NCBI RefSeq assembly: GCF_009695545.1
Contig: NZ_VUNS01000003.1
Location: 248,001 to 312,000, forward strand
Source: Victivallis lenta
Lineage (GTDB): Bacteria > Verrucomicrobiota > Lentisphaeria > Victivallales > Victivallaceae
DNA: 64,000 bases
Direction: 5' to 3'
The notes under the pieces are model-generated. The model ran no database searches. It saw nothing but the letters and a program-made list of their open reading frames with translations, and had not been told where the DNA came from. Position numbers and translations under genes: made by a program. Positions 1 through 64,000 of this stretch are shown piece after piece. Within the stretch, counting starts at the first letter, position 1, and each line of letters begins with the position of its first letter.

Positions 1-641
1 TTAGCTCCCTGGCCATTACGATGCCGCCACAACGCGCCGTCACCAGAGTAAGCGCTGGCCACGCTGGAAAGATTCTGCTCCTGCCACTGTCCGACTTTAT
101 CGATATCCATATACAGCATCCGACCGCTCGGGTACTTGACCTTGGAAGCTTTTGTCACCGGCATATCCCAGGATTTCGGATCGTAATTGCCATGTTTCTC
201 GTTCATTCCATAATGGCGGGAACCGGCAGTTTCATTGCTTCCCAATACCATTTGGGAAGGACAGCCAAAAATCCCTTTAGGGCGTTTTTTAGTATTGTCC
301 CAATGCTTCCAGTCTGTTAAGTTTCCGCCGTTTTGAAGAACATAAAGCCCATCCTGCCACTTCCCATTGCCCTGCCAGCAATGAGTACCGGGGTTCAATA
401 ATCCGTTATATTTCGGAAACTGGCCGTTATTTGCATCGACATACATCTGCGATAACGTACCGATCTGCTTCATGTTCGAGAGGCAGGAGGTATCCCGGGC
501 CCGGCCGCGCGCCTGATTCAGCGCGGGCAGCAGCATCGCGGCGAGAATTGCGATGATCGCAATCACGACCAGCAGTTCGATCAGGGTGAATTTCCGGCGC
601 ATAATACCGAATATGTTGTGCGACTTCTGTTCGATTTTCAT
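1..641 (-). CDS. Prepilin-like (pseudopilin) protein, H-X9-DG type, 3' end outside window
   Basis: The protein begins [17 protein letters not shown] and then carries the class III signal [16 protein letters not shown] followed by [12 protein letters not shown]. This is the prepilin N-terminal cleavage/methylation segment, with Phe at +1, Glu at +5 and a hydrophobic helix. The mature part is a globular domain of unknown function. At the window edge the sequence RHRNGQGA is the expected start of the H-X9-DG motif, so only a short C-terminus is missing. I chose the ATG at 641 because GAGGG lies about 8 bases upstream; an internal ATG at 602 would give the shorter MRRKFTL start. It lies downstream of a GH50-like gene and a LacI gene on the same strand but has its own promoter. 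It is probably exported by a type II or type IV pilus-like machine; the substrate or partner is unknown. Confidence 0.85.
601..615. repeat. Operator-like repeat, copy inside the prepilin N-terminal coding region
   Basis: ATAATACCGAATATG is the inverted exact copy of 707-721, centred about 106 bases away. It encodes the NIFGIM part of the prepilin-like leader. A paired site inside the early coding region is typical of looping repressors, but the regulator is not known. Confidence 0.45.
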
Positions 642-706
642 TCTTTTACCCTCTTTTTTGTTCCTATGATGACTGAATCAAGTTTATAAATTTTACAGTG
701 GCCTCA

Positions 707-721
707 CATATTCGGTATTAT
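707..721. repeat. Operator-like repeat, promoter-proximal copy
   Basis: CATATTCGGTATTAT here is exactly the reverse complement of bases 601-615. The site lies just downstream of the predicted -10 element of the prepilin-like gene. It could be an operator of an unidentified regulator. Confidence 0.5.
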
Positions 722-737
722 ACGAAACGGCAATTAT

Positions 738-765
738 ATTATATATGAATTACCCGATCTTTCAA
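738..765 (-). promoter_or_regulatory. Promoter of the first prepilin-like gene
   Basis: On the minus strand TTGAAA (760-765) and TATAAT (738-743) are separated by 16 bases. A second TATAAT overlaps at 733-738. The start site would fall near 730, just before the repeat copy at 707-721. Confidence 0.5.
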
Positions 766-779
766 TCAATTTTCTTCCA

Positions 780-2831
780 TTATTTCATGGAGTTGTTGAG
801 TTTGCCGTTCATTCTGTACGTATACATGTTCTCGCCGACTTCGCGGGAGGCTTTGATCATCTCCGGATACGGGGTGTCGGCGACGTCGACGAAACCGATC
901 TGGTAGCCTTCGCCGTCCCAGCGGCCGGTCAGCGGCTGGTCGCGGAACTGGAACCAGTGTGCTCCGATCATGTTCGGGTGAACCAGCGCACCCTGCACGT
1001 ACCGCTGGTAGGAGGTCGCGCGCTCCTGCTGGTCCCCGACCGGGCAGAGGCTCGCGGAGAACATGCCGCGATCGTAGGTCCCGAAGTGGAATTCGCCGAT
1101 CAGGATCGGCTTTCCGCCGAACGATTTCGGATCGACGTTCGCCACGCTGTTGTGGTAGGTGTTGACGCTGACCACATCGCAGTACTTCGCAGCGCTCTCC
1201 TGGCACTCCTTCGACTGGCGGAAGCCGACGAACCGGCAGCCGAGGTAGAGCCGGTGCGGAGCCGCGCTCTTGATCCCTTTGCTGCAGAGTTCGAAGTAAC
1301 GGTCGATCATTTTCGCGTTGAATTCATTGGCGTCCTTCTTGTAACCGGCGCTCTTCGGTACGGTATCCCCGTCGGCCAGCTGCTTCCAGTCCTTATAGTC
1401 GGTCTCCCACGCCTTGTTGAGATCGCCGATCTTCTGGTATTTCGCCTTCAGGTCCTTGATGAACTCCTGCTTGGCGGGCTGATCCGCCTTCGCCTTCATC
1501 ACGCCCTCCATGATCCGGCCGAACTGAAGTTCGTTGTCGATGAAGTAACCGATGCACATCGGGTCGTCGATCGACTTGCGGGTCATCTCGTCCTCCTTCG
1601 CGCGGTCCCGCAGGATGTTGCCCATCTTAGCCTCGAACGCGGGGTCGAATACATCGTAGAATTTCACATTCGGCAGCCGCGGGAAGTTCCGCGCAAAGTC
1701 GGCCAGCTGCATCGTGTAGGGCTGTTCGCCCTTCAGCATGATGTTGCTTTTGGACCAGTTGCCGATCGTATTGATGCCCCACGCCTTCAGACGCCTGGAC
1801 ATGGTGTCGTAAAAATCGTCCTCGTAACGGCCCTTGCCGTATTTTTTCTGCAGATTCCAGTGAGTGAAGGGCATCACGCCGTCCGCCGGGACCTTGCCTT
1901 CGAACCACTTCTCATGGCCGCGACCGGTCGTCGCGTCGGTATGGGCCTGCAGGACGTCGATGCCGGTCGACCAGAAGAGACGCCCTTCCGGGTCGACGAG
2001 GAACCATTTGCCGTTGTATTTCTCGGTACGGAAGTTTCCGGTCGCCTCAAGCTGCGGGCCCTCAGCCCAGCCGCCGAAACGGTCCCAGGTCGACGGTGCC
2101 GGAGTTGCGGCGAGCTCGGCGAGCTCGCGCTGGTGCTCTTTGGTCAAATCCGCATCGGAATGGATCTTTTCGGGCCATTCGCCGTGCTTGTACTGTCCGT
2201 AGACATCGATGAACGGGAAGTATTTGTCCCCCATGCCGGTGACCTTTTTGTCGGTCTCCGCCTCGCCTTCGAGCCGGAGGTTCGAGAGACGGCAGTCGAT
2301 CAGCCCCTTGACCTGGTGCGGCTCGAACGGCCACTGCATTTTGAATTCAATCGAGTTGATTTTCGACGTGTCCAGCGGCCGTTTGATATTCCTGCCGCCC
2401 TCCGGCGCCGTGAAAAGCGCCGCGTGCGGCAGGTAGAGGCGCATCGTGCGCTTCTCGCCCGGATTCAGGCCGACGCCGGTGTTGACCTCGCGGTGCGGCA
2501 GGTCGACGTGGCTCGTGCTGGCCTTGTCTTTGCCGCCGCTCGTGATGTGCATGGTCAGCCGCATCTGGCGGTCCTTCGAGAGGTTTTCGACGTCCACCGC
2601 GAGATATTCGGCGCCGGAGAAGTCGAACTTCTGCCCTTTCGGCGGGTTGATCCGCAGTCCGGCATCCCATTCCGCCGTGTCGCTCTTGAGCAGAATGCCG
2701 TCGGCGGTCTGCTCGACTTTGGCCCGGTACCGGGCTTCCAGCTGATCCTTCGAAAGTTCCAGCCCGCCCGCCAGCAGACAGCCGGTGCAGAAGACCAGCG
2801 CCGTCGAAATCCATGTTCTGCTTAATCTCAT
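780..2831 (-). CDS. Secreted GH50-like (agarase-type) glycoside hydrolase
   Basis: The product has 683 residues. An N-terminal signal peptide (MRLSRTW, then a hydrophobic stretch ending near LLAGG) is followed by a beta-rich module of about 200 residues. The catalytic barrel begins near FGGWAEGPQLEATGNFRTEK and KWFLVDPEGRLFWSTGID, wording typical of GH50 beta-agarases and their relatives. YFIDNELQFG supplies the likely acid/base Glu and ILIGEFHFG the likely nucleophile Glu. I use the ATG at 2831 because the signal peptide starts there and AGAGGA lies upstream; an ATG at 2888 would add 19 polar residues before it. It is preceded by a LacI regulator on the same strand and followed by a prepilin-like gene. 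The true substrate could be an agar-like or other galactan-type polymer; the family match is firm in style but the specificity is not. Confidence 0.8.
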   Translation of the reverse strand: MRLSRTWISTALVFCTGCLLAGGLELSKDQLEARYRAKVEQTADGILLKSDTAEWDAGLRINPPKGQKFDFSGAEYLAVDVENLSKDRQMRLTMHITSGGKDKASTSHVDLPHREVNTGVGLNPGEKRTMRLYLPHAALFTAPEGGRNIKRPLDTSKINSIEFKMQWPFEPHQVKGLIDCRLSNLRLEGEAETDKKVTGMGDKYFPFIDVYGQYKHGEWPEKIHSDADLTKEHQRELAELAATPAPSTWDRFGGWAEGPQLEATGNFRTEKYNGKWFLVDPEGRLFWSTGIDVLQAHTDATTGRGHEKWFEGKVPADGVMPFTHWNLQKKYGKGRYEDDFYDTMSRRLKAWGINTIGNWSKSNIMLKGEQPYTMQLADFARNFPRLPNVKFYDVFDPAFEAKMGNILRDRAKEDEMTRKSIDDPMCIGYFIDNELQFGRIMEGVMKAKADQPAKQEFIKDLKAKYQKIGDLNKAWETDYKDWKQLADGDTVPKSAGYKKDANEFNAKMIDRYFELCSKGIKSAAPHRLYLGCRFVGFRQSKECQESAAKYCDVVSVNTYHNSVANVDPKSFGGKPILIGEFHFGTYDRGMFSASLCPVGDQQERATSYQRYVQGALVHPNMIGAHWFQFRDQPLTGRWDGEGYQIGFVDVADTPYPEMIKASREVGENMYTYRMNGKLNNSMK

Positions 2832-2896
2832 ATTAGTCCGAATCCTCTTGTTTTTTGGCATAAAGGGTCTTTTGAATTGAAAATTCATTTGATTTT

Positions 2897-3880
2897 TTAC
2901 TTCAGGGACATCACGGAATTGCGTTCAATCAGTTTTGCCGGTATTTCAACTTTCCTCAGAATCTTGCACTCGCCCTCCATGACCAGGTCAACCGCGATCT
3001 CGGCCATGTCGTGCAGCGGAATGGATATCGTACTCAGCGACGGCCGCTGGAATTCGGAGATGCCGGGATTTTCGGAGCCGAGCAGCGAGATGTCTTCCGG
3101 CACACGCTTGCCGGAGAGCTCCTGCAGCAGCCAGTTCACTTCGAGCGCGCGCATGTCTTCGCCCGGAACCCAGACCGCGGTGCAGCCGTTGTCGATCAGC
3201 CGCTTGACGGAGAGGTGCAGCGGTTCGCTGCTCGACAGCGCGAGCAGGAAGCCGTCCTGTTCGAAGCCGCCCTCTCTGATCGCGATCCGGATGCCTTCGG
3301 CGCGGCCGCAGCCGGTGTAATCCGGGTCGTGGATGACGGCGATCCGGCGATGCCCCTTGCCGAGCAGATACTGGCCGGCGAGCTTGCCGTTCTCGTAACA
3401 GTTCGTGAAAACCGTGTGGCACCAGGAGGATTGATTGTCGCTGAACCAGACCATCGGAATGTTGTGGATCTTCTTCAGAATTTCGATCGTCCGGTCCTCC
3501 CAGGCGATGCCGATGACGCCGTCGAACCAGCAGTCGGCCAGATTGCCGATCCGGTCTTCGGTGATCATGGTGATTCCGGCGTCCACGCGGGAGAGCGCGT
3601 AGCAGATATGCTGCGTCAGCGTATTGACGTAGCCGCCCATGACCGTCCGGTGCGGCGGCTCGGTGACGATCGCGATCTGCTTGCTGCGCACGCCGACGCG
3701 GGGGCGGAAGCCGAGTTCGCGCGCCGCGGAAAGCACCCGACTGCGCGTTTCGGAAGGAATCAGCGAACTGTTATTGAATACGCGGCTCACCGTCCCGGTG
3801 GAAACCCGCGCTCTCGATGCCACCTGCGCCAGCACGCCGGAGGTCGATGCACTGTTTTTTACTCTCGTTTCAGCAGCCAT
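2897..3880 (-). CDS. LacI-family transcriptional regulator
   Basis: The product has 327 residues. The N-terminal helix-turn-helix reads LAQVASRARVSTGTVSRVFNNSS, with the hinge helix near SETRSRVLSAARELGFRPR. The rest is a periplasmic-binding-protein-like sugar sensor (for example WFDGVIGIAWEDRT and GKGHRRIAVIHDPDYTG). The gene lies 65 bases upstream of the GH50-like gene on the same strand, so it probably controls that hydrolase in response to a released sugar. Its own promoter is near consensus and is surrounded by TGCAA/TTGCA half-sites, which suggests autoregulation. The inducer cannot be read from the sequence. Confidence 0.92.
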   Translation of the reverse strand: MAAETRVKNSASTSGVLAQVASRARVSTGTVSRVFNNSSLIPSETRSRVLSAARELGFRPRVGVRSKQIAIVTEPPHRTVMGGYVNTLTQHICYALSRVDAGITMITEDRIGNLADCWFDGVIGIAWEDRTIEILKKIHNIPMVWFSDNQSSWCHTVFTNCYENGKLAGQYLLGKGHRRIAVIHDPDYTGCGRAEGIRIAIREGGFEQDGFLLALSSSEPLHLSVKRLIDNGCTAVWVPGEDMRALEVNWLLQELSGKRVPEDISLLGSENPGISEFQRPSLSTISIPLHDMAEIAVDLVMEGECKILRKVEIPAKLIERNSVMSLK

Positions 3881-3907
3881 ATTAAAAACCCGTTCATGTT
3901 ATGAGTC

Positions 3908-3996
3908 TTTTGCATTACGTTTATATTATACCAAAAAAATATGCAAATGTCAATAGGGGGAAGACAATTTTTTCTGTTTTTATGCAATTTTTGCAT
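3908..3996. promoter_or_regulatory. Cluster of TTGCAT/ATGCAA half-sites around the LacI promoter
   Basis: TTTGCAT (3909-3915) and ATGCAAA (3941-3947) form an inverted pair flanking the -10 element. A perfect palindrome ATGCAA-TTT-TTGCAT lies at 3982-3996, upstream of the -35. These are good candidates for LacI operators. Confidence 0.5.
3925..3953 (-). promoter_or_regulatory. Near-consensus sigma70 promoter of the LacI gene
   Basis: On the minus strand TTGACA (3948-3953) and TATAAT (3925-3930) are separated by exactly 17 bases. The -35 box is preceded by CCTA, as at two other regulated loci in this window. Confidence 0.8.
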
Positions 3997-4079
3997 GAAT
4001 GAGATAAAGTTTACGCGGCATATGATTCAGATCGGCAGGAAAAGTTCGGCAGAAAAGTTTGAAAATACTCCAAAACCAT

Positions 4080-4108
4080 TTGCACAACCGGCGGCAACGC
4101 AGTATATT
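4080..4108 (+). promoter_or_regulatory. Promoter of tRNA-Thr
   Basis: TTGCAC (4080-4085) and TATATT (4103-4108) are spaced by 17 bases, and the tRNA starts 15 bases after the -10 box. Confidence 0.6.
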
Positions 4109-4122
4109 GTGTCCATGGCCGG

Positions 4123-4199
4123 GCCGGCTTAGCTCAGTTGGCTAGAGCGGTTGACTTGTAATCAGCAGGTCGTGGGTTCGATTCCCACAGCCGGCTCCA
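4123..4199 (+). tRNA. tRNA-Thr (anticodon TGT)
   Basis: A complete cloverleaf can be folded. The acceptor GCCGGCT pairs with AGCCGGC, the D-arm is GCTCAGTTGGCTAGAGC, and the anticodon stem GTTGA/TCAGC encloses CTTGTAA, giving anticodon TGT for the codon ACA. The T-arm is GTGGG-TTCGATT-CCCAC and CCA is encoded. The length is 77 bases. Confidence 0.97.
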
Positions 4200-4469
4200 T
4201 TTTTCCGCCTGAATCCTTTGCGGCTTTGAGTTCAGCTTACCGGGTTTCGTCCTGATGCGGCCGCTTATCCGTATTTCCGCTTTTGCACACCCGTTTTCGA
4301 TATTTCCGGGAGATGAAGAAGATGAAACAGGTGCACGACAAGTTCCCCGTTTTCCCATAAGATAACTTTCTCTGCTGCTGTTTTCAAATTCCTTCAGTAC
4401 TTGCAGCCGGAGTTGCATTGAGGATTCGCCGGCGCCGATCTCCGGCCGAGGCGGTTTGGCTGCATTGAT
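4200..4469. other. Non-coding stretch after tRNA-Thr
   Basis: No open frame here has a ribosome binding site or recognisable protein content. I see no clear terminator or RNA fold. It leads into the coding remnant that follows. Confidence 0.5.
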
Positions 4470-4727
4470 GTGTGCACAGGTGCGGCGACGACTCTGCTGC
4501 GCGGCGGCGGCTTTGCGGTCACGCTCGCGGCGGGGAAGGGGAAGAGCCTCCTGAGACTGTCGGACGGCAAAACCGAAAAGACGCTTCCGCTTGCGGAGAA
4601 GTCGCGCGATGTGTGACGGACGGTCGAAATCGATCCGGCCGCCGAAGAGCTCGCCCTGCCGCCGGCCGGAACCGTCTGGCGGGCCGAAGTCGGCCGCAAT
4701 CCGGTCTACGGGATCGAACTGCCCTGA
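4470..4727 (+). pseudogene. Decayed C-terminal remnant of an unidentified protein gene
   Basis: One forward frame reads like protein: LLRGGGFAVTLAAGKGKSLL and further, with Lys/Glu-rich beta-strand-like text up to EKSRDV. It is broken by TGA at 4614-4616, then continues in the same frame as RTVEIDPAAEELALPPAG up to YGIELP and TGA at 4725-4727. No start codon with a ribosome binding site is visible. It looks like the tail of a beta-rich secreted protein, such as a hydrolase C-terminal domain, left after deletion. The identity is unknown. Confidence 0.4.
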
Positions 4728-4836
4728 GCCCGGTATCGGCCGGAAGGGGGGGAGGTTCGCCCCCATTTCCGCTGCGTTGGTCATAAACGGATACAATTTA
4801 TTCCGTCGCGTCCATTCCGTTTCCGAAAAAATCTGG

Positions 4837-4842
4837 TATAAT
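4837..4842 (+). promoter_or_regulatory. -10 element upstream of rhaA
   Basis: TATAAT lies 34 bases before the rhaA start. No good -35 box is at the right distance (ATTCCG or TTCCGT at best), which is common at activator-dependent promoters. Confidence 0.4.
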
Positions 4843-4876
4843 GCAGGAAACACCTTGTGCAATGACAGGAGGGATC

Positions 4877-6139
4877 ATGGACCACACGGAAGAGATTTAC
4901 CGTTCCGCCCGGGAGATTTATGCCGGATACGGAGTCGACACGGAAGAGGCTTTGCGGAAGCTTGACGCGATTCCGCTCTCCGTCCACGCCTGGCAGGGCG
5001 ACGACGTGAAGGGATTCGAAGCGGCCGGGCATGCGCTGACCGGCGGCTGCCAGGTCACCGGGAACTATCCGGGCTATGCCCGGAACGCCGAAGAGCTGCG
5101 AGGCGACCTCGATGTCGCCCTCGCGCTGATTCCGGGGAAACACCGGGTCTGCCTGCAGGGGCACCAGATCGACCGCGCCCTCCCGGGAATCGACCGCGAT
5201 GCATTCACGATCCGGCAGTTCTCCTGCTGGCTCGACTGGGCGAGGCAGAAGGGGATCGGCATGGACATCGCTCCGGCCTTCTACTCGCACCCGCTGCTTG
5301 ACCACGGGCTTTCGCTGTCGCACCCGGATGCCGGAATCCGCCGTTTCTGGATCGATCACGCCAAAGCGATCCGGCGCATCGCGGCCGAGTTCGGCCGGGC
5401 GCTCGGTACGCCTGCGGTCTGCAACGAGTGGGCGCCGGACGGATTCAAAGACATTCCGGCCGACCGTCTTGCGCCGCGCGAACGGCTGCGGGAATCCCTC
5501 GACGAAATCTTTGCGGAGACGATCGACGAATCCCTCGTCCTCGACGCGGTCGAATCGAAACTCTTCGGCATCGGCGCGGAGTCGTACACGGTCGGATCGC
5601 ACGATTTTTATCTGAGCTATGCCGCGAAGTCCGGCAAGCTGATCTGTCTCGATTCCGGCCATTTCCACCCGACCGAGTCGATCGGCGACAAGCTCTCGGC
5701 CATCACCGCCATGCAGGGGCGGATTCTGCTGCACGTGAGTCGCGGCGTCCGCTGGGACAGCGATCACGTGCTGGTGCTGAACGATGAACTGCTTTCGATC
5801 GCCCGGGAAACGGTGCGCTGCCTTGCGGCAGGGGCTCAGATCCATATCGGGCTCGACTATTTCGACGCGAGCATCAACCGTATCGCGGCCTGGGTCGTCG
5901 GCGCGCGGAATATGCAGAAAGCGCTGCTCTGCGGGCTCCTGGAGCCGTTCGAACGCATCCGGGCCTGCGAGACGGACTGGGATTTTTCGGGCCGCCTCGC
6001 GCTCGGGGAGGAGGCCAGAACGCTGCCGTGGGGCGCCGTCTGGAACTACTACTGCCTGACCCGCGGCGTTCCGCCGGACGCGGGGTTCATGAACGATATC
6101 CGCAGCTACGAGCAGGAAGTGACCCTGCTGCGCGGGTGA
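4877..6139 (+). CDS. rhaA: L-rhamnose isomerase
   Basis: The product has 420 residues, the normal family length, and converts L-rhamnose to L-rhamnulose in the cytoplasm. Diagnostic stretches include SVHAWQGDDVKGFE, LTGGCQVTGNYPG, VESKLFGIGAESYTVGS, CLDSGHFHPTE, HVSRGVRWDSDHV and IGLDYFDASINRIAAWV. They carry the metal-binding Glu, Asp and His residues of the barrel. I chose the ATG at 4877; AGGAGG lies only 4 bases upstream, and an in-frame ATG at 4862 overlaps that site and is the alternative. No rhamnulokinase or rhamnulose-phosphate aldolase lies nearby, so the rest of the pathway must be elsewhere. Confidence 0.97.
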   Translation: MDHTEEIYRSAREIYAGYGVDTEEALRKLDAIPLSVHAWQGDDVKGFEAAGHALTGGCQVTGNYPGYARNAEELRGDLDVALALIPGKHRVCLQGHQIDRALPGIDRDAFTIRQFSCWLDWARQKGIGMDIAPAFYSHPLLDHGLSLSHPDAGIRRFWIDHAKAIRRIAAEFGRALGTPAVCNEWAPDGFKDIPADRLAPRERLRESLDEIFAETIDESLVLDAVESKLFGIGAESYTVGSHDFYLSYAAKSGKLICLDSGHFHPTESIGDKLSAITAMQGRILLHVSRGVRWDSDHVLVLNDELLSIARETVRCLAAGAQIHIGLDYFDASINRIAAWVVGARNMQKALLCGLLEPFERIRACETDWDFSGRLALGEEARTLPWGAVWNYYCLTRGVPPDAGFMNDIRSYEQEVTLLRG

Positions 6140-6183
6140 AAACGGCTCAGCCGAATCCGCAATGCGGCGCTTGCCGGAGCGCG

Positions 6184-7578
6184 TCAGTCTCCGATCCGGG
6201 CCGGCGCCTGCTTCGAGCGGCGCAGCCCGGAGGCGGCGGCCTGAAGCTGCAGCGCCGCCATCAGCGCGAGGAACGGCAGCGCCGGCAGCTGGTAGCGCGG
6301 CGCCGTAATCGGCCCCGGCAGGAAGAAGTAATACTCGACAAATGCAAGGAAGAGAAAAATCCAGTACCACTCCCGGCGCAGGTTCACCGCCCAGACGATC
6401 AGCTTCCACAGCGCCAGCGCGTACATCGCCAGCGTGACGCAGAGCAGCGGAATCACCGGAATCAGCACCCAGAGCCTGTCTCCGAAGTAGAAACGGACCG
6501 CCGCAGACACTCCCTCTTTCTGCATGACGTCCATCGTGCCGCGTCCCGCGCTCGTCACCCCGAGGATTTCGAAGAAAGTCGGCGCGTCCGGCAGCAGGAT
6601 GTGCGGCCGGAAGTGCTGCGGCAGCCAGACCAGCGGATGCGCGAAAATCAGCTCGCGGAATTTCTTGAGCCGATAGCTGCTCCGGCTCTTCCGGTCCGGA
6701 TATTTCTCCGCATCGGCGAATTCCGTTTCGAGTTCCGCGAGAATCTTCGCCTTTTCCTCCTCGAAGCTCGAACGGTTGACCCGGGCGAGAATCATCGCGC
6801 CGTTCTGATGATACATTGCGCCGGTGTTCGTATCGATCGACCACCCCGCGCCGAGGGCCGCGTTGCGCCCCATCCACGGCAGCAGCACGAGCAGGAACGC
6901 CGCGAGCCCGGCAACTCCGCCGGCCAGCTTCTGTTTCCAGCCGAGCCCCGGCCGGACGGCGATCAGGAAGAGCGCCGGCAGCACCCAGACCGAGTTGATC
7001 GGCCGGATCAGGGCCCCGACTCCGGCCAGGAACAGCGTCAGGACGAACCAGCGCGGATCGCTTTTCCGGTGAAACTTCCCGAAACAGCCGAACATGAGCG
7101 CGGCGATCAGTCCGAACAGCGTGTCGGAGAGCAGCATCGGCGCCTGGGCGATCATGGTCAGGTTCAGCACCGTGAAGCCGCAGCCCCACAGCGCCGTCCG
7201 CCGGTCGAACCAGACGGTTCCGGCCCAGTAGACCGCCAGCGGAATCAGCGCCCCGGCCAGCAGCAGCGTCACGGCCAGCGCCGCCGCGTTCTCCGGCCCG
7301 AAAAGCCGGAACACCAGCGACGCGAAGAACGGGAAGCCCGGCGCCCGCCCGCAATTCGGTTCGCCGCCCGGACAGTCGAGGTAGCTCCCTTCGGCGGCGA
7401 GCGCGCGGGCCGGGCCGAGGTAGCCCGGCGTATCCGGACGCGAAAAACACGTTTCGGCATCGCCGCAGAGCCCCGGCAGGGCGACCGCCAGCCGCAGCAG
7501 AAGCCCCGCGGCGAGCAGAGTCAGAAGGACGCGGTTCTCCCGCACGAAACGACGGACGCGGGCGGCGGAGTCGGGCAT
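6184..7578 (-). CDS. Polytopic membrane glycosyltransferase, GT39/ArnT-like
   Basis: The product has 464 residues. It starts with a short basic segment (RVRRFVRENR) followed by many hydrophobic helices (LLTLLAAGLLLRLAVALPG, AALAVTLLLAGALIPLAVYW, AAFLLVLLPWMG and others). After the first helix lies an acidic loop with SRPDTPGYLGPARALA, in the position of the catalytic Asp loop of GT-C enzymes such as protein O-mannosyltransferases and ArnT. It probably moves a sugar from a polyprenyl-phosphate donor to a lipid or protein at the outer face of the inner membrane. I start at the ATG at 7578, where the hydrophobic protein begins. It is convergent with rhaA with 44 bases between, and shows no functional link to it. 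Confidence 0.75.
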   Translation of the reverse strand: MPDSAARVRRFVRENRVLLTLLAAGLLLRLAVALPGLCGDAETCFSRPDTPGYLGPARALAAEGSYLDCPGGEPNCGRAPGFPFFASLVFRLFGPENAAALAVTLLLAGALIPLAVYWAGTVWFDRRTALWGCGFTVLNLTMIAQAPMLLSDTLFGLIAALMFGCFGKFHRKSDPRWFVLTLFLAGVGALIRPINSVWVLPALFLIAVRPGLGWKQKLAGGVAGLAAFLLVLLPWMGRNAALGAGWSIDTNTGAMYHQNGAMILARVNRSSFEEEKAKILAELETEFADAEKYPDRKSRSSYRLKKFRELIFAHPLVWLPQHFRPHILLPDAPTFFEILGVTSAGRGTMDVMQKEGVSAAVRFYFGDRLWVLIPVIPLLCVTLAMYALALWKLIVWAVNLRREWYWIFLFLAFVEYYFFLPGPITAPRYQLPALPFLALMAALQLQAAASGLRRSKQAPARIGD

Positions 7579-7705
7579 GGTTTTCTCTCCGTGGAATTTA
7601 TTTTTGATTTTTTTTACTATAGCATGAAAATTCCGCCGCGCCACAATCCGGCGTAAATCCGTTGGCAAACAACGGCGAAAGGCCCGAATTCACCCGATAT
7701 GCGGT

Positions 7706-7733
7706 TTGACTTTTCGGAAAACCGGGCTATATT
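7706..7733 (+). promoter_or_regulatory. Promoter of gap
   Basis: TTGACT (7706-7711) and TATATT (7728-7733) are 16 bases apart, 58 bases before the gap start. Confidence 0.65.
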
Positions 7734-7772
7734 TCAGAACATCGATAATTTTATACCTGACCCTTAACATAA

Positions 7773-8789
<1,017 letters not shown>

Positions 8790-8816
8790 TTACATTCGAT
8801 TGTAATTCCCTGAAAG

Positions 8817-8847
8817 GGCGGGTGGTAATAGGCCGCCCGCCTTTTTT
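8817..8847 (+). terminator. Rho-independent terminator between gap and pgk
   Basis: GGCGGGTGG pairs with CCGCCCGCC through nine base pairs (one G-T) around a short loop, followed by six T. It would end or reduce gap transcripts before pgk. Confidence 0.8.
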
Positions 8848-8880
8848 GCATCAAGCCAAAAGAAGAAGAGAGAGAAAATC

Positions 8881-10134
8881 ATGAACAAGAAAACGCTTCG
8901 CGACGTCGATCTCAAGGGCAAGCGCGTAGTCATGCGCGTTGACTTCAATGTGCCGATCAAGGAAGGGGTCATCAAGGACGACACCCGCATCAAGGGCGCG
9001 CTCGCGTCGATCAAGTACGTGCTTGAAAACGGCGGCAGCCTCGTGCTGATGAGCCACCTCGGCCGGCCGGCCGAGAAGGGCTACGAAGCTGATTTCAGCC
9101 TGAAGCCGGTGGCGGAATACCTTTCGAAGATGCTCGGCAAGCCGGTCGTCTTCGCCGCCGACTGCGCGAATGCCGACAAAGAGGTCGCCGCCATGAAGCC
9201 GGGCGACATCGTCATGCTTGAGAACACCCGCTTCTACGCCGAAGAGCAGGGCAAGGTCAAGAAGAAGGAAGGCATGACCGATGACGAGTACAAGGCGAAG
9301 AAGGCCGAGATGAAGGAAAAGCAGCTCAAGCTCGCCGAAAAGCTCGCTTCCTACGGCGACATCTACTGCAACGATGCGTTCGGCACGGCCCACCGCGCCC
9401 ACGCTTCGACTGCGGTCATCACGAAATTCCTGAAGCCGGCGGTCGCCGGTTTCCTGATGGAGAAGGAGATCGCCTACCTCGGCAGCGCGGTCGAGAATCC
9501 GGTCCGTCCGTTCGTTGCGATCCTCGGCGGCGCGAAGGTCTCCGACAAGCTCGCCGTGGTCAAGAACCTGCTGACCAAGGTCAACACGCTCATCATCGGC
9601 GGCGGCATGGCCTACACCTTCCTGAAGGCGCAGGGGCATGATGTCGGCAATTCGCTTTGCGAGCTCGACCAGCTTGAGTATGCGAAGGAAATGATCGAGA
9701 AGGCGAAGGAGCTGAATGTCAGCTTCCTGCTGCCGGTCGACAACGTCGCGGCCGACAAGTTCGACGCCGAAGCGAATACGCAGATCGTCGGCGACGATAT
9801 CCCGGCCGGCTGGATGGCGCTCGATATCGGCCCGAAGACCACCGAGCTCTACGCGAATGCGATCAAGAGCGCGAAGACCGTGGTCTGGAACGGACCGATG
9901 GGCTGCTTCGAGATGCCGAAATTCGCGAACGGCACCTTCGGCGTCTGCAAGGCGGTCGCCGAGGTCGCGGCCAACGGCGGTGTTTCGATCATCGGCGGCG
10001 GCGACAGCGTTTCGGCCGTGAACAAATCCGGCCTGGCGGACAAGATGAGCCACATTTCCACCGGCGGCGGCGCTTCCCTCGAATATCTCGAGGGCAAGGA
10101 GCTCCCGGGCGTGGTTGCGCTCACCGACAAGTAA
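8881..10134 (+). CDS. pgk: Phosphoglycerate kinase
   Basis: The product has 417 residues and transfers the acyl phosphate of 1,3-bisphosphoglycerate to ADP. Family motifs include [65 protein letters not shown] and [12 protein letters not shown] lysine-rich insertion of about 30 residues ([16 protein letters not shown] onward) follows the ENTRFY motif. GAGAGA precedes the ATG. It is expressed with, or downstream of, gap. Confidence 0.98.
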
Positions 10135-10157
10135 TTTTCGCGGAGCGATTCCGGAAA

Positions 10158-10191
10158 GCGGTTTCCGCCGGCTGGCGGAGGCCGCTTTTTT
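10158..10191 (+). terminator. Rho-independent terminator of pgk
   Basis: GCGG-TT-TCCGCC pairs with GGCGGA-GG-CCGC around the loop GGCT, followed by six T. Confidence 0.85.
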
Positions 10192-10283
10192 CATGGACTC
10201 TTTCGGGGTTCCGGATTGATAAAACGGCCCGGCGAATTTATATTATCGGCAGCCCGCTGCGAGCGGAAGAACGGGGATGGACA

Positions 10284-12128
10284 GTGAGCGAAACGGACGA
10301 ATTGCCGGAACATGCGACACCGGCCGCCGATACGGCGGCCGGCAGGCTTCTGCCGCTGCGCGAAGCGGCGGCCCGTCTTCATGTGTCGACCGCCACGCTC
10401 CGCAACTGGATTCGTCTCGGCGTGCTGCTGCCGGACCGGGAGAGGCCGTACCGGTTCCGGGTGGAGGCCGTTGCCGCATTCCGCCGGGAAAAGCGGTCGG
10501 AAAGCGGCGCCCGGCTGACCAGCCGGGCGAACAAAAGCCGTTCGACGGTCCGCCGTTTCCGCGGCCCCTGCCGGGAAGCGGCGGCTGTTTTCCGTTCGCT
10601 GCGGCCGGGGCTCGAGTGCGCGATGTACACGGCCGCGCTGAAGCGCCTCGAAGCGGCGGGGGAGATTGAGCTCGACGGCATACGACCGGTCTGTTTTCTG
10701 CGGGAATCGGTGCGGACCGTACTGGAGAACTGGCGGAGGCGACTGCGGCAGGAGCCCGGAGAGCGGGCTTTGCGTTTTTTCGAAGCGCTGCCGGCGATGG
10801 ACGGCGAAGAGTCGCTGGGCGAGCTGCACCAGGCGCTGACTTCCATCGGGCATCGCGCCGTCCGGGGAGCCTACTACACGGCGACCGGCCTGGCCGACGA
10901 TGCGCTGCGGTTCGGAGCCGGTGCGGGCCGGTTTCTCGATCCGTGCTGCGGCAGCGGTCATTACCTGGTCCGGGCGGCGAGTGTGCTGAAACTGGGGCCG
11001 GACCGGATCTACGGCATCGAGTGCGATCCGGTCGCGGCGGAGCTGGCGCGGATCAATCTCCTGCTGGCATTTCCGTTCGACGAATTCACTCCGCATATTT
11101 TCCGGGGGGACGCGCTCGCCGGGCGGATTCTGCGGGAGGCGTACGGCTCGTTCGACCTGGTGGCGACCAATCCGCCGTGGGGGGCGGTCCGGAGCGGACG
11201 GGAGGAAAGCTTTGCGCTGTTCATCCGGCAGGCGCTGCGTTTTCTCGGCCCGGAGGGCAGGCTGTCGTTTCTCCTGCCGGAAGCGGTGCTGAATATCCGG
11301 GCGCACGCTCCGCTGCGGCGCATGCTTTTCGAAGAGTGCCGGATCGAATCCGTCACTCTGCTCGGCCGCTGCTTTACGGGTGTCTTTACGCCGGTCGTCC
11401 GCCTCGACGCGGTCAATGCGCCGCCCGGAGACGGACACCGGTTCCCGGTCGTCCATCCGGACGGTGCGCGCGAACTGCACCGCCAGGAGCCAGGATGCCG
11501 CGACTGCGCCATCGAGACCGGAATTTCGGCGGCCGACCGCGCGCTGCTCGATAAGATCGACGCCTGTCCGCATCTGACGCTCGCCGGCAACGCGGAGTGG
11601 GCGCTCGGCATTGTGACCGGCGATAACGCGAAACTGCTCGCCACCGCGCCGGAGCCGGGGGCGGAACCGATTCTGCGCGGCTGCGACATCCGGCCGAACC
11701 GGCTGAAGACGCCGCAGCGCTATCTGCGGCCCGGCAAACTTCAGCAGGCGGCACCGAAGCGGCTTTACCGGACAAAACCGAAGCTGGTGTACCGCTTTAT
11801 TGCGAACCGCCCGGTCTGCGCCGTGGACCCGGACGGATTCCTGACGCTGAACAGCGCGAATCTGCTGATTCCGCATCTTCCGGGCTGGCCGGCGGAGCTG
11901 GCGGCGCGGTATCTGAATTCCCGCCTGGCCGGTTATATTTTCATGAAACGGTTTGCAACCTGCAAGGTGCTGCGGAAAGATCTCGAACTGTTGCCGTTTC
12001 CGCCGCTTGCCGCGGGGGAGGCCGACGGACTCATGCGGCTGGGGGAAGAGGAGCTGGAAGAGCGGTTCTTCGATAAATTCGGCCTCGCGGCGGAAGAGCG
12101 GGCGCTCATTTTCCGTGTTTTTCAATAG
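10284..12128 (+). CDS. HTH-domain fused N6-adenine DNA methyltransferase (Eco57I/TaqI-like)
   Basis: The product has 614 residues. Residues 22-70 resemble a MerR/excisionase-type winged helix (LPLREAAARLHVSTATLRNW with a downstream basic tail). The catalytic part has motif I FLDPCCGSGHYLV, then YGIECDPVAAELARINLLL, and motif IV LVATNPPWGAV, the NPPW signature of adenine-N6 methylases. The C-terminal half (SAADRALLDKID to ALIFRVFQ) resembles the TaqI-type specificity domain. The start is GTG at 10284, with GGGGATGG just upstream. No restriction endonuclease is adjacent, so it is either an orphan methylase or a single-chain enzyme without a visible nuclease domain. The neighbour overlaps it tail to tail by 7 bases. 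Confidence 0.8.
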   Translation: MSETDELPEHATPAADTAAGRLLPLREAAARLHVSTATLRNWIRLGVLLPDRERPYRFRVEAVAAFRREKRSESGARLTSRANKSRSTVRRFRGPCREAAAVFRSLRPGLECAMYTAALKRLEAAGEIELDGIRPVCFLRESVRTVLENWRRRLRQEPGERALRFFEALPAMDGEESLGELHQALTSIGHRAVRGAYYTATGLADDALRFGAGAGRFLDPCCGSGHYLVRAASVLKLGPDRIYGIECDPVAAELARINLLLAFPFDEFTPHIFRGDALAGRILREAYGSFDLVATNPPWGAVRSGREESFALFIRQALRFLGPEGRLSFLLPEAVLNIRAHAPLRRMLFEECRIESVTLLGRCFTGVFTPVVRLDAVNAPPGDGHRFPVVHPDGARELHRQEPGCRDCAIETGISAADRALLDKIDACPHLTLAGNAEWALGIVTGDNAKLLATAPEPGAEPILRGCDIRPNRLKTPQRYLRPGKLQQAAPKRLYRTKPKLVYRFIANRPVCAVDPDGFLTLNSANLLIPHLPGWPAELAARYLNSRLAGYIFMKRFATCKVLRKDLELLPFPPLAAGEADGLMRLGEEELEERFFDKFGLAAEERALIFRVFQ

Positions 12129-12925
12129 ATGCAAAGCAATGTAAGGTATTCGTTGGTGACGGTGTCCGGCAGCATGGCGAGGGGGGCGTCGGCCGGATCG
12201 GGAAATTCCGGGTGGATGATCGGGAAACGGGCGGCCAGCGCTTCGGGCGGCGAAGATGCGGAGCTGATGCGGAGCCGCAATTCCGCGCCGCCGCGCCGCC
12301 GCAGGGGGGAGAGTGAATCCAGCTCGACCGTTATCGGCACTCCGAGCCGCTGCCGCAGATAAGCGGCGGCCGTGCGTTCGAACTCGAGCAGCGGAAGTTT
12401 GCGCTCTTCGACGATCAGTTCCTTCAGCGAAGGCGCGTCGTCGGTGTGGAAGCCGGATTCGAGCGGATCGAGCTCCGCCCGCAGGAAGAGCAGGCCGTTG
12501 ATGACCCGGATCCCGAATAAATACTCCGTTTCGAAGACGGTGCCGAGCGGAGCGTCGAGACGGGTCAGGGCGATGACCGAACCGCCGGGGAGGGCGATGC
12601 GGCAGCCGTGTGCCGGTAATTTCCGGGGGAGTTTGCGGAACCATTCTCGGAACTCCTCGAAACGGATGCTTCTGCCCCACAGCGAGAATTCAAAGCAGAT
12701 CCGGCTTCCGTCCCTGTTCAAAAAGCTGCGCGAGAGCGAGAGGCCGACGCCGACTTCATCCGGCTCGAGGACCCCGTAGCGGATCCGTTCGTAATCCGGC
12801 AGTACCTTCAGGCCGGAGAGATGGCGGATGATTCCCCGTTCCACGGTCAGGACATTCACGGCCTTCAGTGCATATTCCACGATCTCGCTGCCGCCGGGAC
12901 GGTTCCGGTTCGTTTCGTTTTCCAT
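12122..12925 (-). CDS. Protein of unknown function
   Basis: The product has 267 residues and is not recognised. It has no signal peptide or membrane segment. It is rich in Arg, Leu and Glu, with predicted beta/alpha text such as YERIRYGVLEPDEVGVGLSL and FEFSLWGRSIRFEEFREWFR, and a repeated feel of paired strands. I use the ATG at 12925 because GGGAG lies about 10 bases upstream; an ATG at 12934 is too close to that site, and the upstream extension is not protein-like. It ends inside the convergent methyltransferase gene. Confidence 0.6.
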   Translation of the reverse strand: MENETNRNRPGGSEIVEYALKAVNVLTVERGIIRHLSGLKVLPDYERIRYGVLEPDEVGVGLSLSRSFLNRDGSRICFEFSLWGRSIRFEEFREWFRKLPRKLPAHGCRIALPGGSVIALTRLDAPLGTVFETEYLFGIRVINGLLFLRAELDPLESGFHTDDAPSLKELIVEERKLPLLEFERTAAAYLRQRLGVPITVELDSLSPLRRRGGAELRLRISSASSPPEALAARFPIIHPEFPDPADAPLAMLPDTVTNEYLTLLCIY

Positions 12926-13213
12926 GGTTGACATTCTCCCGTTGTTATCCGCCGCCGATTGCCGCGGCTGTTCCCACATCAAAAAATAGTCAACTTTTAG
13001 CCTCATAAAATGAGTTTTCAATCTGAAAATACAAAAAACCGCGCTTTTCCGTGCAAATATGCGGGGGGAAACCGGCATCGACTGTTCCGGGACGGGAAAT
13101 GCGGGAACGGGGTAGGCGGAAAAATACGGGATGGCGGCAGGCCGAAAACGCCGGTTGGAGCGAGAATAATCGCGCCGGAGGAACCCTTAAGCGTGTCGGA
13201 GCGGCAGGCCGGT

Positions 13214-13705
13214 TTACCGCTCTGCCGGTATGCGGGCGATCACCGCGCTTTGCGGGACCGGGCCGAAATCCCGGCTGTCCAGCGAAATCTGCGGCGCGTC
13301 TCCGAGCAGGAAAAGTTCACCCTCCGGAACCTCGAAGCGGTCAATTCGCGCCTGGCCGATCTCCTCCGCCAGCCGGTAATAGCGGATATAGTCCGCTGTC
13401 TGCACCAGCAGATTGAACCCTTCGTCCAGCCGGAAGATCACGACTTCGTCCCCCGGCAGCGCGTAGATGCGCTTCAGGCAGGTCTCGTTTTCGTGCCGGA
13501 AGAGCACGACCTCTCCCCGCCGGAACGGGATGTTCCGGCAGAACAGTTGTTTCCGCCCGAGCAGCAGCCGGCCGGAATGGTAGGTCGGCGACATCGACTC
13601 CCCGCTTACAATGATCAGACGGTAGGGAGAGAATGCCGCCGCGCCGATCAGCAGCACTCCGAAGGCGGCCAGGATCAGCAGCCGTTTTTTCTTTTTGTCC
13701 ATCAT
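13214..13705 (-). CDS. Signal peptidase I (S26 family), short form
   Basis: The product has 163 residues, short for the family. One N-terminal membrane helix (LLILAAFGVLLIGAAAF) precedes the catalytic segment IIVSGESMSPTYHSG with Ser37, then CLKRIYALPGDEV with the general base Lys78. Box E is LGDAPQISLDSRDFGPVP, with Ala-Pro in place of the usual Asn or Ser. It would cut signal peptides at the outer face of the inner membrane. The length fits a minimal or specialised peptidase such as a TraF-like form. It has its own promoter and no linked substrate gene. Confidence 0.85.
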   Translation of the reverse strand: MMDKKKKRLLILAAFGVLLIGAAAFSPYRLIIVSGESMSPTYHSGRLLLGRKQLFCRNIPFRRGEVVLFRHENETCLKRIYALPGDEVVIFRLDEGFNLLVQTADYIRYYRLAEEIGQARIDRFEVPEGELFLLGDAPQISLDSRDFGPVPQSAVIARIPAER

Positions 13706-13731
13706 CGCGTGAAAATTCTCCGAACCTTCTC

Positions 13732-13760
13732 ACCATAACACGGAAATGCTCCGCATGCAA
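13732..13760 (-). promoter_or_regulatory. Promoter of the signal peptidase gene
   Basis: On the minus strand TTGCAT (13755-13760) and TATGGT (13732-13737) are 17 bases apart. Confidence 0.5.
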
Positions 13761-14133
13761 GTTTTGCCGTGCCGTATCTCCCGATATTTCCGAATTCGAA
13801 CCGTTCTCTAACCAAACCCGAATATTCCGGTGATATCTTATGGCATGAACAAGACGGAGCGGTACGATGCCGTCCTGCGGATCGGAACCGGAAGAAACAG
13901 GATGAGGCGGTTCTCTCCGGCCGGACTTCTCTCCCGCCTGCGTCCCGTCCGTGTTCTGCGTCCATGTGAAAAAGGGCGGCATATGTACATCTTCGGCTGC
14001 TGCGCGGCGAAGTGCCGGGACGCCGGGGGGATTAACCGAAAGGAGCCTTTCATGAAGAAGAATCCGTGACGGAGAAGTTTCGAGGGAAAGCGGCGGGGTG
14101 GTCCGTCCCGCTTCCCGCGTTCCGGAGACTGCT
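13761..14133. other. Intergenic region with a mini-ORF
   Basis: No confident gene lies here. A frame of about 70 codons beginning at ATG 13845 (MNKTERYDAVLRIG) has odd, Arg/Cys-rich content and no clear ribosome binding site. A strong AAAGGAG (14039-14045) precedes a 5-codon frame MKKNP (14052-14069). This could be a leader peptide for the phosphatase gene or the stub of a lost gene. Confidence 0.35.
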
Positions 14134-14175
14134 TCCGCCGCGATGGGTACAATCGCCTTTTGTTTTCGCGGCGGA
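14134..14175 (+). promoter_or_regulatory. Leader hairpin upstream of the alkaline phosphatase gene
   Basis: TCCGCCGCGA (14134-14143) and TCGCGGCGGA (14166-14175) are perfect 10-base inverted arms around a 22-base loop. The structure lies about 100 bases before the phosphatase start. It lacks a T-run, so it is not a simple terminator. Confidence 0.4.
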
Positions 14176-14273
14176 GAGAGAGGGAAGCGTTTTCCGAAGC
14201 CATCGCAGTCCGGGCCATGGCCGGCGGCGACGATAGAAAGAACTTTGCTTTAGAACCATATGAGGTGAAATCG

Positions 14274-15650
14274 ATGAAACAACTTCGACTGTTCGCGGCG
14301 GTCTGCGCCGCACTGCTGGCCGTTGCCGCTCCGGCGGCCGGTCTCGAAAAACCGAAATACATTTTCCTCTTCATCGGGGATGGAATGGGGGCTCCGCAGG
14401 TCAGCCTCGCTGCGGAATTCTGCGGAAAACCGCAGCTGTTCGACGGATTCGAAACCGTCGGGCTGACTGCCACCCGGTCGCTGAATTCGTATATCACCGA
14501 TTCGGCGGCGGCGGGAACCGCGCTCGCGTCGGGGAGCAAAACCAACTCCGGCATGGTGGGCCGGGCGCCGGACGGGACTCCGCTTCCGTCCTATGTCATC
14601 GCCGCCCGTGAAAAGGGGCGCAAGGTCGGCGTGGTCACCAGCGTGAGTCTCGACCACGCGACGCCGGCCGCCTTCTACGCGAACGTGCCGTCCCGCTCGA
14701 ACTACTACGACATCGCCGTGCAGATGGGCCGGAGCGGAATCGACTACCTCGCCGGCGGCGGACTGCTCCGGCCCGCCGGGAAAAAGAAGGACCGGCCGGA
14801 CGCCTACCGCCTGGCCGAAGAGAACGGCTATACCGTCGTCCGCACCGTCGATGCGTTCGACGCGCTGAAGCGCGGGGCCGGCAAGACCATCGTCATATCG
14901 CCCGAACCGAACCGGACGGCCAGCCTGCCGTATGCGATCGACCGGAGGGACGGAGTTCCGACCCTCGCCGCCCTGACCGCCAGGGGCATCGAGCTGCTCG
15001 ACAATCCGAACGGTTTTTTTCTGATGGTCGAAGGCGGCATGATCGACTGGGCCTGCCATGCCAACGACGCGGCGACCGCGGTCGCGGAAACCCTTGCCTT
15101 CCGCGATGCGGTGGCGGAAGCCGTGCGCTTCGCCGACGCCCATCCGGACGAGACGCTGATCATCGTCACCGCCGACCACGAGACCGGCGGGCTCACGCTC
15201 GGCCAGCGCACCCTGCCGTACGGCAGCCGCTACGGGCTCCTGAAAGCCCAGAAAGTGTCGTTTCAGGCGTTTTCGGACGAGCTCCGGGAACTGAAGAAGA
15301 GGGATGTCCTGACACCGGAACGGATGCGGCGGCTCGTCACCGAACGGTTCGGACTGCGGTTCGACGGAACCGGGCCGCTCGTTCTTGCGGACGAGGAGAA
15401 AAACGAGCTGGACCAGGCGCTCGAAGCGTCGCTGCATCCGTCGGCGGAGAGCAAACTGCGCTGCGGCGGCTATGAACCGCTCGCCGTCGCGGCGACCCGG
15501 ATTCTGGCGGCGAAAGCCGGAATCGGCTGGACCACCTACGCCCATACCGCGCTGCCGGTCATGACCTTCGCGCGCGGCGTGAATGCGGAACTGTTCTCGA
15601 ATTACTATGACAACACGCATATCGCCGAACTGATCAGGGCGATGTTGTGA
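14274..15650 (+). CDS. Secreted alkaline phosphatase (PhoA family)
   Basis: The product has 458 residues. A signal peptide (MKQLRLFAAVCAALLAVAAPAAG) sends it to the periplasm. IFLFIGDGMGAPQ gives the first metal Asp36, and YITDSAAAGTALASG the nucleophile Ser77. VEGGMIDWACHAND, IVTADHETGGL and TTYAHTALPV carry the other zinc or magnesium ligands. It releases phosphate from organic esters. I chose the ATG at 14274 because GAGGTG lies 7 bases upstream and the signal peptide begins there. No pho box is evident. It is convergent with the TtcA-like gene. Confidence 0.93.
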   Translation: MKQLRLFAAVCAALLAVAAPAAGLEKPKYIFLFIGDGMGAPQVSLAAEFCGKPQLFDGFETVGLTATRSLNSYITDSAAAGTALASGSKTNSGMVGRAPDGTPLPSYVIAAREKGRKVGVVTSVSLDHATPAAFYANVPSRSNYYDIAVQMGRSGIDYLAGGGLLRPAGKKKDRPDAYRLAEENGYTVVRTVDAFDALKRGAGKTIVISPEPNRTASLPYAIDRRDGVPTLAALTARGIELLDNPNGFFLMVEGGMIDWACHANDAATAVAETLAFRDAVAEAVRFADAHPDETLIIVTADHETGGLTLGQRTLPYGSRYGLLKAQKVSFQAFSDELRELKKRDVLTPERMRRLVTERFGLRFDGTGPLVLADEEKNELDQALEASLHPSAESKLRCGGYEPLAVAATRILAAKAGIGWTTYAHTALPVMTFARGVNAELFSNYYDNTHIAELIRAML

Positions 15651-15658
15651 CAACCGCA

Positions 15659-15686
15659 CCGCCGGAACGGAAAACCGGTCCGGCGG
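15659..15686. terminator. Hairpin between convergent phosphatase and TtcA-like genes
   Basis: CCGCCGGA and TCCGGCGG are perfect 8-base arms with a second CGG/CCG pairing inside. There is no T-run, so termination by this element is only possible. Confidence 0.35.
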
Positions 15687-15694
15687 GAGGAGGC

Positions 15695-16468
15695 TCAGTC
15701 CGGGTCGCCCGGTTTCAGGTAGGCGGGGTCGAGCAGATAGCCGGGCTGGATATTGCCCAGGGAACGCAGCATCTGGCTGCGCAGATTCGGAATCCGCTCC
15801 GCCAGTTCGTCGACGAGCCCGCGGAAGTAGGCGCGGTCGCCGTCGGCAAGCTCCGCCTCGTAACGGCATTTTCCGGCCTGCGGCAGTTCACGTTCTTCGC
15901 GGCAGCGGACGATCAGCGACTCCGGCGCAAGCACGAACGGCCGGATGATCCGGATTCCCTCCTTCGCCTTCGCCGCGACATTCGGCCCCATCGTGCTCAG
16001 GCCCTGGCCGCGGAACAGGCTCATCAGGAACGAGGCCGCGATGTCGTCGAAGTGCTGGCCGAGCGCCAGCTTGCCGCACCCCTCCGCCGCGGCGAGCCCG
16101 TACAGCTTGCCGCGCCGCAGCCGCGAACAGAGCACGCAGGGAGTCCCTTCGTACCGCTTTTCTGCGAGGATGCCGGCGATGTCGAGCTTCACGACCCGGT
16201 GCTCCCATCCCTGCCGCCGGCAGTAATCCGCGATGCCCGCGACGTTGAATTCCGGAAAGCCGGGATCGAAGGTTGCCGCAATCAGGTCGAACCGCACCGG
16301 CGCCTTCCGCCGCAGCGCATGCAGTGCATGCAGCAGCATGAAGCTGTCCTTGCCGCCCGAGAGGCCGACCAGGATGCGGTCGCCTTCTCCGATCATCCGG
16401 TACCGGCTGACCGCCTGCCCGGTCAGTTTGCAGAGTTCGCGGAACGCCGCCGTCTTTTCTTCACTCAT
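15695..16468 (-). CDS. PP-loop tRNA thiolation enzyme, TtcA-like
   Basis: The product has 257 residues. The PP-loop ILVGLSGGKDSFMLLHAL binds ATP and would adenylate the tRNA base. CVLCSRLRRG is the Cys-X-X-Cys of the TtcA family, which holds an iron-sulfur cluster, and KLALGQHFDDIAASFLM is another family block. TtcA forms 2-thiocytidine in tRNA; a related PP-loop role cannot be ruled out. The ATG at 16468 overlaps the end of the DnaJ-like gene by 8 bases, so the two are translationally coupled. Confidence 0.85.
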   Translation of the reverse strand: MSEEKTAAFRELCKLTGQAVSRYRMIGEGDRILVGLSGGKDSFMLLHALHALRRKAPVRFDLIAATFDPGFPEFNVAGIADYCRRQGWEHRVVKLDIAGILAEKRYEGTPCVLCSRLRRGKLYGLAAAEGCGKLALGQHFDDIAASFLMSLFRGQGLSTMGPNVAAKAKEGIRIIRPFVLAPESLIVRCREERELPQAGKCRYEAELADGDRAYFRGLVDELAERIPNLRSQMLRSLGNIQPGYLLDPAYLKPGDPD

Positions 16469-17240
16469 CGTCGCGGTGCTCCAATTTCTGATGCCGCGCG
16501 GCACGGGTCAGCGAACGGTTCAGCTCGCCGATCATCCGGTCGGCTTCATCCTCGCCGAAGTCGGCCGGTTTCGGCCGGAACCACTGCCGGAACCGGCCGA
16601 AAAGCGGCAGGCGCCTGATCTGCGCCTCTTCGAGTTCGCGGCGCACCCGCCAGAGCTGCTGGCGCGGCTTCCGCCGGCGCCCGGTCGACAGCGCGGCGCG
16701 GTAGTGCTTCACGGCCGCGCCGTACTTCCCCTGCGCCGTCAGCGCGCGGGCCAGGCAGATGCGGAATACGATATTCTGCGGCGCCGCCAGCACCACCTCC
16801 GTGAAACAGGCTTCGGCTTTGTCGTAACGTGCGCTGCGGAGATGGTCGCGCCCTTCGCGGTAGGTCATGAAGATTTCGGTCTTTTCGAGATCGGCCAGCA
16901 GGGTTGCGAGCGACGTTTCCGGCGGCGCATGATTCCCGACGATCAGTTCCTCGAGAATGTCGTCCGCCTCCGAATCCATCATCGGTTCAGGCGATTTCTC
17001 GGGGTCGCGCCGGAAAAGTTCGTTGTCGGAGAGGAGGCTGCGGTCGTATTCCCGGCGCTTCCCGGCATCGGTCAGGACATCGAATGCGAGCGCCAGCAGC
17101 TGAAATTCGCGGGTCTTTTCCGGTGAATTTCCGAACAGGTCCGGGTGGCACCGTTTCGCCTGCCGGTAATACGCGCGCTTCAGCTCTGCGAATCCGGCCC
17201 GCGCGTCGACGTTCAGGATCTGATAGTAGGTCTTTGCCAT
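16461..17240 (-). CDS. DnaJ-domain protein with TPR-like repeats
   Basis: The product has 259 residues. The J domain is at the N-terminus (TYYQILNVDARAGFAELKRAYYRQAKRCHPDLFG), with the HPD tripeptide that stimulates DnaK. There is no Gly/Phe or zinc region, so it is a class III J protein. Residues 125-200 (YREGRDHLRSARYDKAEACF, APQNIVFRICLARALTAQGKYGAAVKHY) look like tetratricopeptide repeats. The start may be ATG 17240 or an in-frame TTG 9 bases upstream that has a better-spaced GGAA. It is coupled to the TtcA-like gene downstream. Confidence 0.85.
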   Translation of the reverse strand: MAKTYYQILNVDARAGFAELKRAYYRQAKRCHPDLFGNSPEKTREFQLLALAFDVLTDAGKRREYDRSLLSDNELFRRDPEKSPEPMMDSEADDILEELIVGNHAPPETSLATLLADLEKTEIFMTYREGRDHLRSARYDKAEACFTEVVLAAPQNIVFRICLARALTAQGKYGAAVKHYRAALSTGRRRKPRQQLWRVRRELEEAQIRRLPLFGRFRQWFRPKPADFGEDEADRMIGELNRSLTRAARHQKLEHRDDE

Positions 17241-17286
17241 TTTTGTCAAAATATCGTTCCGGTGCTTGCCATTCCTGCGGAAATCG

Positions 17287-17315
17287 AGTATAATATATAC
17301 ATAACTTATTTCCAA
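17287..17315 (-). promoter_or_regulatory. Promoter of the DnaJ-like gene
   Basis: On the minus strand TTGGAA and TATACT are separated by 17 bases in an AT-rich stretch about 50-75 bases before the start. The exact positions are approximate. Confidence 0.45.
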
Positions 17316-17431
17316 CGCCAATAGAAAGATAAAATAAAAAGCGATTTTCCGGCACTGCCGCGGCGCGTACATATTGTTTTAAGTCGGCAGCGTAACGGAA
17401 TCGGTGCAACCGAAGAGGCAAGTTTACAACC

Positions 17432-17845
17432 ATGAATAAGAAAGTCAATTCACTGCCGGGAGGGAGCGAGACGATCCTCATCGTCGACGATCACGAAACG
17501 ATCTGGGACTTCCTGATCGAAGCGCTCCAGCAGCTCGGCTACTCGGTGCTGCTCGCCGAGAACGGTCTCGACGCGGTTGAGATTTATGAGGCGAATCCTT
17601 CGCAGATCGACCTCGTCCTGCTCGATATGATCATGCCCAAGCAGGGAGGGCACCAGACTTTCTTCCGCATCCGCTCCATCGACCCGAAGGCGAAGATTCT
17701 GCTTTCGAGCGGATTTGTCTCGGAGGCCGAGGTCCACGACCTGCTTCAGCAGGGGGCCTGCGGTTTCCTTCCGAAACCGCACCGGCTGCCGACCGTCGCC
17801 AAGGCGATCCGCGAGGTCCTCGACACCGGCCGCCTTGCCGGCTGA
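17432..17845 (+). CDS. Single-domain response regulator (CheY-like receiver)
   Basis: The product has 137 residues and is one receiver domain. TILIVDDHETIWDFL carries the acidic pair, DLVLLDMIMPKQGG the phosphorylated Asp, ILLSSGF the conserved Thr/Ser position and GFLPKPHRL the Lys. It has no output domain and must act by protein contact or in a phosphorelay. No histidine kinase lies nearby. The HNH gene follows 33 bases downstream on the same strand. Confidence 0.92.
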   Translation: MNKKVNSLPGGSETILIVDDHETIWDFLIEALQQLGYSVLLAENGLDAVEIYEANPSQIDLVLLDMIMPKQGGHQTFFRIRSIDPKAKILLSSGFVSEAEVHDLLQQGACGFLPKPHRLPTVAKAIREVLDTGRLAG

Positions 17846-17878
17846 AGCATTCCGCGACGGTTCGGAGAAGAGGTCCGC

Positions 17879-18187
17879 ATGGATGACTGGGTGGAAATCA
17901 GCCGCGACGAACGGCATATCAGGCGCGAGCGCGCGAAAGCGCGCGAATTGCGCAAAACGCCGTATTACCGGAATCTGTTCCGGAAGGGAATCTGCCATTA
18001 CTGCGGGAAGAAGTTTCCGCCGGAAGAGCTTACGCTCGATCACATCGTTCCGGTTGCGCGCGGCGGCAGGAGCACGAAGGGGAACCTCGTCGTCTGCTGC
18101 CGCAGCTGCAATCAGGAGAAGAAGTTCCTGACTCCCGCCGAGCTGCTGCTCCGCCGGCTCTCCGAAGAGCCGGAGAGCGAATCGTAA
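17879..18187 (+). CDS. HNH-family endonuclease-like protein
   Basis: The product has 102 residues. CHYCGKKF and CCRSCN supply two zinc-binding Cys pairs, and LTLDHIVPVARGGRSTKGNLV is the HNH core with the catalytic His. The N-terminus is basic and helical (RDERHIRRERAKARELRK). Such small proteins are common free-standing nucleases of unknown target. GAGG precedes the ATG. It sits behind a response regulator, with no restriction system in view. Confidence 0.88.
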   Translation: MDDWVEISRDERHIRRERAKARELRKTPYYRNLFRKGICHYCGKKFPPEELTLDHIVPVARGGRSTKGNLVVCCRSCNQEKKFLTPAELLLRRLSEEPESES

Positions 18188-18295
18188 CGCCGGCAATTCC
18201 GTCGCGTACAGGCTGCGCCGACGACTATGCCGAAGCGGTCCGGCTGGCCCGGAACGGCATCGGCGCCGTGCCGGTCAGCCGCGTTTCCGTGCTCC

Positions 18296-21200
18296 TCAGC
18301 GGGCGATTTCGAAGTAGAGAACGGGGCCGCCCGGCAGGGTACCGGTGTCAACCGGCAGCTCGAGCCTGCCGCCGGAAACAAAGAGCGGAATCGGGGCGCG
18401 GCGTTCGCCGTTCAGTTCCAGCGGATATGCTTTCATCTGCGATGCGTTTTCGTTCCTGACTATCAGCGTGAAGGTTCCGGTTCGGACGAGAGTCGGATTC
18501 TTCCCCGGATGTTTCCGGACCGTCATGGTCCGGTCGGTGAACGTCATGCCGGAGTTCAGTGCGTTGGTAGCGTAGACGACCAGCAGCCGTTTTGCCGTGC
18601 GGATCGTGCCGTCGAGTGCGATGACGGAGAGATTGCCGTCTGTCGTGAAACGGGTGATTTCAATGTCGCTGAGCTTCAGCGCTGTTCCCGCAGGAGCGGC
18701 CATCCCCTGAAAACGCGGCGTGTCGGCACGGACAAGTTTCCGGTTCGCGTCAAGCAGGAGTTCTCCGGTCTCGCTTTCGAAAAGTGTCCAGCCGCCGCTG
18801 CGATTGGCCTCCGGCAGTATGCCTTGTTTTTTCAGGGCGGAGAGTTCGGCGGCGAGATTGAAGCCGGAGGGCGCGGCCTCATGTGTCTGCGAGAATCCGG
18901 CGGTATTGTTTTCCACGCGCGAATTTCCCGACAGCGGGATGATCGCAACTCCTTTTCCGGCAGGAAGAAGCGGTTTTCCGGAATCGTTCTGCTCCAGGGT
19001 CAGCTTCGTTACGAGGGACAGCCGGGACTGAGCGCTGCCGAGCGCGTCCGGATACGCTCCCGTTCTCCGGAGTTCCTGTTCGGAAAAGCGGATGCGCGCT
19101 TCTCCGCATGCCGGAGAGATATCGCCGCGCAGGAAGAGGAAGTACCCCTGAAGCTGCTGTGCGCATTTGACCGGGTCCCAGTAGATCGCCCAGGTGTCGA
19201 TCATCCGGGCGTTCGAGATAGCGGCCGGCCCCTCGTGGGCCATGAGGCCGTCCACATCGTTCATGGCGGCGAAAGCGGTGAACCCGAGCGCCTCCTCATA
19301 GCGGTAACGGTTCCAGAACAGATGGCCGTACTCATTGATCATGAATGGCTTTCCTGCAATCCGGGTCGAGGCGCAGTCGCGGAAGAGCGGTGCGCCGCCT
19401 CCGACCATGCTTCCCTGGCTCTGCTGGGTGCCGTCTGCGGACAGGTGGCCGAAATAGGAGTGCATGGTTACGACCTCGAGGTCGCCGCGTACCGCAGAGT
19501 AGTGCATGGATTTCGTCATATCGAAATTTGTGAAGAGCCCTTTATAGCCCCATTGCCGGAACTTCTGCGTGAAGTAGCGGATCATGCCGCGTTCCTGCCG
19601 GGCAATGAATTCATCGAGGTCCGCACCGCGTCTGCCGCGTGCGGCGTACTGCTCCGGAGTGAACGCCGGCACCTCGCTGAAAGCGCCGAACGCGGTTTTC
19701 CATGCCGCGTTCAGCCTTTCGGCGGAACCGTATTTCTCCCGGAGGAAGCGTCGCCACGCCGGGGCTCCCAGCTCATGAAAATCATGATTGCGGATGAAGG
19801 CGAACTCCTGCTCGTTGCAGCCTGTAATCAGTGCGAGGACAGGATCGTCGATCAGGCGCGTCCCTGTGTAGGGGTTCCGGTGGGTGAAGAGCTGCCGCAT
19901 CCCTTCTTCGCACTGTTTCCGGCTTTCTGCGTCGAAATACATGGTGTAACGGTGTTCCATTGTGCCGCCGACGAGCCAGCGGTTTGCTCCGGAGTAGCCG
20001 GTCGGTCCGCCGAGCGCGTCGATCATGAGGTAAATCCCGTTTTTTTTAAGTGCGCTGACAAGGTAGTCCAGAAGATCGAGCTCCGCCGGCTTCAGCTTCA
20101 CTTCCCCCTGTTCCAGATTCCCGAGGCTTATATTCGGCATGTGGATGCGGTACATATTATAGCCCTGACGCCGGATTTCGCGGACGAAGCGGTCGATCTT
20201 TTCGTGCGAGTCAAGGTCGTTCTCCCGGATTCTGAGGCTCTCGCGTCTGCCGTTGTGCATGAAGTGGATCGTGCCGCCGAGCCCGCCGGAGGCGGAATAG
20301 AAGCGTACGGCTTTTTCGGGTTCGCTCTGCCGCGCGAACCGCCCCGCCGCATTGACGATGATCCGTTCGACCGGACGGATGGTGCCGGAAGAGAGATCGA
20401 GGGCGGAACCGGGGAGGATGCACGGTGACTCCGGGCGTTTCAGCGGTTTCCAGGGCCCGCCCGCTTCGATGACATATTCCGTGTCGCGGACAGGGGTGTA
20501 CTTCCGGTCCGAGATCGTTGCTCCGGCGATGATCCAGAGCGCTTCTCCACCGGCCGAGCGGAACTTCAGCCGCGCAATATCGGAATCAAGCGCGAATCGT
20601 GCGGTGAAAAGCCCGACGCTGCTGCCGTTTCCTGCTGTCCATTTCGCGCCGGGCCACGCCTCCGGCAGTTCGCGGACCCGCCACCAGTCGTCGACGTGGC
20701 GGCCGCCGATGACGTCGACGGTGCGGGTTTTCCCGGTTGAAGAGGTGATTTCGAGTTCGCCGGTTCTGCCGGTATTCCCCCAGCAGAGCGCGTGGAGCAG
20801 ATAGAGGTATTTCCCCCGCAGCGGAGTTTTGAAGCGCAGTTCCGCCTCTTTCCGGCCGTTCGGAAAGTGGGTCGAGTACATGGAGAGCACGCTCCGGCCG
20901 CCGTTTCGGGCGGGATCGGAGAGGACGAAGGGAACGCCGCCGTACACCTCCCTTCCCCGGTCGAAATTCCGGGCATCGCTGTCGCGTCCCTGGTCGGACC
21001 AGCCGCCTTTGCCGTCTCCGGCGGTTTCATCGGAGAAATCCATATTCGCAATCGCGGAGAGATCGAGCATCGTGTCGTCCGCTTCGGCGGAAAAATTCCG
21101 GAACTCCAGTTTCCCGCCGGCATTCTGAAAGCCGAGCGTGAGCAGGACCGTTTCCGCGTCGGCCGGAATATTCGTCCGGAACGAAATGCGCTGCCACCCG

Positions 21201-21580
21201 TAGCTGCCGGGGGCGATTTTTCCACCGGGATAAAGTTCCCCTCCGGGCGACTTTATCCAGAGCAGGAACTTTCCTCCGTGGAAGTGTTTCGCCTGCGGTC
21301 CCGGCACGAGGTTTTCCGCCCGGACTTCGATCGAGCAGCTCACACGCCGTCCGCGCAGGCGATCGACCGGCAGGGAGCGGAAGATCCCGACCGTCCCCCT
21401 CGAAAGCTTCTCCCTCGGCAGCTTGAGCGTGATCCCCTCCCGGCCGGGCGCGGCTTCGCAGCCTCGAACGCTCCACTCTTTGAGCGCGCCGGTTCCGGTC
21501 ATGGGGAGGGAGATTGCCTGCGCCGCCGCCGGGAATGCAGAGCAGAGCAGGAGAAGCAGCAGCGGTACTGTCTTATTCAT
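18296..21580 (-). CDS. Large secreted clan GH-A glycoside hydrolase (GH5-like barrel)
   Basis: The product has 1094 residues. A signal peptide (MNKTVPLLLLLLCSAFPAAAQA) leads into about 400 residues of beta-sandwich-like text, with carbohydrate-binding features such as GSYGWQRISFRTNIPADAETV. The barrel follows (GYNMYRIHMPNISLG; LLDYLVSALKKNGIYLMIDALGG). ALITGCNEQEFAF gives the likely acid/base Glu and KPFMINEYGHLFW the likely nucleophile Glu. A C-terminal beta domain ends the protein. I use the ATG at 21580 because GAGG is 6 bases upstream; a second ATG lies at 21592. It starts 18 bases after the stop of a prepilin-like gene and is probably its operon partner. The substrate is not predictable. 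Confidence 0.8.
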   Translation of the reverse strand: MNKTVPLLLLLLCSAFPAAAQAISLPMTGTGALKEWSVRGCEAAPGREGITLKLPREKLSRGTVGIFRSLPVDRLRGRRVSCSIEVRAENLVPGPQAKHFHGGKFLLWIKSPGGELYPGGKIAPGSYGWQRISFRTNIPADAETVLLTLGFQNAGGKLEFRNFSAEADDTMLDLSAIANMDFSDETAGDGKGGWSDQGRDSDARNFDRGREVYGGVPFVLSDPARNGGRSVLSMYSTHFPNGRKEAELRFKTPLRGKYLYLLHALCWGNTGRTGELEITSSTGKTRTVDVIGGRHVDDWWRVRELPEAWPGAKWTAGNGSSVGLFTARFALDSDIARLKFRSAGGEALWIIAGATISDRKYTPVRDTEYVIEAGGPWKPLKRPESPCILPGSALDLSSGTIRPVERIIVNAAGRFARQSEPEKAVRFYSASGGLGGTIHFMHNGRRESLRIRENDLDSHEKIDRFVREIRRQGYNMYRIHMPNISLGNLEQGEVKLKPAELDLLDYLVSALKKNGIYLMIDALGGPTGYSGANRWLVGGTMEHRYTMYFDAESRKQCEEGMRQLFTHRNPYTGTRLIDDPVLALITGCNEQEFAFIRNHDFHELGAPAWRRFLREKYGSAERLNAAWKTAFGAFSEVPAFTPEQYAARGRRGADLDEFIARQERGMIRYFTQKFRQWGYKGLFTNFDMTKSMHYSAVRGDLEVVTMHSYFGHLSADGTQQSQGSMVGGGAPLFRDCASTRIAGKPFMINEYGHLFWNRYRYEEALGFTAFAAMNDVDGLMAHEGPAAISNARMIDTWAIYWDPVKCAQQLQGYFLFLRGDISPACGEARIRFSEQELRRTGAYPDALGSAQSRLSLVTKLTLEQNDSGKPLLPAGKGVAIIPLSGNSRVENNTAGFSQTHEAAPSGFNLAAELSALKKQGILPEANRSGGWTLFESETGELLLDANRKLVRADTPRFQGMAAPAGTALKLSDIEITRFTTDGNLSVIALDGTIRTAKRLLVVYATNALNSGMTFTDRTMTVRKHPGKNPTLVRTGTFTLIVRNENASQMKAYPLELNGERRAPIPLFVSGGRLELPVDTGTLPGGPVLYFEIAR

Positions 21581-21598
21581 CGGCAGCCTCATATATGT

Positions 21599-22297
21599 TT
21601 ACGGAACCCAGTAGAGGAACATGGAGTCGCGCGCCGTCATCTCCGTCGGCCAGGTCGTATCCGCGGTCCGCTGGAGCCACGCCACGTGACCGTCGACGAA
21701 TGCGCCGTTCGCTCCGGATTGATGACGGTCGGAGACCGCCGTATCGTAATCCCAGCTCAGCCGCTTCCAATAGCCGAACCAGTACGAGAATTTGTCGGAA
21801 TTGATTTCTTTGTAGCCGTCGACCATGAAAAGCTTCCGTGAGGGGCCTCTGCACTGCCGGAAGCTGATCCACTTGCCGTTCGTTCCGAGGAGCGAGGCGT
21901 TATGGATCGTTGCCTCGTTGATCGCGTAGCCGCCGCCTTTGGACGGGTCCCCGGCATAAGCCGGGCAGAGGGCGACACCGTCCGGTCTCCATCCCTGTGA
22001 CGAGCCTGCGAGTTTTTTCAGATAGCCGCGCAGCTGCAGGAGCCCGAAGTGTGCGAAACTGTTCCCGCCTCCATCGACGATCTTTGTCTGCGAACCGTTG
22101 CTTGCGAAGGCGTTGCAGTCGGTATCGTACATGATATGCGCGAGCATGAGCTGCTTCAGGTTCGACTGGCAGCTGCTGCGTTTTGCAGTCGCCCGCGCCC
22201 GGTTCAGGGCGGGCAGCAGCATCGCGGCGAGGATTGCGATGATTGCAATTACGATAAGAAGTTCAATCAGTGTGAAATGAAATGTTTTGTTTCTCAT
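21599..22297 (-). CDS. Prepilin-like (pseudopilin) protein, H-X9-DG type
   Basis: The product has 232 residues. MRNKTFH precedes [16 protein letters not shown], and the C-terminal part has [18 protein letters not shown], a complete H-X9-DG motif. The middle is a small globular domain with aromatic-rich text ([17 protein letters not shown]) that could bind sugar. GGGAG precedes the ATG. It lies between a GntR-type regulator upstream and a secreted hydrolase downstream, all on the minus strand. Confidence 0.92.
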
Positions 22298-22403
22298 GAA
22301 TTACTCCCATATTCTCCAACAAATGATCGTTGTTTCGGCCGCTTTTCGGCGGCTCCGCGGCTCCGCCCTGCGCCGGCGGGCGTTGTCGGGAACATCATCC
22401 CAC

Positions 22404-23462
22404 TTATCTGGCTGCCTGCAAAACTTTCAAAGGCACGGGCAATGCGACATGAACCGGAGGTGCGGAAGCATCCGCCAGCCGTTCGGAAACACGGCGGGCG
22501 ATCCGGTCGCCGAGTTCTTCGAACGGGACTTCCGATACGATGCCGCAAAATTCCGGAGTATGGATGGTGTGGAATTCCGCGAGCATCCGGCACTGCGAAA
22601 CGGTATCGACATGGTGCATTTTCAGGAGTTCGAGGATGCCGGAGAGGTACTCCCCATGGGTGTAGAATGCATCGGGGATCACCCCGGCTTCGAGCTTCGC
22701 TGCGATCTGGTCGAAGACGGAGGACGAGGGCTCCTCCCGGAACGCATGCAGATCAAGCTTTCTGCCGGCTTCGCGGTATGCATCTTCAAAACCGCGCAGG
22801 CGGCTCCGGCTGGCGTCGTTTTCGACGGCGAAGAAGACCCGGCGGCGCCCCTCGGCGAGCAGTCGCAGTCCCATTTCACGGCCGGATCCGTGCAGATCGA
22901 AGCGGAAGTTGTCGACGGCGGCCTCTTCCGGCAGCTCGCCGCAGGTTACGATCAGGATTCCCGCTTCTTCGAGCCGCCGGATCAGCGGTAATCGCGTCTC
23001 GCTCGCATTGAACCAGACCAATGCATCGAGATACTGGCTGCGGATCTCATTGAACATCTCGTCGTCGCTCATGGAGACAAGCGACAGGTGGCGGACCATC
23101 CGGAGACTCCGGGTCAGCGACCGTCCGGTGCAGCTCAGCAGCGACCATGCCGAGTACTCATAGAAGAAAAATTTGCCGTCCCCGTACAGGAGTCCGACCA
23201 GAGGTGCTTTTCTGCGGTCGGGAAAGAAGGTCCCGTTGCATTTCGTGAAGGTGCCGATGCCGCGTTTGCCTTCGATATACCCTTCCCGGGTCAGCGCCTG
23301 CAGCACGAGCGTGACCGTGCTGCGCGCCACGCCGAACATCCTGCTCAGCTCAACGGAACTCGGCAGCATGACCGCTTCTCCGGGATGCGTGTAAATCAGG
23401 TTCATCACATAGTGCCGGATCTTCAGACTTTCCTGTACCGGTCTGCCGCGTACGTTGCTCAT
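22404..23462 (-). CDS. GntR-type HTH regulator with LacI-like sugar-binding domain
   Basis: The product has 352 residues. The winged helix lies in the first 80 residues (IRHYVMNLIYTHPGEAVMLP, SSVELSRMFGVARSTVTLVL, TREGYIEGKRGIGTFT). The remainder resembles a periplasmic-binding-protein fold (LDALVWFNASETRLPLIRRL; AEGRRRVFFAVENDASRSRL), as in AraR-type repressors. I start at the ATG at 23462 with AAAGG 8 bases upstream; a start 13 codons further up has less support. It probably regulates the pseudopilin and hydrolase genes downstream and perhaps the divergent operon. Confidence 0.88.
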   Translation of the reverse strand: MSNVRGRPVQESLKIRHYVMNLIYTHPGEAVMLPSSVELSRMFGVARSTVTLVLQALTREGYIEGKRGIGTFTKCNGTFFPDRRKAPLVGLLYGDGKFFFYEYSAWSLLSCTGRSLTRSLRMVRHLSLVSMSDDEMFNEIRSQYLDALVWFNASETRLPLIRRLEEAGILIVTCGELPEEAAVDNFRFDLHGSGREMGLRLLAEGRRRVFFAVENDASRSRLRGFEDAYREAGRKLDLHAFREEPSSSVFDQIAAKLEAGVIPDAFYTHGEYLSGILELLKMHHVDTVSQCRMLAEFHTIHTPEFCGIVSEVPFEELGDRIARRVSERLADASAPPVHVALPVPLKVLQAAR

Positions 23463-23505
23463 CGGTAGGACCTTTCTATTTAACGGACATTCATCGGACA
23501 TTTAT

Positions 23506-23534
23506 ATTATACGCAATTCGCATTGAAAAAGCAA
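23506..23534 (-). promoter_or_regulatory. Leftward promoter of the divergent carbohydrate locus
   Basis: On the minus strand TTGCTT (23529-23534) and TATAAT (23506-23511) are 17 bases apart. The -35 lies in the outer inverted repeat described separately. Confidence 0.75.
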
Positions 23535-23604
23535 GCCGTTTTCATGAGATTTGCATTTTTTTAAAGAAATAAGAATTGCAAATCGAATCAGGCTCTTGCT
23601 TTTT
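23526..23604. promoter_or_regulatory. Nested inverted repeats between divergent promoters
   Basis: The outer arms AAAAAGCAAG (23526-23535) and CTTGCTTTTT (23595-23604) contain the two -35 boxes. The inner arms GATTTGCA (23548-23555) and TGCAAATC (23577-23584) share nearly the same centre. The inner pair is a good operator candidate for the GntR-type or IclR protein encoded on either side. Confidence 0.6.
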
Positions 23605-23624
23605 GAGTTAATATGAAGTATAAT
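23596..23624 (+). promoter_or_regulatory. Rightward promoter of the divergent carbohydrate locus
   Basis: TTGCTT (23596-23601) and TATAAT (23619-23624) are 17 bases apart, mirroring the leftward promoter. Confidence 0.75.
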
Positions 23625-23667
23625 TTTATTATAAGACAATTGTATTTCATAATATGAAAGAGTGAAG

Positions 23668-24417
23668 ATGATAAAAGTACTCGACAAAACCTTTGCGATT
23701 CTGGAGGCGGTGGTGCTGAATTCGCCGCATCCGCTCCGGATTTCGGTGCTGGCCGAACGGTTCGGCATCAACACCGGCACCTGCGCGCGGATCATCCGCG
23801 AGCTTTCCGATGCCGGATATCTGATTCAGGTTTCGCGGCAGGACGGCTATGCGGCAGGACCGCGCGCACTCGCCTTCGCCAATGCGGTCAGCTATAAACC
23901 GGCGCTGCTGGAGGCGGCCCGTCCGGTTGCCGACGGAGCCGCTCGGCGATTCGAGGCTTCCGTGCTGCTGGCCGAACGGCAGGGAGGGCTGCGTTACATC
24001 CTCTATCACCGGAACGAATCGCCGCGTCTGGCGATCCGGCTCTCCGAACTTGCGTTCCGCGATCTTTTCGACACGGCGACCGGGCTTATGCTCGCTGCGT
24101 TCGCACCGGAGGAGGAATTGCCGGCGCTGCTGGATTCGTCCGGCGGCGAACGGTTCCGGCTGCTCGACCCGGCGCGCGGAATCCGGGAACAGCTGGCGGA
24201 GATCCGCGAGGCGAAGAGCGTCGTGTTCGCCGATCCGGCGCGCGGACAGGGCATCGCGGCGTTTCCGGTTTTCCGCAACGGGGCGTTTCTCGCGACGCTC
24301 GGCGGCTCGATTCCGTTCGACGAGTATGCGGAGCGCGGCGCGGCGTTTGCCGAAGGGCTCTCCCGCGCCGCCTCCGAAATCAGCAAAGCGGTTTCAATCA
24401 TCAACACGGCAGGATAA
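23668..24417 (+). CDS. IclR-family transcriptional regulator
   Basis: The product has 249 residues. The N-terminal winged helix (KVLDKTFAILEAVVLN, ISVLAERFGINTGTCARIIRELSDAGYL) is followed by a GAF-like effector domain (RFEASVLLAERQGGLRYILY, LFDTATGLMLAAFAP, GIAAFPVF). A typical regulator of sugar or aromatic catabolism, it leads an operon of sugar-processing genes. The ATG at 23668 has AAAGAG 6 bases upstream; an in-frame GTG at 23662 is the alternative. The next start codon is 5 bases after its stop. Confidence 0.9.
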   Translation: MIKVLDKTFAILEAVVLNSPHPLRISVLAERFGINTGTCARIIRELSDAGYLIQVSRQDGYAAGPRALAFANAVSYKPALLEAARPVADGAARRFEASVLLAERQGGLRYILYHRNESPRLAIRLSELAFRDLFDTATGLMLAAFAPEEELPALLDSSGGERFRLLDPARGIREQLAEIREAKSVVFADPARGQGIAAFPVFRNGAFLATLGGSIPFDEYAERGAAFAEGLSRAASEISKAVSIINTAG

Positions 24418-24422
24418 CAGGC

Positions 24423-25166
24423 ATGGACAGCATCGAAGGAAAAGTCGCCCTGGTCACCGGGGCGTCGCAGGGACTCGGCCGGGTCATCGCGCAGGAACTC
24501 GCGAAACTCGGCTGCCGGGTCGTCGTCAATTACGCGAACAACACCGCAAATGCCGAACAGGTGAAGCGGGAGATCGAAACGGCGGGCGGCGATGTCCGCA
24601 TCGTCCGCTGCGACGTCGGCGACGAAGCGGCCGTGAATGAGATGTTCCGGGAGCTCGGTCCGGTCGACATTCTCGTCAACAACGCGCGGCTCGACCCGTG
24701 GCTGCGGACCGCCGATATGAGCGAGGGTGAATGGTTCGACCGGGTCATGCGAGTCAACCTGAAGGGGGCGTTTCTCGCCTCTCTCGCGTTTTTCGAGCGG
24801 GCGAAGGCGCGCGGCTGGGGACGGATCGTCAATATCGCCAGCGTGCGGAGCTTCCGCCCGGCCGAGATGAGCATGATCGCCTACGGCGTCTCGAAGCTCG
24901 GCATGCATGCATTGACCCGCGCTTTTGCCGACAACGGCGCACCATACGGCATCACGGCCAATACCGTCGCGCCCGGCATGGTCGTGACCGAGAATATCGG
25001 GAAGCGGCTGACGCCGGAGAAGTACGCCGAGGAGTCGGCCGCGATACCGCTCGGGCGCGGCGCAACCTGCGGGGAGATCGCCGACGCGGTGATTTTTCCG
25101 CTCCGCAACGGCTACGTCACGGGGGAGACCATCAATATCAACGGCGGCATGTATTATGCGCCTTAA
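24423..25166 (+). CDS. Short-chain dehydrogenase/reductase (sugar dehydrogenase-like)
   Basis: The product has 247 residues. The Rossmann motif is TGASQGLG, with NNA at residues 86-88 and the catalytic set Ser140, Tyr154 and Lys158 (NIAS; YGVSK). GETININGGMYYAP is the usual C-terminal block. It binds NAD or NADP and oxidises an alcohol. In this operon, before a sugar-acid dehydratase, the likely role is oxidation of an aldose to the aldonic acid or lactone; that role is inferred from context. Confidence 0.9.
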   Translation: MDSIEGKVALVTGASQGLGRVIAQELAKLGCRVVVNYANNTANAEQVKREIETAGGDVRIVRCDVGDEAAVNEMFRELGPVDILVNNARLDPWLRTADMSEGEWFDRVMRVNLKGAFLASLAFFERAKARGWGRIVNIASVRSFRPAEMSMIAYGVSKLGMHALTRAFADNGAPYGITANTVAPGMVVTENIGKRLTPEKYAEESAAIPLGRGATCGEIADAVIFPLRNGYVTGETININGGMYYAP

Positions 25167-25182
25167 CCGGGAGAAGTGGAAA

Positions 25183-26607
25183 ATGAGTGGTTTGAAACGG
25201 CTCGGGGCGGTCGCTCCGGTACATGCCCGGGACGTGCGGAACTCCGTCTGGGGACTCGGGTTTGAAAAGCTCGACCGCAATGTGTTCGACCCGGGGAAGG
25301 CGTATGACAAAGTGGCGGCGCTCGGCGTCAAATGGATCCGGATTCAGTCCGGCTGGGCGCGGACCGAACGGAGCGAAGGCGTTTACGACTTCGCCTGGCT
25401 CGATTCGATCGTCGACAATCTCGTGTCGCGCGGCCTCGTCCCGTGGATCTGCCTCTGCTACGGCAACGGCATATACGACGAAGCGGCGGCGCAGGTGTTC
25501 GGCGCGGTCGGCTGCCCGCCGATCCATACCGAAAAGCAGCGGCGGGCGTGGCATGACTATGTCGTTGCGACCGCGGCCCGGTATCGCGGCCGGGTCCCCC
25601 GCTTCGAAATCTGGAACGAACCCGACGGCCGCTGGTGCTGGAAGCACGGCGTGAACGGCGCGGAAACCGGTGAATTCACGAAGGCGACCGCCGCCGCGGT
25701 CCGCGAAGGCAATCCGGAGGCGGAGGTGATCGGCGGCGTCATCTGCTGCTGCGATTTCGGCTGGCTGACTGATTTTCTCGAAACCGGCGCGGCTGCTTCG
25801 CTCGACGCCTTCAGCTATCACAGCTATACGCCGGACGAACGGGTCGGGCTCGGGAATTTCCGGCGGCTGCGGGCGCTCGTCCGGCGCTGCAATCCGGAGA
25901 TCGCCTTCATCCAGGGAGAGACCGGCACCCAGTCGCGCGAAGGCGGGGCCGGAGCGCTCCGTGAAGGCGCCTGGACGCCGGAACGGCAGGCGAAGTTCCT
26001 CGCCCGCCATCTGCTGGTCCATTTCGCGCAGGGAGTCGAAATCAACTCTTATTTCTCATGCCTCGACATGGTCGAAGCGCTGAACGGCAAGGTCGGCGAC
26101 CGCGGCAGCTATCTCGATTACGGTTTCTTCGGCGTGCTGGGAGCGGAGTTCGATGCCGAAGGACGGTCGACCGGGGAATATGCGCCGAAGCTTTCGTACC
26201 GGACACTGCAGACGCTCGCCGCGATTTTCCGCGAAGAGTGCGCCGTTGAGCCGCTGCCGTTCCGTTTCATCACCGGGCTGCATTCGCCGCGCATCATGCG
26301 TCATGACGATTCGGGAGAGGAACTGTTCACATACGGCTTCCGCAAGCCGGACGGGGCCGGATTCGTCTACTGGCATCCGGCCGAGCTGCTGACGACGGCC
26401 GGATACGAATCGACCGTTTCCGTGGAGTTTGCCGGGGTCGAAGGCGAACCCGTGCTGGTCGACCTGCTGAACGGCGAAATATATGCGCTGCCGCCGGAGA
26501 TGGCGGAGACGGACGGAAAGGGACGATGCAAATTCCTCCATTTGCCGGTCCGGGATTATCCGCTGCTGCTGGCATTCGGGAATTTTACCGGGGAGATGGA
26601 AAAATGA
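25183..26607 (+). CDS. Intracellular clan GH-A glycoside hydrolase (GH39-like)
   Basis: The product has 474 residues and no signal peptide, so it acts in the cytoplasm. The barrel begins WGLGFEKLDRNVFD, with VKWIRIQSGWARTERSEGVYDFAWLD typical of GH39 and GH5 relatives. FEIWNEPDGRW gives the acid/base Glu and FIQGETGTQSREGG the likely nucleophile Glu. A beta domain follows after about residue 370. The ATG at 25183 is 17 bases after the SDR stop. It probably cuts an imported oligosaccharide. The specificity is unknown. Confidence 0.8.
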   Translation: MSGLKRLGAVAPVHARDVRNSVWGLGFEKLDRNVFDPGKAYDKVAALGVKWIRIQSGWARTERSEGVYDFAWLDSIVDNLVSRGLVPWICLCYGNGIYDEAAAQVFGAVGCPPIHTEKQRRAWHDYVVATAARYRGRVPRFEIWNEPDGRWCWKHGVNGAETGEFTKATAAAVREGNPEAEVIGGVICCCDFGWLTDFLETGAAASLDAFSYHSYTPDERVGLGNFRRLRALVRRCNPEIAFIQGETGTQSREGGAGALREGAWTPERQAKFLARHLLVHFAQGVEINSYFSCLDMVEALNGKVGDRGSYLDYGFFGVLGAEFDAEGRSTGEYAPKLSYRTLQTLAAIFREECAVEPLPFRFITGLHSPRIMRHDDSGEELFTYGFRKPDGAGFVYWHPAELLTTAGYESTVSVEFAGVEGEPVLVDLLNGEIYALPPEMAETDGKGRCKFLHLPVRDYPLLLAFGNFTGEMEK

Positions 26608-28754
26608 CGGAACGTTTTTTTCCGGTCGGAGCAACTTATGCGCCGCTGCCGAAGGCGACCGAAGTCGATATCGCGGAATGGCCGCGGGATATCGGGAACA
26701 TCGCGAAGCTCGGGCTTACCGTATTCCGGCTCTTTCTCTGCTGGGACCGGGTTGAGCGGGAGCCGGGCGTGCGGGATTTCTCCCGCATCGATCGCGCGTT
26801 CGACCTGGCGGAGAAACACGGGCTCAAGGTGATCGGCAACGTCGGCGGCACCTTTACGAACCTGCAGGCGATCTATCCGCCGCGCCACCTTGTCTACGAC
26901 CGGCACTGCACGCTGCTGAAGCCGAAGCCGGATTCGCCGGAGGAGCTGCGGTTCAACCGCTTCAAGCTCTGTTATGACGATCCGGTCTATCAGGAGCTCG
27001 CGGCGGAATTCATCCGCGAAGCGGTGTCGCGTTACAGGGACCGCCCGTCGCTGCTGGCCTGGTCCGGCTGGAATGAACCGCGCCTGTCGGAGTGCTACTG
27101 CCGTCACACCGTCGCGCTCTACCGGGAGTGGCTGGAGAAAAAATACGGTGCCCTCGAAGCGCTCGCCGAGGCGTGGAGCACGGAGTTCCCGGTTCGTTTC
27201 CGCAGCTGGGAGGATGTGAATCCGCAGCCCGAAGCGAGTTTCGAAGCCGGCGGCTACCGGCCGTTTCTCGACTGGAGGGAATTCACCGCCTGGAACCGGA
27301 CCTGCAAATTCAATCTCGTCAGGAGCTGGATCAGGTCCGCCGACCCGGATACGCCGGTCATCTCGCATATGTGCTGGCCCGGCGACGCCGATATCTTCGG
27401 CGAAGAGGATATCCTCGGCACGAGCATCTATACGATCCATGCCCAGGGGAAAAGCGATACCGGATTTTCCGCGTATGAGTTCACGACCCATCAGAACGTC
27501 CACCTTCTGCCGCAGGGAAGGCGGGCTTTCCGCCGCGATCCGGAGGGATTCTGGGTGGTTGAAACCGAAGCCGGCCCGGTCAGCTGGGTCCACAACCTCG
27601 TGCCGCGCGGCTACTCGCCGCGCAAGATGAATGCGCGCGACCTGCTGTTCGTCGCCCACGGCGCCCGGGCCGTGCTGCGCTGGCTCTACCGCAGCCGGAT
27701 TTCGGACGCGCAGGCCGGGGAGTTCAACCTGGTCGGCTGGGACGGCCGGATCACGGACCGCGCGGCGGCGTTCGGAGAACTTTCGCGCTTCCTGAATGAA
27801 CATGCGGACGATTTCCTGAACCATGTCGCGGACCGCTCCGGCGTCCTGATACTCGATTCGCGCGACTGCGAAGCGATGGCGGAGGCGGAGGGCTATCGCG
27901 GCCGGTACAACAATGCCCTGCCGAATCTCTACAACGCGCTGCTGCATATCGGCATCCGGGCCGAAGTCTGCAACCTGCGGCAAATCCGCGAAGGCATACT
28001 CGACGGCGCGAAGGCGCTGTTCATCCCGTTCCGGCCGTACGTCGATCCGTGGATGGAGAAGGTGCTCCGCCGCTTCGTTGAAAACGGCGGCGCGCTGATT
28101 GCCGAGTCGCCGTTTGCGCTGAAGGGGAGCTGCGGCATTCACTACGAGGTGACGCCGGGCGGCATGACCGATCTGTTCGGCGCGCAGGTCTACGATCTCG
28201 GGAAGCTGCCCGGCTCGGATTGCGGCGGCATTCCGGCTTTCGATTTCAGGGCGGAAATGGAGGTCGCGGCGGGGACGGTCGAGGCGCGTTTCGCCGACGG
28301 AGCTCCGGCGGTCGTGTCGCACGCATACGGGAAAGGGAGAACCGTGCTGTACGCATCGCAGCTTTCGATGGCGTACCAGATCGAACGGCCGTTCTATCCG
28401 AACGACGTTCCGGTTTTGTCGTGGGAGCAGGCCGGGCCGTTCCGGCGGGAGCTGGCAAAACAGCTTGAAAAATCCGGCATCCTGCCGAAGTGGAGGATTT
28501 CCGGCGCCGGCGGCGAAGCGCGGAAATATATTCAGGTCGTGCCGCGCCGGCAGCCGGACGGCCGCGGTTTGTGGTTCGTGTTGAACATGGATGATGTGCC
28601 GCGTGAATTTTCGCTCCGTTTCGACGGGGCGGAGAAGATGCGGCCGCTCGGCGTTTCCGCCGGCGATGAAACTGCGGAGTTCCGCGACGGAGCATTCAAT
28701 TTCAAGCTCGGAGAATGGGGGTGGGCGGTGCTGGCCGCCGCGAATGGAAAATGA
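26604..28754 (+). CDS. Intracellular GH42-like beta-galactosidase-type hydrolase
   Basis: The product has 716 residues. LGLTVFRLFLCWDRVEREPG starts the barrel. LLAWSGWNEPRLSECYC carries the acid/base Glu158 and FWVVETEAGPVSW the likely nucleophile Glu320. A Rossmann-like middle domain (GVLILDSRDCEAMAEA; ALFIPFRPYVDPWMEKVLR) matches the trimerisation domain of GH42, and a small beta domain ends the protein. There is no signal peptide. Its ATG overlaps the previous stop (ATGA), so the two are translationally coupled. GH42 usually acts on beta-galactosides; here the actual sugar is not certain. Confidence 0.82.
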   Translation: MTERFFPVGATYAPLPKATEVDIAEWPRDIGNIAKLGLTVFRLFLCWDRVEREPGVRDFSRIDRAFDLAEKHGLKVIGNVGGTFTNLQAIYPPRHLVYDRHCTLLKPKPDSPEELRFNRFKLCYDDPVYQELAAEFIREAVSRYRDRPSLLAWSGWNEPRLSECYCRHTVALYREWLEKKYGALEALAEAWSTEFPVRFRSWEDVNPQPEASFEAGGYRPFLDWREFTAWNRTCKFNLVRSWIRSADPDTPVISHMCWPGDADIFGEEDILGTSIYTIHAQGKSDTGFSAYEFTTHQNVHLLPQGRRAFRRDPEGFWVVETEAGPVSWVHNLVPRGYSPRKMNARDLLFVAHGARAVLRWLYRSRISDAQAGEFNLVGWDGRITDRAAAFGELSRFLNEHADDFLNHVADRSGVLILDSRDCEAMAEAEGYRGRYNNALPNLYNALLHIGIRAEVCNLRQIREGILDGAKALFIPFRPYVDPWMEKVLRRFVENGGALIAESPFALKGSCGIHYEVTPGGMTDLFGAQVYDLGKLPGSDCGGIPAFDFRAEMEVAAGTVEARFADGAPAVVSHAYGKGRTVLYASQLSMAYQIERPFYPNDVPVLSWEQAGPFRRELAKQLEKSGILPKWRISGAGGEARKYIQVVPRRQPDGRGLWFVLNMDDVPREFSLRFDGAEKMRPLGVSAGDETAEFRDGAFNFKLGEWGWAVLAAANGK

Positions 28755-29920
28755 AGATCACGAAACTGAAGACTTATATCTGCAACTGTTTCCGCACGAA
28801 CTGGGTGTTCGTCAAAGTCGAGACCGATTCCGGCATTCACGGCTGGGGCGAAGCGACGCTCGAGTACCGAGAGCCGACCGTCGCCGCGGCGATTCATGAC
28901 CTTGAAGGCTGGCTGATCGGCAGGGACCCGCACAATATCGAGGCGTTCCGCCACGACTGTTACCGCGATGCGTACTGGCGCGGCGGCCCGGTCCTGATGA
29001 GCGCGCTCGCCGGCGTCGAAATCGCGTTGTGGGATATCAAGGGCAAAGCGCTCGGCGTTCCGGTCTGGCAGCTGCTCGGCGGCAAGGTGCGCGACGCGGT
29101 CCCGATCTACGTGAACGGCTGGTTCGCCCCGGCGAAAACGCCGGATGAATTCGCCGCGAAGGCCGCCGCGGTCCGGGAGCACCGTTTTCTCGGCTGCAAG
29201 TGGGACCCGTTCGGCAAGGCGTGGCAGCAGATCGGCAGGCGCGAACTCGACTCCGCCATGGAGTGTGTCCGCAAGGTCTCCGAAACCGTCGGACAGGATG
29301 TGCTGCTGCTGATCGAGGGACACGGCCGTTTCGACATTCCGACCGCGGTGAAGATCGGCCGGCGGCTCGAGGAGTTCGACATCTGCTGGTTCGAGGAGCC
29401 GCTGCCGCCCGATGACCTCAACGGCATGCGTGAAGTCAAGGAGCGCGTGCGCGTGTCGCTCGCGGCCGGCGAACGGCTCTACAACCGCTACGAGTACCGG
29501 CAGTTCTTCGACCTGAACTGCGCGGATTACATCCAGCCCGACATTTCGCACGCCGGCGGCATCTTCGAAATGCGGCTGCTCGGCGCCGAGGCGGAGGCGC
29601 GCCACATCGGTTTCTGCCCGCACAATCCGTCCGGGCCGGTCGCGAACGCGGCGACGCTGCAGCTCGCCGGCTGTGTGCCGAACTTCGTGATCCTCGAAAT
29701 GATGATGACCGACGTGCCCTACCGGGCGGAAATCTGCGACGAGGAGCTCGTGGTGCGCGAGGGCAGGATGGTCATTCCGGACCGCCCCGGCATCGGCATC
29801 GACCTCGACGAAAACGAACTTCTGAAACACCCGTACCAGCCGGTCGGGCTGCGCCACTACCGTGGCGACCTGACCGATATCCGGCCGCCCGATGCCGTGA
29901 AATATTACCGGGTCGGGTGA
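28751..29920 (+). CDS. Enolase-superfamily sugar-acid dehydratase (galactonate dehydratase-like)
   Basis: The product has 389 residues. FVKVETDSGIHGWGEATLEYREPTV is the capping domain of the mandelate racemase group. In the barrel, LLIEGHGRFD supplies a metal Glu and a His, CWFEEPLPPDD a second Glu and LAAGERLYNRY a third, with YIQPDISHAGG after them. This pattern fits acid-sugar dehydratases such as D-galactonate dehydratase, which form 2-keto-3-deoxy acids. It overlaps the GH42-like gene (ATGA). With the SDR it would make a non-phosphorylating route; no KDG kinase or aldolase is in the window. Confidence 0.85.
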   Translation: MKITKLKTYICNCFRTNWVFVKVETDSGIHGWGEATLEYREPTVAAAIHDLEGWLIGRDPHNIEAFRHDCYRDAYWRGGPVLMSALAGVEIALWDIKGKALGVPVWQLLGGKVRDAVPIYVNGWFAPAKTPDEFAAKAAAVREHRFLGCKWDPFGKAWQQIGRRELDSAMECVRKVSETVGQDVLLLIEGHGRFDIPTAVKIGRRLEEFDICWFEEPLPPDDLNGMREVKERVRVSLAAGERLYNRYEYRQFFDLNCADYIQPDISHAGGIFEMRLLGAEAEARHIGFCPHNPSGPVANAATLQLAGCVPNFVILEMMMTDVPYRAEICDEELVVREGRMVIPDRPGIGIDLDENELLKHPYQPVGLRHYRGDLTDIRPPDAVKYYRVG

Positions 29921-29927
29921 CTTCCGC

Positions 29928-29956
29928 TTGCAATCCGCGCCCGGGCTGTCTATATT
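29928..29956 (+). promoter_or_regulatory. Promoter of the PPK2 gene
   Basis: TTGCAA (29928-29933) and TATATT (29951-29956) are 17 bases apart. Confidence 0.6.
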
Positions 29957-29985
29957 GAAGAGGAACCAACCGGGGAGGGCGGAGA

Positions 29986-30864
29986 ATGGATTTGCGTAAA
30001 GAGTTGATGGTCAGTCCGGGGGAGAAGGTCGATCTGGGCCGGATCGATCCCGCCGGCACGTTCGGGTTCGGCAAGGACGACGAAATCCTGAAGGAGACGG
30101 CCGGGAACAGCGCCGAGCTGGCGAAGCTTCAGTTCGACCTGTACGCCGAGGGGAAGCGCTCGCTTCTCGTCGTGCTGCAGGGGATGGATGCGGCCGGGAA
30201 AGACGGCGTCATCAACCACGTTCTCGCGCCGCTGAATCCGCAGGGGTGCCGGGTGCAGTCGTTCAAGACGCCGAGCGCGCTCGAGCTCGCGCACGATTTC
30301 CTCTGGCGCGTCCATATGGTCGCGCCGAAGAAGGGGGAGATCGTGATCTTCAACCGGTCGCATTACGAGGACGTGCTGATCCAGCGCGTTCACAAGATGG
30401 TTCCGGAAGAGGTCTGGCGCGAGCGTTACGAATTCATCAACGATTTCGAAAAGCTGCTTGTGAAGAGCGGGACCGTGATCGTCAAATTTTATCTCCACAT
30501 CAGCCCGGAGGAGCAGCTCAAGCGGTTCAAAGACCGGCTCGACGACCCGTCGCGGCAGTGGAAAATCAGCAGTGCCGACTATGCCGAACGCAAGCTCTGG
30601 CCGGAATACCGGAAGGCGTTCGAAGAGGCGCTCGAGCGCTGCTCGACCGCGCAGGCGCCGTGGTATGTCATCCCCGCCGACAGGAAATACTTCCGGAATT
30701 ACGCCGTTTCGCGCATCCTGGCCGACACGCTGAAGGAGATGAGGCTCGAACTTCCGCCGGTGTCGGTCGACATCGCCGCCGTCCGGGAGGAGTATGCGAA
30801 TGCAAAGCAGCTGGAAAAAGAGGGCCTGGGGCCGGACGGAACTCCTGCGAAGTCTGCGAAATGA
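29986..30864 (+). CDS. ppk2: Polyphosphate kinase 2 family protein
   Basis: The product has 292 residues. Walker A is VLQGMDAAGKDG, Walker B/lid IVIFNRSHYEDVL, and FYLHISPEEQLKRFKDR and DPSRQWKIS follow as in the PPK2 family. It moves phosphate between polyphosphate and nucleotides (AMP, ADP or GDP, depending on class). The single-domain length fits class I or III enzymes. GGAG precedes the ATG. It appears monocistronic. Confidence 0.92.
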   Translation: MDLRKELMVSPGEKVDLGRIDPAGTFGFGKDDEILKETAGNSAELAKLQFDLYAEGKRSLLVVLQGMDAAGKDGVINHVLAPLNPQGCRVQSFKTPSALELAHDFLWRVHMVAPKKGEIVIFNRSHYEDVLIQRVHKMVPEEVWRERYEFINDFEKLLVKSGTVIVKFYLHISPEEQLKRFKDRLDDPSRQWKISSADYAERKLWPEYRKAFEEALERCSTAQAPWYVIPADRKYFRNYAVSRILADTLKEMRLELPPVSVDIAAVREEYANAKQLEKEGLGPDGTPAKSAK

Positions 30865-31016
30865 GGAGCCTTAACGTATTTTTCCGGCAATTATTGTAAA
30901 AAAATATAAAAAAAGCGGTAAAACAATTTGCTTTTTCGGAGAATTGATTATAGCTTAACTGACAAGAAAATTCGTTTGCGGTCACCTTGCATAACTAAAA
31001 CAAAGGGGAAAAGGGT

Positions 31017-31769
31017 ATGCATATTGTATATATCGCGTTGATGATTCTGGCTTTGATCGGCATGATTGTCTGCAGTAAGAAGCAGAAGACGAATCCGGCC
31101 ATGCAGCCGGTCGCGTTCGTGCTCTTCGTCGTGGTCGTGATCAGTGCGGGGCTTCTCCTCAACGAGATGAATGTTTTCGGCACGCGTGACGGCCTGCTCG
31201 AGAACGAGATGAAGTTCTACGCCTCGCAGGGCACCAAGACCGGTGACTATCTCAAGACGACGTTCCCCGGCAAGAAGGTTCTGCTGGTCGCCGACCCGGG
31301 ATTCGAAAAGAATGACAACGTCAAGAAGCTTGCCGACGCCCTCCAGGCCGGTTACGGCGGCGAGGTGGTGACCGACACCGTTCAGCTTCCCGGCAACCAG
31401 GCCGATGCTCCGATGCCGCTTTATATGATGATGAAGGCAGCCGACTTCGACGCAATGGTCGACAAGCATCCGGATTGCGGCGTCATCGTGACCACTGTCG
31501 GGCTGCCGCAGGACGCGAATCGCCTGAAGTTCATGAAGCAGTCGGCCGACAAGCGTCCGGCGCTGTTCCTGATGGGTCTGCCCTCCGGCCCGGTGCCGGG
31601 GATCATGGCGGCGCTGCAGAGCGGCATCATCACGGGCCTGATCATTTCGAACCCGGATGCGAAGTACGATGTGCCGGCCCCGTCCGACCCGATGAAGGCG
31701 TTCGATATCCGCTATGTGCTCGTCACCAAGGAAAATGCGGATCAGTACAAGGCGCATTTCTCCAACTGA
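31017..31769 (+). CDS. Membrane-anchored protein of unknown function, paralogue A
   Basis: The product has 250 residues and is not recognised. Two N-terminal hydrophobic helices (YIALMILALIGMIVC and AFVLFVVVVISAGLLL) anchor it. The remaining 200 residues look like an alternating alpha/beta domain outside the membrane (KKVLLVADPGFEKNDNVKKL; CGVIVTTVGLPQD; ALFLMGLPSGPVPGIMAALQ; IRYVLVTKENADQY). The next gene is a clear paralogue with the same blocks. AAAGGGGA precedes the ATG. The fold may resemble a periplasmic binding protein, but that is a guess. Confidence 0.85.
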   Translation: MHIVYIALMILALIGMIVCSKKQKTNPAMQPVAFVLFVVVVISAGLLLNEMNVFGTRDGLLENEMKFYASQGTKTGDYLKTTFPGKKVLLVADPGFEKNDNVKKLADALQAGYGGEVVTDTVQLPGNQADAPMPLYMMMKAADFDAMVDKHPDCGVIVTTVGLPQDANRLKFMKQSADKRPALFLMGLPSGPVPGIMAALQSGIITGLIISNPDAKYDVPAPSDPMKAFDIRYVLVTKENADQYKAHFSN

Positions 31770-31794
31770 GTTTCGGGTTTCTGAGAAACGGAGT

Positions 31795-31842
31795 CACCAC
31801 CGGATAGCGTATTGCCATACACTGTCGGGTGGTGTTTTTTTT
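31795..31842 (+). terminator. Terminator between the two paralogous genes
   Basis: CACCACC (31795-31801) pairs with GGTGGTG (31828-31834), with an inner GTAT/ATAC stem, followed by eight T. Confidence 0.75.
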
Positions 31843-31878
31843 GATAATCACTGTCTGAGGTAATGAGGGGTAACTGGG

Positions 31879-32577
31879 ATGGCCAAATTCTTCAAAACGC
31901 TTCTGGCGTTTCTGTTTGCAACGGCCTCCGTGTCTTTTGCGATCATGGTGTTTTCCGGCGGGGCGCTGTTCTGGCACCGCCAGTTCGGCGGTTTGAGCGA
32001 TGATCTGCTGGAAAATGAGATGGCGTTTTATGCTTCTCAGGGATACGAGGCCGGAGTTTTTCTGAAGGGAACGGAGCCGAACCGGCAGCTGCTGCTTCTG
32101 GTCGATCCGGACTTTCACCGGAATGAAAACATCAAGCAGCTGGCTTATGCGATGATCGAAGGGTACGGCAGCAGCGATGTCATGCTCGACACGATCCAGC
32201 TGCCGGTGGAGCTCTCCGAGATGCCGATGCCGCTCTATATGTCGATGACGGCGGAGGATTTCGATAAAGTCGTGGAGCGTTATCCGGATGCCGCCGTCGT
32301 GATTTCCACGATCGGCCTCCCGTCGGATATCGAGAATCTGAAGTTGCTCAAGAACGAGGAAGGGCCGAGGATTCTGCTGCTCGGGCTGCCGTCCGGACCG
32401 ATTCCGGGGCTGGTCGACCTGATTCGGAGCGGCAAGGTCGCGGCTGTGGTGTTCTCAAACCCGAAGGCGCGTTATGACGTGCCGGCGCCGAAGGACCGGA
32501 CGGAGGCGTTCAAGATCCGCTATGTGCTTGTAACCAAAGATAATCTGGACGAATTCCGCAATCTCTTCGCGGATTGA
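31879..32577 (+). CDS. Membrane-anchored protein of unknown function, paralogue B
   Basis: The product has 232 residues and shares with paralogue A the blocks LLENEM-FYASQG, PMPLYM, DFD-V-PD, GLPSD, LLGLPSGPIPGL, SNPKARYDVPAP and AFKIRYVLVTK. It has one N-terminal helix (LLAFLFATASVSFAIMVFSGG), where paralogue A has two. No catalytic motif is recognised. The terminator between the pair allows separate expression. Gene duplication is the simplest origin. Confidence 0.85.
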   Translation: MAKFFKTLLAFLFATASVSFAIMVFSGGALFWHRQFGGLSDDLLENEMAFYASQGYEAGVFLKGTEPNRQLLLLVDPDFHRNENIKQLAYAMIEGYGSSDVMLDTIQLPVELSEMPMPLYMSMTAEDFDKVVERYPDAAVVISTIGLPSDIENLKLLKNEEGPRILLLGLPSGPIPGLVDLIRSGKVAAVVFSNPKARYDVPAPKDRTEAFKIRYVLVTKDNLDEFRNLFAD

Positions 32578-32602
32578 GCCACGCGCGGGGGGCCGCCGGC
32601 GG

Positions 32603-33502
32603 TCAGCCGCGCGGATGGAATTTCCTGTGGGTTTCCCGCAGGCGCGCGGCATCGACATGGGTGTAAATCTCCGTCGTCGCGATATCGGCATGTCCCAGCA
32701 TCTCCTGAATGACGCGGAGGTCCGCGCCGTTGGCCAGCAGATGGCTCGCAAACGAATGCCGCAGTGTGTGCGGATGGATGTTTTTCTTGATTCCGGCCCG
32801 GGCGGCGGCCTCCTTGACTACGGCCCAGACGCGCTCGCGGTCGAGCTGCCTGCCGTTGCGGGAGAGAAATACGAACGGGGAGGCCGGATTTTTCGCGGCC
32901 AATACCGGGCGTGCCTCGGCGAGATAGCGCTGCAGGAGTTCGAGCGCGGCTTCCCCGACCGGCACCATGCGGGTTTTCTCTCCTTTGCCGGTGACGCGGA
33001 CCAGGTGATTGTCGAAGTCCGGCGCGGCCAGCGGCAGGTTCGTCAGCTCCGAAACCCGCAGCCCGGAGGCGTAGAGCAGTTCGAGCATCGTCCGGTTGCG
33101 CAGCTCGAGCGCCGTACCCTTTTCGGGCCATGCGTTCAGGAATGCGTTGACTTCGGAGACGGTCAGAAAGTCCGGCAGGACGCGCCAGAGTTTCGGCGAT
33201 TCCAGCACTGCAGCCGGATTCTCTTTGATCAGCCCCTCCTCTTCGAGATGGCGGTAGAGCATTTTGATCGCCACGAGACGGCGGGCCAGCGTCGCCGGCT
33301 CCATGGCGCGCTCGGAGTGCCCGAAGTTCAGGTAGTTGACAATCGTTTCGCGTTTGACTTCCCGGAAGGAGTCGATGCTGCGGGCGGTAAGCCAGGCGGC
33401 GTAGTCTTCCAGATCGCGCCGATAGGCGTCGGCCGTATTGCGCGAAAGACCGCGTTCAATGGTGAGGTAGCGGAGAAAATCGGTGAAATCCCGTTCGAAC
33501 AT
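32603..33502 (-). CDS. xerD: Tyrosine recombinase XerD-like (XerC/XerD family)
   Basis: The product has 299 residues. The N-terminal SAM-like DNA-binding domain covers about 100 residues. All catalytic residues are visible: Arg149 (ASGLRVSEL), Lys173 (GKGEKTR), His245 and Arg248 (HTLRHSFASHLL), His271 (LGHADIATT) and Tyr280 (EIYTH). It would resolve chromosome dimers at dif together with a partner. No mobile element surrounds it, so a housekeeping role is likely. XerC and XerD are hard to tell apart by eye; the symbol is a best guess. Confidence 0.88.
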   Translation of the reverse strand: MFERDFTDFLRYLTIERGLSRNTADAYRRDLEDYAAWLTARSIDSFREVKRETIVNYLNFGHSERAMEPATLARRLVAIKMLYRHLEEEGLIKENPAAVLESPKLWRVLPDFLTVSEVNAFLNAWPEKGTALELRNRTMLELLYASGLRVSELTNLPLAAPDFDNHLVRVTGKGEKTRMVPVGEAALELLQRYLAEARPVLAAKNPASPFVFLSRNGRQLDRERVWAVVKEAAARAGIKKNIHPHTLRHSFASHLLANGADLRVIQEMLGHADIATTEIYTHVDAARLRETHRKFHPRG

Positions 33503-33588
33503 GATTGTCGGAGACCATTCTGGATGTTATATTAAATGCGTGCAATTATTAATCTATCCTGAAAATGATAAATCGTCAAGGGGGTTTT

Positions 33589-35407
<1,819 letters not shown>

Positions 35408-35518
35408 GATTCCGCGATCCGAAGGGTTGAGATATCCCGGGATTCCGCGCGGGACGGCGCCGCAGCGGAATCCGGAAGGTTTGCATCGCGCTTCAAGGAG
35501 CGGGGCCAGGCGGAAGGC

Positions 35519-35547
35519 TTGACTTTCCGGATATCCGGCGTTACAGT
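35519..35547 (+). promoter_or_regulatory. Promoter of larC
   Basis: TTGACT (35519-35524) and TACAGT (35542-35547) are 17 bases apart, 24 bases before the start codon. Confidence 0.5.
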
Positions 35548-35571
35548 AAAAAGGTTAAGGATTTTACTTTT

Positions 35572-36804
35572 ATGAAAATCATTCGGTTTGACAGTGTCGG
35601 CGGTGCGTCGGGGGATATGATCCTCGGCGCGCTGATCGCGTTGGGGGCGGACCGCGATACGATCGTTCGCGGCCTGGAGTCTCTGCTGCCCGGACATTTT
35701 ACGCTTTCGGTCGAAGAGACGAGCTCCCACGGCATCGCGGGAGTCCGTGCCCGCGTCGCGCTGCCGGAGACGGAGCATCATCATCACTGCCGCGGAGAGC
35801 ACGGGCAGGAGCATGGACACCACCACCATGATCACCACGCGTTCCGGGAAATCCGGGCGCTGATCGAAGGCTCCGCGCTGCCGGAGCCGGTGAAACGGTC
35901 GTCCGTTGCGGTTTTTGCGCTGCTGGCCGAAGTGGAGGGGAAGATTCACGGCAAGGCGCCGGAGGAGGTTTCGTTCCACGAAGTCGGCGCGGTCGATTCG
36001 ATCGTCGACATCGTCGGCTGCTGTTACGGGTTTCATCTGCTCGGCGCGGAGGCCGTATCGGTCTCGCCGCTGCCGACCGGTCAGGGGACTCTTGAGTGCG
36101 CGCACGGCGTCATGCCGATTCCGGCGCCGGCCACGGCCGAGCTGCTGACGCGCGGACTTGAGATCGCCCCTTCGGACGAGCCGTTCGAATTGCTGACGCC
36201 GACCGGCGCTGCGCTGCTGGCGGCGTGGCCGCATGCCGCGGTTCCGTCCGGTTCGCGGGTGCTGGCGGCCGCGTCTTCGTTCGGGCGGCGCGAACTGCTG
36301 CACCGTCCGAACCTGCTGCGCGCCATGCTGATCGACGCGGCGGAGCGGCCGGAAGGGGAAGAGGCGCTCGAGGAGCTCTCCTGCAATCTGGACGACTGCA
36401 CGGGCGAGGTGACCGGCTATTTGATCGAATGCCTGTTCGCCGCCGGCGCGCTCGATGTCTGGACCGAGGCGATCCAGATGAAGAAGCAGCGTCCGGGAGT
36501 GAAGCTCTGTGTGCTGACCCGCCCGGAGGAGCGCGAAACCATGCTTGCGCTGATTTTCCGCGAAAGCACGACGCTCGGCGTCCGGATTGCCCCGCTCGCG
36601 CGCCGGAGTCTTGCCCGGCGGGAACGGAAGGTCGTGACGCCGCGGGGAGAGATCCGGGTCAAGGTCGCATACGGCGCCGACGGCGGGGTTCTTTCCGTAA
36701 AGCCGGAATTCGAAGATTGCCGCCGGATCGCCGAATCCGGCGGCCTGCCGCTGAAAGAGGTCATCCGTGACGCCGCGGCCCGGTTCGGAAACGGCGGAGC
36801 GTAA
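35572..36804 (+). CDS. larC: LarC-like nickel insertion protein
   Basis: The product has 410 residues. FDSVGGASGDMILGALIALGAD is the family N-terminus, and FHEVGAVDSIVDIVGC and SCNLDDCTGEVTGYL are other LarC blocks. LarC inserts nickel into the pincer cofactor of lactate racemase and related enzymes. A His-rich loop lies near residues 65-85 (ETEHHHHC, then HGHHHHDHH), suited to nickel storage. It is one uninterrupted frame here. No larA, larB or larE lies near, so the nickel enzyme it serves is elsewhere. Confidence 0.92.
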   Translation: MKIIRFDSVGGASGDMILGALIALGADRDTIVRGLESLLPGHFTLSVEETSSHGIAGVRARVALPETEHHHHCRGEHGQEHGHHHHDHHAFREIRALIEGSALPEPVKRSSVAVFALLAEVEGKIHGKAPEEVSFHEVGAVDSIVDIVGCCYGFHLLGAEAVSVSPLPTGQGTLECAHGVMPIPAPATAELLTRGLEIAPSDEPFELLTPTGAALLAAWPHAAVPSGSRVLAAASSFGRRELLHRPNLLRAMLIDAAERPEGEEALEELSCNLDDCTGEVTGYLIECLFAAGALDVWTEAIQMKKQRPGVKLCVLTRPEERETMLALIFRESTTLGVRIAPLARRSLARRERKVVTPRGEIRVKVAYGADGGVLSVKPEFEDCRRIAESGGLPLKEVIRDAAARFGNGGA

Positions 36805-36820
36805 AAAAATCCGCTTTTTT
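36794..36820 (+). terminator. Terminator at the end of larC
   Basis: GCGGA (36794-36798) pairs with TCCGC (36810-36814) around an A-rich loop containing the larC stop codon, then six T. Confidence 0.55.
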
Positions 36821-36832
36821 CACCCGGAGATA

Positions 36833-36863
36833 TTGACTAAGGGCGATTTTGGCGTAATATTAT
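36833..36863 (+). promoter_or_regulatory. Promoter of the HU-like gene
   Basis: TTGACT (36833-36838) is followed by TAATAT at 16 bases or TATTAT at 19 bases. Confidence 0.5.
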
Positions 36864-36921
36864 CTAACTGTAAAAAGAAGAGAAACTTAAAAACCTTTCA
36901 TACATAAAATGGAGATTGAAA

Positions 36922-37221
36922 ATGACCAAGCGTGATTTGGTGGTTAAGATTGCCCGCGAGACCGGCTTTATCCAGAATGATGTGGCCGAAGTCGTGCAGA
37001 AGACCCTCGACTATATCGCGGAAGACCTGATTGCCGGGAACACGATTGAACTCCGCAACTTCGGCGTTTTCGAGATCAAGGTCCGCAAGAGCCGCAAGGG
37101 CCGCAATCCGAACCAGCCCAAGAACGAAGTCGTGATTCCGGAACGCGCCGTGGTCAAATTCCGCGCCGGAAAAGAGCTGAAAGAGGCCGTCGAACAGCTT
37201 GATCCGAAACAGTTCAAGTAA
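36922..37221 (+). CDS. HU/IHF-family DNA-binding protein
   Basis: The product has 99 residues, one HU/IHF domain. TKRDLVVKIARETG starts the first helix, IELRNFGVFEIKVRKSRKGRNPNQPK is the beta arm region that inserts into the DNA minor groove, and VVKFRAGKELKEAV ends the fold. It bends and compacts DNA. The ATG at 36922 has GGAG 7 bases upstream. It has its own promoter. Confidence 0.95.
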   Translation: MTKRDLVVKIARETGFIQNDVAEVVQKTLDYIAEDLIAGNTIELRNFGVFEIKVRKSRKGRNPNQPKNEVVIPERAVVKFRAGKELKEAVEQLDPKQFK

Positions 37222-37353
37222 TCCGGCCGTCTGTTATGAGTCGAACGCACGCCTGACGAATGCATTCATTTTCGTCGGGCGTGGTTTGTTTTGCCGGGTT
37301 CCGGAATCGCGGAATGCGGAACGGAATCACGGCTGAAACTGGGAGTTTTTGAA

Positions 37354-38619
37354 ATGGCGACCTTTGCCCCCCCGCCCGGTACGGCGGACATTTTCGCGGA
37401 CGAGGCGCGCCGCTGGCGGAATCTGGAAAACACCGCTGCGGCGGTCTTTTCCAGATACGGTTACGGTGAGCTCCGGACCCCCGTTTTCGAGTACACCGAA
37501 GTGTTTCAGAAGGGCCTCGGGAACGAGACGGAAGTGGTTCAGAAGGAGATGTATACCTTCGAGGACCGTGGCGGCCGGAGCCTGACGCTGCGCCCCGAGG
37601 GCACGGCGGGCGTCATGCGTGCGCTGTCGTGCACCGATGTCATGAACGGCGTCGAGCAGCGGGTCTACTATTACGGGCCGATGTTCCGCGGCGAACGCCC
37701 GGCGGCCGGACGCCGCCGCCAGTTCCACCAGGTCGGTGTCGAAAACGTCGGCCGGGTCGCGCCGCTCATCGATGCCGAATGCATCGCGATGCTGATGGAC
37801 TATCTGCATTCGATCGGGATCACCGACGCGAAGCTCGCGATCAATACGCGCGGCGTCATGGAGGACCGCGGTCCGGCCGGAAAGCTGCTCGCTGACTATT
37901 TCGGGCGGCATATCGACGGCATGTGCGACGACTGCAAGGCGCGGCTGACCCGCAATGTCTGGCGCATCCTCGACTGCAAGCAGGAGGCGTGCCGGAAGGT
38001 CGTCGCCGAAGCGCCGGATTATGTCGCGAGTTTCAGCGAGGCGTCGCGCGCCTACTTCGACGAAGTCCGGGCGGCGCTTACCGCGCTCGGCGTCGAATAC
38101 ACGGTCGATCCGCTGCTGGTGCGCGGGCTCGACTATTACGTGCATACCGTTTTCGAAGTCACGCACGGCGGACTCGGCGCGCAGACCGCGATCGCCGGCG
38201 GCGGCCGTTACGAACTCTATCTGCCGGGCCAGAAAAAGCCGGTCCCGGGCGTCGGTTTCGCGGCCGGCATGGAGCGGCTGCTGATGGTGCAGGACGTGCT
38301 CGGAGTCGGCGCGCCCGCCTCCCCGGTCCTGCCGGTCTACCTGGTCGGCCTCGGCGAAGAGGCGCGGATTGCGAATCTGAAGCTGGCCGGAGAGCTTCGC
38401 CGGGCCGGCATCCGGGTCGAGCTTGAGCTTGAGGAGCGCTCCTTCAAGGCGCAGCTCCGGAATGTGAATAAATCCGGCGCTCTTCTCGCAGTCATCCGCG
38501 GCGAGGAGGAGCTGAAAAAGGGAGTCGCCGCAGTCAAGACCATGGCGACCGGGGAACAGATCGAACTTGCGGATCCGGAGCTGGCCGGTTACCTGATCGG
38601 CTTCGCCCGGAACCTTTAA
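37354..38619 (+). CDS. hisS: Histidine-tRNA ligase
   Basis: The product has 421 residues. It is a class II synthetase: motif 2 is LTLRPEGTAGVMRA with YYYGPMFRGERPAAGRRRQFHQ, the histidine motif is LVRGLDYYVHTVFEV, then AIAGGGRY, and motif 3 is GVGFAAGMERLL. The anticodon-binding domain follows (VLPVYLVGLGEEARIANLKL; FKAQLRNVNKSGALLAVI). The ATG at 37354 has GGGAG 8 bases upstream. adk follows 24 bases later. Confidence 0.97.
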   Translation: MATFAPPPGTADIFADEARRWRNLENTAAAVFSRYGYGELRTPVFEYTEVFQKGLGNETEVVQKEMYTFEDRGGRSLTLRPEGTAGVMRALSCTDVMNGVEQRVYYYGPMFRGERPAAGRRRQFHQVGVENVGRVAPLIDAECIAMLMDYLHSIGITDAKLAINTRGVMEDRGPAGKLLADYFGRHIDGMCDDCKARLTRNVWRILDCKQEACRKVVAEAPDYVASFSEASRAYFDEVRAALTALGVEYTVDPLLVRGLDYYVHTVFEVTHGGLGAQTAIAGGGRYELYLPGQKKPVPGVGFAAGMERLLMVQDVLGVGAPASPVLPVYLVGLGEEARIANLKLAGELRRAGIRVELELEERSFKAQLRNVNKSGALLAVIRGEEELKKGVAAVKTMATGEQIELADPELAGYLIGFARNL

Positions 38620-38643
38620 CTTTACATCAAAGAGAGAAAGACA

Positions 38644-39294
38644 ATGCTGAAACAGAAAAATCTGATCTTCGTCGGCGCTCCGGGCGCGGGCAAGGGAACC
38701 TTCTCGGCGCTGCTGCTCGAGCGTCATCCGATGGCGCATATCTCGACCGGCGACATTCTGCGCGACGAAGTCAAGCGCGACACCGAACTCGGCCGCGAGG
38801 CCGCAAAACTCATGAAGGAAGGCAAGCTCGTTCCGGACGAAGTCATTGCCGGGATGGTGCGCGAACGTCTCGCGCAGCCCGACTGCGATAACGGCTTCAT
38901 TCTCGACGGCTTTCCGCGGACCATCCGCCAGGCCGAACTGCTTGAGGAGGCACTCTCCTCGCTCGGCAGGAAGCTCGACCGCGTCGTCTACTTCAAGGTC
39001 GACGACGATGTGATCCTGAAGCGCCTGACCGCCCGGCTGAACTGCAGAAAGTGCGGCAAGATCTACAACAAGCTCTTTATGCCGCCGAAGGTCGAGAACG
39101 TCTGCGACGACTGCGGCTCCGAGCTGTTCCAGCGGCCGGACGACTCGCTCGAGACCGCGAAGTCGCGCCTCGAGGTCTTCTACAGGCAGACCAGCCCGCT
39201 TATCGATTATTACCGGAAGCAGGGGCTGATGCTTGAAATCACCGAGACCGACAAGGACAAGATCTGCGCCGTTCTCGCGGCGGAGCTGGAATAA
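38644..39294 (+). CDS. adk: Adenylate kinase, zinc-binding LID type
   Basis: The product has 216 residues. The P-loop is IFVGAPGAGKGTFSALL, the NMP site ISTGDILRDEV, and the core GFILDGFPRTIRQAELL. The LID has two Cys pairs (NCRKCGKIYN and NVCDDCGSELF), the zinc form common in Gram-positives and many others. It interconverts AMP, ADP and ATP. It is followed after 2 bases by map, then infA, a classic order at the end of the spc ribosomal operon, here detached from it. Confidence 0.97.
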   Translation: MLKQKNLIFVGAPGAGKGTFSALLLERHPMAHISTGDILRDEVKRDTELGREAAKLMKEGKLVPDEVIAGMVRERLAQPDCDNGFILDGFPRTIRQAELLEEALSSLGRKLDRVVYFKVDDDVILKRLTARLNCRKCGKIYNKLFMPPKVENVCDDCGSELFQRPDDSLETAKSRLEVFYRQTSPLIDYYRKQGLMLEITETDKDKICAVLAAELE

Positions 39295-39296
39295 TC

Positions 39297-40067
39297 ATGT
39301 CGCGCGATCAGGTCATCCACACTCCGGAGGAGATTGCGCGGATTCGTCTCGCCGCCGCGGTTACCGCGCAGGTCCGCGACGAAATTGCCGCCCAGGCCCG
39401 GCCCGGCATGACCACGTTCGATCTGGATCAGCTCGCCGGCGAGCTGATCCGCGCGACCGGCGGGAAGAGCGCGTTTCTCGGCTATCGCGGCTACCCCGGC
39501 AACATCTGCATCTCGGTCAATGACGAAGTCGTGCACGGCATCGGCACGCCGGACCGCATTCTGCTCGATACGGACATCGTCAGCATCGATGTCGGCATCG
39601 AGCTCGACGGCGGCATCGGCGATACGGCGCTGACTTTCGGTTTCGGGGAGCTGACGCCGGATCTCAAGCGGCTGCTGCACGGCACGAAAGAGGCGCTGAT
39701 GGCCGGTATCAAGCAGGCGAAGCGCGGAAACTGCATCCGGGACATCAGCCAGGCGGTCGAATCCACCGCGAAGAGGCACCGTCTCGGCGTGGTGCGCGAA
39801 TATGTCGGCCACGGCTGCGGCGTGAAGCTCCACGAGCCGCCGGAGGTGCCGAATTTCGTCGGCTTCGGCCGCGGCGCGCTGCTGGTTCCGGGGATGGTGA
39901 TCTGCATTGAGCCGATGTTGAATCTCGGGACGCACAAGGTCACGACCGATTCGCATGACCACTGGACGGTACGAACTCGAGACGGCGCCTGCGCCGCTCA
40001 TTTTGAACATATGGTTTTAATCACAGAAAACGAATCGGAGATTTTAACGTGGCCAAAGACGACGTAA
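39297..40067 (+). CDS. map: Methionine aminopeptidase, type I
   Basis: The product has 256 residues and removes the initiator methionine. Metal ligands are visible in [19 protein letters not shown] (two Asp), [13 protein letters not shown] (His), CIEPMLNLG (Glu) and [12 protein letters not shown] (Glu). The start is 2 bases after the adk stop, and the last 19 bases overlap infA. Confidence 0.97.
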
Positions 40068-40267
40068 TTCGCGTGGAAGGGGTGGTGCGCGAGCTGCTGC
40101 CCAACACAATGTTCAAGGTGGAGATCCAGACCGGTCATACGGTCAACGCCCACATTTCGGGCAAGATGCGCATGAACTTCATCCGCATCCTGCCGGGGGA
40201 TTCGGTGACGCTCGAAATGTCGCCGTACGACCTGACCAAAGGCCGGATCGTTTTCCGCAAGAAATGA
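40049..40267 (+). CDS. infA: Translation initiation factor IF-1
   Basis: The product has 72 residues, the usual length, forming an OB-fold: [40 protein letters not shown] and [20 protein letters not shown]. The start is GTG at 40049, with GGAG 8 bases upstream and inside map. It is the last gene of hisS-adk-map-infA. Confidence 0.97.
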
Positions 40268-40268
40268 C

Positions 40269-40308
40269 GCGGGCGAAGGAGCCTGGTCCGGGCTCCTTTC
40301 CCGCTTTT
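40269..40308 (+). terminator. Terminator after infA
   Basis: GCGGG-CGA-AGGAGCC pairs with GGCTCCT-TT-CCCGC around a short loop, followed by four T. Confidence 0.8.
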
Positions 40309-40379
40309 CTGCGGTCAGGCTGTTTTATCGATTGACGGTTAATCATATTCAATATTCAACGCAGGGAAAGAAGGAAGAA

Positions 40380-41588
40380 ATGAAGGTACTGGTCATCAAC
40401 GCGGGCAGCAGTTCGATGAAATTCACGCTGTTCTCGATGGCGAACAACACGGTTTTGGCCAAAGGACAGTTCGAGCGTCTCGGCACCGACAAGCCGAACA
40501 TGATCTACAAGCGCCTGTCCGACGGGCTCAAGTTCGAAGGGATCGTACCGGTCAGGAATCTCGAAGAGGCGCTCAAGCGGGTCTGCGCCAAGCTGGTCGA
40601 TCCGGCCGACGGCGTCATGAAGGACCTCGGCGAAATCGTGGCGATCGGCCATCGCGTCCTGCTCGGCGGGGAGAAGATCACGAAGCCGGTGAAGGTGGAC
40701 GAGGGCGTCAAGGAGATCATCCGCGAATACATTCCGCTCGGGCCGCTGCACAACCCGGCCAACCTCGCCGGCATCGAGGCGTGCGAAGCCGCCATGCCGG
40801 GCATTCCGAACGTGGCCGTGTTCGACACCCAGTTCCATATGACCATGCCGCCGGAAGCATATCTCTACGCGATTCCGACCGAATATTACGAGAAGTACGG
40901 CATCCGCAAATACGGTTTCCACGGCACGAGCCACCGCTATGTGACGCTCGCCACCGCCGAATTCCTCGGCAAGAAACCGGAGGATGTGACGCTTATTACC
41001 TGCCACCTCGGCAACGGCTGCAGCATGGCGGCGGTCAAGAACGGCAAGGTCATCGATACGACGATGGGCCTGACGCCGCTCGAAGGGCTCATGATGGGCA
41101 CCCGGTCCGGCGACCTCGACCCGGCCGTCGTGATCCACCTGATCGAGCTGGGTCATTCGACGAAGGAGGTCGACACGATCCTGAACAAGAAGTCCGGCCT
41201 CTACGGCGTCGGCGGCATCAACTCCGGCGACATGCGCGACATGATCAACGCGGCCGAGGGCGGCAATGAGCAGGCGGAGCTCGCGCTCAAGATGTTCGCC
41301 CGGCGCGTGGTCAAATACGTCGGCGCCTACTATGTCCTGCTCGGCGGGGCGGATGCGCTGGTCTTCACCGGCGGCGTCGGCGAATATTCGGTTCCGATGC
41401 GCAAGCGCATCACGAGCCAGCTCGGTGCGCTCGGCCTGAAGCTCGACGACGAGCGCAACAAGGAGTGCTTCGGCAAGCCGGGCGTGATCTCGACCGACGA
41501 CAGCAAGTGGAAGATGATCGTCATGCCGACCGACGAGGAGCTCATGATCGCGACGGATACGGTCAACACGCTCGGACTCAAGAAGTAA
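40380..41588 (+). CDS. ackA: Acetate kinase
   Basis: The product has 402 residues. VLVINAGSSSMKFTLF is the N-terminal signature, with YGIRKYGFHGTSHRYVT, ITCHLGNGCSMAAVKNG, MGLTPLEGLMMGTRSGDLDP and FTGGVGEYSVPMRK further on. It makes ATP and acetate from acetyl phosphate. The ATG at 40380 has AAGGAAG upstream. It pairs with pta in the fermentative acetate pathway. Confidence 0.98.
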   Translation: MKVLVINAGSSSMKFTLFSMANNTVLAKGQFERLGTDKPNMIYKRLSDGLKFEGIVPVRNLEEALKRVCAKLVDPADGVMKDLGEIVAIGHRVLLGGEKITKPVKVDEGVKEIIREYIPLGPLHNPANLAGIEACEAAMPGIPNVAVFDTQFHMTMPPEAYLYAIPTEYYEKYGIRKYGFHGTSHRYVTLATAEFLGKKPEDVTLITCHLGNGCSMAAVKNGKVIDTTMGLTPLEGLMMGTRSGDLDPAVVIHLIELGHSTKEVDTILNKKSGLYGVGGINSGDMRDMINAAEGGNEQAELALKMFARRVVKYVGAYYVLLGGADALVFTGGVGEYSVPMRKRITSQLGALGLKLDDERNKECFGKPGVISTDDSKWKMIVMPTDEELMIATDTVNTLGLKK

Positions 41589-41624
41589 ACAACCTGAAAA
41601 TTGATTGATTTGGAGTAAGTTGAA

Positions 41625-42632
41625 ATGTCGATTCTGACAACCCTGATCGAACGCGCCCGGAAGAACCCGAAAGTGATCGTCCTGCCGGAAGGGCAGGACC
41701 CGCGCGTGGTCGCCGCCGCGAACAAGGCGGTCGAAGAAAAAGTCGTCGCAAAAGCCGTTGTGCTCGGCAGCGAGGCGGAAATCGCCGAAGCCTGCGCGAA
41801 GGCGGGCATCGCCGCTCGCAACTTCGAAACGATCGACTACCTGAACAGCGGGCTCTTCAACGATTTCGCCGCCGAGTTCTGCAAGATGCGCGAGAAGAAG
41901 GGCATGACGCCGGAGAAGGCCGCCGCGACCATGAAAAGCCGGATCTACTTCGGTGCGATGATGTGCCGCCGCGGCCTGGCCGACGGCCTGGTGGCCGGCA
42001 GCATCGCTTCGACCGCCGATATGCTGCGTGCCGCGTTCCACTGCATCGGGACCGCGCCGGGAATCAAAATCGCGAGCAGCTGCTTCGTGATGGACCTCAA
42101 GAGCCCGACTCCGTCCGGCGACGATGTGCTGCTGTTCGCGGATTGCGGCGTGAACCCGAATCCGAATGCGCAGGAGCTCGTCGACATCGCGCTGGCCACC
42201 AGTGCGACCTACCGTTCGCTGCTCGGCGGCCAGCCGAAGGTCGCATTCCTGTCGTTCTCGACCAGGGGCAGCGCCGACCATGAGATTCTGAACAAGGTCA
42301 AGGAGGCCGCCGCGCTGATGAAGGAGAAGATCGAGGCTGAAAAGCTCGATATCGTCGCCGACGGCGAACTTCAGGCCGACGCTGCGCTGGTGCCGGGCGT
42401 CGCCGCCGCCAAAGCGCCGGGCAGCCCGCTTGCAGGCGGCGCGAACATCCTGATCTTCCCGGACCTGAACGCGGGCAACATCGGCTACAAGCTCGTGCAG
42501 CGTCTCGCGAAGGCCGACGCCTACGGCCCGATTCTGCAGGGATTGGCGAAGCCGCTGAACGACCTGTCGCGCGGCTGCGTTTCCGAAGACATCTTCGGCC
42601 AGATCGTCATCACGGTCTGCCAGGCGAAGTAA
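41625..42632 (+). CDS. pta: Phosphate acetyltransferase
   Basis: The product has 335 residues, the short single-domain form. VIVLPEGQDPRVVAAANKAV opens the protein, with GLADGLVAGSIASTADMLRA, VAFLSFSTRGSADH, DGELQADAALVPGVA and ANILIFPDLNAGNIGYKLVQ later. It converts acetyl-CoA and phosphate to acetyl phosphate. GGAG lies 9 bases before the ATG, 36 bases after ackA, so the two are an operon. Confidence 0.98.
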   Translation: MSILTTLIERARKNPKVIVLPEGQDPRVVAAANKAVEEKVVAKAVVLGSEAEIAEACAKAGIAARNFETIDYLNSGLFNDFAAEFCKMREKKGMTPEKAAATMKSRIYFGAMMCRRGLADGLVAGSIASTADMLRAAFHCIGTAPGIKIASSCFVMDLKSPTPSGDDVLLFADCGVNPNPNAQELVDIALATSATYRSLLGGQPKVAFLSFSTRGSADHEILNKVKEAAALMKEKIEAEKLDIVADGELQADAALVPGVAAAKAPGSPLAGGANILIFPDLNAGNIGYKLVQRLAKADAYGPILQGLAKPLNDLSRGCVSEDIFGQIVITVCQAK

Positions 42633-42652
42633 TTGTTTCTCCGATCAATCCG

Positions 42653-42688
42653 GCCCTTCTCCGCTTCCGGGCGGGGGAGGGCTTTTTT
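42653..42688 (+). terminator. Terminator of ackA-pta
   Basis: GCCCTTCTCCG pairs with CGGGGGAGGGC (one G-T), followed by six T. Confidence 0.85.
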
Positions 42689-43072
42689 CTGCCCGGATGG
42701 CTTCGGACTCTGTTCCGGGCTTGCTGCCGCCGGACGGCATGAAGAGATCCGTCCCGTAATCGGAGCGTCGGTCGTCATGCGATTTTTCTTCCTGCCGTGA
42801 AATAGTTGCGGAGCCGGGTCGGATCTGTCGTCTCCTTGCCGGAGACGCGGGATATTTGCTTCGCTTGAGAAATCACGCCGGAATCGTAAGAGAGGCGGTT
42901 TTTCATCTTCGTCTGCCATATCGTAATTTTTTCAGAAATTTTGCCGTTCGCTATTGCTTTTTATGATATAGTTTGTCATAATTAAATATAGATCATAATG
43001 TGAATTTATAGATGGATGGTTGATTCGCAGGAAGGTGCCGGGAACGGCAGTCAACATGGGAGGATGCGGTCG
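42689..43072. other. Intergenic region before the GH39-like cluster
   Basis: No gene is supported here. A perfect 7-base-arm hairpin CGTCTCC-TTGCC-GGAGACG lies at 42829-42847 without a T-run. The last 130 bases turn AT-rich and hold possible promoter boxes (TTGCCG 42943-42948 with TATAGT 42967-42972; also CATAAT 42977-42982). Confidence 0.45.
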
Positions 43073-45961
43073 ATGAGACATTTTCTGATTGGAGCCGGAT
43101 TTTTTGCGGTGCTGTGCGCTGTCGTGCTCCGGGTTCCGGCGGCGGAGCCCGAATGGGCAGGAAGGATGAACCGGGCGGAGAACTGGACGAGAAACGCTTC
43201 GGGAGAACTGAACATCGTGCAGGAGAACGGCGCTGTGCGGTTCGAAGCCTTCTTTGCCGAAGCCGGGGATCTCTGGTTCTATCCGGTTTTCGCGCTGCGG
43301 CAGTTCGATTCGGCGGCAGGTTGCACGGAGCTTTCGTTCGAGGTGAAGGCGGATTGTCCGGGCGGCATCAGACACGCCTTCGTGATTGCCGGCGGGCGTT
43401 ATCTCGCCTATCCGGTTCCCGGCCCGGAGTGGCGGCGCGTGAGTGTGAAGCTGGACCCGGCCGATGCCGCAACGCTGCGGACGTTTTCGGTCGGCCTGAA
43501 CCCGGAGAATCCCGGGAAAACCACGCTTCGGGTGCGCGGTTTCCGGCTGGTTGCGGACGGCGGGCCGGTCGATCCGTCGCTGCTTCCGCCGCTGCCGGTC
43601 GTGATGGCGGTAAAGAGCAAACCGGTCTCCGGAGTTTTTTACGACACCGAACCGGTCCGGTTCGAGTTTGGCGGATCGATCGCGGGAAATCTGCGTTACC
43701 GGGTTGCGGACTGGACCGGAGAGACCGTTTCCGCGGGAGCCTGGCCGGAGAACGGCGGCAGGCAGCTGACGCTGCCGGAGCTGCCGCGCGGCTATTATAC
43801 GCTGGCGCTCGAGTCGGACAGCCGGAAATTCGGCGAACCGATGAGCTTTGCGGTCGTTGCGGACGCCTCGACGCGGAAACCGAATCCGGAAAGCTTCTTC
43901 GCCGTGGATACGGCGCAGAGCTGGCTCTCCGGCGCGAAGAAGTGGAACGAACGCTTTCCGGGCGAGCAGTACGGAGCGGTCAGCGAACTCTGCCGCCGGG
44001 CCGGTTTCAGTGTGGTCCGCGACCGTTTCGGCTGGAAACATGTCGAACCTGAACGCGGCGTTTTCGATCCCGGAGTTTACGAACGCAACGCCGCTTTGCT
44101 GGAGGAACGCGGCATTCGGATCTGCACGATTTTCGACATGGCACCGGCGTGGACGAAGCCGACGGATGACTTTCCGAATGATCTGGCGGCGGTGTACGAA
44201 TCGTCGAAGCGGTTGGCCGGACAGTATCGCGGCCGGATTTTCGCCTGGGAATTTTTCAATGAGCCCGACAATGCTTTCCACGGGCCGGCCTGGCTTCTGG
44301 CCGCCGGAACCAAGGCGTTTTCGCTCGGTGTCAAGGCGGCTGATCCGGCGCTCCGGGTGCTGAACAGCTCTTTCTGCGTCTCCCCGCTGCAGCATTTCGC
44401 CCATACCGCGCTCAAAAGCGGCATCGGTGAATACATCGATGCCTTCAATTACCATGTGTACAGCTCGCTTTCGGATTATCCGTGGACGATTTCGCGGCTG
44501 CGTTCCGAGATGGCGAAGCACGGCCTCGGACACATGCCGGTTTGGCTGACCGAAAACGGCACGAATGTCGATGGAAACGCCGCGTGCCGGAGTTACCGCC
44601 CCGGCACGATGGTGCATTCGTTCCGGCAGGAGCTGCAGGTCGCCGAATTCGTGCCGAAATCGCAGCTTCTCATGCAGTCACTCGGGGTGGAGCGGGATTT
44701 CTTTTTCGTCATGACGCCGTACTGGGAAAACGAGGGGAAGAAGGATTGGGGACTGCTTCGCATGGACCTGACGGTCAAGCCCGCCTATGTCGCCTTCGCC
44801 GCGCTGAATGCGGAGCTCGGCAATGCGCGTTTGCTCGGCACGCTTGAACCGGCGGAGAACGTGTGCGGCTACCTCTATGCACAGCCGGACGGCACGCAGA
44901 CGCTCGCATTCTGGAGCAAAAGCGGAATCGACGGCCGGGAGTTCGACGGAAAGGAACGGAAATTCCGCCTGAAGCAGCCGGACGGCAGCTACCGGCTGAG
45001 CGGCATTTTCGGCACACCGTCACGGGTTCGGTCGGAGAACGGCTCGCTCGAATTGACCGCGACGCGTTATCCGGCCTATCTCGGCGGACTTTCGGGATTG
45101 TCCGCGACGGTTCCGGTTCCGGCGGCGGCCGCCCCGGAGCGGCCGGATCAGTACGACCTTTCGATCGTGCTGAAGCCGGTTCCCGGGGAGGAGTTCAAGG
45201 TTGCCCGATCCGGTGCGTATGCGGATTTGACCGCGATCCCCGGCAAACTGACGCTTGAAGTGTACAATTTCAGCGCGGAGCCGAAAAGCGGTTTCGTCAC
45301 GATGCGGGGCGGACGGGCGGCCGGACTTCCGGAGAAGCTGACGGTCGGACCATTTTCGAAGGTGGAAATTCCGCTTGAAGTCACGCCGGAGATTCCGGCG
45401 GGCGGCTGTCAGGTCGACCTGGCCTTCTCCGGCCGCTTCGGCGGCCGGGAGATCACACCCGCCGTCGTGCCGCTGATCCAGACCGGGGCGATGCTGGCGG
45501 AGAACGTCGGCCGGGAGCCGGAGTGGCGCAGCCCGGCCCGCTGGCGGGCGAATTCCTCCGGGGAAATGGAGATCTCCTTCGATGAGAAGGAGCAGGCGCT
45601 GAAACTGAAAACCGTCTTCGCTCCCGGCACCGACCGCTGGATCTATCCGGAATATCTGCTCGATCTGCCGGGCGAGTCATTGGCCGGGGCGGTCGGCATC
45701 ACTTTCGAGATCAAAGCCGGGCCCGAGATCCGGCACGGCATTGCCTACACGGCGCTGATGGCGGTGCTCGACACGGTGCAGGAGCACGGCAAGGCGTTCT
45801 GGATGCGTTTCCCCGCGGTGTCGGACAAGTGGGAAAAGCGGATCGTGATCTTCGGCGGTTTCGATCCCGCCGGCGTCAGGATGCTGCGCATCGGCATGAA
45901 TCCGAAGTGCGATGATTTCACCTACTACATCCGCAACGTACGGGTTGTCTACGGCAAATAA
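43073..45961 (+). CDS. Secreted clan GH-A hydrolase (GH39-like) with duplicated terminal modules
   Basis: The product has 962 residues. A signal peptide ([24 protein letters not shown]) is followed by a beta module at about residues 25-180, then a barrel with [34 protein letters not shown] (acid/base Glu) and [13 protein letters not shown] (nucleophile Glu). A second copy of the N-terminal module occupies about residues 814-962: both start EPEW, then have W-N-SGE, SFE/TFE-K and RHA/RHG blocks and end near [15 protein letters not shown]. The modules probably bind carbohydrate. I use the ATG at 43073, where GGAGG lies 9 bases upstream; in-frame ATGs at 43016 and 43064 are less likely. A prepilin-like gene follows immediately. 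Confidence 0.8.
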
Positions 45962-45978
45962 TGGAAGGAAATGGTGGT

Positions 45979-46704
45979 ATGATGAAGAAATTTACCTTGA
46001 TCGAACTGCTTGTCGTAATTGCGATCATCGCGATTCTCGCCTCGATGCTGCTGCCGGCGCTGAACCAGGCGCGTGAATCCGGCAAACGGGCCTCCTGCGT
46101 CAACAATCTCGGCCAGATCGGCCGCGGAATCATCCTGTACACGAATGACTTCAACGGCTGCATCGTGCTCCGCGACCGGAATGAAAACAATCTGCCGCAG
46201 GTGCTCGGCGGGGAAAACGCGGCCGGAGGAAACGGGAATTTCAAAAACTCAGCCTACCTGACCGCCACAAGCTTGTTCTTCTGCACGAAGACGCCGGGGC
46301 CGAACCGGGACTATACGAAATATTTCAGCTACGCGTTCCTGCACCCGGTCGTGCCGGACTGGAACGGAATCACCGGCGCTTCGATCATCCGGGACCCGAT
46401 CGACGGCGGCTGGAACGGCGGAACGCTGGTCTATCACCGGATTCCGCAAGCCTCCCGGTTCCTGCTCGGCGCCTGTTCCCGGCGCATTGAGAACGGAAAC
46501 ACCGGGTACGGCTACTGGGCTTTCCGGCCGACCGGCAACTTCCTGGAGGGGACCGGCGGAATCGCGCTGAACCACGGCAAAAAGGCCAATGTCCTGATGG
46601 CGGACGGGCATGTCGCCGCACAGGAGGCGGGCGATCTGCGCAACGGCCTCTGCCAGATCAAACAGGTCGTCGGCTCCGCCGGAGAGACGATCACCATGCC
46701 CTGA
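45979..46704 (+). CDS. Prepilin-like (pseudopilin) protein, H-X9-DG type
   Basis: The product has 241 residues. [20 protein letters not shown] is the cleavage and helix segment, and [20 protein letters not shown] the H-X9-DG motif. Its ATG at 45979 has AAGGA 9 bases upstream; an ATG at 45961 overlaps the previous stop (TAATG) but lacks a binding site, and 45982 is also possible. The tight link to the preceding hydrolase and the following GH99-like gene indicates one operon. Confidence 0.92.
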
Positions 46705-46716
46705 CCGGAGACGATC

Positions 46717-47856
46717 ATGAAGGATATCCAGATTGCTGTTTACTACTTTCCGAACTACCACGCCGATCCGCGCAACGAAGCGGTTCACGGGCGGGGCTGG
46801 ACCGAATGGGAGCTTGTGCGCAGTGCGCGGCCGCGTTTCCCCGGGCACCGGCAGCCGAAGGTGCCGCTCTGGGGGTGGGAAGACGAGGCCGATCCGCGCG
46901 TCATGGCCCGGAAAATCCGGGCGGCCTCCGACTCCGGAATCGACGCATTCCTGTTCGACTGGTATTATTATGACGACGGCCCGTTCCTCGAACGGGCGCT
47001 GCTGGAAGGTTTCCACGGCGCGCCGAACTGCGGAGAACTCGCCTATGCGCTGATGTGGGCCAATCATGACTGGACTGACATTCACCCTCTCCCGGCGGAC
47101 GGCAGCGCACGGCTGCTTCACCGCGGCGCGGTCACGCCGGAGAGCTTTGAACGGATGACTGATTATATGATCGGAACCCACTTCCGGCATCCGTCCTATT
47201 GGAAAATCGACGGCTGCCCGTATTTCTCGATTTACGAAGTTTACCAGCTGGCCGCAGGGCTCGGCGGCTGGGAGAATGCGGCGGCCGCGCTCGGCCGGTT
47301 CCGGAGCAAGGTGCGGAAGGCCGGCTTCCCGGGGCTGCACCTGAACGCGGTGCTCTGGGGCGTGCAACTGCTTCCGGGCGAAACGGCGGCGGACTGTCCG
47401 GAAGAGATCGTCCGGCGCCTTCGATTCGACAGCGTGACCAGCTATGTCTGGGTTCACCACGCCCGGCTCGACCGCTTTCCGCGCACCGGCTGCCGCGAAG
47501 TGTTTGAGGCGAACCGCGCGTATTGGGAGGAGGCTGCCCGGAAGTTCGGCGTGCCGTATTTCCCGAATGTGACGGTCGGCTGGGACCCGTCTCCGCGAAC
47601 TGTCCAGAATCTGCCGTTCACCAACGCGGGTTATCCGCATATGCCGATCATGGAACAGGCTCCCCGCGAATTCGGGGCGGCGCTGGAGGCCGCCGCACAG
47701 TTCGCCGCCGGACTCCCGCCCTCGCAGCGGATCGTGACCGTCAATGCCTGGAATGAATGGACCGAGGGCAGCTATCTCGAGCCGGATGAAGCGAACGGCT
47801 TCGCCTGTCTCAACGAGATCCGCTGCCGGAAGCGTCCGGCCGAAGCCGTGGTCTGA
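46717..47856 (+). CDS. GH99-like (WbsX family) protein
   Basis: The product has 379 residues with no signal peptide. QIAVYYFPNYHADPRN, GWTEWELVRSARPRFPGHRQPKVPLWG, GIDAFLFDWYYYDDGPFLERAL and VTVNAWNEWTEGSYLEPD are the typical blocks of the WbsX/glycosyltransferase-associated family, related to GH99 endo-mannosidases. Family members occur in polysaccharide synthesis and degradation loci. Here the company of a secreted hydrolase suggests degradation. The catalytic activity of the family is not settled. Confidence 0.88.
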   Translation: MKDIQIAVYYFPNYHADPRNEAVHGRGWTEWELVRSARPRFPGHRQPKVPLWGWEDEADPRVMARKIRAASDSGIDAFLFDWYYYDDGPFLERALLEGFHGAPNCGELAYALMWANHDWTDIHPLPADGSARLLHRGAVTPESFERMTDYMIGTHFRHPSYWKIDGCPYFSIYEVYQLAAGLGGWENAAAALGRFRSKVRKAGFPGLHLNAVLWGVQLLPGETAADCPEEIVRRLRFDSVTSYVWVHHARLDRFPRTGCREVFEANRAYWEEAARKFGVPYFPNVTVGWDPSPRTVQNLPFTNAGYPHMPIMEQAPREFGAALEAAAQFAAGLPPSQRIVTVNAWNEWTEGSYLEPDEANGFACLNEIRCRKRPAEAVV

Positions 47857-47886
47857 TTCCGCGCGGGAACCGGAGTGCGGCTCCGG

Positions 47887-48741
47887 CTATGAGTGCCGGA
47901 CGCTGCGTTTCCGGTCGCGGTACTCGCCGGGCGGCAGGCCGCGCCGTTTGCGGAACACCCGGGAGAAATAGAATTGATCCGTGAAGCCCGCCGCGAATGC
48001 TGCTTCGCCGACCGTCGCCTCCGGATTGGCGCGCCAGTACTCTTCGGCTTTTTCGAGGCGGCGCTCGATCAGCAGTTCCTTGAAGCTGGTCTGGTAGTTG
48101 CGGCGGAGGAACTGCGAAATGGTCGAAACGCTGCGGCCGAGCTTGCGCGCCATTTCCGGCAGCCGGATTTCCTCGGTACAGTGCTGCTCGAGGTAGCGGT
48201 CGATGTCGTGACGCAGCCGGTCGCCCTGGAGGACCGCGAGTTCGCGCACGCTGATGTAATCGATCAGCATTTTGAAAAGCCCGAGCATGTTTTCGAGCTT
48301 TTCGGCGTTGATTTTCGGCAGGGCGTGGAATGCCGCGCCGAGCCGCGCCCGCTGTTCGGCCGTCGCGCACCGTTTCAGCATGCAGTCCGGGACTTCGTCA
48401 TTCGAGCGGAACTGGCCGATCATCAGGAATCCGGCCAGTTTGTCATGGATGAACACGGGAGCGATCGCTTCGCGCAGGCCCGCGTGGCAGCGGTAGTCGA
48501 TGATGCCGCGCTTTGCGACGGCTTCGGTCCGCTTGGCGGTGTCCATCGAAAGACACTCCTTCAGCGTGCCGAGCTCCTGCTGGACCATCGCGCAGTAGTC
48601 GCTGTTGCGCATATGCTGGCCGCGGCGCAGCTCGCGCCCGTCCACGGAGAAGAAGGTCACGCGCAGGTCCAGCACTGCGGCGAAGTGGTCGATCAGGGAC
48701 TGAACCTCATCGCTCAGAAACAGTTCGAACGCAGTTGTCAT
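47887..48741 (-). CDS. AraC-family regulator with PocR sensory domain
   Basis: The product has 284 residues. Residues 5-165 form a PocR-type ligand domain (LRVTFFSVDGRELRRG, DYCAMVQQELGTLKECLSMD, YRCHAGLREAIAPVFIHDKL, GFLMIGQFRS). The C-terminal 100 residues are the two-helix-turn-helix AraC domain (LPEMARKLGRSVSTISQFLR, VGEAAFAAGFTDQFYFSRVF). It is probably an activator responding to a sugar or diol. It is transcribed away from the kinase gene and convergent with the GH99-like gene. Confidence 0.92.
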   Translation of the reverse strand: MTTAFELFLSDEVQSLIDHFAAVLDLRVTFFSVDGRELRRGQHMRNSDYCAMVQQELGTLKECLSMDTAKRTEAVAKRGIIDYRCHAGLREAIAPVFIHDKLAGFLMIGQFRSNDEVPDCMLKRCATAEQRARLGAAFHALPKINAEKLENMLGLFKMLIDYISVRELAVLQGDRLRHDIDRYLEQHCTEEIRLPEMARKLGRSVSTISQFLRRNYQTSFKELLIERRLEKAEEYWRANPEATVGEAAFAAGFTDQFYFSRVFRKRRGLPPGEYRDRKRSVRHS

Positions 48742-48944
48742 CGCTTTTTTCCCTTCGGCGTGACCGTTGATTTAACGCTTCGCTTTCCCGGCTTCCGATT
48801 CAGGGATAAGCTCTCACCTTTCCTACTATATCTCCGGAATGCGGAAAAGTCCATAGGTGTTGTGAAAATTTCCATTTTGCAAATCCGCTCCGCATTCTAT
48901 ATTGGGTAGGAGGGAAACTGATCTTCATATAAGGATATTCGACA

Positions 48945-50051
48945 ATGAAATACGATTTGCGCGGCGTCTGCGGCTCCTTTGATCTCCGGGGCGAATATGT
49001 GATCGGCGTGCCGTTCGGCACGGGCCATATCAACGATACATTCGCGGTGACGTTCGACCAGAGCGGCACCCGGGTCCGCTACATCGTGCAGCGGGTCAAT
49101 ACGAATGTGTTCAAGCAGCCGGAGCAGCTGATGGAGAACTTTGAACGTGTGACCTCCCATATCCGCGAGAAGATCCGTCTCGAACGTGCCGGGAATCCGG
49201 CTACGCGTCACAGGACGCTCGAGCTGGTTCCGGCGAAGGGCGGCCGTCCGTTCGTGCGCGACGGCGAAGGGAACTTTTTCCGCTGTTACTGCTTTGTCGA
49301 AAATGCGCGCACCTACGACATCCTCGAGACGCCGGAGCAGGCGTTCGAGGCGGCTTCGGCGTTCGGGTGTTTCCAGAACGATCTTGCCGATCTCGAGGGG
49401 CGGTTGAATGAGACGATTCCGAATTTCCACAACACGGTTTCGCGCCTTGCCGCGTTGGAGCGGGCGGCAAAGGAGGACCGTGCCGGGAGGCTGGCGGCGG
49501 TCGGGCCGGAGCTCGAGTTCATCCGGCGGCGCGGCGCCGACTGCTCGAAACTCCTTGACCTCCAGGCGGCAGGGGAGATCACCGAACGGACGACGCATAA
49601 CGACACGAAGCTGAACAACGTTCTGATCGACGACCTGACCGGCAGCGGCTGCTGCGTGATCGATCTCGACACGGTCATGCCGGGGCTGCCGCATTACGAC
49701 TTCGGAGACATGGTGCGCACGGGGACGAGTCCGGCGCTCGAGGACGAACGCGATCTGTCGAAGGTCGTCATGCGTTTCGGGATGTTCGAGGCGCTGCTGC
49801 GCGGTTACCTGGCTGGAGCCGGGAACTTTCTTTCTCCGCTGGAGAAGTCGCTGCTGCCGTTTGCGGGTCGGCTGATCACGCTGGAGACGGCGATTCGTTT
49901 CCTGACCGATTACCTGGAAGGGGATGTCTATTTCCGGATTCACCGTCCGGAACACAACCTCGACCGCTGCCGGACGCAGATAGCGCTGGTGCGTTCGATG
50001 GAAGAACAGTCCGATGCGATGCAGAGACTGACCGAAGAGATGATGAAGTAA
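48945..50051 (+). CDS. Sugar-kinase-like phosphotransferase (N-acetylhexosamine 1-kinase type)
   Basis: The product has 368 residues with the aminoglycoside phosphotransferase/choline kinase fold. PFGTGHINDTFAVTF is the nucleotide loop, YIVQRVNTNVFKQPEQLMEN resembles NahK-type kinases, THNDTKLNNVLIDD is the catalytic loop, and CVIDLDTVMPGLPHYDFGD the metal loop. NahK phosphorylates GlcNAc or GalNAc at C1 in salvage of host glycans. The assignment to that activity is probable but not certain. AAGGA precedes the ATG. It is divergent from the AraC/PocR gene and has a very strong terminator. Confidence 0.8.
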   Translation: MKYDLRGVCGSFDLRGEYVIGVPFGTGHINDTFAVTFDQSGTRVRYIVQRVNTNVFKQPEQLMENFERVTSHIREKIRLERAGNPATRHRTLELVPAKGGRPFVRDGEGNFFRCYCFVENARTYDILETPEQAFEAASAFGCFQNDLADLEGRLNETIPNFHNTVSRLAALERAAKEDRAGRLAAVGPELEFIRRRGADCSKLLDLQAAGEITERTTHNDTKLNNVLIDDLTGSGCCVIDLDTVMPGLPHYDFGDMVRTGTSPALEDERDLSKVVMRFGMFEALLRGYLAGAGNFLSPLEKSLLPFAGRLITLETAIRFLTDYLEGDVYFRIHRPEHNLDRCRTQIALVRSMEEQSDAMQRLTEEMMK

Positions 50052-50082
50052 AAATCAAGGCGGCTTAGCCGCCTTGATTTTT
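50050..50082. terminator. Bidirectional terminator between convergent genes
   Basis: AAAAATCAAGGCGGC and GCCGCCTTGATTTTT are perfect 15-base arms around TTA. A T-run follows the stem on both strands, so it can serve the kinase and the solute-binding protein gene. Confidence 0.92.
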
Positions 50083-50120
50083 ACTTTATTATCTTTTTTG
50101 GCACATTTGCAGACGCATCC

Positions 50121-51584
50121 TTACTCAAGCATCCCCTGCTGAGCATACCACGCCCGGAGGAAGCTGTTCCTGATCCACTCGGTCGGCAGCTTTTTCCCCG
50201 CCGCTTTGTATTCGTCGATTTTCCGCTGTAACGCGCAATCGGCTTCATATCGCTTCCGTATCGCCCCGGAGGAGGCGGCATGTTCCGCGATCGAGTGGTT
50301 GATGAACCGTTCCGCGTCGGTAAGCGCCTGCTCGGGCGTCGCAAGTCCGTTAGTGAACTTTTCGTATGCGTAGTTCAATTTGTTGTCGCCGAGCGGGTAA
50401 TACGGCGACACCGGATCGTTGAAACCGATCGTTTTCGCCCATTTCAGCTCGTTTGCGTGCAGATTGCCTTCGTTCGGATATTCCGGCGGATTCAGGTATT
50501 CCGGATTGTTCTCCGCGAAAGCCGGATTCGGCGGCAGCCCGTCCGCACCGGTGATGATCTGATTGTTGTATTCGCGGTCAGCCAGGAAGAGCAGGAAAAG
50601 TTTCGCATATTCCGGATACTTCGTCCCCCGGTAGATTCCGGTGCTGCGGGCGAGAAGCCGCATATTTTTGAATCCGAACTGAGGAAGCTGGCTGAACGAC
50701 TGGCGCACCGGCTGCTTCATGCGGCGCAAATCCATGTTTGCGTAACGCCCGGTCAGGAACATCGCGTACCGGCCCGACGCGAACAGCAGCGATGCGTCGT
50801 TGTTGACGCTTTGCCGGCTGTGGTCGCCCGCCCGCTCGGCGGCGGTCGGCATCAGGTGGTCGATTTCGGTCCACTTGTGCTGGAGCTTCACTGCATCGAT
50901 GAATTCGGTACGGTTCAGTTTTGCGGCGGTCAGTGTCTCGTTGAAAACGTCTGCGCCGCGGCTGCGGGCAAGCTGGAGCATCATCGGAGTCCAGGCGCAG
51001 AAAAACACCTCCTGCCGCGGCTTCCCGGCGTTGGCGCGGCGGGTGAACTCGAGCCCGATCCGTTCGAACTCCTCCGGCGTCCATTCCTCGGGCGGCGCGG
51101 CCATGCCGACCTTTTCGAACGTATCGACGTTCACGAGCAGCCCGTAACAGGCGAGATTGCACGGGTAAACGTACTGCCGGCCCTCACAGGTCAGGAGCTC
51201 GGCGGCCGGGCCATAGTTCCTTTCCGGATTCAGCCCGTTTTCACAGGCGAATTCCGTGATGTCTTCGAGCACCCCCATCGGAGCAAACCGTTCGACTGCA
51301 ATCCGGTCGATCAGGTCGCTGCCCATGCCGGAGACCGCCTGGATCAACGAACTCTGCTGGTCGCTCGCCTGAAGCTCGATGTCGCAGACCGGACCGCCGT
51401 CCGGCGCGGTGTGGCCGTTCCTGACCAGCCATTTCCGGAACAGCTCGGCCTGCTCGTACCGTTCCGGGCAGATTCCGGTCGCCCAGACCAGCACCGGCCG
51501 GTCCGCCTTCGACCGAAGCGAAAGAACCGTGCAGACGGAGGCCAGCGCGAGTGCAATGACAACGATCAGGAACAGCTTTCTCAT
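50121..51584 (-). CDS. Extracellular solute-binding protein (ABC sugar-binding, family 1 type)
   Basis: The product has 487 residues. A signal/anchor segment (MRKLFLIVVIALALASVCTVL) precedes the two-lobed binding protein: VLVWATGICPERYEQAELFR, SDLIDRIAVERFAPMGVLED, YVYPCNLACYGLLVNVDTFE, LFASGRYAMFLTGRYANMD and KYPEYAKLFLLFLADREYNN. It should capture an oligosaccharide for an ABC importer. No permease or ATPase gene is adjacent. It starts 3 bases after the stop of the upstream hydrolase gene, so they are co-transcribed. Confidence 0.88.
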   Translation of the reverse strand: MRKLFLIVVIALALASVCTVLSLRSKADRPVLVWATGICPERYEQAELFRKWLVRNGHTAPDGGPVCDIELQASDQQSSLIQAVSGMGSDLIDRIAVERFAPMGVLEDITEFACENGLNPERNYGPAAELLTCEGRQYVYPCNLACYGLLVNVDTFEKVGMAAPPEEWTPEEFERIGLEFTRRANAGKPRQEVFFCAWTPMMLQLARSRGADVFNETLTAAKLNRTEFIDAVKLQHKWTEIDHLMPTAAERAGDHSRQSVNNDASLLFASGRYAMFLTGRYANMDLRRMKQPVRQSFSQLPQFGFKNMRLLARSTGIYRGTKYPEYAKLFLLFLADREYNNQIITGADGLPPNPAFAENNPEYLNPPEYPNEGNLHANELKWAKTIGFNDPVSPYYPLGDNKLNYAYEKFTNGLATPEQALTDAERFINHSIAEHAASSGAIRKRYEADCALQRKIDEYKAAGKKLPTEWIRNSFLRAWYAQQGMLE

Positions 51585-51587
51585 GGG

Positions 51588-53561
51588 TTACTCTTTCCGC
51601 AGGATGTCGAACGTGGTGTTCTTGCCGAAGAACCGGTAGACGCCGGGCGATACTTCGACCGTGCGGCCGTTTTCGGAGAGATAACCGGTTTCACCGTCGC
51701 CGACGGTGAGTTTCGCTTCTCCCTCTCCGGAACTCACCTGACAGACCAGGACCCGGGTCGAACCGTCCGCCGCGCGGAAAGCGCGGGCGTAGATTTTGCC
51801 TTTGACGGCTTCGGTTTTCACTTCGGGCGCGGCTTCAGCCGACAGCAGATACGGTTCGAGTTTCTTCAGCCGTTCCGCCACCCGGCAGACGATCGGCCAG
51901 CGCCGCTCGAACTGAAGCTTGTCCGGGCCCCAGTGCAGATCGAAGTACGAATACATCACGAACCCCTTTGCGCCGCGCATCGCTTCGAGCAGGCAGATCG
52001 TATTCATCTCCTCCTCGTTCGGGGCGCGCTGCGTGCTGAAGTACGGAACCGGATTTTCCTGCCATTTCGTGCCGCCGAAGTTGTAGAAGCCGGTATGGTG
52101 AATCTGCGGCACACTCCAGAGCGGCATGTTCAGCGCCTCCGCCGCGCGGGTCGAGGCGTCGGTCCCTTCGATGTGGCTGTCGTCGCGGAAGTTGATCGGA
52201 TACGGGTCGTTGCCGAACACGTCCTGGCACGGCACGTAGTGGTGAAAGTCCGGCCACTGGTAGAAGACCGACCAGGTCGGGTGGAACGGGTCGAGCCGGT
52301 TGACCAGCCGCCGCCGCGCCGCGACCTCCGGAATCCTGTCCACCGCGGCTTCGTCGCAGATGTACCACGAAAGCAGCGCCGGGTGATTCCTGAACCGTTC
52401 AACCAACCGGGTCACGACTGCGTCGTCACCCTCGTTGAACAGGTCTTTCAAAGAAAACAGCACCTTGATGCCGAGCTTGTCGCAAAGGTCGAGCGCTTCG
52501 GCGACCGCGTCGTCGCCGGTCAGCTTCGAATCCTCCAGCTTCAGGACCGGGCTTTTATACGGCATGATGCAGTTGAACGGGCTCGCCGCGATCAGTTCGA
52601 GATCCCTGCGGGTGACCTGCTGGGTGTAGAGCCCGAGCGGCATATAGGGTTTCCCCCCGACGATGAGCCGCCGGTCCGCATCGATCGTCGCGGCGTTGGC
52701 CGGAAGCGCGGGAGCCGGAGAAAAGGTCATCGGAATCTGCGCCTCGGCGAGAATCCGCTTCCCGGCCGGGTCGATGCGGCGGCAGATGATCGTGAACGAG
52801 CCGTTTTCGAGCTTGTCCGGCCGGAATTTCAGGTTCCGGAGATTGGCGGGGAATTTCCACTGCCCGAGTTTTCCGCCGTTCTGTTCGACTTCGACGAGCT
52901 GAAAGTGCCCGTCGCCGTCCTCGCCTTCGTAGAGCGTGAAAAGCTCGACGTCGCCGCCCGGATTCAGCGTGTGATGGGTCGGGTAACTGGTGTCCGCCCT
53001 GAGCCGCGGCGCGATCTCGTTGACGAACACATCGTCAAACCACGCCTCGCCGGTCGCGTTTTTGCGCAGATACAGCGTAATCTTGTAATTCGCATCGGTC
53101 CGGTCCGGTTTTGCTGTGAACTCTCCGGTCAGCAGCTGCCAGTCGGTGTCGCCGGTCCGGTTGTGGACGTAGCCGCCCCCGGCGTATTTGTCGTCGTACC
53201 CTTCAATGCAGATTCCGGCGCCTTCGCCGGTGACGCCCCTGGTGCGGACCATCGCGCCGAAGCGGTAGCGCCTGCCGGGAACGATCCTGATCTGCTGCGA
53301 CACCTGCCGGTAGCCGCCGGGGGCCGGACGACGGTAATGAAGCCCGCCGGTCTGGTTGATGCCGTATGAGCCGGTGGAACATTCGGTTCCGTCAATATTC
53401 TCCCAGCCGGCGGCGCCCTGTTCGAAACCGGCGTTGCGGACGAGTGAGCCTCCCCGGTCGCCGGCGGCTGGCGGCAGGTAGCCCGACAGATCGATTTCGG
53501 CGCCGGAGGCGGCGAGCAGCAGGGAGACGCAGAGCGCGGAGACAATACGGGTCTTGAGCAT
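51588..53561 (-). CDS. Secreted glycoside-hydrolase-like protein with N-terminal carbohydrate-binding module
   Basis: The product has 657 residues. A signal peptide (MLKTRIVSALCVSLLLAASGA) is followed by a CBM4/9-like module at about residues 35-190 (LVRNAGFEQGAAGWENIDG, YRQVSQQIRIVPGRRYRFGA, EAWFDDVFVNEI). A barrel then starts with VGGKPYMPLGLYTQQVTRRD and holds ALLSWYICDEAAVDRIPE, whose Glu is a plausible acid/base. The second catalytic Glu is not clear; IHHTGFYN and KGFVMYSYFDLHW are nearby candidate regions. Clan GH-A is the best guess. The ATG at 53561 has AGGA 6 bases upstream. Confidence 0.75.
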   Translation of the reverse strand: MLKTRIVSALCVSLLLAASGAEIDLSGYLPPAAGDRGGSLVRNAGFEQGAAGWENIDGTECSTGSYGINQTGGLHYRRPAPGGYRQVSQQIRIVPGRRYRFGAMVRTRGVTGEGAGICIEGYDDKYAGGGYVHNRTGDTDWQLLTGEFTAKPDRTDANYKITLYLRKNATGEAWFDDVFVNEIAPRLRADTSYPTHHTLNPGGDVELFTLYEGEDGDGHFQLVEVEQNGGKLGQWKFPANLRNLKFRPDKLENGSFTIICRRIDPAGKRILAEAQIPMTFSPAPALPANAATIDADRRLIVGGKPYMPLGLYTQQVTRRDLELIAASPFNCIMPYKSPVLKLEDSKLTGDDAVAEALDLCDKLGIKVLFSLKDLFNEGDDAVVTRLVERFRNHPALLSWYICDEAAVDRIPEVAARRRLVNRLDPFHPTWSVFYQWPDFHHYVPCQDVFGNDPYPINFRDDSHIEGTDASTRAAEALNMPLWSVPQIHHTGFYNFGGTKWQENPVPYFSTQRAPNEEEMNTICLLEAMRGAKGFVMYSYFDLHWGPDKLQFERRWPIVCRVAERLKKLEPYLLSAEAAPEVKTEAVKGKIYARAFRAADGSTRVLVCQVSSGEGEAKLTVGDGETGYLSENGRTVEVSPGVYRFFGKNTTFDILRKE

Positions 53562-53598
53562 GGCTGATCCTGTTGTTGGAGTTTTCTTTGTGAGGTGT

Positions 53599-54321
53599 TT
53601 ACTGCATGACCCGGTCGGTCCACCAGCGGTTGTAGGCGTACATCGGGCACCAGTAGGTGATGAGGTCGCTCTGCAGCTCTCCCCACTGCCTGGATTCGAC
53701 GTGGCCGTCGAACATCGAAAGGTTTCCGCGCAGGGAGTGACGCACCGCAACCGGATACCAGCCGTCCCGCTTGCCCGCTCCCCAGTACTTGCCGGCCTGG
53801 ATCAGCGCAGTGACGTCCGAGCTGAGGCCGGCGGTGCCGTTGTCCGGGTTCGGTTCGGAGTCGCCGAACTCCACGAGCTTCGAGGTTTTGGCCCGCCGGC
53901 TGAGGATTGTCGAATATTTGAAGCCGTCGGTTATGCTGTTCGGGCCGGTCGCCTTGAACCAGATTCCGTAGGTGTAGATTTTTTCGCGCTGGGCGGCGGC
54001 GGCCTGGTCGCTGAGTTTGACGGCGTTCGGCACGGAGGGACAGATCAGCGACTTCTCCGGCAGTTTGTAGAATTCATTGAAGATATGGTGAAACGTCAGC
54101 AGCTTGCCGTCGTACCGGAAATAGGCGGTGGCCAGCCGGTCGTCGTAATCATTCCGGTAGAGACTCGAGGTGAGCGCGAGATTCTTGAGATTCGAGACGC
54201 AGCCGGCCGACTTCCCTTTTTCGCGCGCCTGATTCAGCGCCGGAAGCAGCATGGAGGCGAGGATGGCGATGATCGCGATAACCACCAAGAGTTCGATGAG
54301 GGTGAAAGAATTCCGTTTCAT
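53599..54321 (-). CDS. Prepilin-like (pseudopilin) protein, H-X9-DG type
   Basis: The product has 240 residues. MKRNS is followed by [16 protein letters not shown] and [15 protein letters not shown]; the C-terminal block [18 protein letters not shown] is a full H-X9-DG motif. It starts 17 bases after the LacI stop and is followed by the hydrolase and the solute-binding protein, forming a four-gene unit on the minus strand. Confidence 0.92.
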
Positions 54322-54338
54322 GGCGAATCTCCTTCTGT

Positions 54339-55367
54339 TTAGGCTTTCCGGGTTGGAATGCAGGAACCGCGTTCGATGAATGCACCGGGAATATACTCCT
54401 GGATCAGCTCCGGCTGATCCAGCTTCTGGTTGCGCGTGATGATTTCGACGGCGCGTTCCGCCACGGCGTCGTAATTGTTGCTGATCGCGGCGATTTCGGG
54501 AGTGAACGCCTCGGCGGTCGGCCAGTCGTCCATCCCGACGATCGACAGGTCGCCGGGGACGGCGAGACCGCGTTTGCGGAGCTGCTTCAGGCAGAAGCCG
54601 ATCGTGGTCGGATTGCCGAGCAGCAGGGCATCCGGCCGGAGCGGAAGCACATCGTCGAGAAAGGTTTCGACCAGCTCCGGCGTGTCGATTTCGCGCAGCG
54701 GCTTGCAGTAAATCAGCTCCTCGTCGACCGGGAGCCCGGCGGAGGCATGGGCGTCGCGGTAGGCGCGAAGCCGGGCGTGGCAGTCCGGCGTGTCGTACGC
54801 GGTTTTGGCGTAGACGATCCGGCGGTGGCCGCGCCGGAGCAGCGCGTCGACCGCGAGACGGAAATTGCCGTAGTAATCCGGAGAAACGAAGCTGAACGGC
54901 TCCCTGCTCAGCGGCGGATTGATGAAGAGCACGTTCCGGAACGGCTTGAACAGCGGCGGAATCGTCGCGGCGAAGTCGTAATAGTGGGCGAGGCAGATCA
55001 CGCTTTCGATATTGTAGCCGAGCAGGTCGTCCACATATCGCCGGATCGTGTCGAAGCTGTCATGCACCAGGCCGATCTGGAGCCGTCGCCCTGAAAGGAA
55101 AATCCGCTTTTCGATCGCGGCCATGATGTTGTTGTAGAGCCCGCAGCACTGGCTGTCGATGATGACGCCGATGATGTCGTTCTTGCGGTGCGCAAGCTGC
55201 TGGGCGACGAGATTCGGCCGGTAGCCGAGCTTGTCGGCGGTTTCACGCACGAGCCGGACCGTGCGGTCGCTGACTTTCGTGGTTTTTCCGCCGCCGCCCA
55301 GGAGCGCTTTCGACACGGTGGATTTCGATACCCCCGCCTCGCGTGCAATTTCTGAAAGCGTAACCAT
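54339..55367 (-). CDS. LacI-family regulator, autoregulated
   Basis: The product has 342 residues. The helix-turn-helix is [25 protein letters not shown], the hinge region [24 protein letters not shown]. The sugar-binding domain includes [40 protein letters not shown] and [21 protein letters not shown] use the ATG at 55367, because the in-frame ATG at 55401-55403 lies inside the palindromic operator. It heads the operon with the pseudopilin, the hydrolase and the solute-binding protein. Two identical palindromes sit at its promoter. Confidence 0.93.
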
Positions 55368-55388
55368 GGATTTGAATTCCCCTGTTGA

Positions 55389-55404
55389 AATGTACCGGTA
55401 CATT
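55389..55404. promoter_or_regulatory. LacI operator 1 (leader)
   Basis: AATGTACCGGTACATT is a perfect 16-base palindrome with the central CG typical of LacI-family operators. It lies downstream of the promoter, before the start codon. Confidence 0.8.
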
Positions 55405-55462
55405 CAATCTTTCAAAAAAGAGAGAGCCCGCTTTGCCGCGTCTCCCGCATCGTTCGGTATTA

Positions 55463-55491
55463 ATTATGACATGTACCGGTACATTTGTCAA
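55463..55491 (-). promoter_or_regulatory. Promoter of the LacI operon with operator 2 in the spacer
   Basis: On the minus strand TTGACA (55486-55491) and CATAAT (55463-55468) are 17 bases apart. The spacer holds the palindrome ATGTACCGGTACAT (55471-55484), identical to operator 1, so the bound repressor would cover the core promoter. Confidence 0.85.
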
Positions 55492-55648
55492 TAGGCAATC
55501 TGAAAAAAAACGGAAAAACAGCGGAAATCCCATCGGATCGCAGCGCAACCGAAATGAGAAAACGGACCGCGGAGCCGGAACGCCGTTCCGGGAGCCCGGC
55601 GGGGATTGATTTTCCTCGCAAAAAATCGATCCGGGGGAATGCAACCGC

Positions 55649-55677
55649 TTGCAATCCGTAAAATGCTGCGATATAAT
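55649..55677 (+). promoter_or_regulatory. Promoter of the first Gfo/Idh/MocA gene
   Basis: TTGCAA (55649-55654) and TATAAT (55672-55677) are 17 bases apart. An inverted repeat TGCAA-CCGC-TTGCA (55640-55653) overlaps the -35 box and may be an operator. Confidence 0.7.
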
Positions 55678-55722
55678 AAAGAAAGGGTAGATCCCTGAAC
55701 GATTAGGAAAGGAATTCTGGAA

Positions 55723-56898
55723 ATGGCGACCAAAGCGGCAGCGGCAAAGAAGGCGCCGGCAAAAGCCCCGGCGAAAGCTCCGGTCAAAAAGGCTCCGGCG
55801 AAGAAGGCAACGGTAAAGAAGGCGGAAGCTCCGAAGAAGCTTCGTGTGGCGATCATCGGCTGCGGCGGTATCAGCCACGCCCATATGGCGGCCTACAAAT
55901 CGATTCCGGAGGTCGAGCTGGTCGGCTTCTGCGACATCAATCCGGAACGGCTGACCGAGTACCAGGAAAAATACGGAGTCAAGCCCGAACAGTGCTTCGA
56001 GAAGTGGGACGACCTCTTCAAGACGGTCAAGCCGGAAGCGGTCGACATCTGCACCCCGAACGGCGTTCACTGCCCGGCCGCGGTCGCGGCCTCCGAAGCG
56101 GGCTGTCACGTGATGGTCGAAAAGCCGATGGCGATGACGCCGGACGAATGTGAAAAGATGATCGCCGCGGCGAAAAAAGCCGGCAAGCTCCTGGCCGTCG
56201 GCTTCCAGCACCGTTACAACTCGAAGACCGATTATCTGGTCAAGGCGCGCGACGAGGGTAAATTCGGCAAGCTCATGTTCGTGAAGTGCCAGGCGCTGCG
56301 CCGCCGCGGCATTCCGAACTGGGGCGTGTTCGGCCGCAAGGATCTCCAGGGCGGCGGCCCGATGATCGACATCGGCGTGCATGTCGTCGAAATGGCGCAC
56401 TACTTCATGGGGTCGCCGAAGCCGGTCGCCGCGACCGGCAACTGCTGGACCTATCTCGGCGACAAGCCGAGCGAAGTCATGAGCATGTGGCCGAACTGGG
56501 ACTACAAGACCTACACGGTCGAAGACCTCGCGATCGGCCATATCCGCTTCGACAACGGCATGATCATGCAGATCGAGTCGTCGTTCGCGGCCCATATCGA
56601 CAAGGACGAATGGAAGTTCGTCGCCATGGGCGAAAAGGGCGGCTGCGACTGGGATCCGCTGCAGATTTTCACGGACGACGCCGGTGCAATGGTCCACATC
56701 AAGCCGGATTACGTCGCGCCGGACTGGAACAAGGACTGGACCTACCTGTTCGCCCGCAAGCTTCAGAACTGGGTTGACGGCATCCTGAAGGGAACCCCGC
56801 TGCGGGCCTCCGGCGAGGAGGGTCTCGCGATCCAGAAGATTCTCGACGGCATCTACCGCTCCGCCGAGCAGGGCGGCAAGGAAGTGCCGATCAAGTAA
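55723..56898 (+). CDS. Gfo/Idh/MocA oxidoreductase with Lys/Ala/Pro-rich N-terminal tail
   Basis: The product has 391 residues. Residues 1-39 are an unusual basic low-complexity tail (repeats of AKAP, KKAP and AKK) before the Rossmann start LRVAIIGCGGISHAHMAAYK. EKPMAMTPDECEKM carries the conserved Glu-Lys-Pro, and GGGPMIDIGVHVVEMAHYFMG the catalytic Asp/His region. The family oxidises or epimerises sugars with NAD(P). The tail looks like a bacterial histone H1-type tail. The second gene of this family follows after a terminator. Confidence 0.9.
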   Translation: MATKAAAAKKAPAKAPAKAPVKKAPAKKATVKKAEAPKKLRVAIIGCGGISHAHMAAYKSIPEVELVGFCDINPERLTEYQEKYGVKPEQCFEKWDDLFKTVKPEAVDICTPNGVHCPAAVAASEAGCHVMVEKPMAMTPDECEKMIAAAKKAGKLLAVGFQHRYNSKTDYLVKARDEGKFGKLMFVKCQALRRRGIPNWGVFGRKDLQGGGPMIDIGVHVVEMAHYFMGSPKPVAATGNCWTYLGDKPSEVMSMWPNWDYKTYTVEDLAIGHIRFDNGMIMQIESSFAAHIDKDEWKFVAMGEKGGCDWDPLQIFTDDAGAMVHIKPDYVAPDWNKDWTYLFARKLQNWVDGILKGTPLRASGEEGLAIQKILDGIYRSAEQGGKEVPIK

Positions 56899-56916
56899 TC
56901 GTTTGCATTGGAATCG

Positions 56917-56944
56917 ATCCCGGTTTTGCGCCGGGATTTTTTTT
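56917..56944 (+). terminator. Terminator between the two Gfo/Idh/MocA genes
   Basis: ATCCCGG (56917-56923) pairs with CCGGGAT (56931-56937) and is followed by a run of T to 56944, just before the next ribosome binding site. Confidence 0.8.
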
Positions 56945-56955
56945 GGAGGAATGTC

Positions 56956-57951
56956 ATGAAACGAATCGCTGTCGCCGGGGTCGCGCATATTCATATGCCG
57001 CACTTCGCCAAGCTGTTGAAGGAACGTCCGGGATTCGAAGTCGTCTCGGTCTGGGATCACGATGCGTCCCGGGCGGAGAAGTATGCCAAAGAGCTCGGCT
57101 GCGGTGTCGCCGCAAGTTGCGAGGCGCTCTGCCGGGATGGTTCCGCCGATGCGGTCGTCGTCTGTTCGGAGACCGACCGCCACAAGGGAATTGTTCCGCT
57201 CGCCGCGAAGGCCGGAAAACATCTGTTCGTCGAGAAGCCGCTCGGATTTTCCGCCGCGGATGCGCTCGCCATGGCCGATGCGGTCCGCGAAGCGGGCGTG
57301 CTGTTCCAGACCGGCTACTTCATGCGCGGATCTTCCGTGCATCAGGCGCTGAAGAAGATGGTGAATGACGGTGTGTTCGGCCGGATCACCCGCGTGCGCC
57401 ACGTGAACTGCCACCACGGTTCGCTCGGCGGCTGGTTCGATACGGATTACCGCTGGATGGCCGATCCGACCGTCGCGGGCTGCGGCGCCTTCGGGGATCT
57501 CGGCACCCATTCGCTCGATATCCTGATGTGGCTTTTCGGCAAGCCGGAGCTGGTCACCGGCGATATCCGGACGATAACCGGCCGGTACGGCGAAAACTGC
57601 GACGAAACCGGCACCGCGCTTCTGAAATTCCCGGGCGGAATCGCCGGCACGCTTTCGGGCGGCTGGGTCGATGTCATGAATCCGGTGACTTGCGAAATCA
57701 GCGGCACGGAAGGCTTTGCCTATGTGCGCAACGGCGAGCTTTTCGTGAAATCCTCGAAACTCGACGGCGCCGACGGTTCTTCTCCGTGGAAGGAGCTGCC
57801 GGCCGAGCTGCCGCACGCCTTCACGCTTTTCCTCGACGCTGTCGAAGGAAAGAGCGTCCCGCTGGTGACTGCGGACGAGGCCGCCGCGCGCAACGTCGTC
57901 ATGGAAGCGATCTATCGGGCCGCACGCACGGCGACCTGGGTCAAACCCTGA
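56956..57951 (+). CDS. Gfo/Idh/MocA family oxidoreductase
   Basis: The product has 331 residues. RIAVAGVAHIHMPHFAKLL is the Rossmann start, VVVCSETDRHKGIVPLAAKA and LFVEKPLGFSAADALAMADA the cofactor and Glu-Lys-Pro region, and GCGAFGDLGTHSLDILMWLF the catalytic Asp/His segment. It lacks the basic tail of its neighbour. GGAGG lies 6 bases before the ATG at 56956. It probably acts on the same or a related sugar; the substrate is unknown. Confidence 0.92.
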   Translation: MKRIAVAGVAHIHMPHFAKLLKERPGFEVVSVWDHDASRAEKYAKELGCGVAASCEALCRDGSADAVVVCSETDRHKGIVPLAAKAGKHLFVEKPLGFSAADALAMADAVREAGVLFQTGYFMRGSSVHQALKKMVNDGVFGRITRVRHVNCHHGSLGGWFDTDYRWMADPTVAGCGAFGDLGTHSLDILMWLFGKPELVTGDIRTITGRYGENCDETGTALLKFPGGIAGTLSGGWVDVMNPVTCEISGTEGFAYVRNGELFVKSSKLDGADGSSPWKELPAELPHAFTLFLDAVEGKSVPLVTADEAAARNVVMEAIYRAARTATWVKP

Positions 57952-57979
57952 TTTCCGGGGCACATGCCCATGAAATATG

Positions 57980-58025
57980 CAGCGGGCTCCGGAGGAAGGC
58001 GAAACGCCTCCTCCGGGGCCCGCTG
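57980..58025. terminator. Long hairpin between convergent genes
   Basis: The left arm (57980-58001, starting CAGCGGGC) pairs with the right arm (58005-58025, ending GCCCGCTG) over about 20 base pairs with small bulges, around AAA. No T-run follows on either strand. Confidence 0.5.
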
Positions 58026-58050
58026 TGTTCTGAGCGAGTTGTATCGAGGG

Positions 58051-59550
58051 TCAGCTCCGTTCGATCTGAAGACGGCCTTTCGCCAGGAGCCAGCGGACCG
58101 GACAGAGCCGGTCGAGAAAACGCCGGTCGTGGCTGACCAGCAGCAGCGCGCACTGCGCTGCGGCCAGCGCCGTCTCGAGACACTCCACCGACGGCAGGTC
58201 GAGGTGGTTGGTCGGCTCATCCATGACCAGCAGCTCGATGTCGTCATTCACTCCGAGAGCGAGGTGCAGTTTCCGCAGTTCCCCGGGGCTCAGCCGTTCC
58301 GAGGCCAGCACCCGTTCGGGGGACGACCCGAGGTTGTGGATGATCCGCATGACCGACCCGCGCTGCCGGACCGATAGCGAAGCGAGCTTTTCCGCGATTG
58401 CCTCGCGCTCGCTTTTTTCGATCTCCTGCGGCAGGTACAACATCCGTTCCGGATCGATCCGCAATTCGGGCAGAATACGGCGGATCAGCGTCGATTTGCC
58501 GAGGCCGTTGCCGCCGGCGATGCCGATCCGGTCGGCAGGAGCCATCTCCAGTGCCGGATGGTCGAGAAAACGACCGCCGCCGAGCCTGATGCGTCCGGCC
58601 GGGAGAGAGAAAAGCACATTTCGTTTCGACCGGACTCCGTAAGGAATATCGAACCGGTACGATTCGTCCGCTACCGTCCCGAGCCCGGCGACTTCGGCGG
58701 CCTGCCGTTCGACCCGGACGCGCTGGCGTTTTACGAGGTTGTCGGCGGCTGAGCTCCGGCCGGTGACGCGGGCGGCGTCGATCCGTCCCTTGCCGTCATG
58801 ATCGTGCCGCGCAAGCTTCCGCTTCGAATTTTTCGCCTGAGCCGCTTCGGCCTTGCCGCGGCGGCGCTGAAGTTCGCGCTTCATGCGGTCGAGTTCGGCT
58901 TTTTCGGTCGAAAGCGTGGCGCGCAACGTTTCGCGTTCGATTTCGCGCCGGCGCTTCCCTTCCGAATATCCGCCGGAACGCATGATGACGGAACCCGGCT
59001 CGATGAACAGGCACTGTTCGCAGAATTCGTCCAGCAGCGTACGGTCGTGGCTGACCAGAAGGCCGATTCCGCCGAAGCTGCGCAGCGCGTTGCGAAGCTG
59101 TTCCGACGATGCCGCATCGAGGTGGTTGGTCGGTTCGTCGAGGAGCAGGATGTCATATCCGCCAATCAGCGCACAGCCGATCTGGGAGCGCTTGCGTTCA
59201 CCGAACGACAGCGTGTGCCAGCGGACGGCCCAGTCGGAACCGATTCCGAGCGTGTCGCGCAGCTCCGCCGCGAACCGTCCCGGAGAAACGATCAGCTCCT
59301 CCAGCTCCGGCGGCACGGCATCGCACTCCTGGCTGCACAGGAAGAACCGCCCCTCGCGGTCCACCCGGCCGGACTCCGGCCGGAGCTCCCCGGCCGCCAG
59401 TTTCAGCAGCGTGGTTTTCCCGCCGCCGTTGAAGCCGACGACACCGGTCCAGCCGCCGGGAAATACGCAGGAGAGATCGTCGAACAGCACGCCGGCCGCC
59501 GACGGATAACCGAAAACAAGATGCGAAAAAGAGAGAAAAGGTACAGACAT
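58051..59550 (-). CDS. ABC-F family ATPase
   Basis: The product has 499 residues with two ABC domains and no membrane helices. Domain 1: Walker A GFNGGGKTT (residues 39-47), signature LSFGE, Walker B LLLDEPTNHLD. The linker is long, basic and helical (LDRMKRELQRRRGKAEAAQA onward). Domain 2: GGNGLGKST, LSPGE, LVMDEPTNHLD. ABC-F proteins act on the ribosome, either as translation factors or to protect against antibiotics. The short length and missing C-terminal extension are closer to resistance-type or uncharacterised subfamilies than to EttA or Uup, but this is not decisive. Confidence 0.9.
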   Translation of the reverse strand: MSVPFLSFSHLVFGYPSAAGVLFDDLSCVFPGGWTGVVGFNGGGKTTLLKLAAGELRPESGRVDREGRFFLCSQECDAVPPELEELIVSPGRFAAELRDTLGIGSDWAVRWHTLSFGERKRSQIGCALIGGYDILLLDEPTNHLDAASSEQLRNALRSFGGIGLLVSHDRTLLDEFCEQCLFIEPGSVIMRSGGYSEGKRRREIERETLRATLSTEKAELDRMKRELQRRRGKAEAAQAKNSKRKLARHDHDGKGRIDAARVTGRSSAADNLVKRQRVRVERQAAEVAGLGTVADESYRFDIPYGVRSKRNVLFSLPAGRIRLGGGRFLDHPALEMAPADRIGIAGGNGLGKSTLIRRILPELRIDPERMLYLPQEIEKSEREAIAEKLASLSVRQRGSVMRIIHNLGSSPERVLASERLSPGELRKLHLALGVNDDIELLVMDEPTNHLDLPSVECLETALAAAQCALLLVSHDRRFLDRLCPVRWLLAKGRLQIERS

Positions 59551-59702
59551 AACGATTTTCCGAAATAAAAAAAAAGTTTTGTGCGAAAACGTTTTTTTAC
59601 TTCAGAAACGCATGTGCTACCCCCTGTTGCGGTTGATATGATAAAATACTATAAATCCGCTTGCGGAAAAAGTCAAGCCGGATGTCGCGGATAACCGGGT
59701 CT

Positions 59703-60800
59703 CTACCGGCGGGCCGGCGCGAAAGTCTCGTTTTCGGAGAAGCGGACCGCCGCCTGAATGGCTCGGGGCGGTTCATCCGGATTCTGCGTCCGCCAGCGGA
59801 TCAGCTCGAGAGCACGGTACGCCTGATCTTTCAGTTCGGCGGAGAAAAGCGCCGGCCGGGGGCAGTAGAATTCCGCCTCCTGCCGGTCGCCGAAGGTCAG
59901 CACCGACATGTCCTCCGGCACCCGGAAGCCGATGTCGCGCAGCCCTGAGATCACCGCCCAGTAGAAGCTCAGCGGGCAGACGACGGCGCTGTAACCGGCG
60001 ATTTCCCGTTTCCGTTCGTTGAATGCCTGCCGGATCGCATGGTGGGCCAGCTGGAAAAACGGCACCTCCAGCGACATCATCGATGAATTGTACTCCACAT
60101 CCGGATATTTAGCCCGGAACACCTGCCCGAAACCGGTCAGGCTCGGATGAATCGAGGCAAGAATTCCGTATTCCCGGACCAGCTGGTCCACCAGGAAAAT
60201 GCGGCGGTGCCCGAGTTCGTACAGCCGGTCGCAGGGTTCTTCCATTCTGGCGTCATTCAGATAATAGACCGAATCGCGGCCGATATGTTCCGCACTGGAG
60301 CAGACCGCGACGACCGGCTTGGCGGGCGAACACAGTTTCTCAAGCAGAATCCGCGGCATTTTCTCCGCCTGCTGGATCATGGTCAGGGCAAGTGCGTCGC
60401 AGTTCTGCCAGAGATCGAGCAGCGAACGGTCCTCCCAGCTTCTCGCATTGACGACTTTGAGCAGCCAGTTGGCCTCTTCGCAGGCCTGGGAGAAGTACAT
60501 GACGGTATCGAGGGTCTCCGGCGCCGCCCAGGCGGGCTGGACCAGCCCGAGGATTTTCTGCACCTTCTGCTCGGGAATCTCATTGCAGACGAAGGTTCCG
60601 CTGCCGTGGTTGCGCTCGAGGATTCCCTCCTGCACCAGTGCGCTCACCGCCTTGCGCAGCGTCATGTAGCTGACGCCGATCTGGACGGCGAGCTCCCGTT
60701 CGGGAGGCAGGACGGAGCCGCGCGCGAAATTGCCGATCCGGATCTCCTTTGCGATCCACTCTCTGGCCATATCCGCCTTCGTCATGCGCTGTTCATCCAT
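59703..60800 (-). CDS. GntR-type HTH regulator with LacI-like sugar-binding domain
   Basis: The product has 365 residues. The winged helix is MAREWIAKEIRIGNFARGSV, LPPERELAVQIGVSYMTLRK and LVQEGILERNHGSGTFVCNE. The following 270 residues resemble a sugar-binding domain (YELGHRRIFLVDQLVREYGI; YSAVVCPLSFYWAVISGLRD; PEDMSVLTFGDRQEAEFY). The ATG at 60800 has GGGGTGG upstream; a GTG lies one codon before. It follows a prepilin-like gene on the same strand and is likely the repressor at the palindromes upstream of that gene. Confidence 0.88.
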   Translation of the reverse strand: MDEQRMTKADMAREWIAKEIRIGNFARGSVLPPERELAVQIGVSYMTLRKAVSALVQEGILERNHGSGTFVCNEIPEQKVQKILGLVQPAWAAPETLDTVMYFSQACEEANWLLKVVNARSWEDRSLLDLWQNCDALALTMIQQAEKMPRILLEKLCSPAKPVVAVCSSAEHIGRDSVYYLNDARMEEPCDRLYELGHRRIFLVDQLVREYGILASIHPSLTGFGQVFRAKYPDVEYNSSMMSLEVPFFQLAHHAIRQAFNERKREIAGYSAVVCPLSFYWAVISGLRDIGFRVPEDMSVLTFGDRQEAEFYCPRPALFSAELKDQAYRALELIRWRTQNPDEPPRAIQAAVRFSENETFAPARR

Positions 60801-60896
60801 CACGGAACCACCCCGGTTGTCTTGTCGATATCCCGGTTACAATACCACCGGATTCGCAGATATCAAATGAATTTTCCGGGGAAGCGCCGTTTTCTC

Positions 60897-61649
60897 CTAC
60901 CGGCGGACGCCTACGCTGTTGACTTCGTTCAGCGCCACATCGGCCACGTGCAGGTCGAACCAGAGGATATTCTTTCTCTGGTTGTGGCGGAAGGAGAACT
61001 CAAAACCGGCGTCGCCGCGCGAGGAATCGGTATAGTTGTTCAGCTGATCGCCATTCTGGAAGGCATAATCATTCCCGGCGCCGCCGGAATAAAAACCCAT
61101 TTCGCCGATAAACACTGTGGTGGAAGGCTGCGGGAACACACCGACTCCTCCGTCAGTCGTCGCCCGCGAAGTCGGCTTGACGACATAATAATTGGTCGCG
61201 CCGGAACTGCCATCCTTGTAGGAGCGCCAGTTGGTAAGGCCGTACCAGGTGACCAGAGGGCCGAAGCCGTACATGGAGTAGCTGATCCGGTCGATATTCG
61301 AGGTGCTGAACGGGTTGGACGGGCAGTGCAGCGAGCCGGTTTCGCGCCTTCTGGCGGCTTCGGTCCAGTCGTGAGTCACCTTGTTGTCCATGCCGAGGTA
61401 CGGCATCAGCAGCCAGCTCCAGGCGTTGCAGTTGGCTCCCAGCACCGCGGCCGGCTTGGAGGGCGGATAGTATGTGTAGTCCCCCGCGTACAGGGCCAGG
61501 CCGGTCCCGACCTGCTTGAGGTTGCTTGTACAAGTCGCCTTGCGGCCCGATTCCCGCGCCCTGGACAGGGCCGGCAGCAGCATCGAAGCCAGAATCGCGA
61601 TGATCGCGATCACCACCAAGAGTTCAATCAGCGTAAAATTTCTTTTCAT
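60897..61649 (-). CDS. Prepilin-like (pseudopilin) protein with altered H-X9-DG motif
   Basis: The product has 250 residues. MKRN precedes [16 protein letters not shown] and [15 protein letters not shown]. The C-terminal motif region reads FRHNQRKNILWFDLHVADV, so the Gly after Asp is replaced by Leu. The middle has many aromatic residues (NAWSWLLMPYLGMDN; YGFGPLVTWYGLTNWRS). No hydrolase gene adjoins it in the window; its partner is the GntR-type regulator 96 bases downstream. Confidence 0.9.
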   Translation of the reverse strand: MKRNFTLIELLVVIAIIAILASMLLPALSRARESGRKATCTSNLKQVGTGLALYAGDYTYYPPSKPAAVLGANCNAWSWLLMPYLGMDNKVTHDWTEAARRRETGSLHCPSNPFSTSNIDRISYSMYGFGPLVTWYGLTNWRSYKDGSSGATNYYVVKPTSRATTDGGVGVFPQPSTTVFIGEMGFYSGGAGNDYAFQNGDQLNNYTDSSRGDAGFEFSFRHNQRKNILWFDLHVADVALNEVNSVGVRR

Positions 61650-61684
61650 TCCCGGCTCTCCGTGTCAGGTTGAGTAATTTTTGA

Positions 61685-61732
61685 TATAGCACTTTGCTAC
61701 ATGTTGTTGATTTATTATACCAAAGTGCTATA
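61685..61732. promoter_or_regulatory. Operator pair for the GntR-type regulator (candidate)
   Basis: TATAGCACTTTG (61685-61696) and CAAAGTGCTATA (61721-61732) are perfect 12-base inverted arms 24 bases apart. The first is part of a full palindrome TAGCA-CTT-TGCTA (61687-61699). The second lies in the promoter spacer. Confidence 0.65.
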
Positions 61733-61742
61733 CAAATGTCAA
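61714..61742 (-). promoter_or_regulatory. Consensus sigma70 promoter of the prepilin-GntR unit
   Basis: On the minus strand TTGACA (61737-61742) and TATAAT (61714-61719) are 17 bases apart, both at full consensus. CCTA precedes the -35 box. Confidence 0.85.
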
Positions 61743-61841
61743 TAGGCATTTCAAAAATTTTTGAAAAAAATAATTGCAGCGGCCCGAAAACGGCCGGTTT
61801 CCCGGGATTTCAAAAACCGGATATTTTTTCCGGACGGAATG

Positions 61842-61870
61842 TTGTGAAAGCGGTAAAACGGCGGTATATT
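61842..61870 (+). promoter_or_regulatory. Promoter of the pyr operon
   Basis: TTGTGA (61842-61847) and TATATT (61865-61870) are 17 bases apart. The leader is too short for a PyrR attenuator before pyrR. Confidence 0.55.
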
Positions 61871-61907
61871 GAGTAAAGTAAAATTTCATTCTTGCTCGGA
61901 GTAATTC

Positions 61908-62456
61908 ATGACGCTCAAGAAACGCCTTTACACGGCCGCGGAGACGGCTGCGGCGATCGACCGGATGGCGGCGGCCATCGTCGAGGACTGCCGTGCCGCC
62001 CGCGAGGAAGATTTCGCCCTGGTCGGACTTTATCAGCAGGGAGTTCCGCTGGCGGAGCGGCTCTGCGCGGCCATTGAGACGCTGTCCGGCCGCCGGCCGC
62101 CGATGGCGATGCTCGACATTTCTCTCTACCGCGACGATTTCGGGAAGAGAAGCGCTCTGCCGCTGATCCGCGAAACGGTTATTCCGTTCGATGTGAACGA
62201 CACCAGGATCATTCTCGTCGACGACGTGCTTTCGACCGGGCGCACCATCCGGGCCGCGCTCGATGCACTGACCGATTACGGCCGTCCCGGCATCATCCGG
62301 CTCGCGGTGCTGGTCGACCGGGGCAGCCCGGAGTTCCCGATCCGCGCCGACTATGTCGGATTCGCCTGCAATCCCCCGGCGGACCACAAGGTTGCGGTCC
62401 GTTTCGACGATGACGATTCGGCGGAGAGCGGCATTTATGAAGTCGAGTGGAAGTAA
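61908..62456 (+). CDS. pyrR: PyrR-like uracil phosphoribosyltransferase/regulator
   Basis: The product has 182 residues. The PRPP-binding loop is [20 protein letters not shown], with [14 protein letters not shown] and [20 protein letters not shown] as in PyrR. PyrR binds UMP and pyr mRNA in many bacteria and has weak uracil phosphoribosyltransferase activity. No RNA hairpin typical of its target is visible here, so a purely enzymatic or other role is possible. GGAG precedes the ATG; pyrB follows 29 bases later. Confidence 0.93.
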
Positions 62457-62485
62457 CGAAACAATTCAGAACCAAGAGTCGCCTT

Positions 62486-63412
62486 ATGGAATGGACCAGA
62501 AAAGATCTGCTCAGTCTGTATGACCTGAGTCCCGAGGAGATCACCTTCCTCCTCGACACCGCGGAGGAGTTCAAGAAAGTCTCCGAACGCAAAGTCAAGA
62601 AAGTCCCGGCCCTCCGCGGTAAAACCGTGGTCAACTTCTTCGTCGAGCCGAGCACGCGTACGCGGGTCTCGTTCGAGCTTGCCGAACAGCGTCTTTCGGC
62701 GGACATCGTGAATATGCAGGCGCAGGTCAGCAGCCTCAAGAAGGGCGAGACGCTGCTCGATACCGTGCGCAACATCGAGGCGCTGCAGGTCGATCTCGTC
62801 GTCATGCGCCACAGCACGCCGGGCGCGCAGGACTTCATCGCACAGCATCTGAAGTGCGGCGTGGTGAACGCCGGCGACGGCGCCCACAGCCACCCGACCC
62901 AGGCGCTGCTCGACATCTTCACGATCCGCGAAAAAATGGGCCGGATCAAGGGGCTGAACGTAACCATCCTCGGCGACATCCTCCACAGCCGGGTGGCGCG
63001 CAGCAACATGTGGGGGCTGCTGAAGCTCGGAGCGAACGTGACGCTCGCCGGCCCCTCGACCCTCGTTCCGCGCGAATTCGAAGCGGTCGGCGTCAAGGTC
63101 TGCCACAATCTGAAGGACGCGGTCCGCGACGCGGATGTCGTGAATTTGCTCCGCATCCAGCACGAGCGGCAGGCGGCGGGCTTTTTTCCGAGCACCTCCG
63201 AATACGCCCGGTTCTTCGGAATCAACCGCGAAACCATGAAACTCATGAAGCCGGATGCGCTGATCATGCATCCGGGCCCGATCAACCGTGACGTCGAAAT
63301 CACCAGCGAAGTCGCCGACGGGCCGAATTCGGTCATTCTCGAACAGGTAACCAATGGATTGGCGGTCCGCATGGCGGTGCTTTTCCTCGTAGCGGGGTGT
63401 GTGCAGAAATGA
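62486..63412 (+). CDS. pyrB: Aspartate carbamoyltransferase catalytic subunit
   Basis: The product has 308 residues. [20 protein letters not shown] is the carbamoyl-phosphate site, [15 protein letters not shown] the second, and [15 protein letters not shown] the aspartate site that separates it from ornithine carbamoyltransferase. It makes carbamoyl aspartate. I prefer the ATG at 62486 with AAGAG upstream; a GTG at 62447 inside pyrR would add 13 residues. Its stop overlaps the pyrC start. No pyrI lies next to it. Confidence 0.96.
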
Positions 63413-64000
63413 ACGGCAAAAGCTATATTTTCAAGGGCGCGCGGGTCATCGACCCGGCGCGCGGTGTTGACGCGGTCATGGATATCGGCGTGGCGGAGGG
63501 CCGCGTCGTCGATCCGGGGCAGATCGCCAACCCGGAGGTCGTCGATCTCAGCGGGAAGATTCTCTCGCCGGGCTTCATCGACCTGCATGTGCATCTGCGC
63601 CAGCCCGGCAACAACATGGCCGAGACCATCGCCTCCGGCACGGCTGCTGCGGCGGCGGGCGGCTTCACCAGCATCGTCGCGATGCCGAATACGAATCCGC
63701 CGGCCGACACTGCCGGCGCGATCGAGTTCCTGCGCCAGACCGCCGCGCAGAAGGGAGTGGTGCATGTGCTCCCGTGCGGCTGCATGACCAAGAACTACGA
63801 GGGCAGGGAGATGGCCGGTATCGGTTCGCTGAAGGCCGCCGGCGTGGTTGCCCTCAGTGACGACGGCCGCTGCATTCAGGACCATTCGCTCATGCGCCAT
63901 GTGGTCGAATACGCGAAATCCTTCAATCTGCCGATTCTCGACCACTGCGAGGAGAAGACGCTCGCGGCCGATGGCGTCATGAACGAAGGGAAATGGTCCG
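63409..64000 (+). CDS. pyrC: Dihydroorotase, 3' end outside window
   Basis: The visible 197 residues begin [22 protein letters not shown]. The metal-binding [19 protein letters not shown], then [32 protein letters not shown] and [11 protein letters not shown] fit the type I dihydroorotase class. It closes carbamoyl aspartate to dihydroorotate. The ATG overlaps the pyrB stop (ATGA), indicating coupled translation. Confidence 0.95.

Follow-up and report, generated by a model that had tools for sequence, protein, structure and literature searches.

Why would a sugar oxidoreductase of a gut bacterium begin with a basic, repetitive tail reminiscent of histone H1? The question is raised by a gene in the window, by which we mean the whole 64-kb stretch of DNA analysed here, whose product opens with 39 residues dominated by alanine, lysine and proline (AKP) and continues as a Gfo/Idh/MocA enzyme (Table 1). 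We consider it reasonably probable that the tail is a repeat-expanded, disordered arm of generic electrostatic or solubility character on a DgpA-like enzyme. Since one close relative has almost nothing of it left, the tail is in all likelihood an ordinary low-complexity feature that is not essential, and not a module for binding DNA.

Table 1. Features of the tailed gene and its surroundings (positions in the window)
Feature	Position	Strand	Remarks
LacI-family regulator, divergent	54339-55403	-	PF00356 and PF13377
Sigma-70-type promoter-like site TTGCAA-17-TATAAT	55649-55677	+	10/12 consensus positions
Likely ribosome-binding site AAAGGA	55708-55713	+	read from sequence
Open reading frame (391 aa)	55723-56898	+	begins with 39-residue Ala/Lys/Pro stretch
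39-codon Ala/Lys/Pro N-terminal tail	55723-55839	+	codons 1-39; net charge about +12
Gfo/Idh/MocA oxidoreductase body, DgpA-like	55840-56898	+	stop codon 56896-56898
Terminator-like hairpin, then T run	56916-56938	+	3 such sites found where chance predicts 3.5
Neighbouring Gfo/Idh/MocA paralogue, tail-less	56956-57951	+	PF01408 from residue 3

Composition and translation of the tail

The tail reads MATKAAAAKKAPAKAPAKAPVKKAPAKKATVKKAEAPKK and holds 15 alanines, 13 lysines, 5 prolines and a single acidic residue, in keeping with its first description as basic and of low complexity. The predominance of alanine, lysine and proline, which the initial annotation had seen, amounts to 33 of the 39 residues; in the enzyme body their share falls to 23% (P = 6e-16, binomial). 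When stretches of this length with at least six lysines were ranked in any frame of the 64-kb window, the runner-up had 18 such residues. Within the tail, the DNA at 55742-55824 consists of imperfect tandem repeats with a unit of 12-15 nt.

The ATG at 55723 follows a promoter-like site, as had been claimed; two such sites were found where 0.9 were expected. Among four relatives examined, similar hexamers and spacing occur 5' of L011 and L012 and are not recognisable 5' of L013 and L014, and GAAAGGATTTTCAG precedes the ATG in L011 and L012. An in-frame stop at 55696-55698 makes a start much further upstream impossible. Downstream, the next in-frame ATG, GTG or TTG is the GTG of codon 42, the sole alternative before the Rossmann motif; the ATG of codon 55 sits beyond the GxGxxG nucleotide-binding motif. 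Translation from this GTG, which is in frame and would leave the tail untranslated, seems to us barely credible and was rejected: it would cut into strand beta-1 (residues 40-45), the ATG at 55723 has a likely Shine-Dalgarno site, and the tail is under coding constraint.

That constraint is seen when the window's enzyme (L001) is compared with L012. The tails differ at 16 sites, 13 synonymous and 3 non-synonymous, whereas 16 differences placed at random in a neutral simulation gave a mean of 11.3 non-synonymous changes, with three or fewer in 0 of 5,000 runs. Aligning a repetitive tail tends to mask changes; this pair has one gap only. As the dN/dS of the tail (0.051) matches that of the core (0.062), the comparison indicates that the tail is translated and upholds the earlier view that it is real, and the low value shows that it is not simply neutral, its amino-acid make-up being selected. 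Neutral low-complexity growth, with its sole effect, if any, on translation start through early Ala and Lys codons, would fit the unstable tail length and the DNA repeats, but too few of the changes in the tail are non-synonymous, and we hold it to be very improbable. Additionally, L015 and L016 have the same tail across all 41 residues, encoded with three synonymous differences; this hints that the tail has a role, though the two bodies are identical as well. Between L011 and L012, the aligned tail changes faster than the body (dN of 0.075 versus 0.006), and indels come on top of this.

A DgpA-like enzyme body

The body matches the Rossmann NAD-binding domain PF01408 (E 1.6e-30, 106.7 bits, cut-off 24) and, in its C-terminal alpha/beta domain, PF02894 (E 3.1e-20, 73.4 bits, cut-off 22.9) and PF22725 (E 2.9e-20, 73 bits, cut-off 27). 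The EKP motif, a defining mark of the Gfo/Idh/MocA family, is present as E133 K134 P135 and invariant across 53 aligned sequences. An NCBIfam search of the enzyme yielded no equivalog at its cut-off. By sequence, DgpA and DgpA1 come closest among solved structures (E 6.8e-62 and 5e-61). A Foldseek search with a model of the relative L024 agrees on DgpA, which is a Gfo/Idh/MocA C-/O-glycoside 3-dehydrogenase (PDB 7xr9, 7xre and 9m3d), and VIA-align superposes the window's model on it with Z 40-41 and 33% identity, the alignment starting at model residue 36-38. The two enzymes have the stretch RRR..P.WGVF..K..QGGGP.IDIG.H in common. We infer that the window's protein is an NAD(P)-dependent, DgpA-like glycoside or sugar oxidoreductase, and 3-dehydrogenase activity is likely on grounds of homology: DgpA, as described in passages of PMC11239390, uses NAD+ to oxidise the C3 position of C- and O-glycosides.

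Across the 57 places examined, no stable gene-order partner of the tailed enzyme was found. A gene for an AP_endonuc_2-type TIM-barrel protein (cluster 2) lies nearby in at least 7 of them, the window included, an identity taken from Pfam scans of two of the seven; neighbour-gene counts are lower bounds because greedy picking of open reading frames took antisense frames (cluster 1, 18 loci). AP_endonuc_2-type proteins also occur in C-glycoside cleavage. The window's own genome (5.5 Mb) has 34 matches to the Gfo/Idh/MocA enzyme, a large repertoire of sugar oxidoreductases.

Distribution and history of the tail

From a scan of genome contigs that kept 80 of 138 relatives, we tabulated the N termini of 57 (L001 and L011-L066), counting the stretch up to the Rossmann motif; 10 loci whose match was apparently on the opposite strand were left out of the counts. 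A tree was built from 56 of the bodies alone, leaving out L065, a partial gene. All 57 N termini have net positive charge before the motif, from +1 to +15, in a stretch that takes in the first residues of beta-1 (L-R-V-A-I or its like). In most of the Lentisphaerota proteins tabulated, the leader measures about 20-25 residues and is of the type SVSTKM...YKGKK or NDSLAM...YKGKK, and a sequence expression for the GKK type matched 31 of the 56 proteins in the tree. One such leader is encoded ahead of the Rossmann domain at L024:3938-4012. The neighbouring paralogue is indeed tail-less, as had been noted, its Rossmann domain beginning almost at once (Table 1), and in the four of nine own-genome paralogous loci with a readable N terminus (L005-L008) the distance from Met to motif is 6-10 residues.

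A long AKP tail is found in six of the 56 proteins (L001, L011, L012, L014, L015 and L016), a small sample of tailed species. Together with L013 these form one branch, comprising Victivallis and its sisters, with support of 100/100, and L013 nests inside it (100/96). The protein of L013 is 90% identical to the window's, and its leader is reduced to 11 residues, MAKKTAATNKK. Across the seven, the lengths are 39, 31, 40, 11, 27, 41 and 41 residues, the long ones thus spanning 27-41, and identity to the window's protein is 77-94% among the other six. As L013 nests inside the long-tailed branch, the tree is most simply read as one gain of the long tail and one shortening (two changes). Conservation in orthologues, which the initial annotation had proposed as a check, thus held in part: the tail is kept in near relatives, but only 11 residues persist in L013.

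The enzyme itself is patchy in distribution rather than core, as matches occur at E<=1e-100 in six of nine genomes of the genus, with identity down to 56% in G001, and in 22 of 78 genomes of the family at E<=1e-90. The other three genomes of the genus gave no match at E<=1e-100.

Predicted structure

In an AlphaFold2 (AF2) prediction from 53 sequences, 267 of the 391 residues have a pLDDT of at least 90 and residues 1-28 fall below 50. The AKP tail of the monomer scores 35-45 and beta-1 spans residues 40-45; the tail is thus predicted to be intrinsically disordered.

Glucose-fructose oxidoreductase (GFOR), a structural relative with Z of about 35, has a proline-rich N-terminal arm that packs on the neighbouring subunit, and like the window's enzyme, a member of the same superfamily, it carries this extension ahead of its Rossmann domain. 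The extension could then be a group-wide, GFOR-like arm between subunits, which this clade would have modified into the AKP tail. The leader of about 20-25 residues that recurs in orthologues outside the clade would suit such an arm, as would the apparent hexamer reported in passages of PMC11239390 for D3dgpA, which, like the closest structures, is a dgpA product. The AKP tail differs from the proline-rich GFOR arm in being polycationic and, by prediction, disordered. Against the arm stand the low score of the tail, that of the leader of L024, also as a monomer (pLDDT 51-69 in blocks of ten), and DgpA, which aligns from its residue 0 and has no extension comparable to that of the window's enzyme. 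We judge an inter-subunit arm to be distinctly unlikely.

Relation to histone-like proteins and basic repeats

The tail had been likened to those of bacterial histone H1-like proteins, and this kinship did not survive profile searches. Searched alone, it has no Pfam match (E<=1) and no NCBIfam match, and no histone-like family matches it; the HC2 model (PF07382) has two matches genome-wide, both below cut-off and neither at the tailed gene. A DUF6465 match over residues 3-38 (E 0.2) is also under the cut-off and was taken as compositional. With no profile match over cut-off, kinship with histone-H1-like families was rejected. Chlamydial Hc2 (PF07382) also has lysine-rich repeats that vary in size, according to PMC2848022, but there the repeats fill much of a DNA-binding protein.

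Similar repeats occur elsewhere in the lineage. A codon-pattern search for KK[APTS]3KK in nine genomes of the genus, which covers chosen motifs only, matched the window tail, its counterparts in two genomes (G006 and G007) and unrelated proteins. For example, L139 (G002, contig C181, near 6858-6979), which we take to be an S2-like ribosomal protein from its sequence, has a long C-terminal Lys/Pro/Ala tail with repeated KKPAA (KKPAAKKPAAKKPAA...), and L138 (G001, contig C193, near 23524-23576) is a small secreted-looking protein with KKPAP repeats right after a signal-peptide-like start. The matches at L140, L143, L146 and L149 lie in short or doubtful frames. The last of these (own genome, contig C32, near 35666), a mechanically called open reading frame only, appears to encode a TatA-like small membrane protein with a basic Lys/Ala/Ser-rich end. 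Since the pattern also matched unrelated proteins, the lineage evidently makes AKP repeats on several proteins. Given such repeats and the lack of a match to a histone-like family, 'histone-H1-like' holds for composition only, and Ala/Lys/Pro repeats should not be taken as a sign of histone kinship.

In the window's own genome, the codon pattern AKKAPAK gave only two matches with fewer than two mismatches, both inside the tail, and 21 with two mismatches, one of them in the tail; the reversed control pattern gave 48 against these 23. In homology searches the tail had no match but itself within its own genome, and three of nine genomes of the genus gave matches, itself included; these searches are no proof of absence because the L015 tail missed even the window's own tail. 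A limited literature search found no published description of the AKP tail.

A specific tether to polyanions, by which the tail would bind DNA, RNA or polyphosphate and so bring the enzyme to the nucleoid, to ribosomes or to granules, the presumed role of the KPAA tails of AlgP and PhaF, is in our estimation unlikely. The positive charge is kept across the clade, and the tail resembles the AlgP region in composition and repeats: passages of PMC9239181 describe the AlgP/PhaF tails as basic Ala-Lys-Pro repeats, predicted to be disordered and variable in repeat number, and report that KPAA peptides bind DNA and that AlgP associates with polyP granules. In AlgP the repeats form a C-terminal region of 154 residues on a DNA-binding protein, whereas the window tail is N-terminal, four times shorter at 39 residues and attached to an enzyme. 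Further, the tail matches no Pfam or NCBIfam family, and no gene among the neighbours examined hints at a link with polyP or the nucleoid. The reduction to 11 residues in L013, within the tailed clade, also tells against the specific binding function that had been suggested. We likewise give little credence to a broader proposal, in which the basic leader of the orthologous group has a conserved purpose, as a tether to an acidic partner or as an arm between subunits, and in the Victivallis clade became a histone-like AKP tail by which the enzyme is held at the nucleoid, at ribosomes or on polyphosphate. Such a polyanion tether for a sugar enzyme would, if true, add a new means of positioning metabolism in the cell.

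Proposed origin and role of the tail

The generic arm that we favour may have arisen as follows. Orthologues throughout Lentisphaerota carry short lysine-rich leaders in other forms. The common ancestor of Victivallis and its sisters would have had a leader of this kind, and tandem Ala-Lys-Pro codon repeats then took its place or lengthened it, presumably through repeat slippage. The tail has later grown and shrunk between 11 and 41 residues while staying basic throughout, and most likely serves as a flexible arm of electrostatic or solubility character, with a weak, non-specific affinity for acidic surfaces; such generic effects would be enough to account for it. It is probably dispensable for folding or catalysis, as its length and exact sequence vary. 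Points that count against this reading are the selection on its amino acids, the identical tails of L015 and L016, the faster change of the aligned tail between L011 and L012, and the small number of tailed species. The locus offers a small, clean example of a basic low-complexity tail gained and then shortened on an enzyme that is highly conserved in its other parts.

Finally, the palindrome ATGTACCGGTACAT occurs twice between the divergent LacI-family gene and the tailed gene (55390-55403 and 55471-55484), and both copies look like candidate operators of that regulator. One copy overlaps the LacI open reading frame when this is taken at its longest; the true start of the frame is probably further in, at MVTLSEIA.
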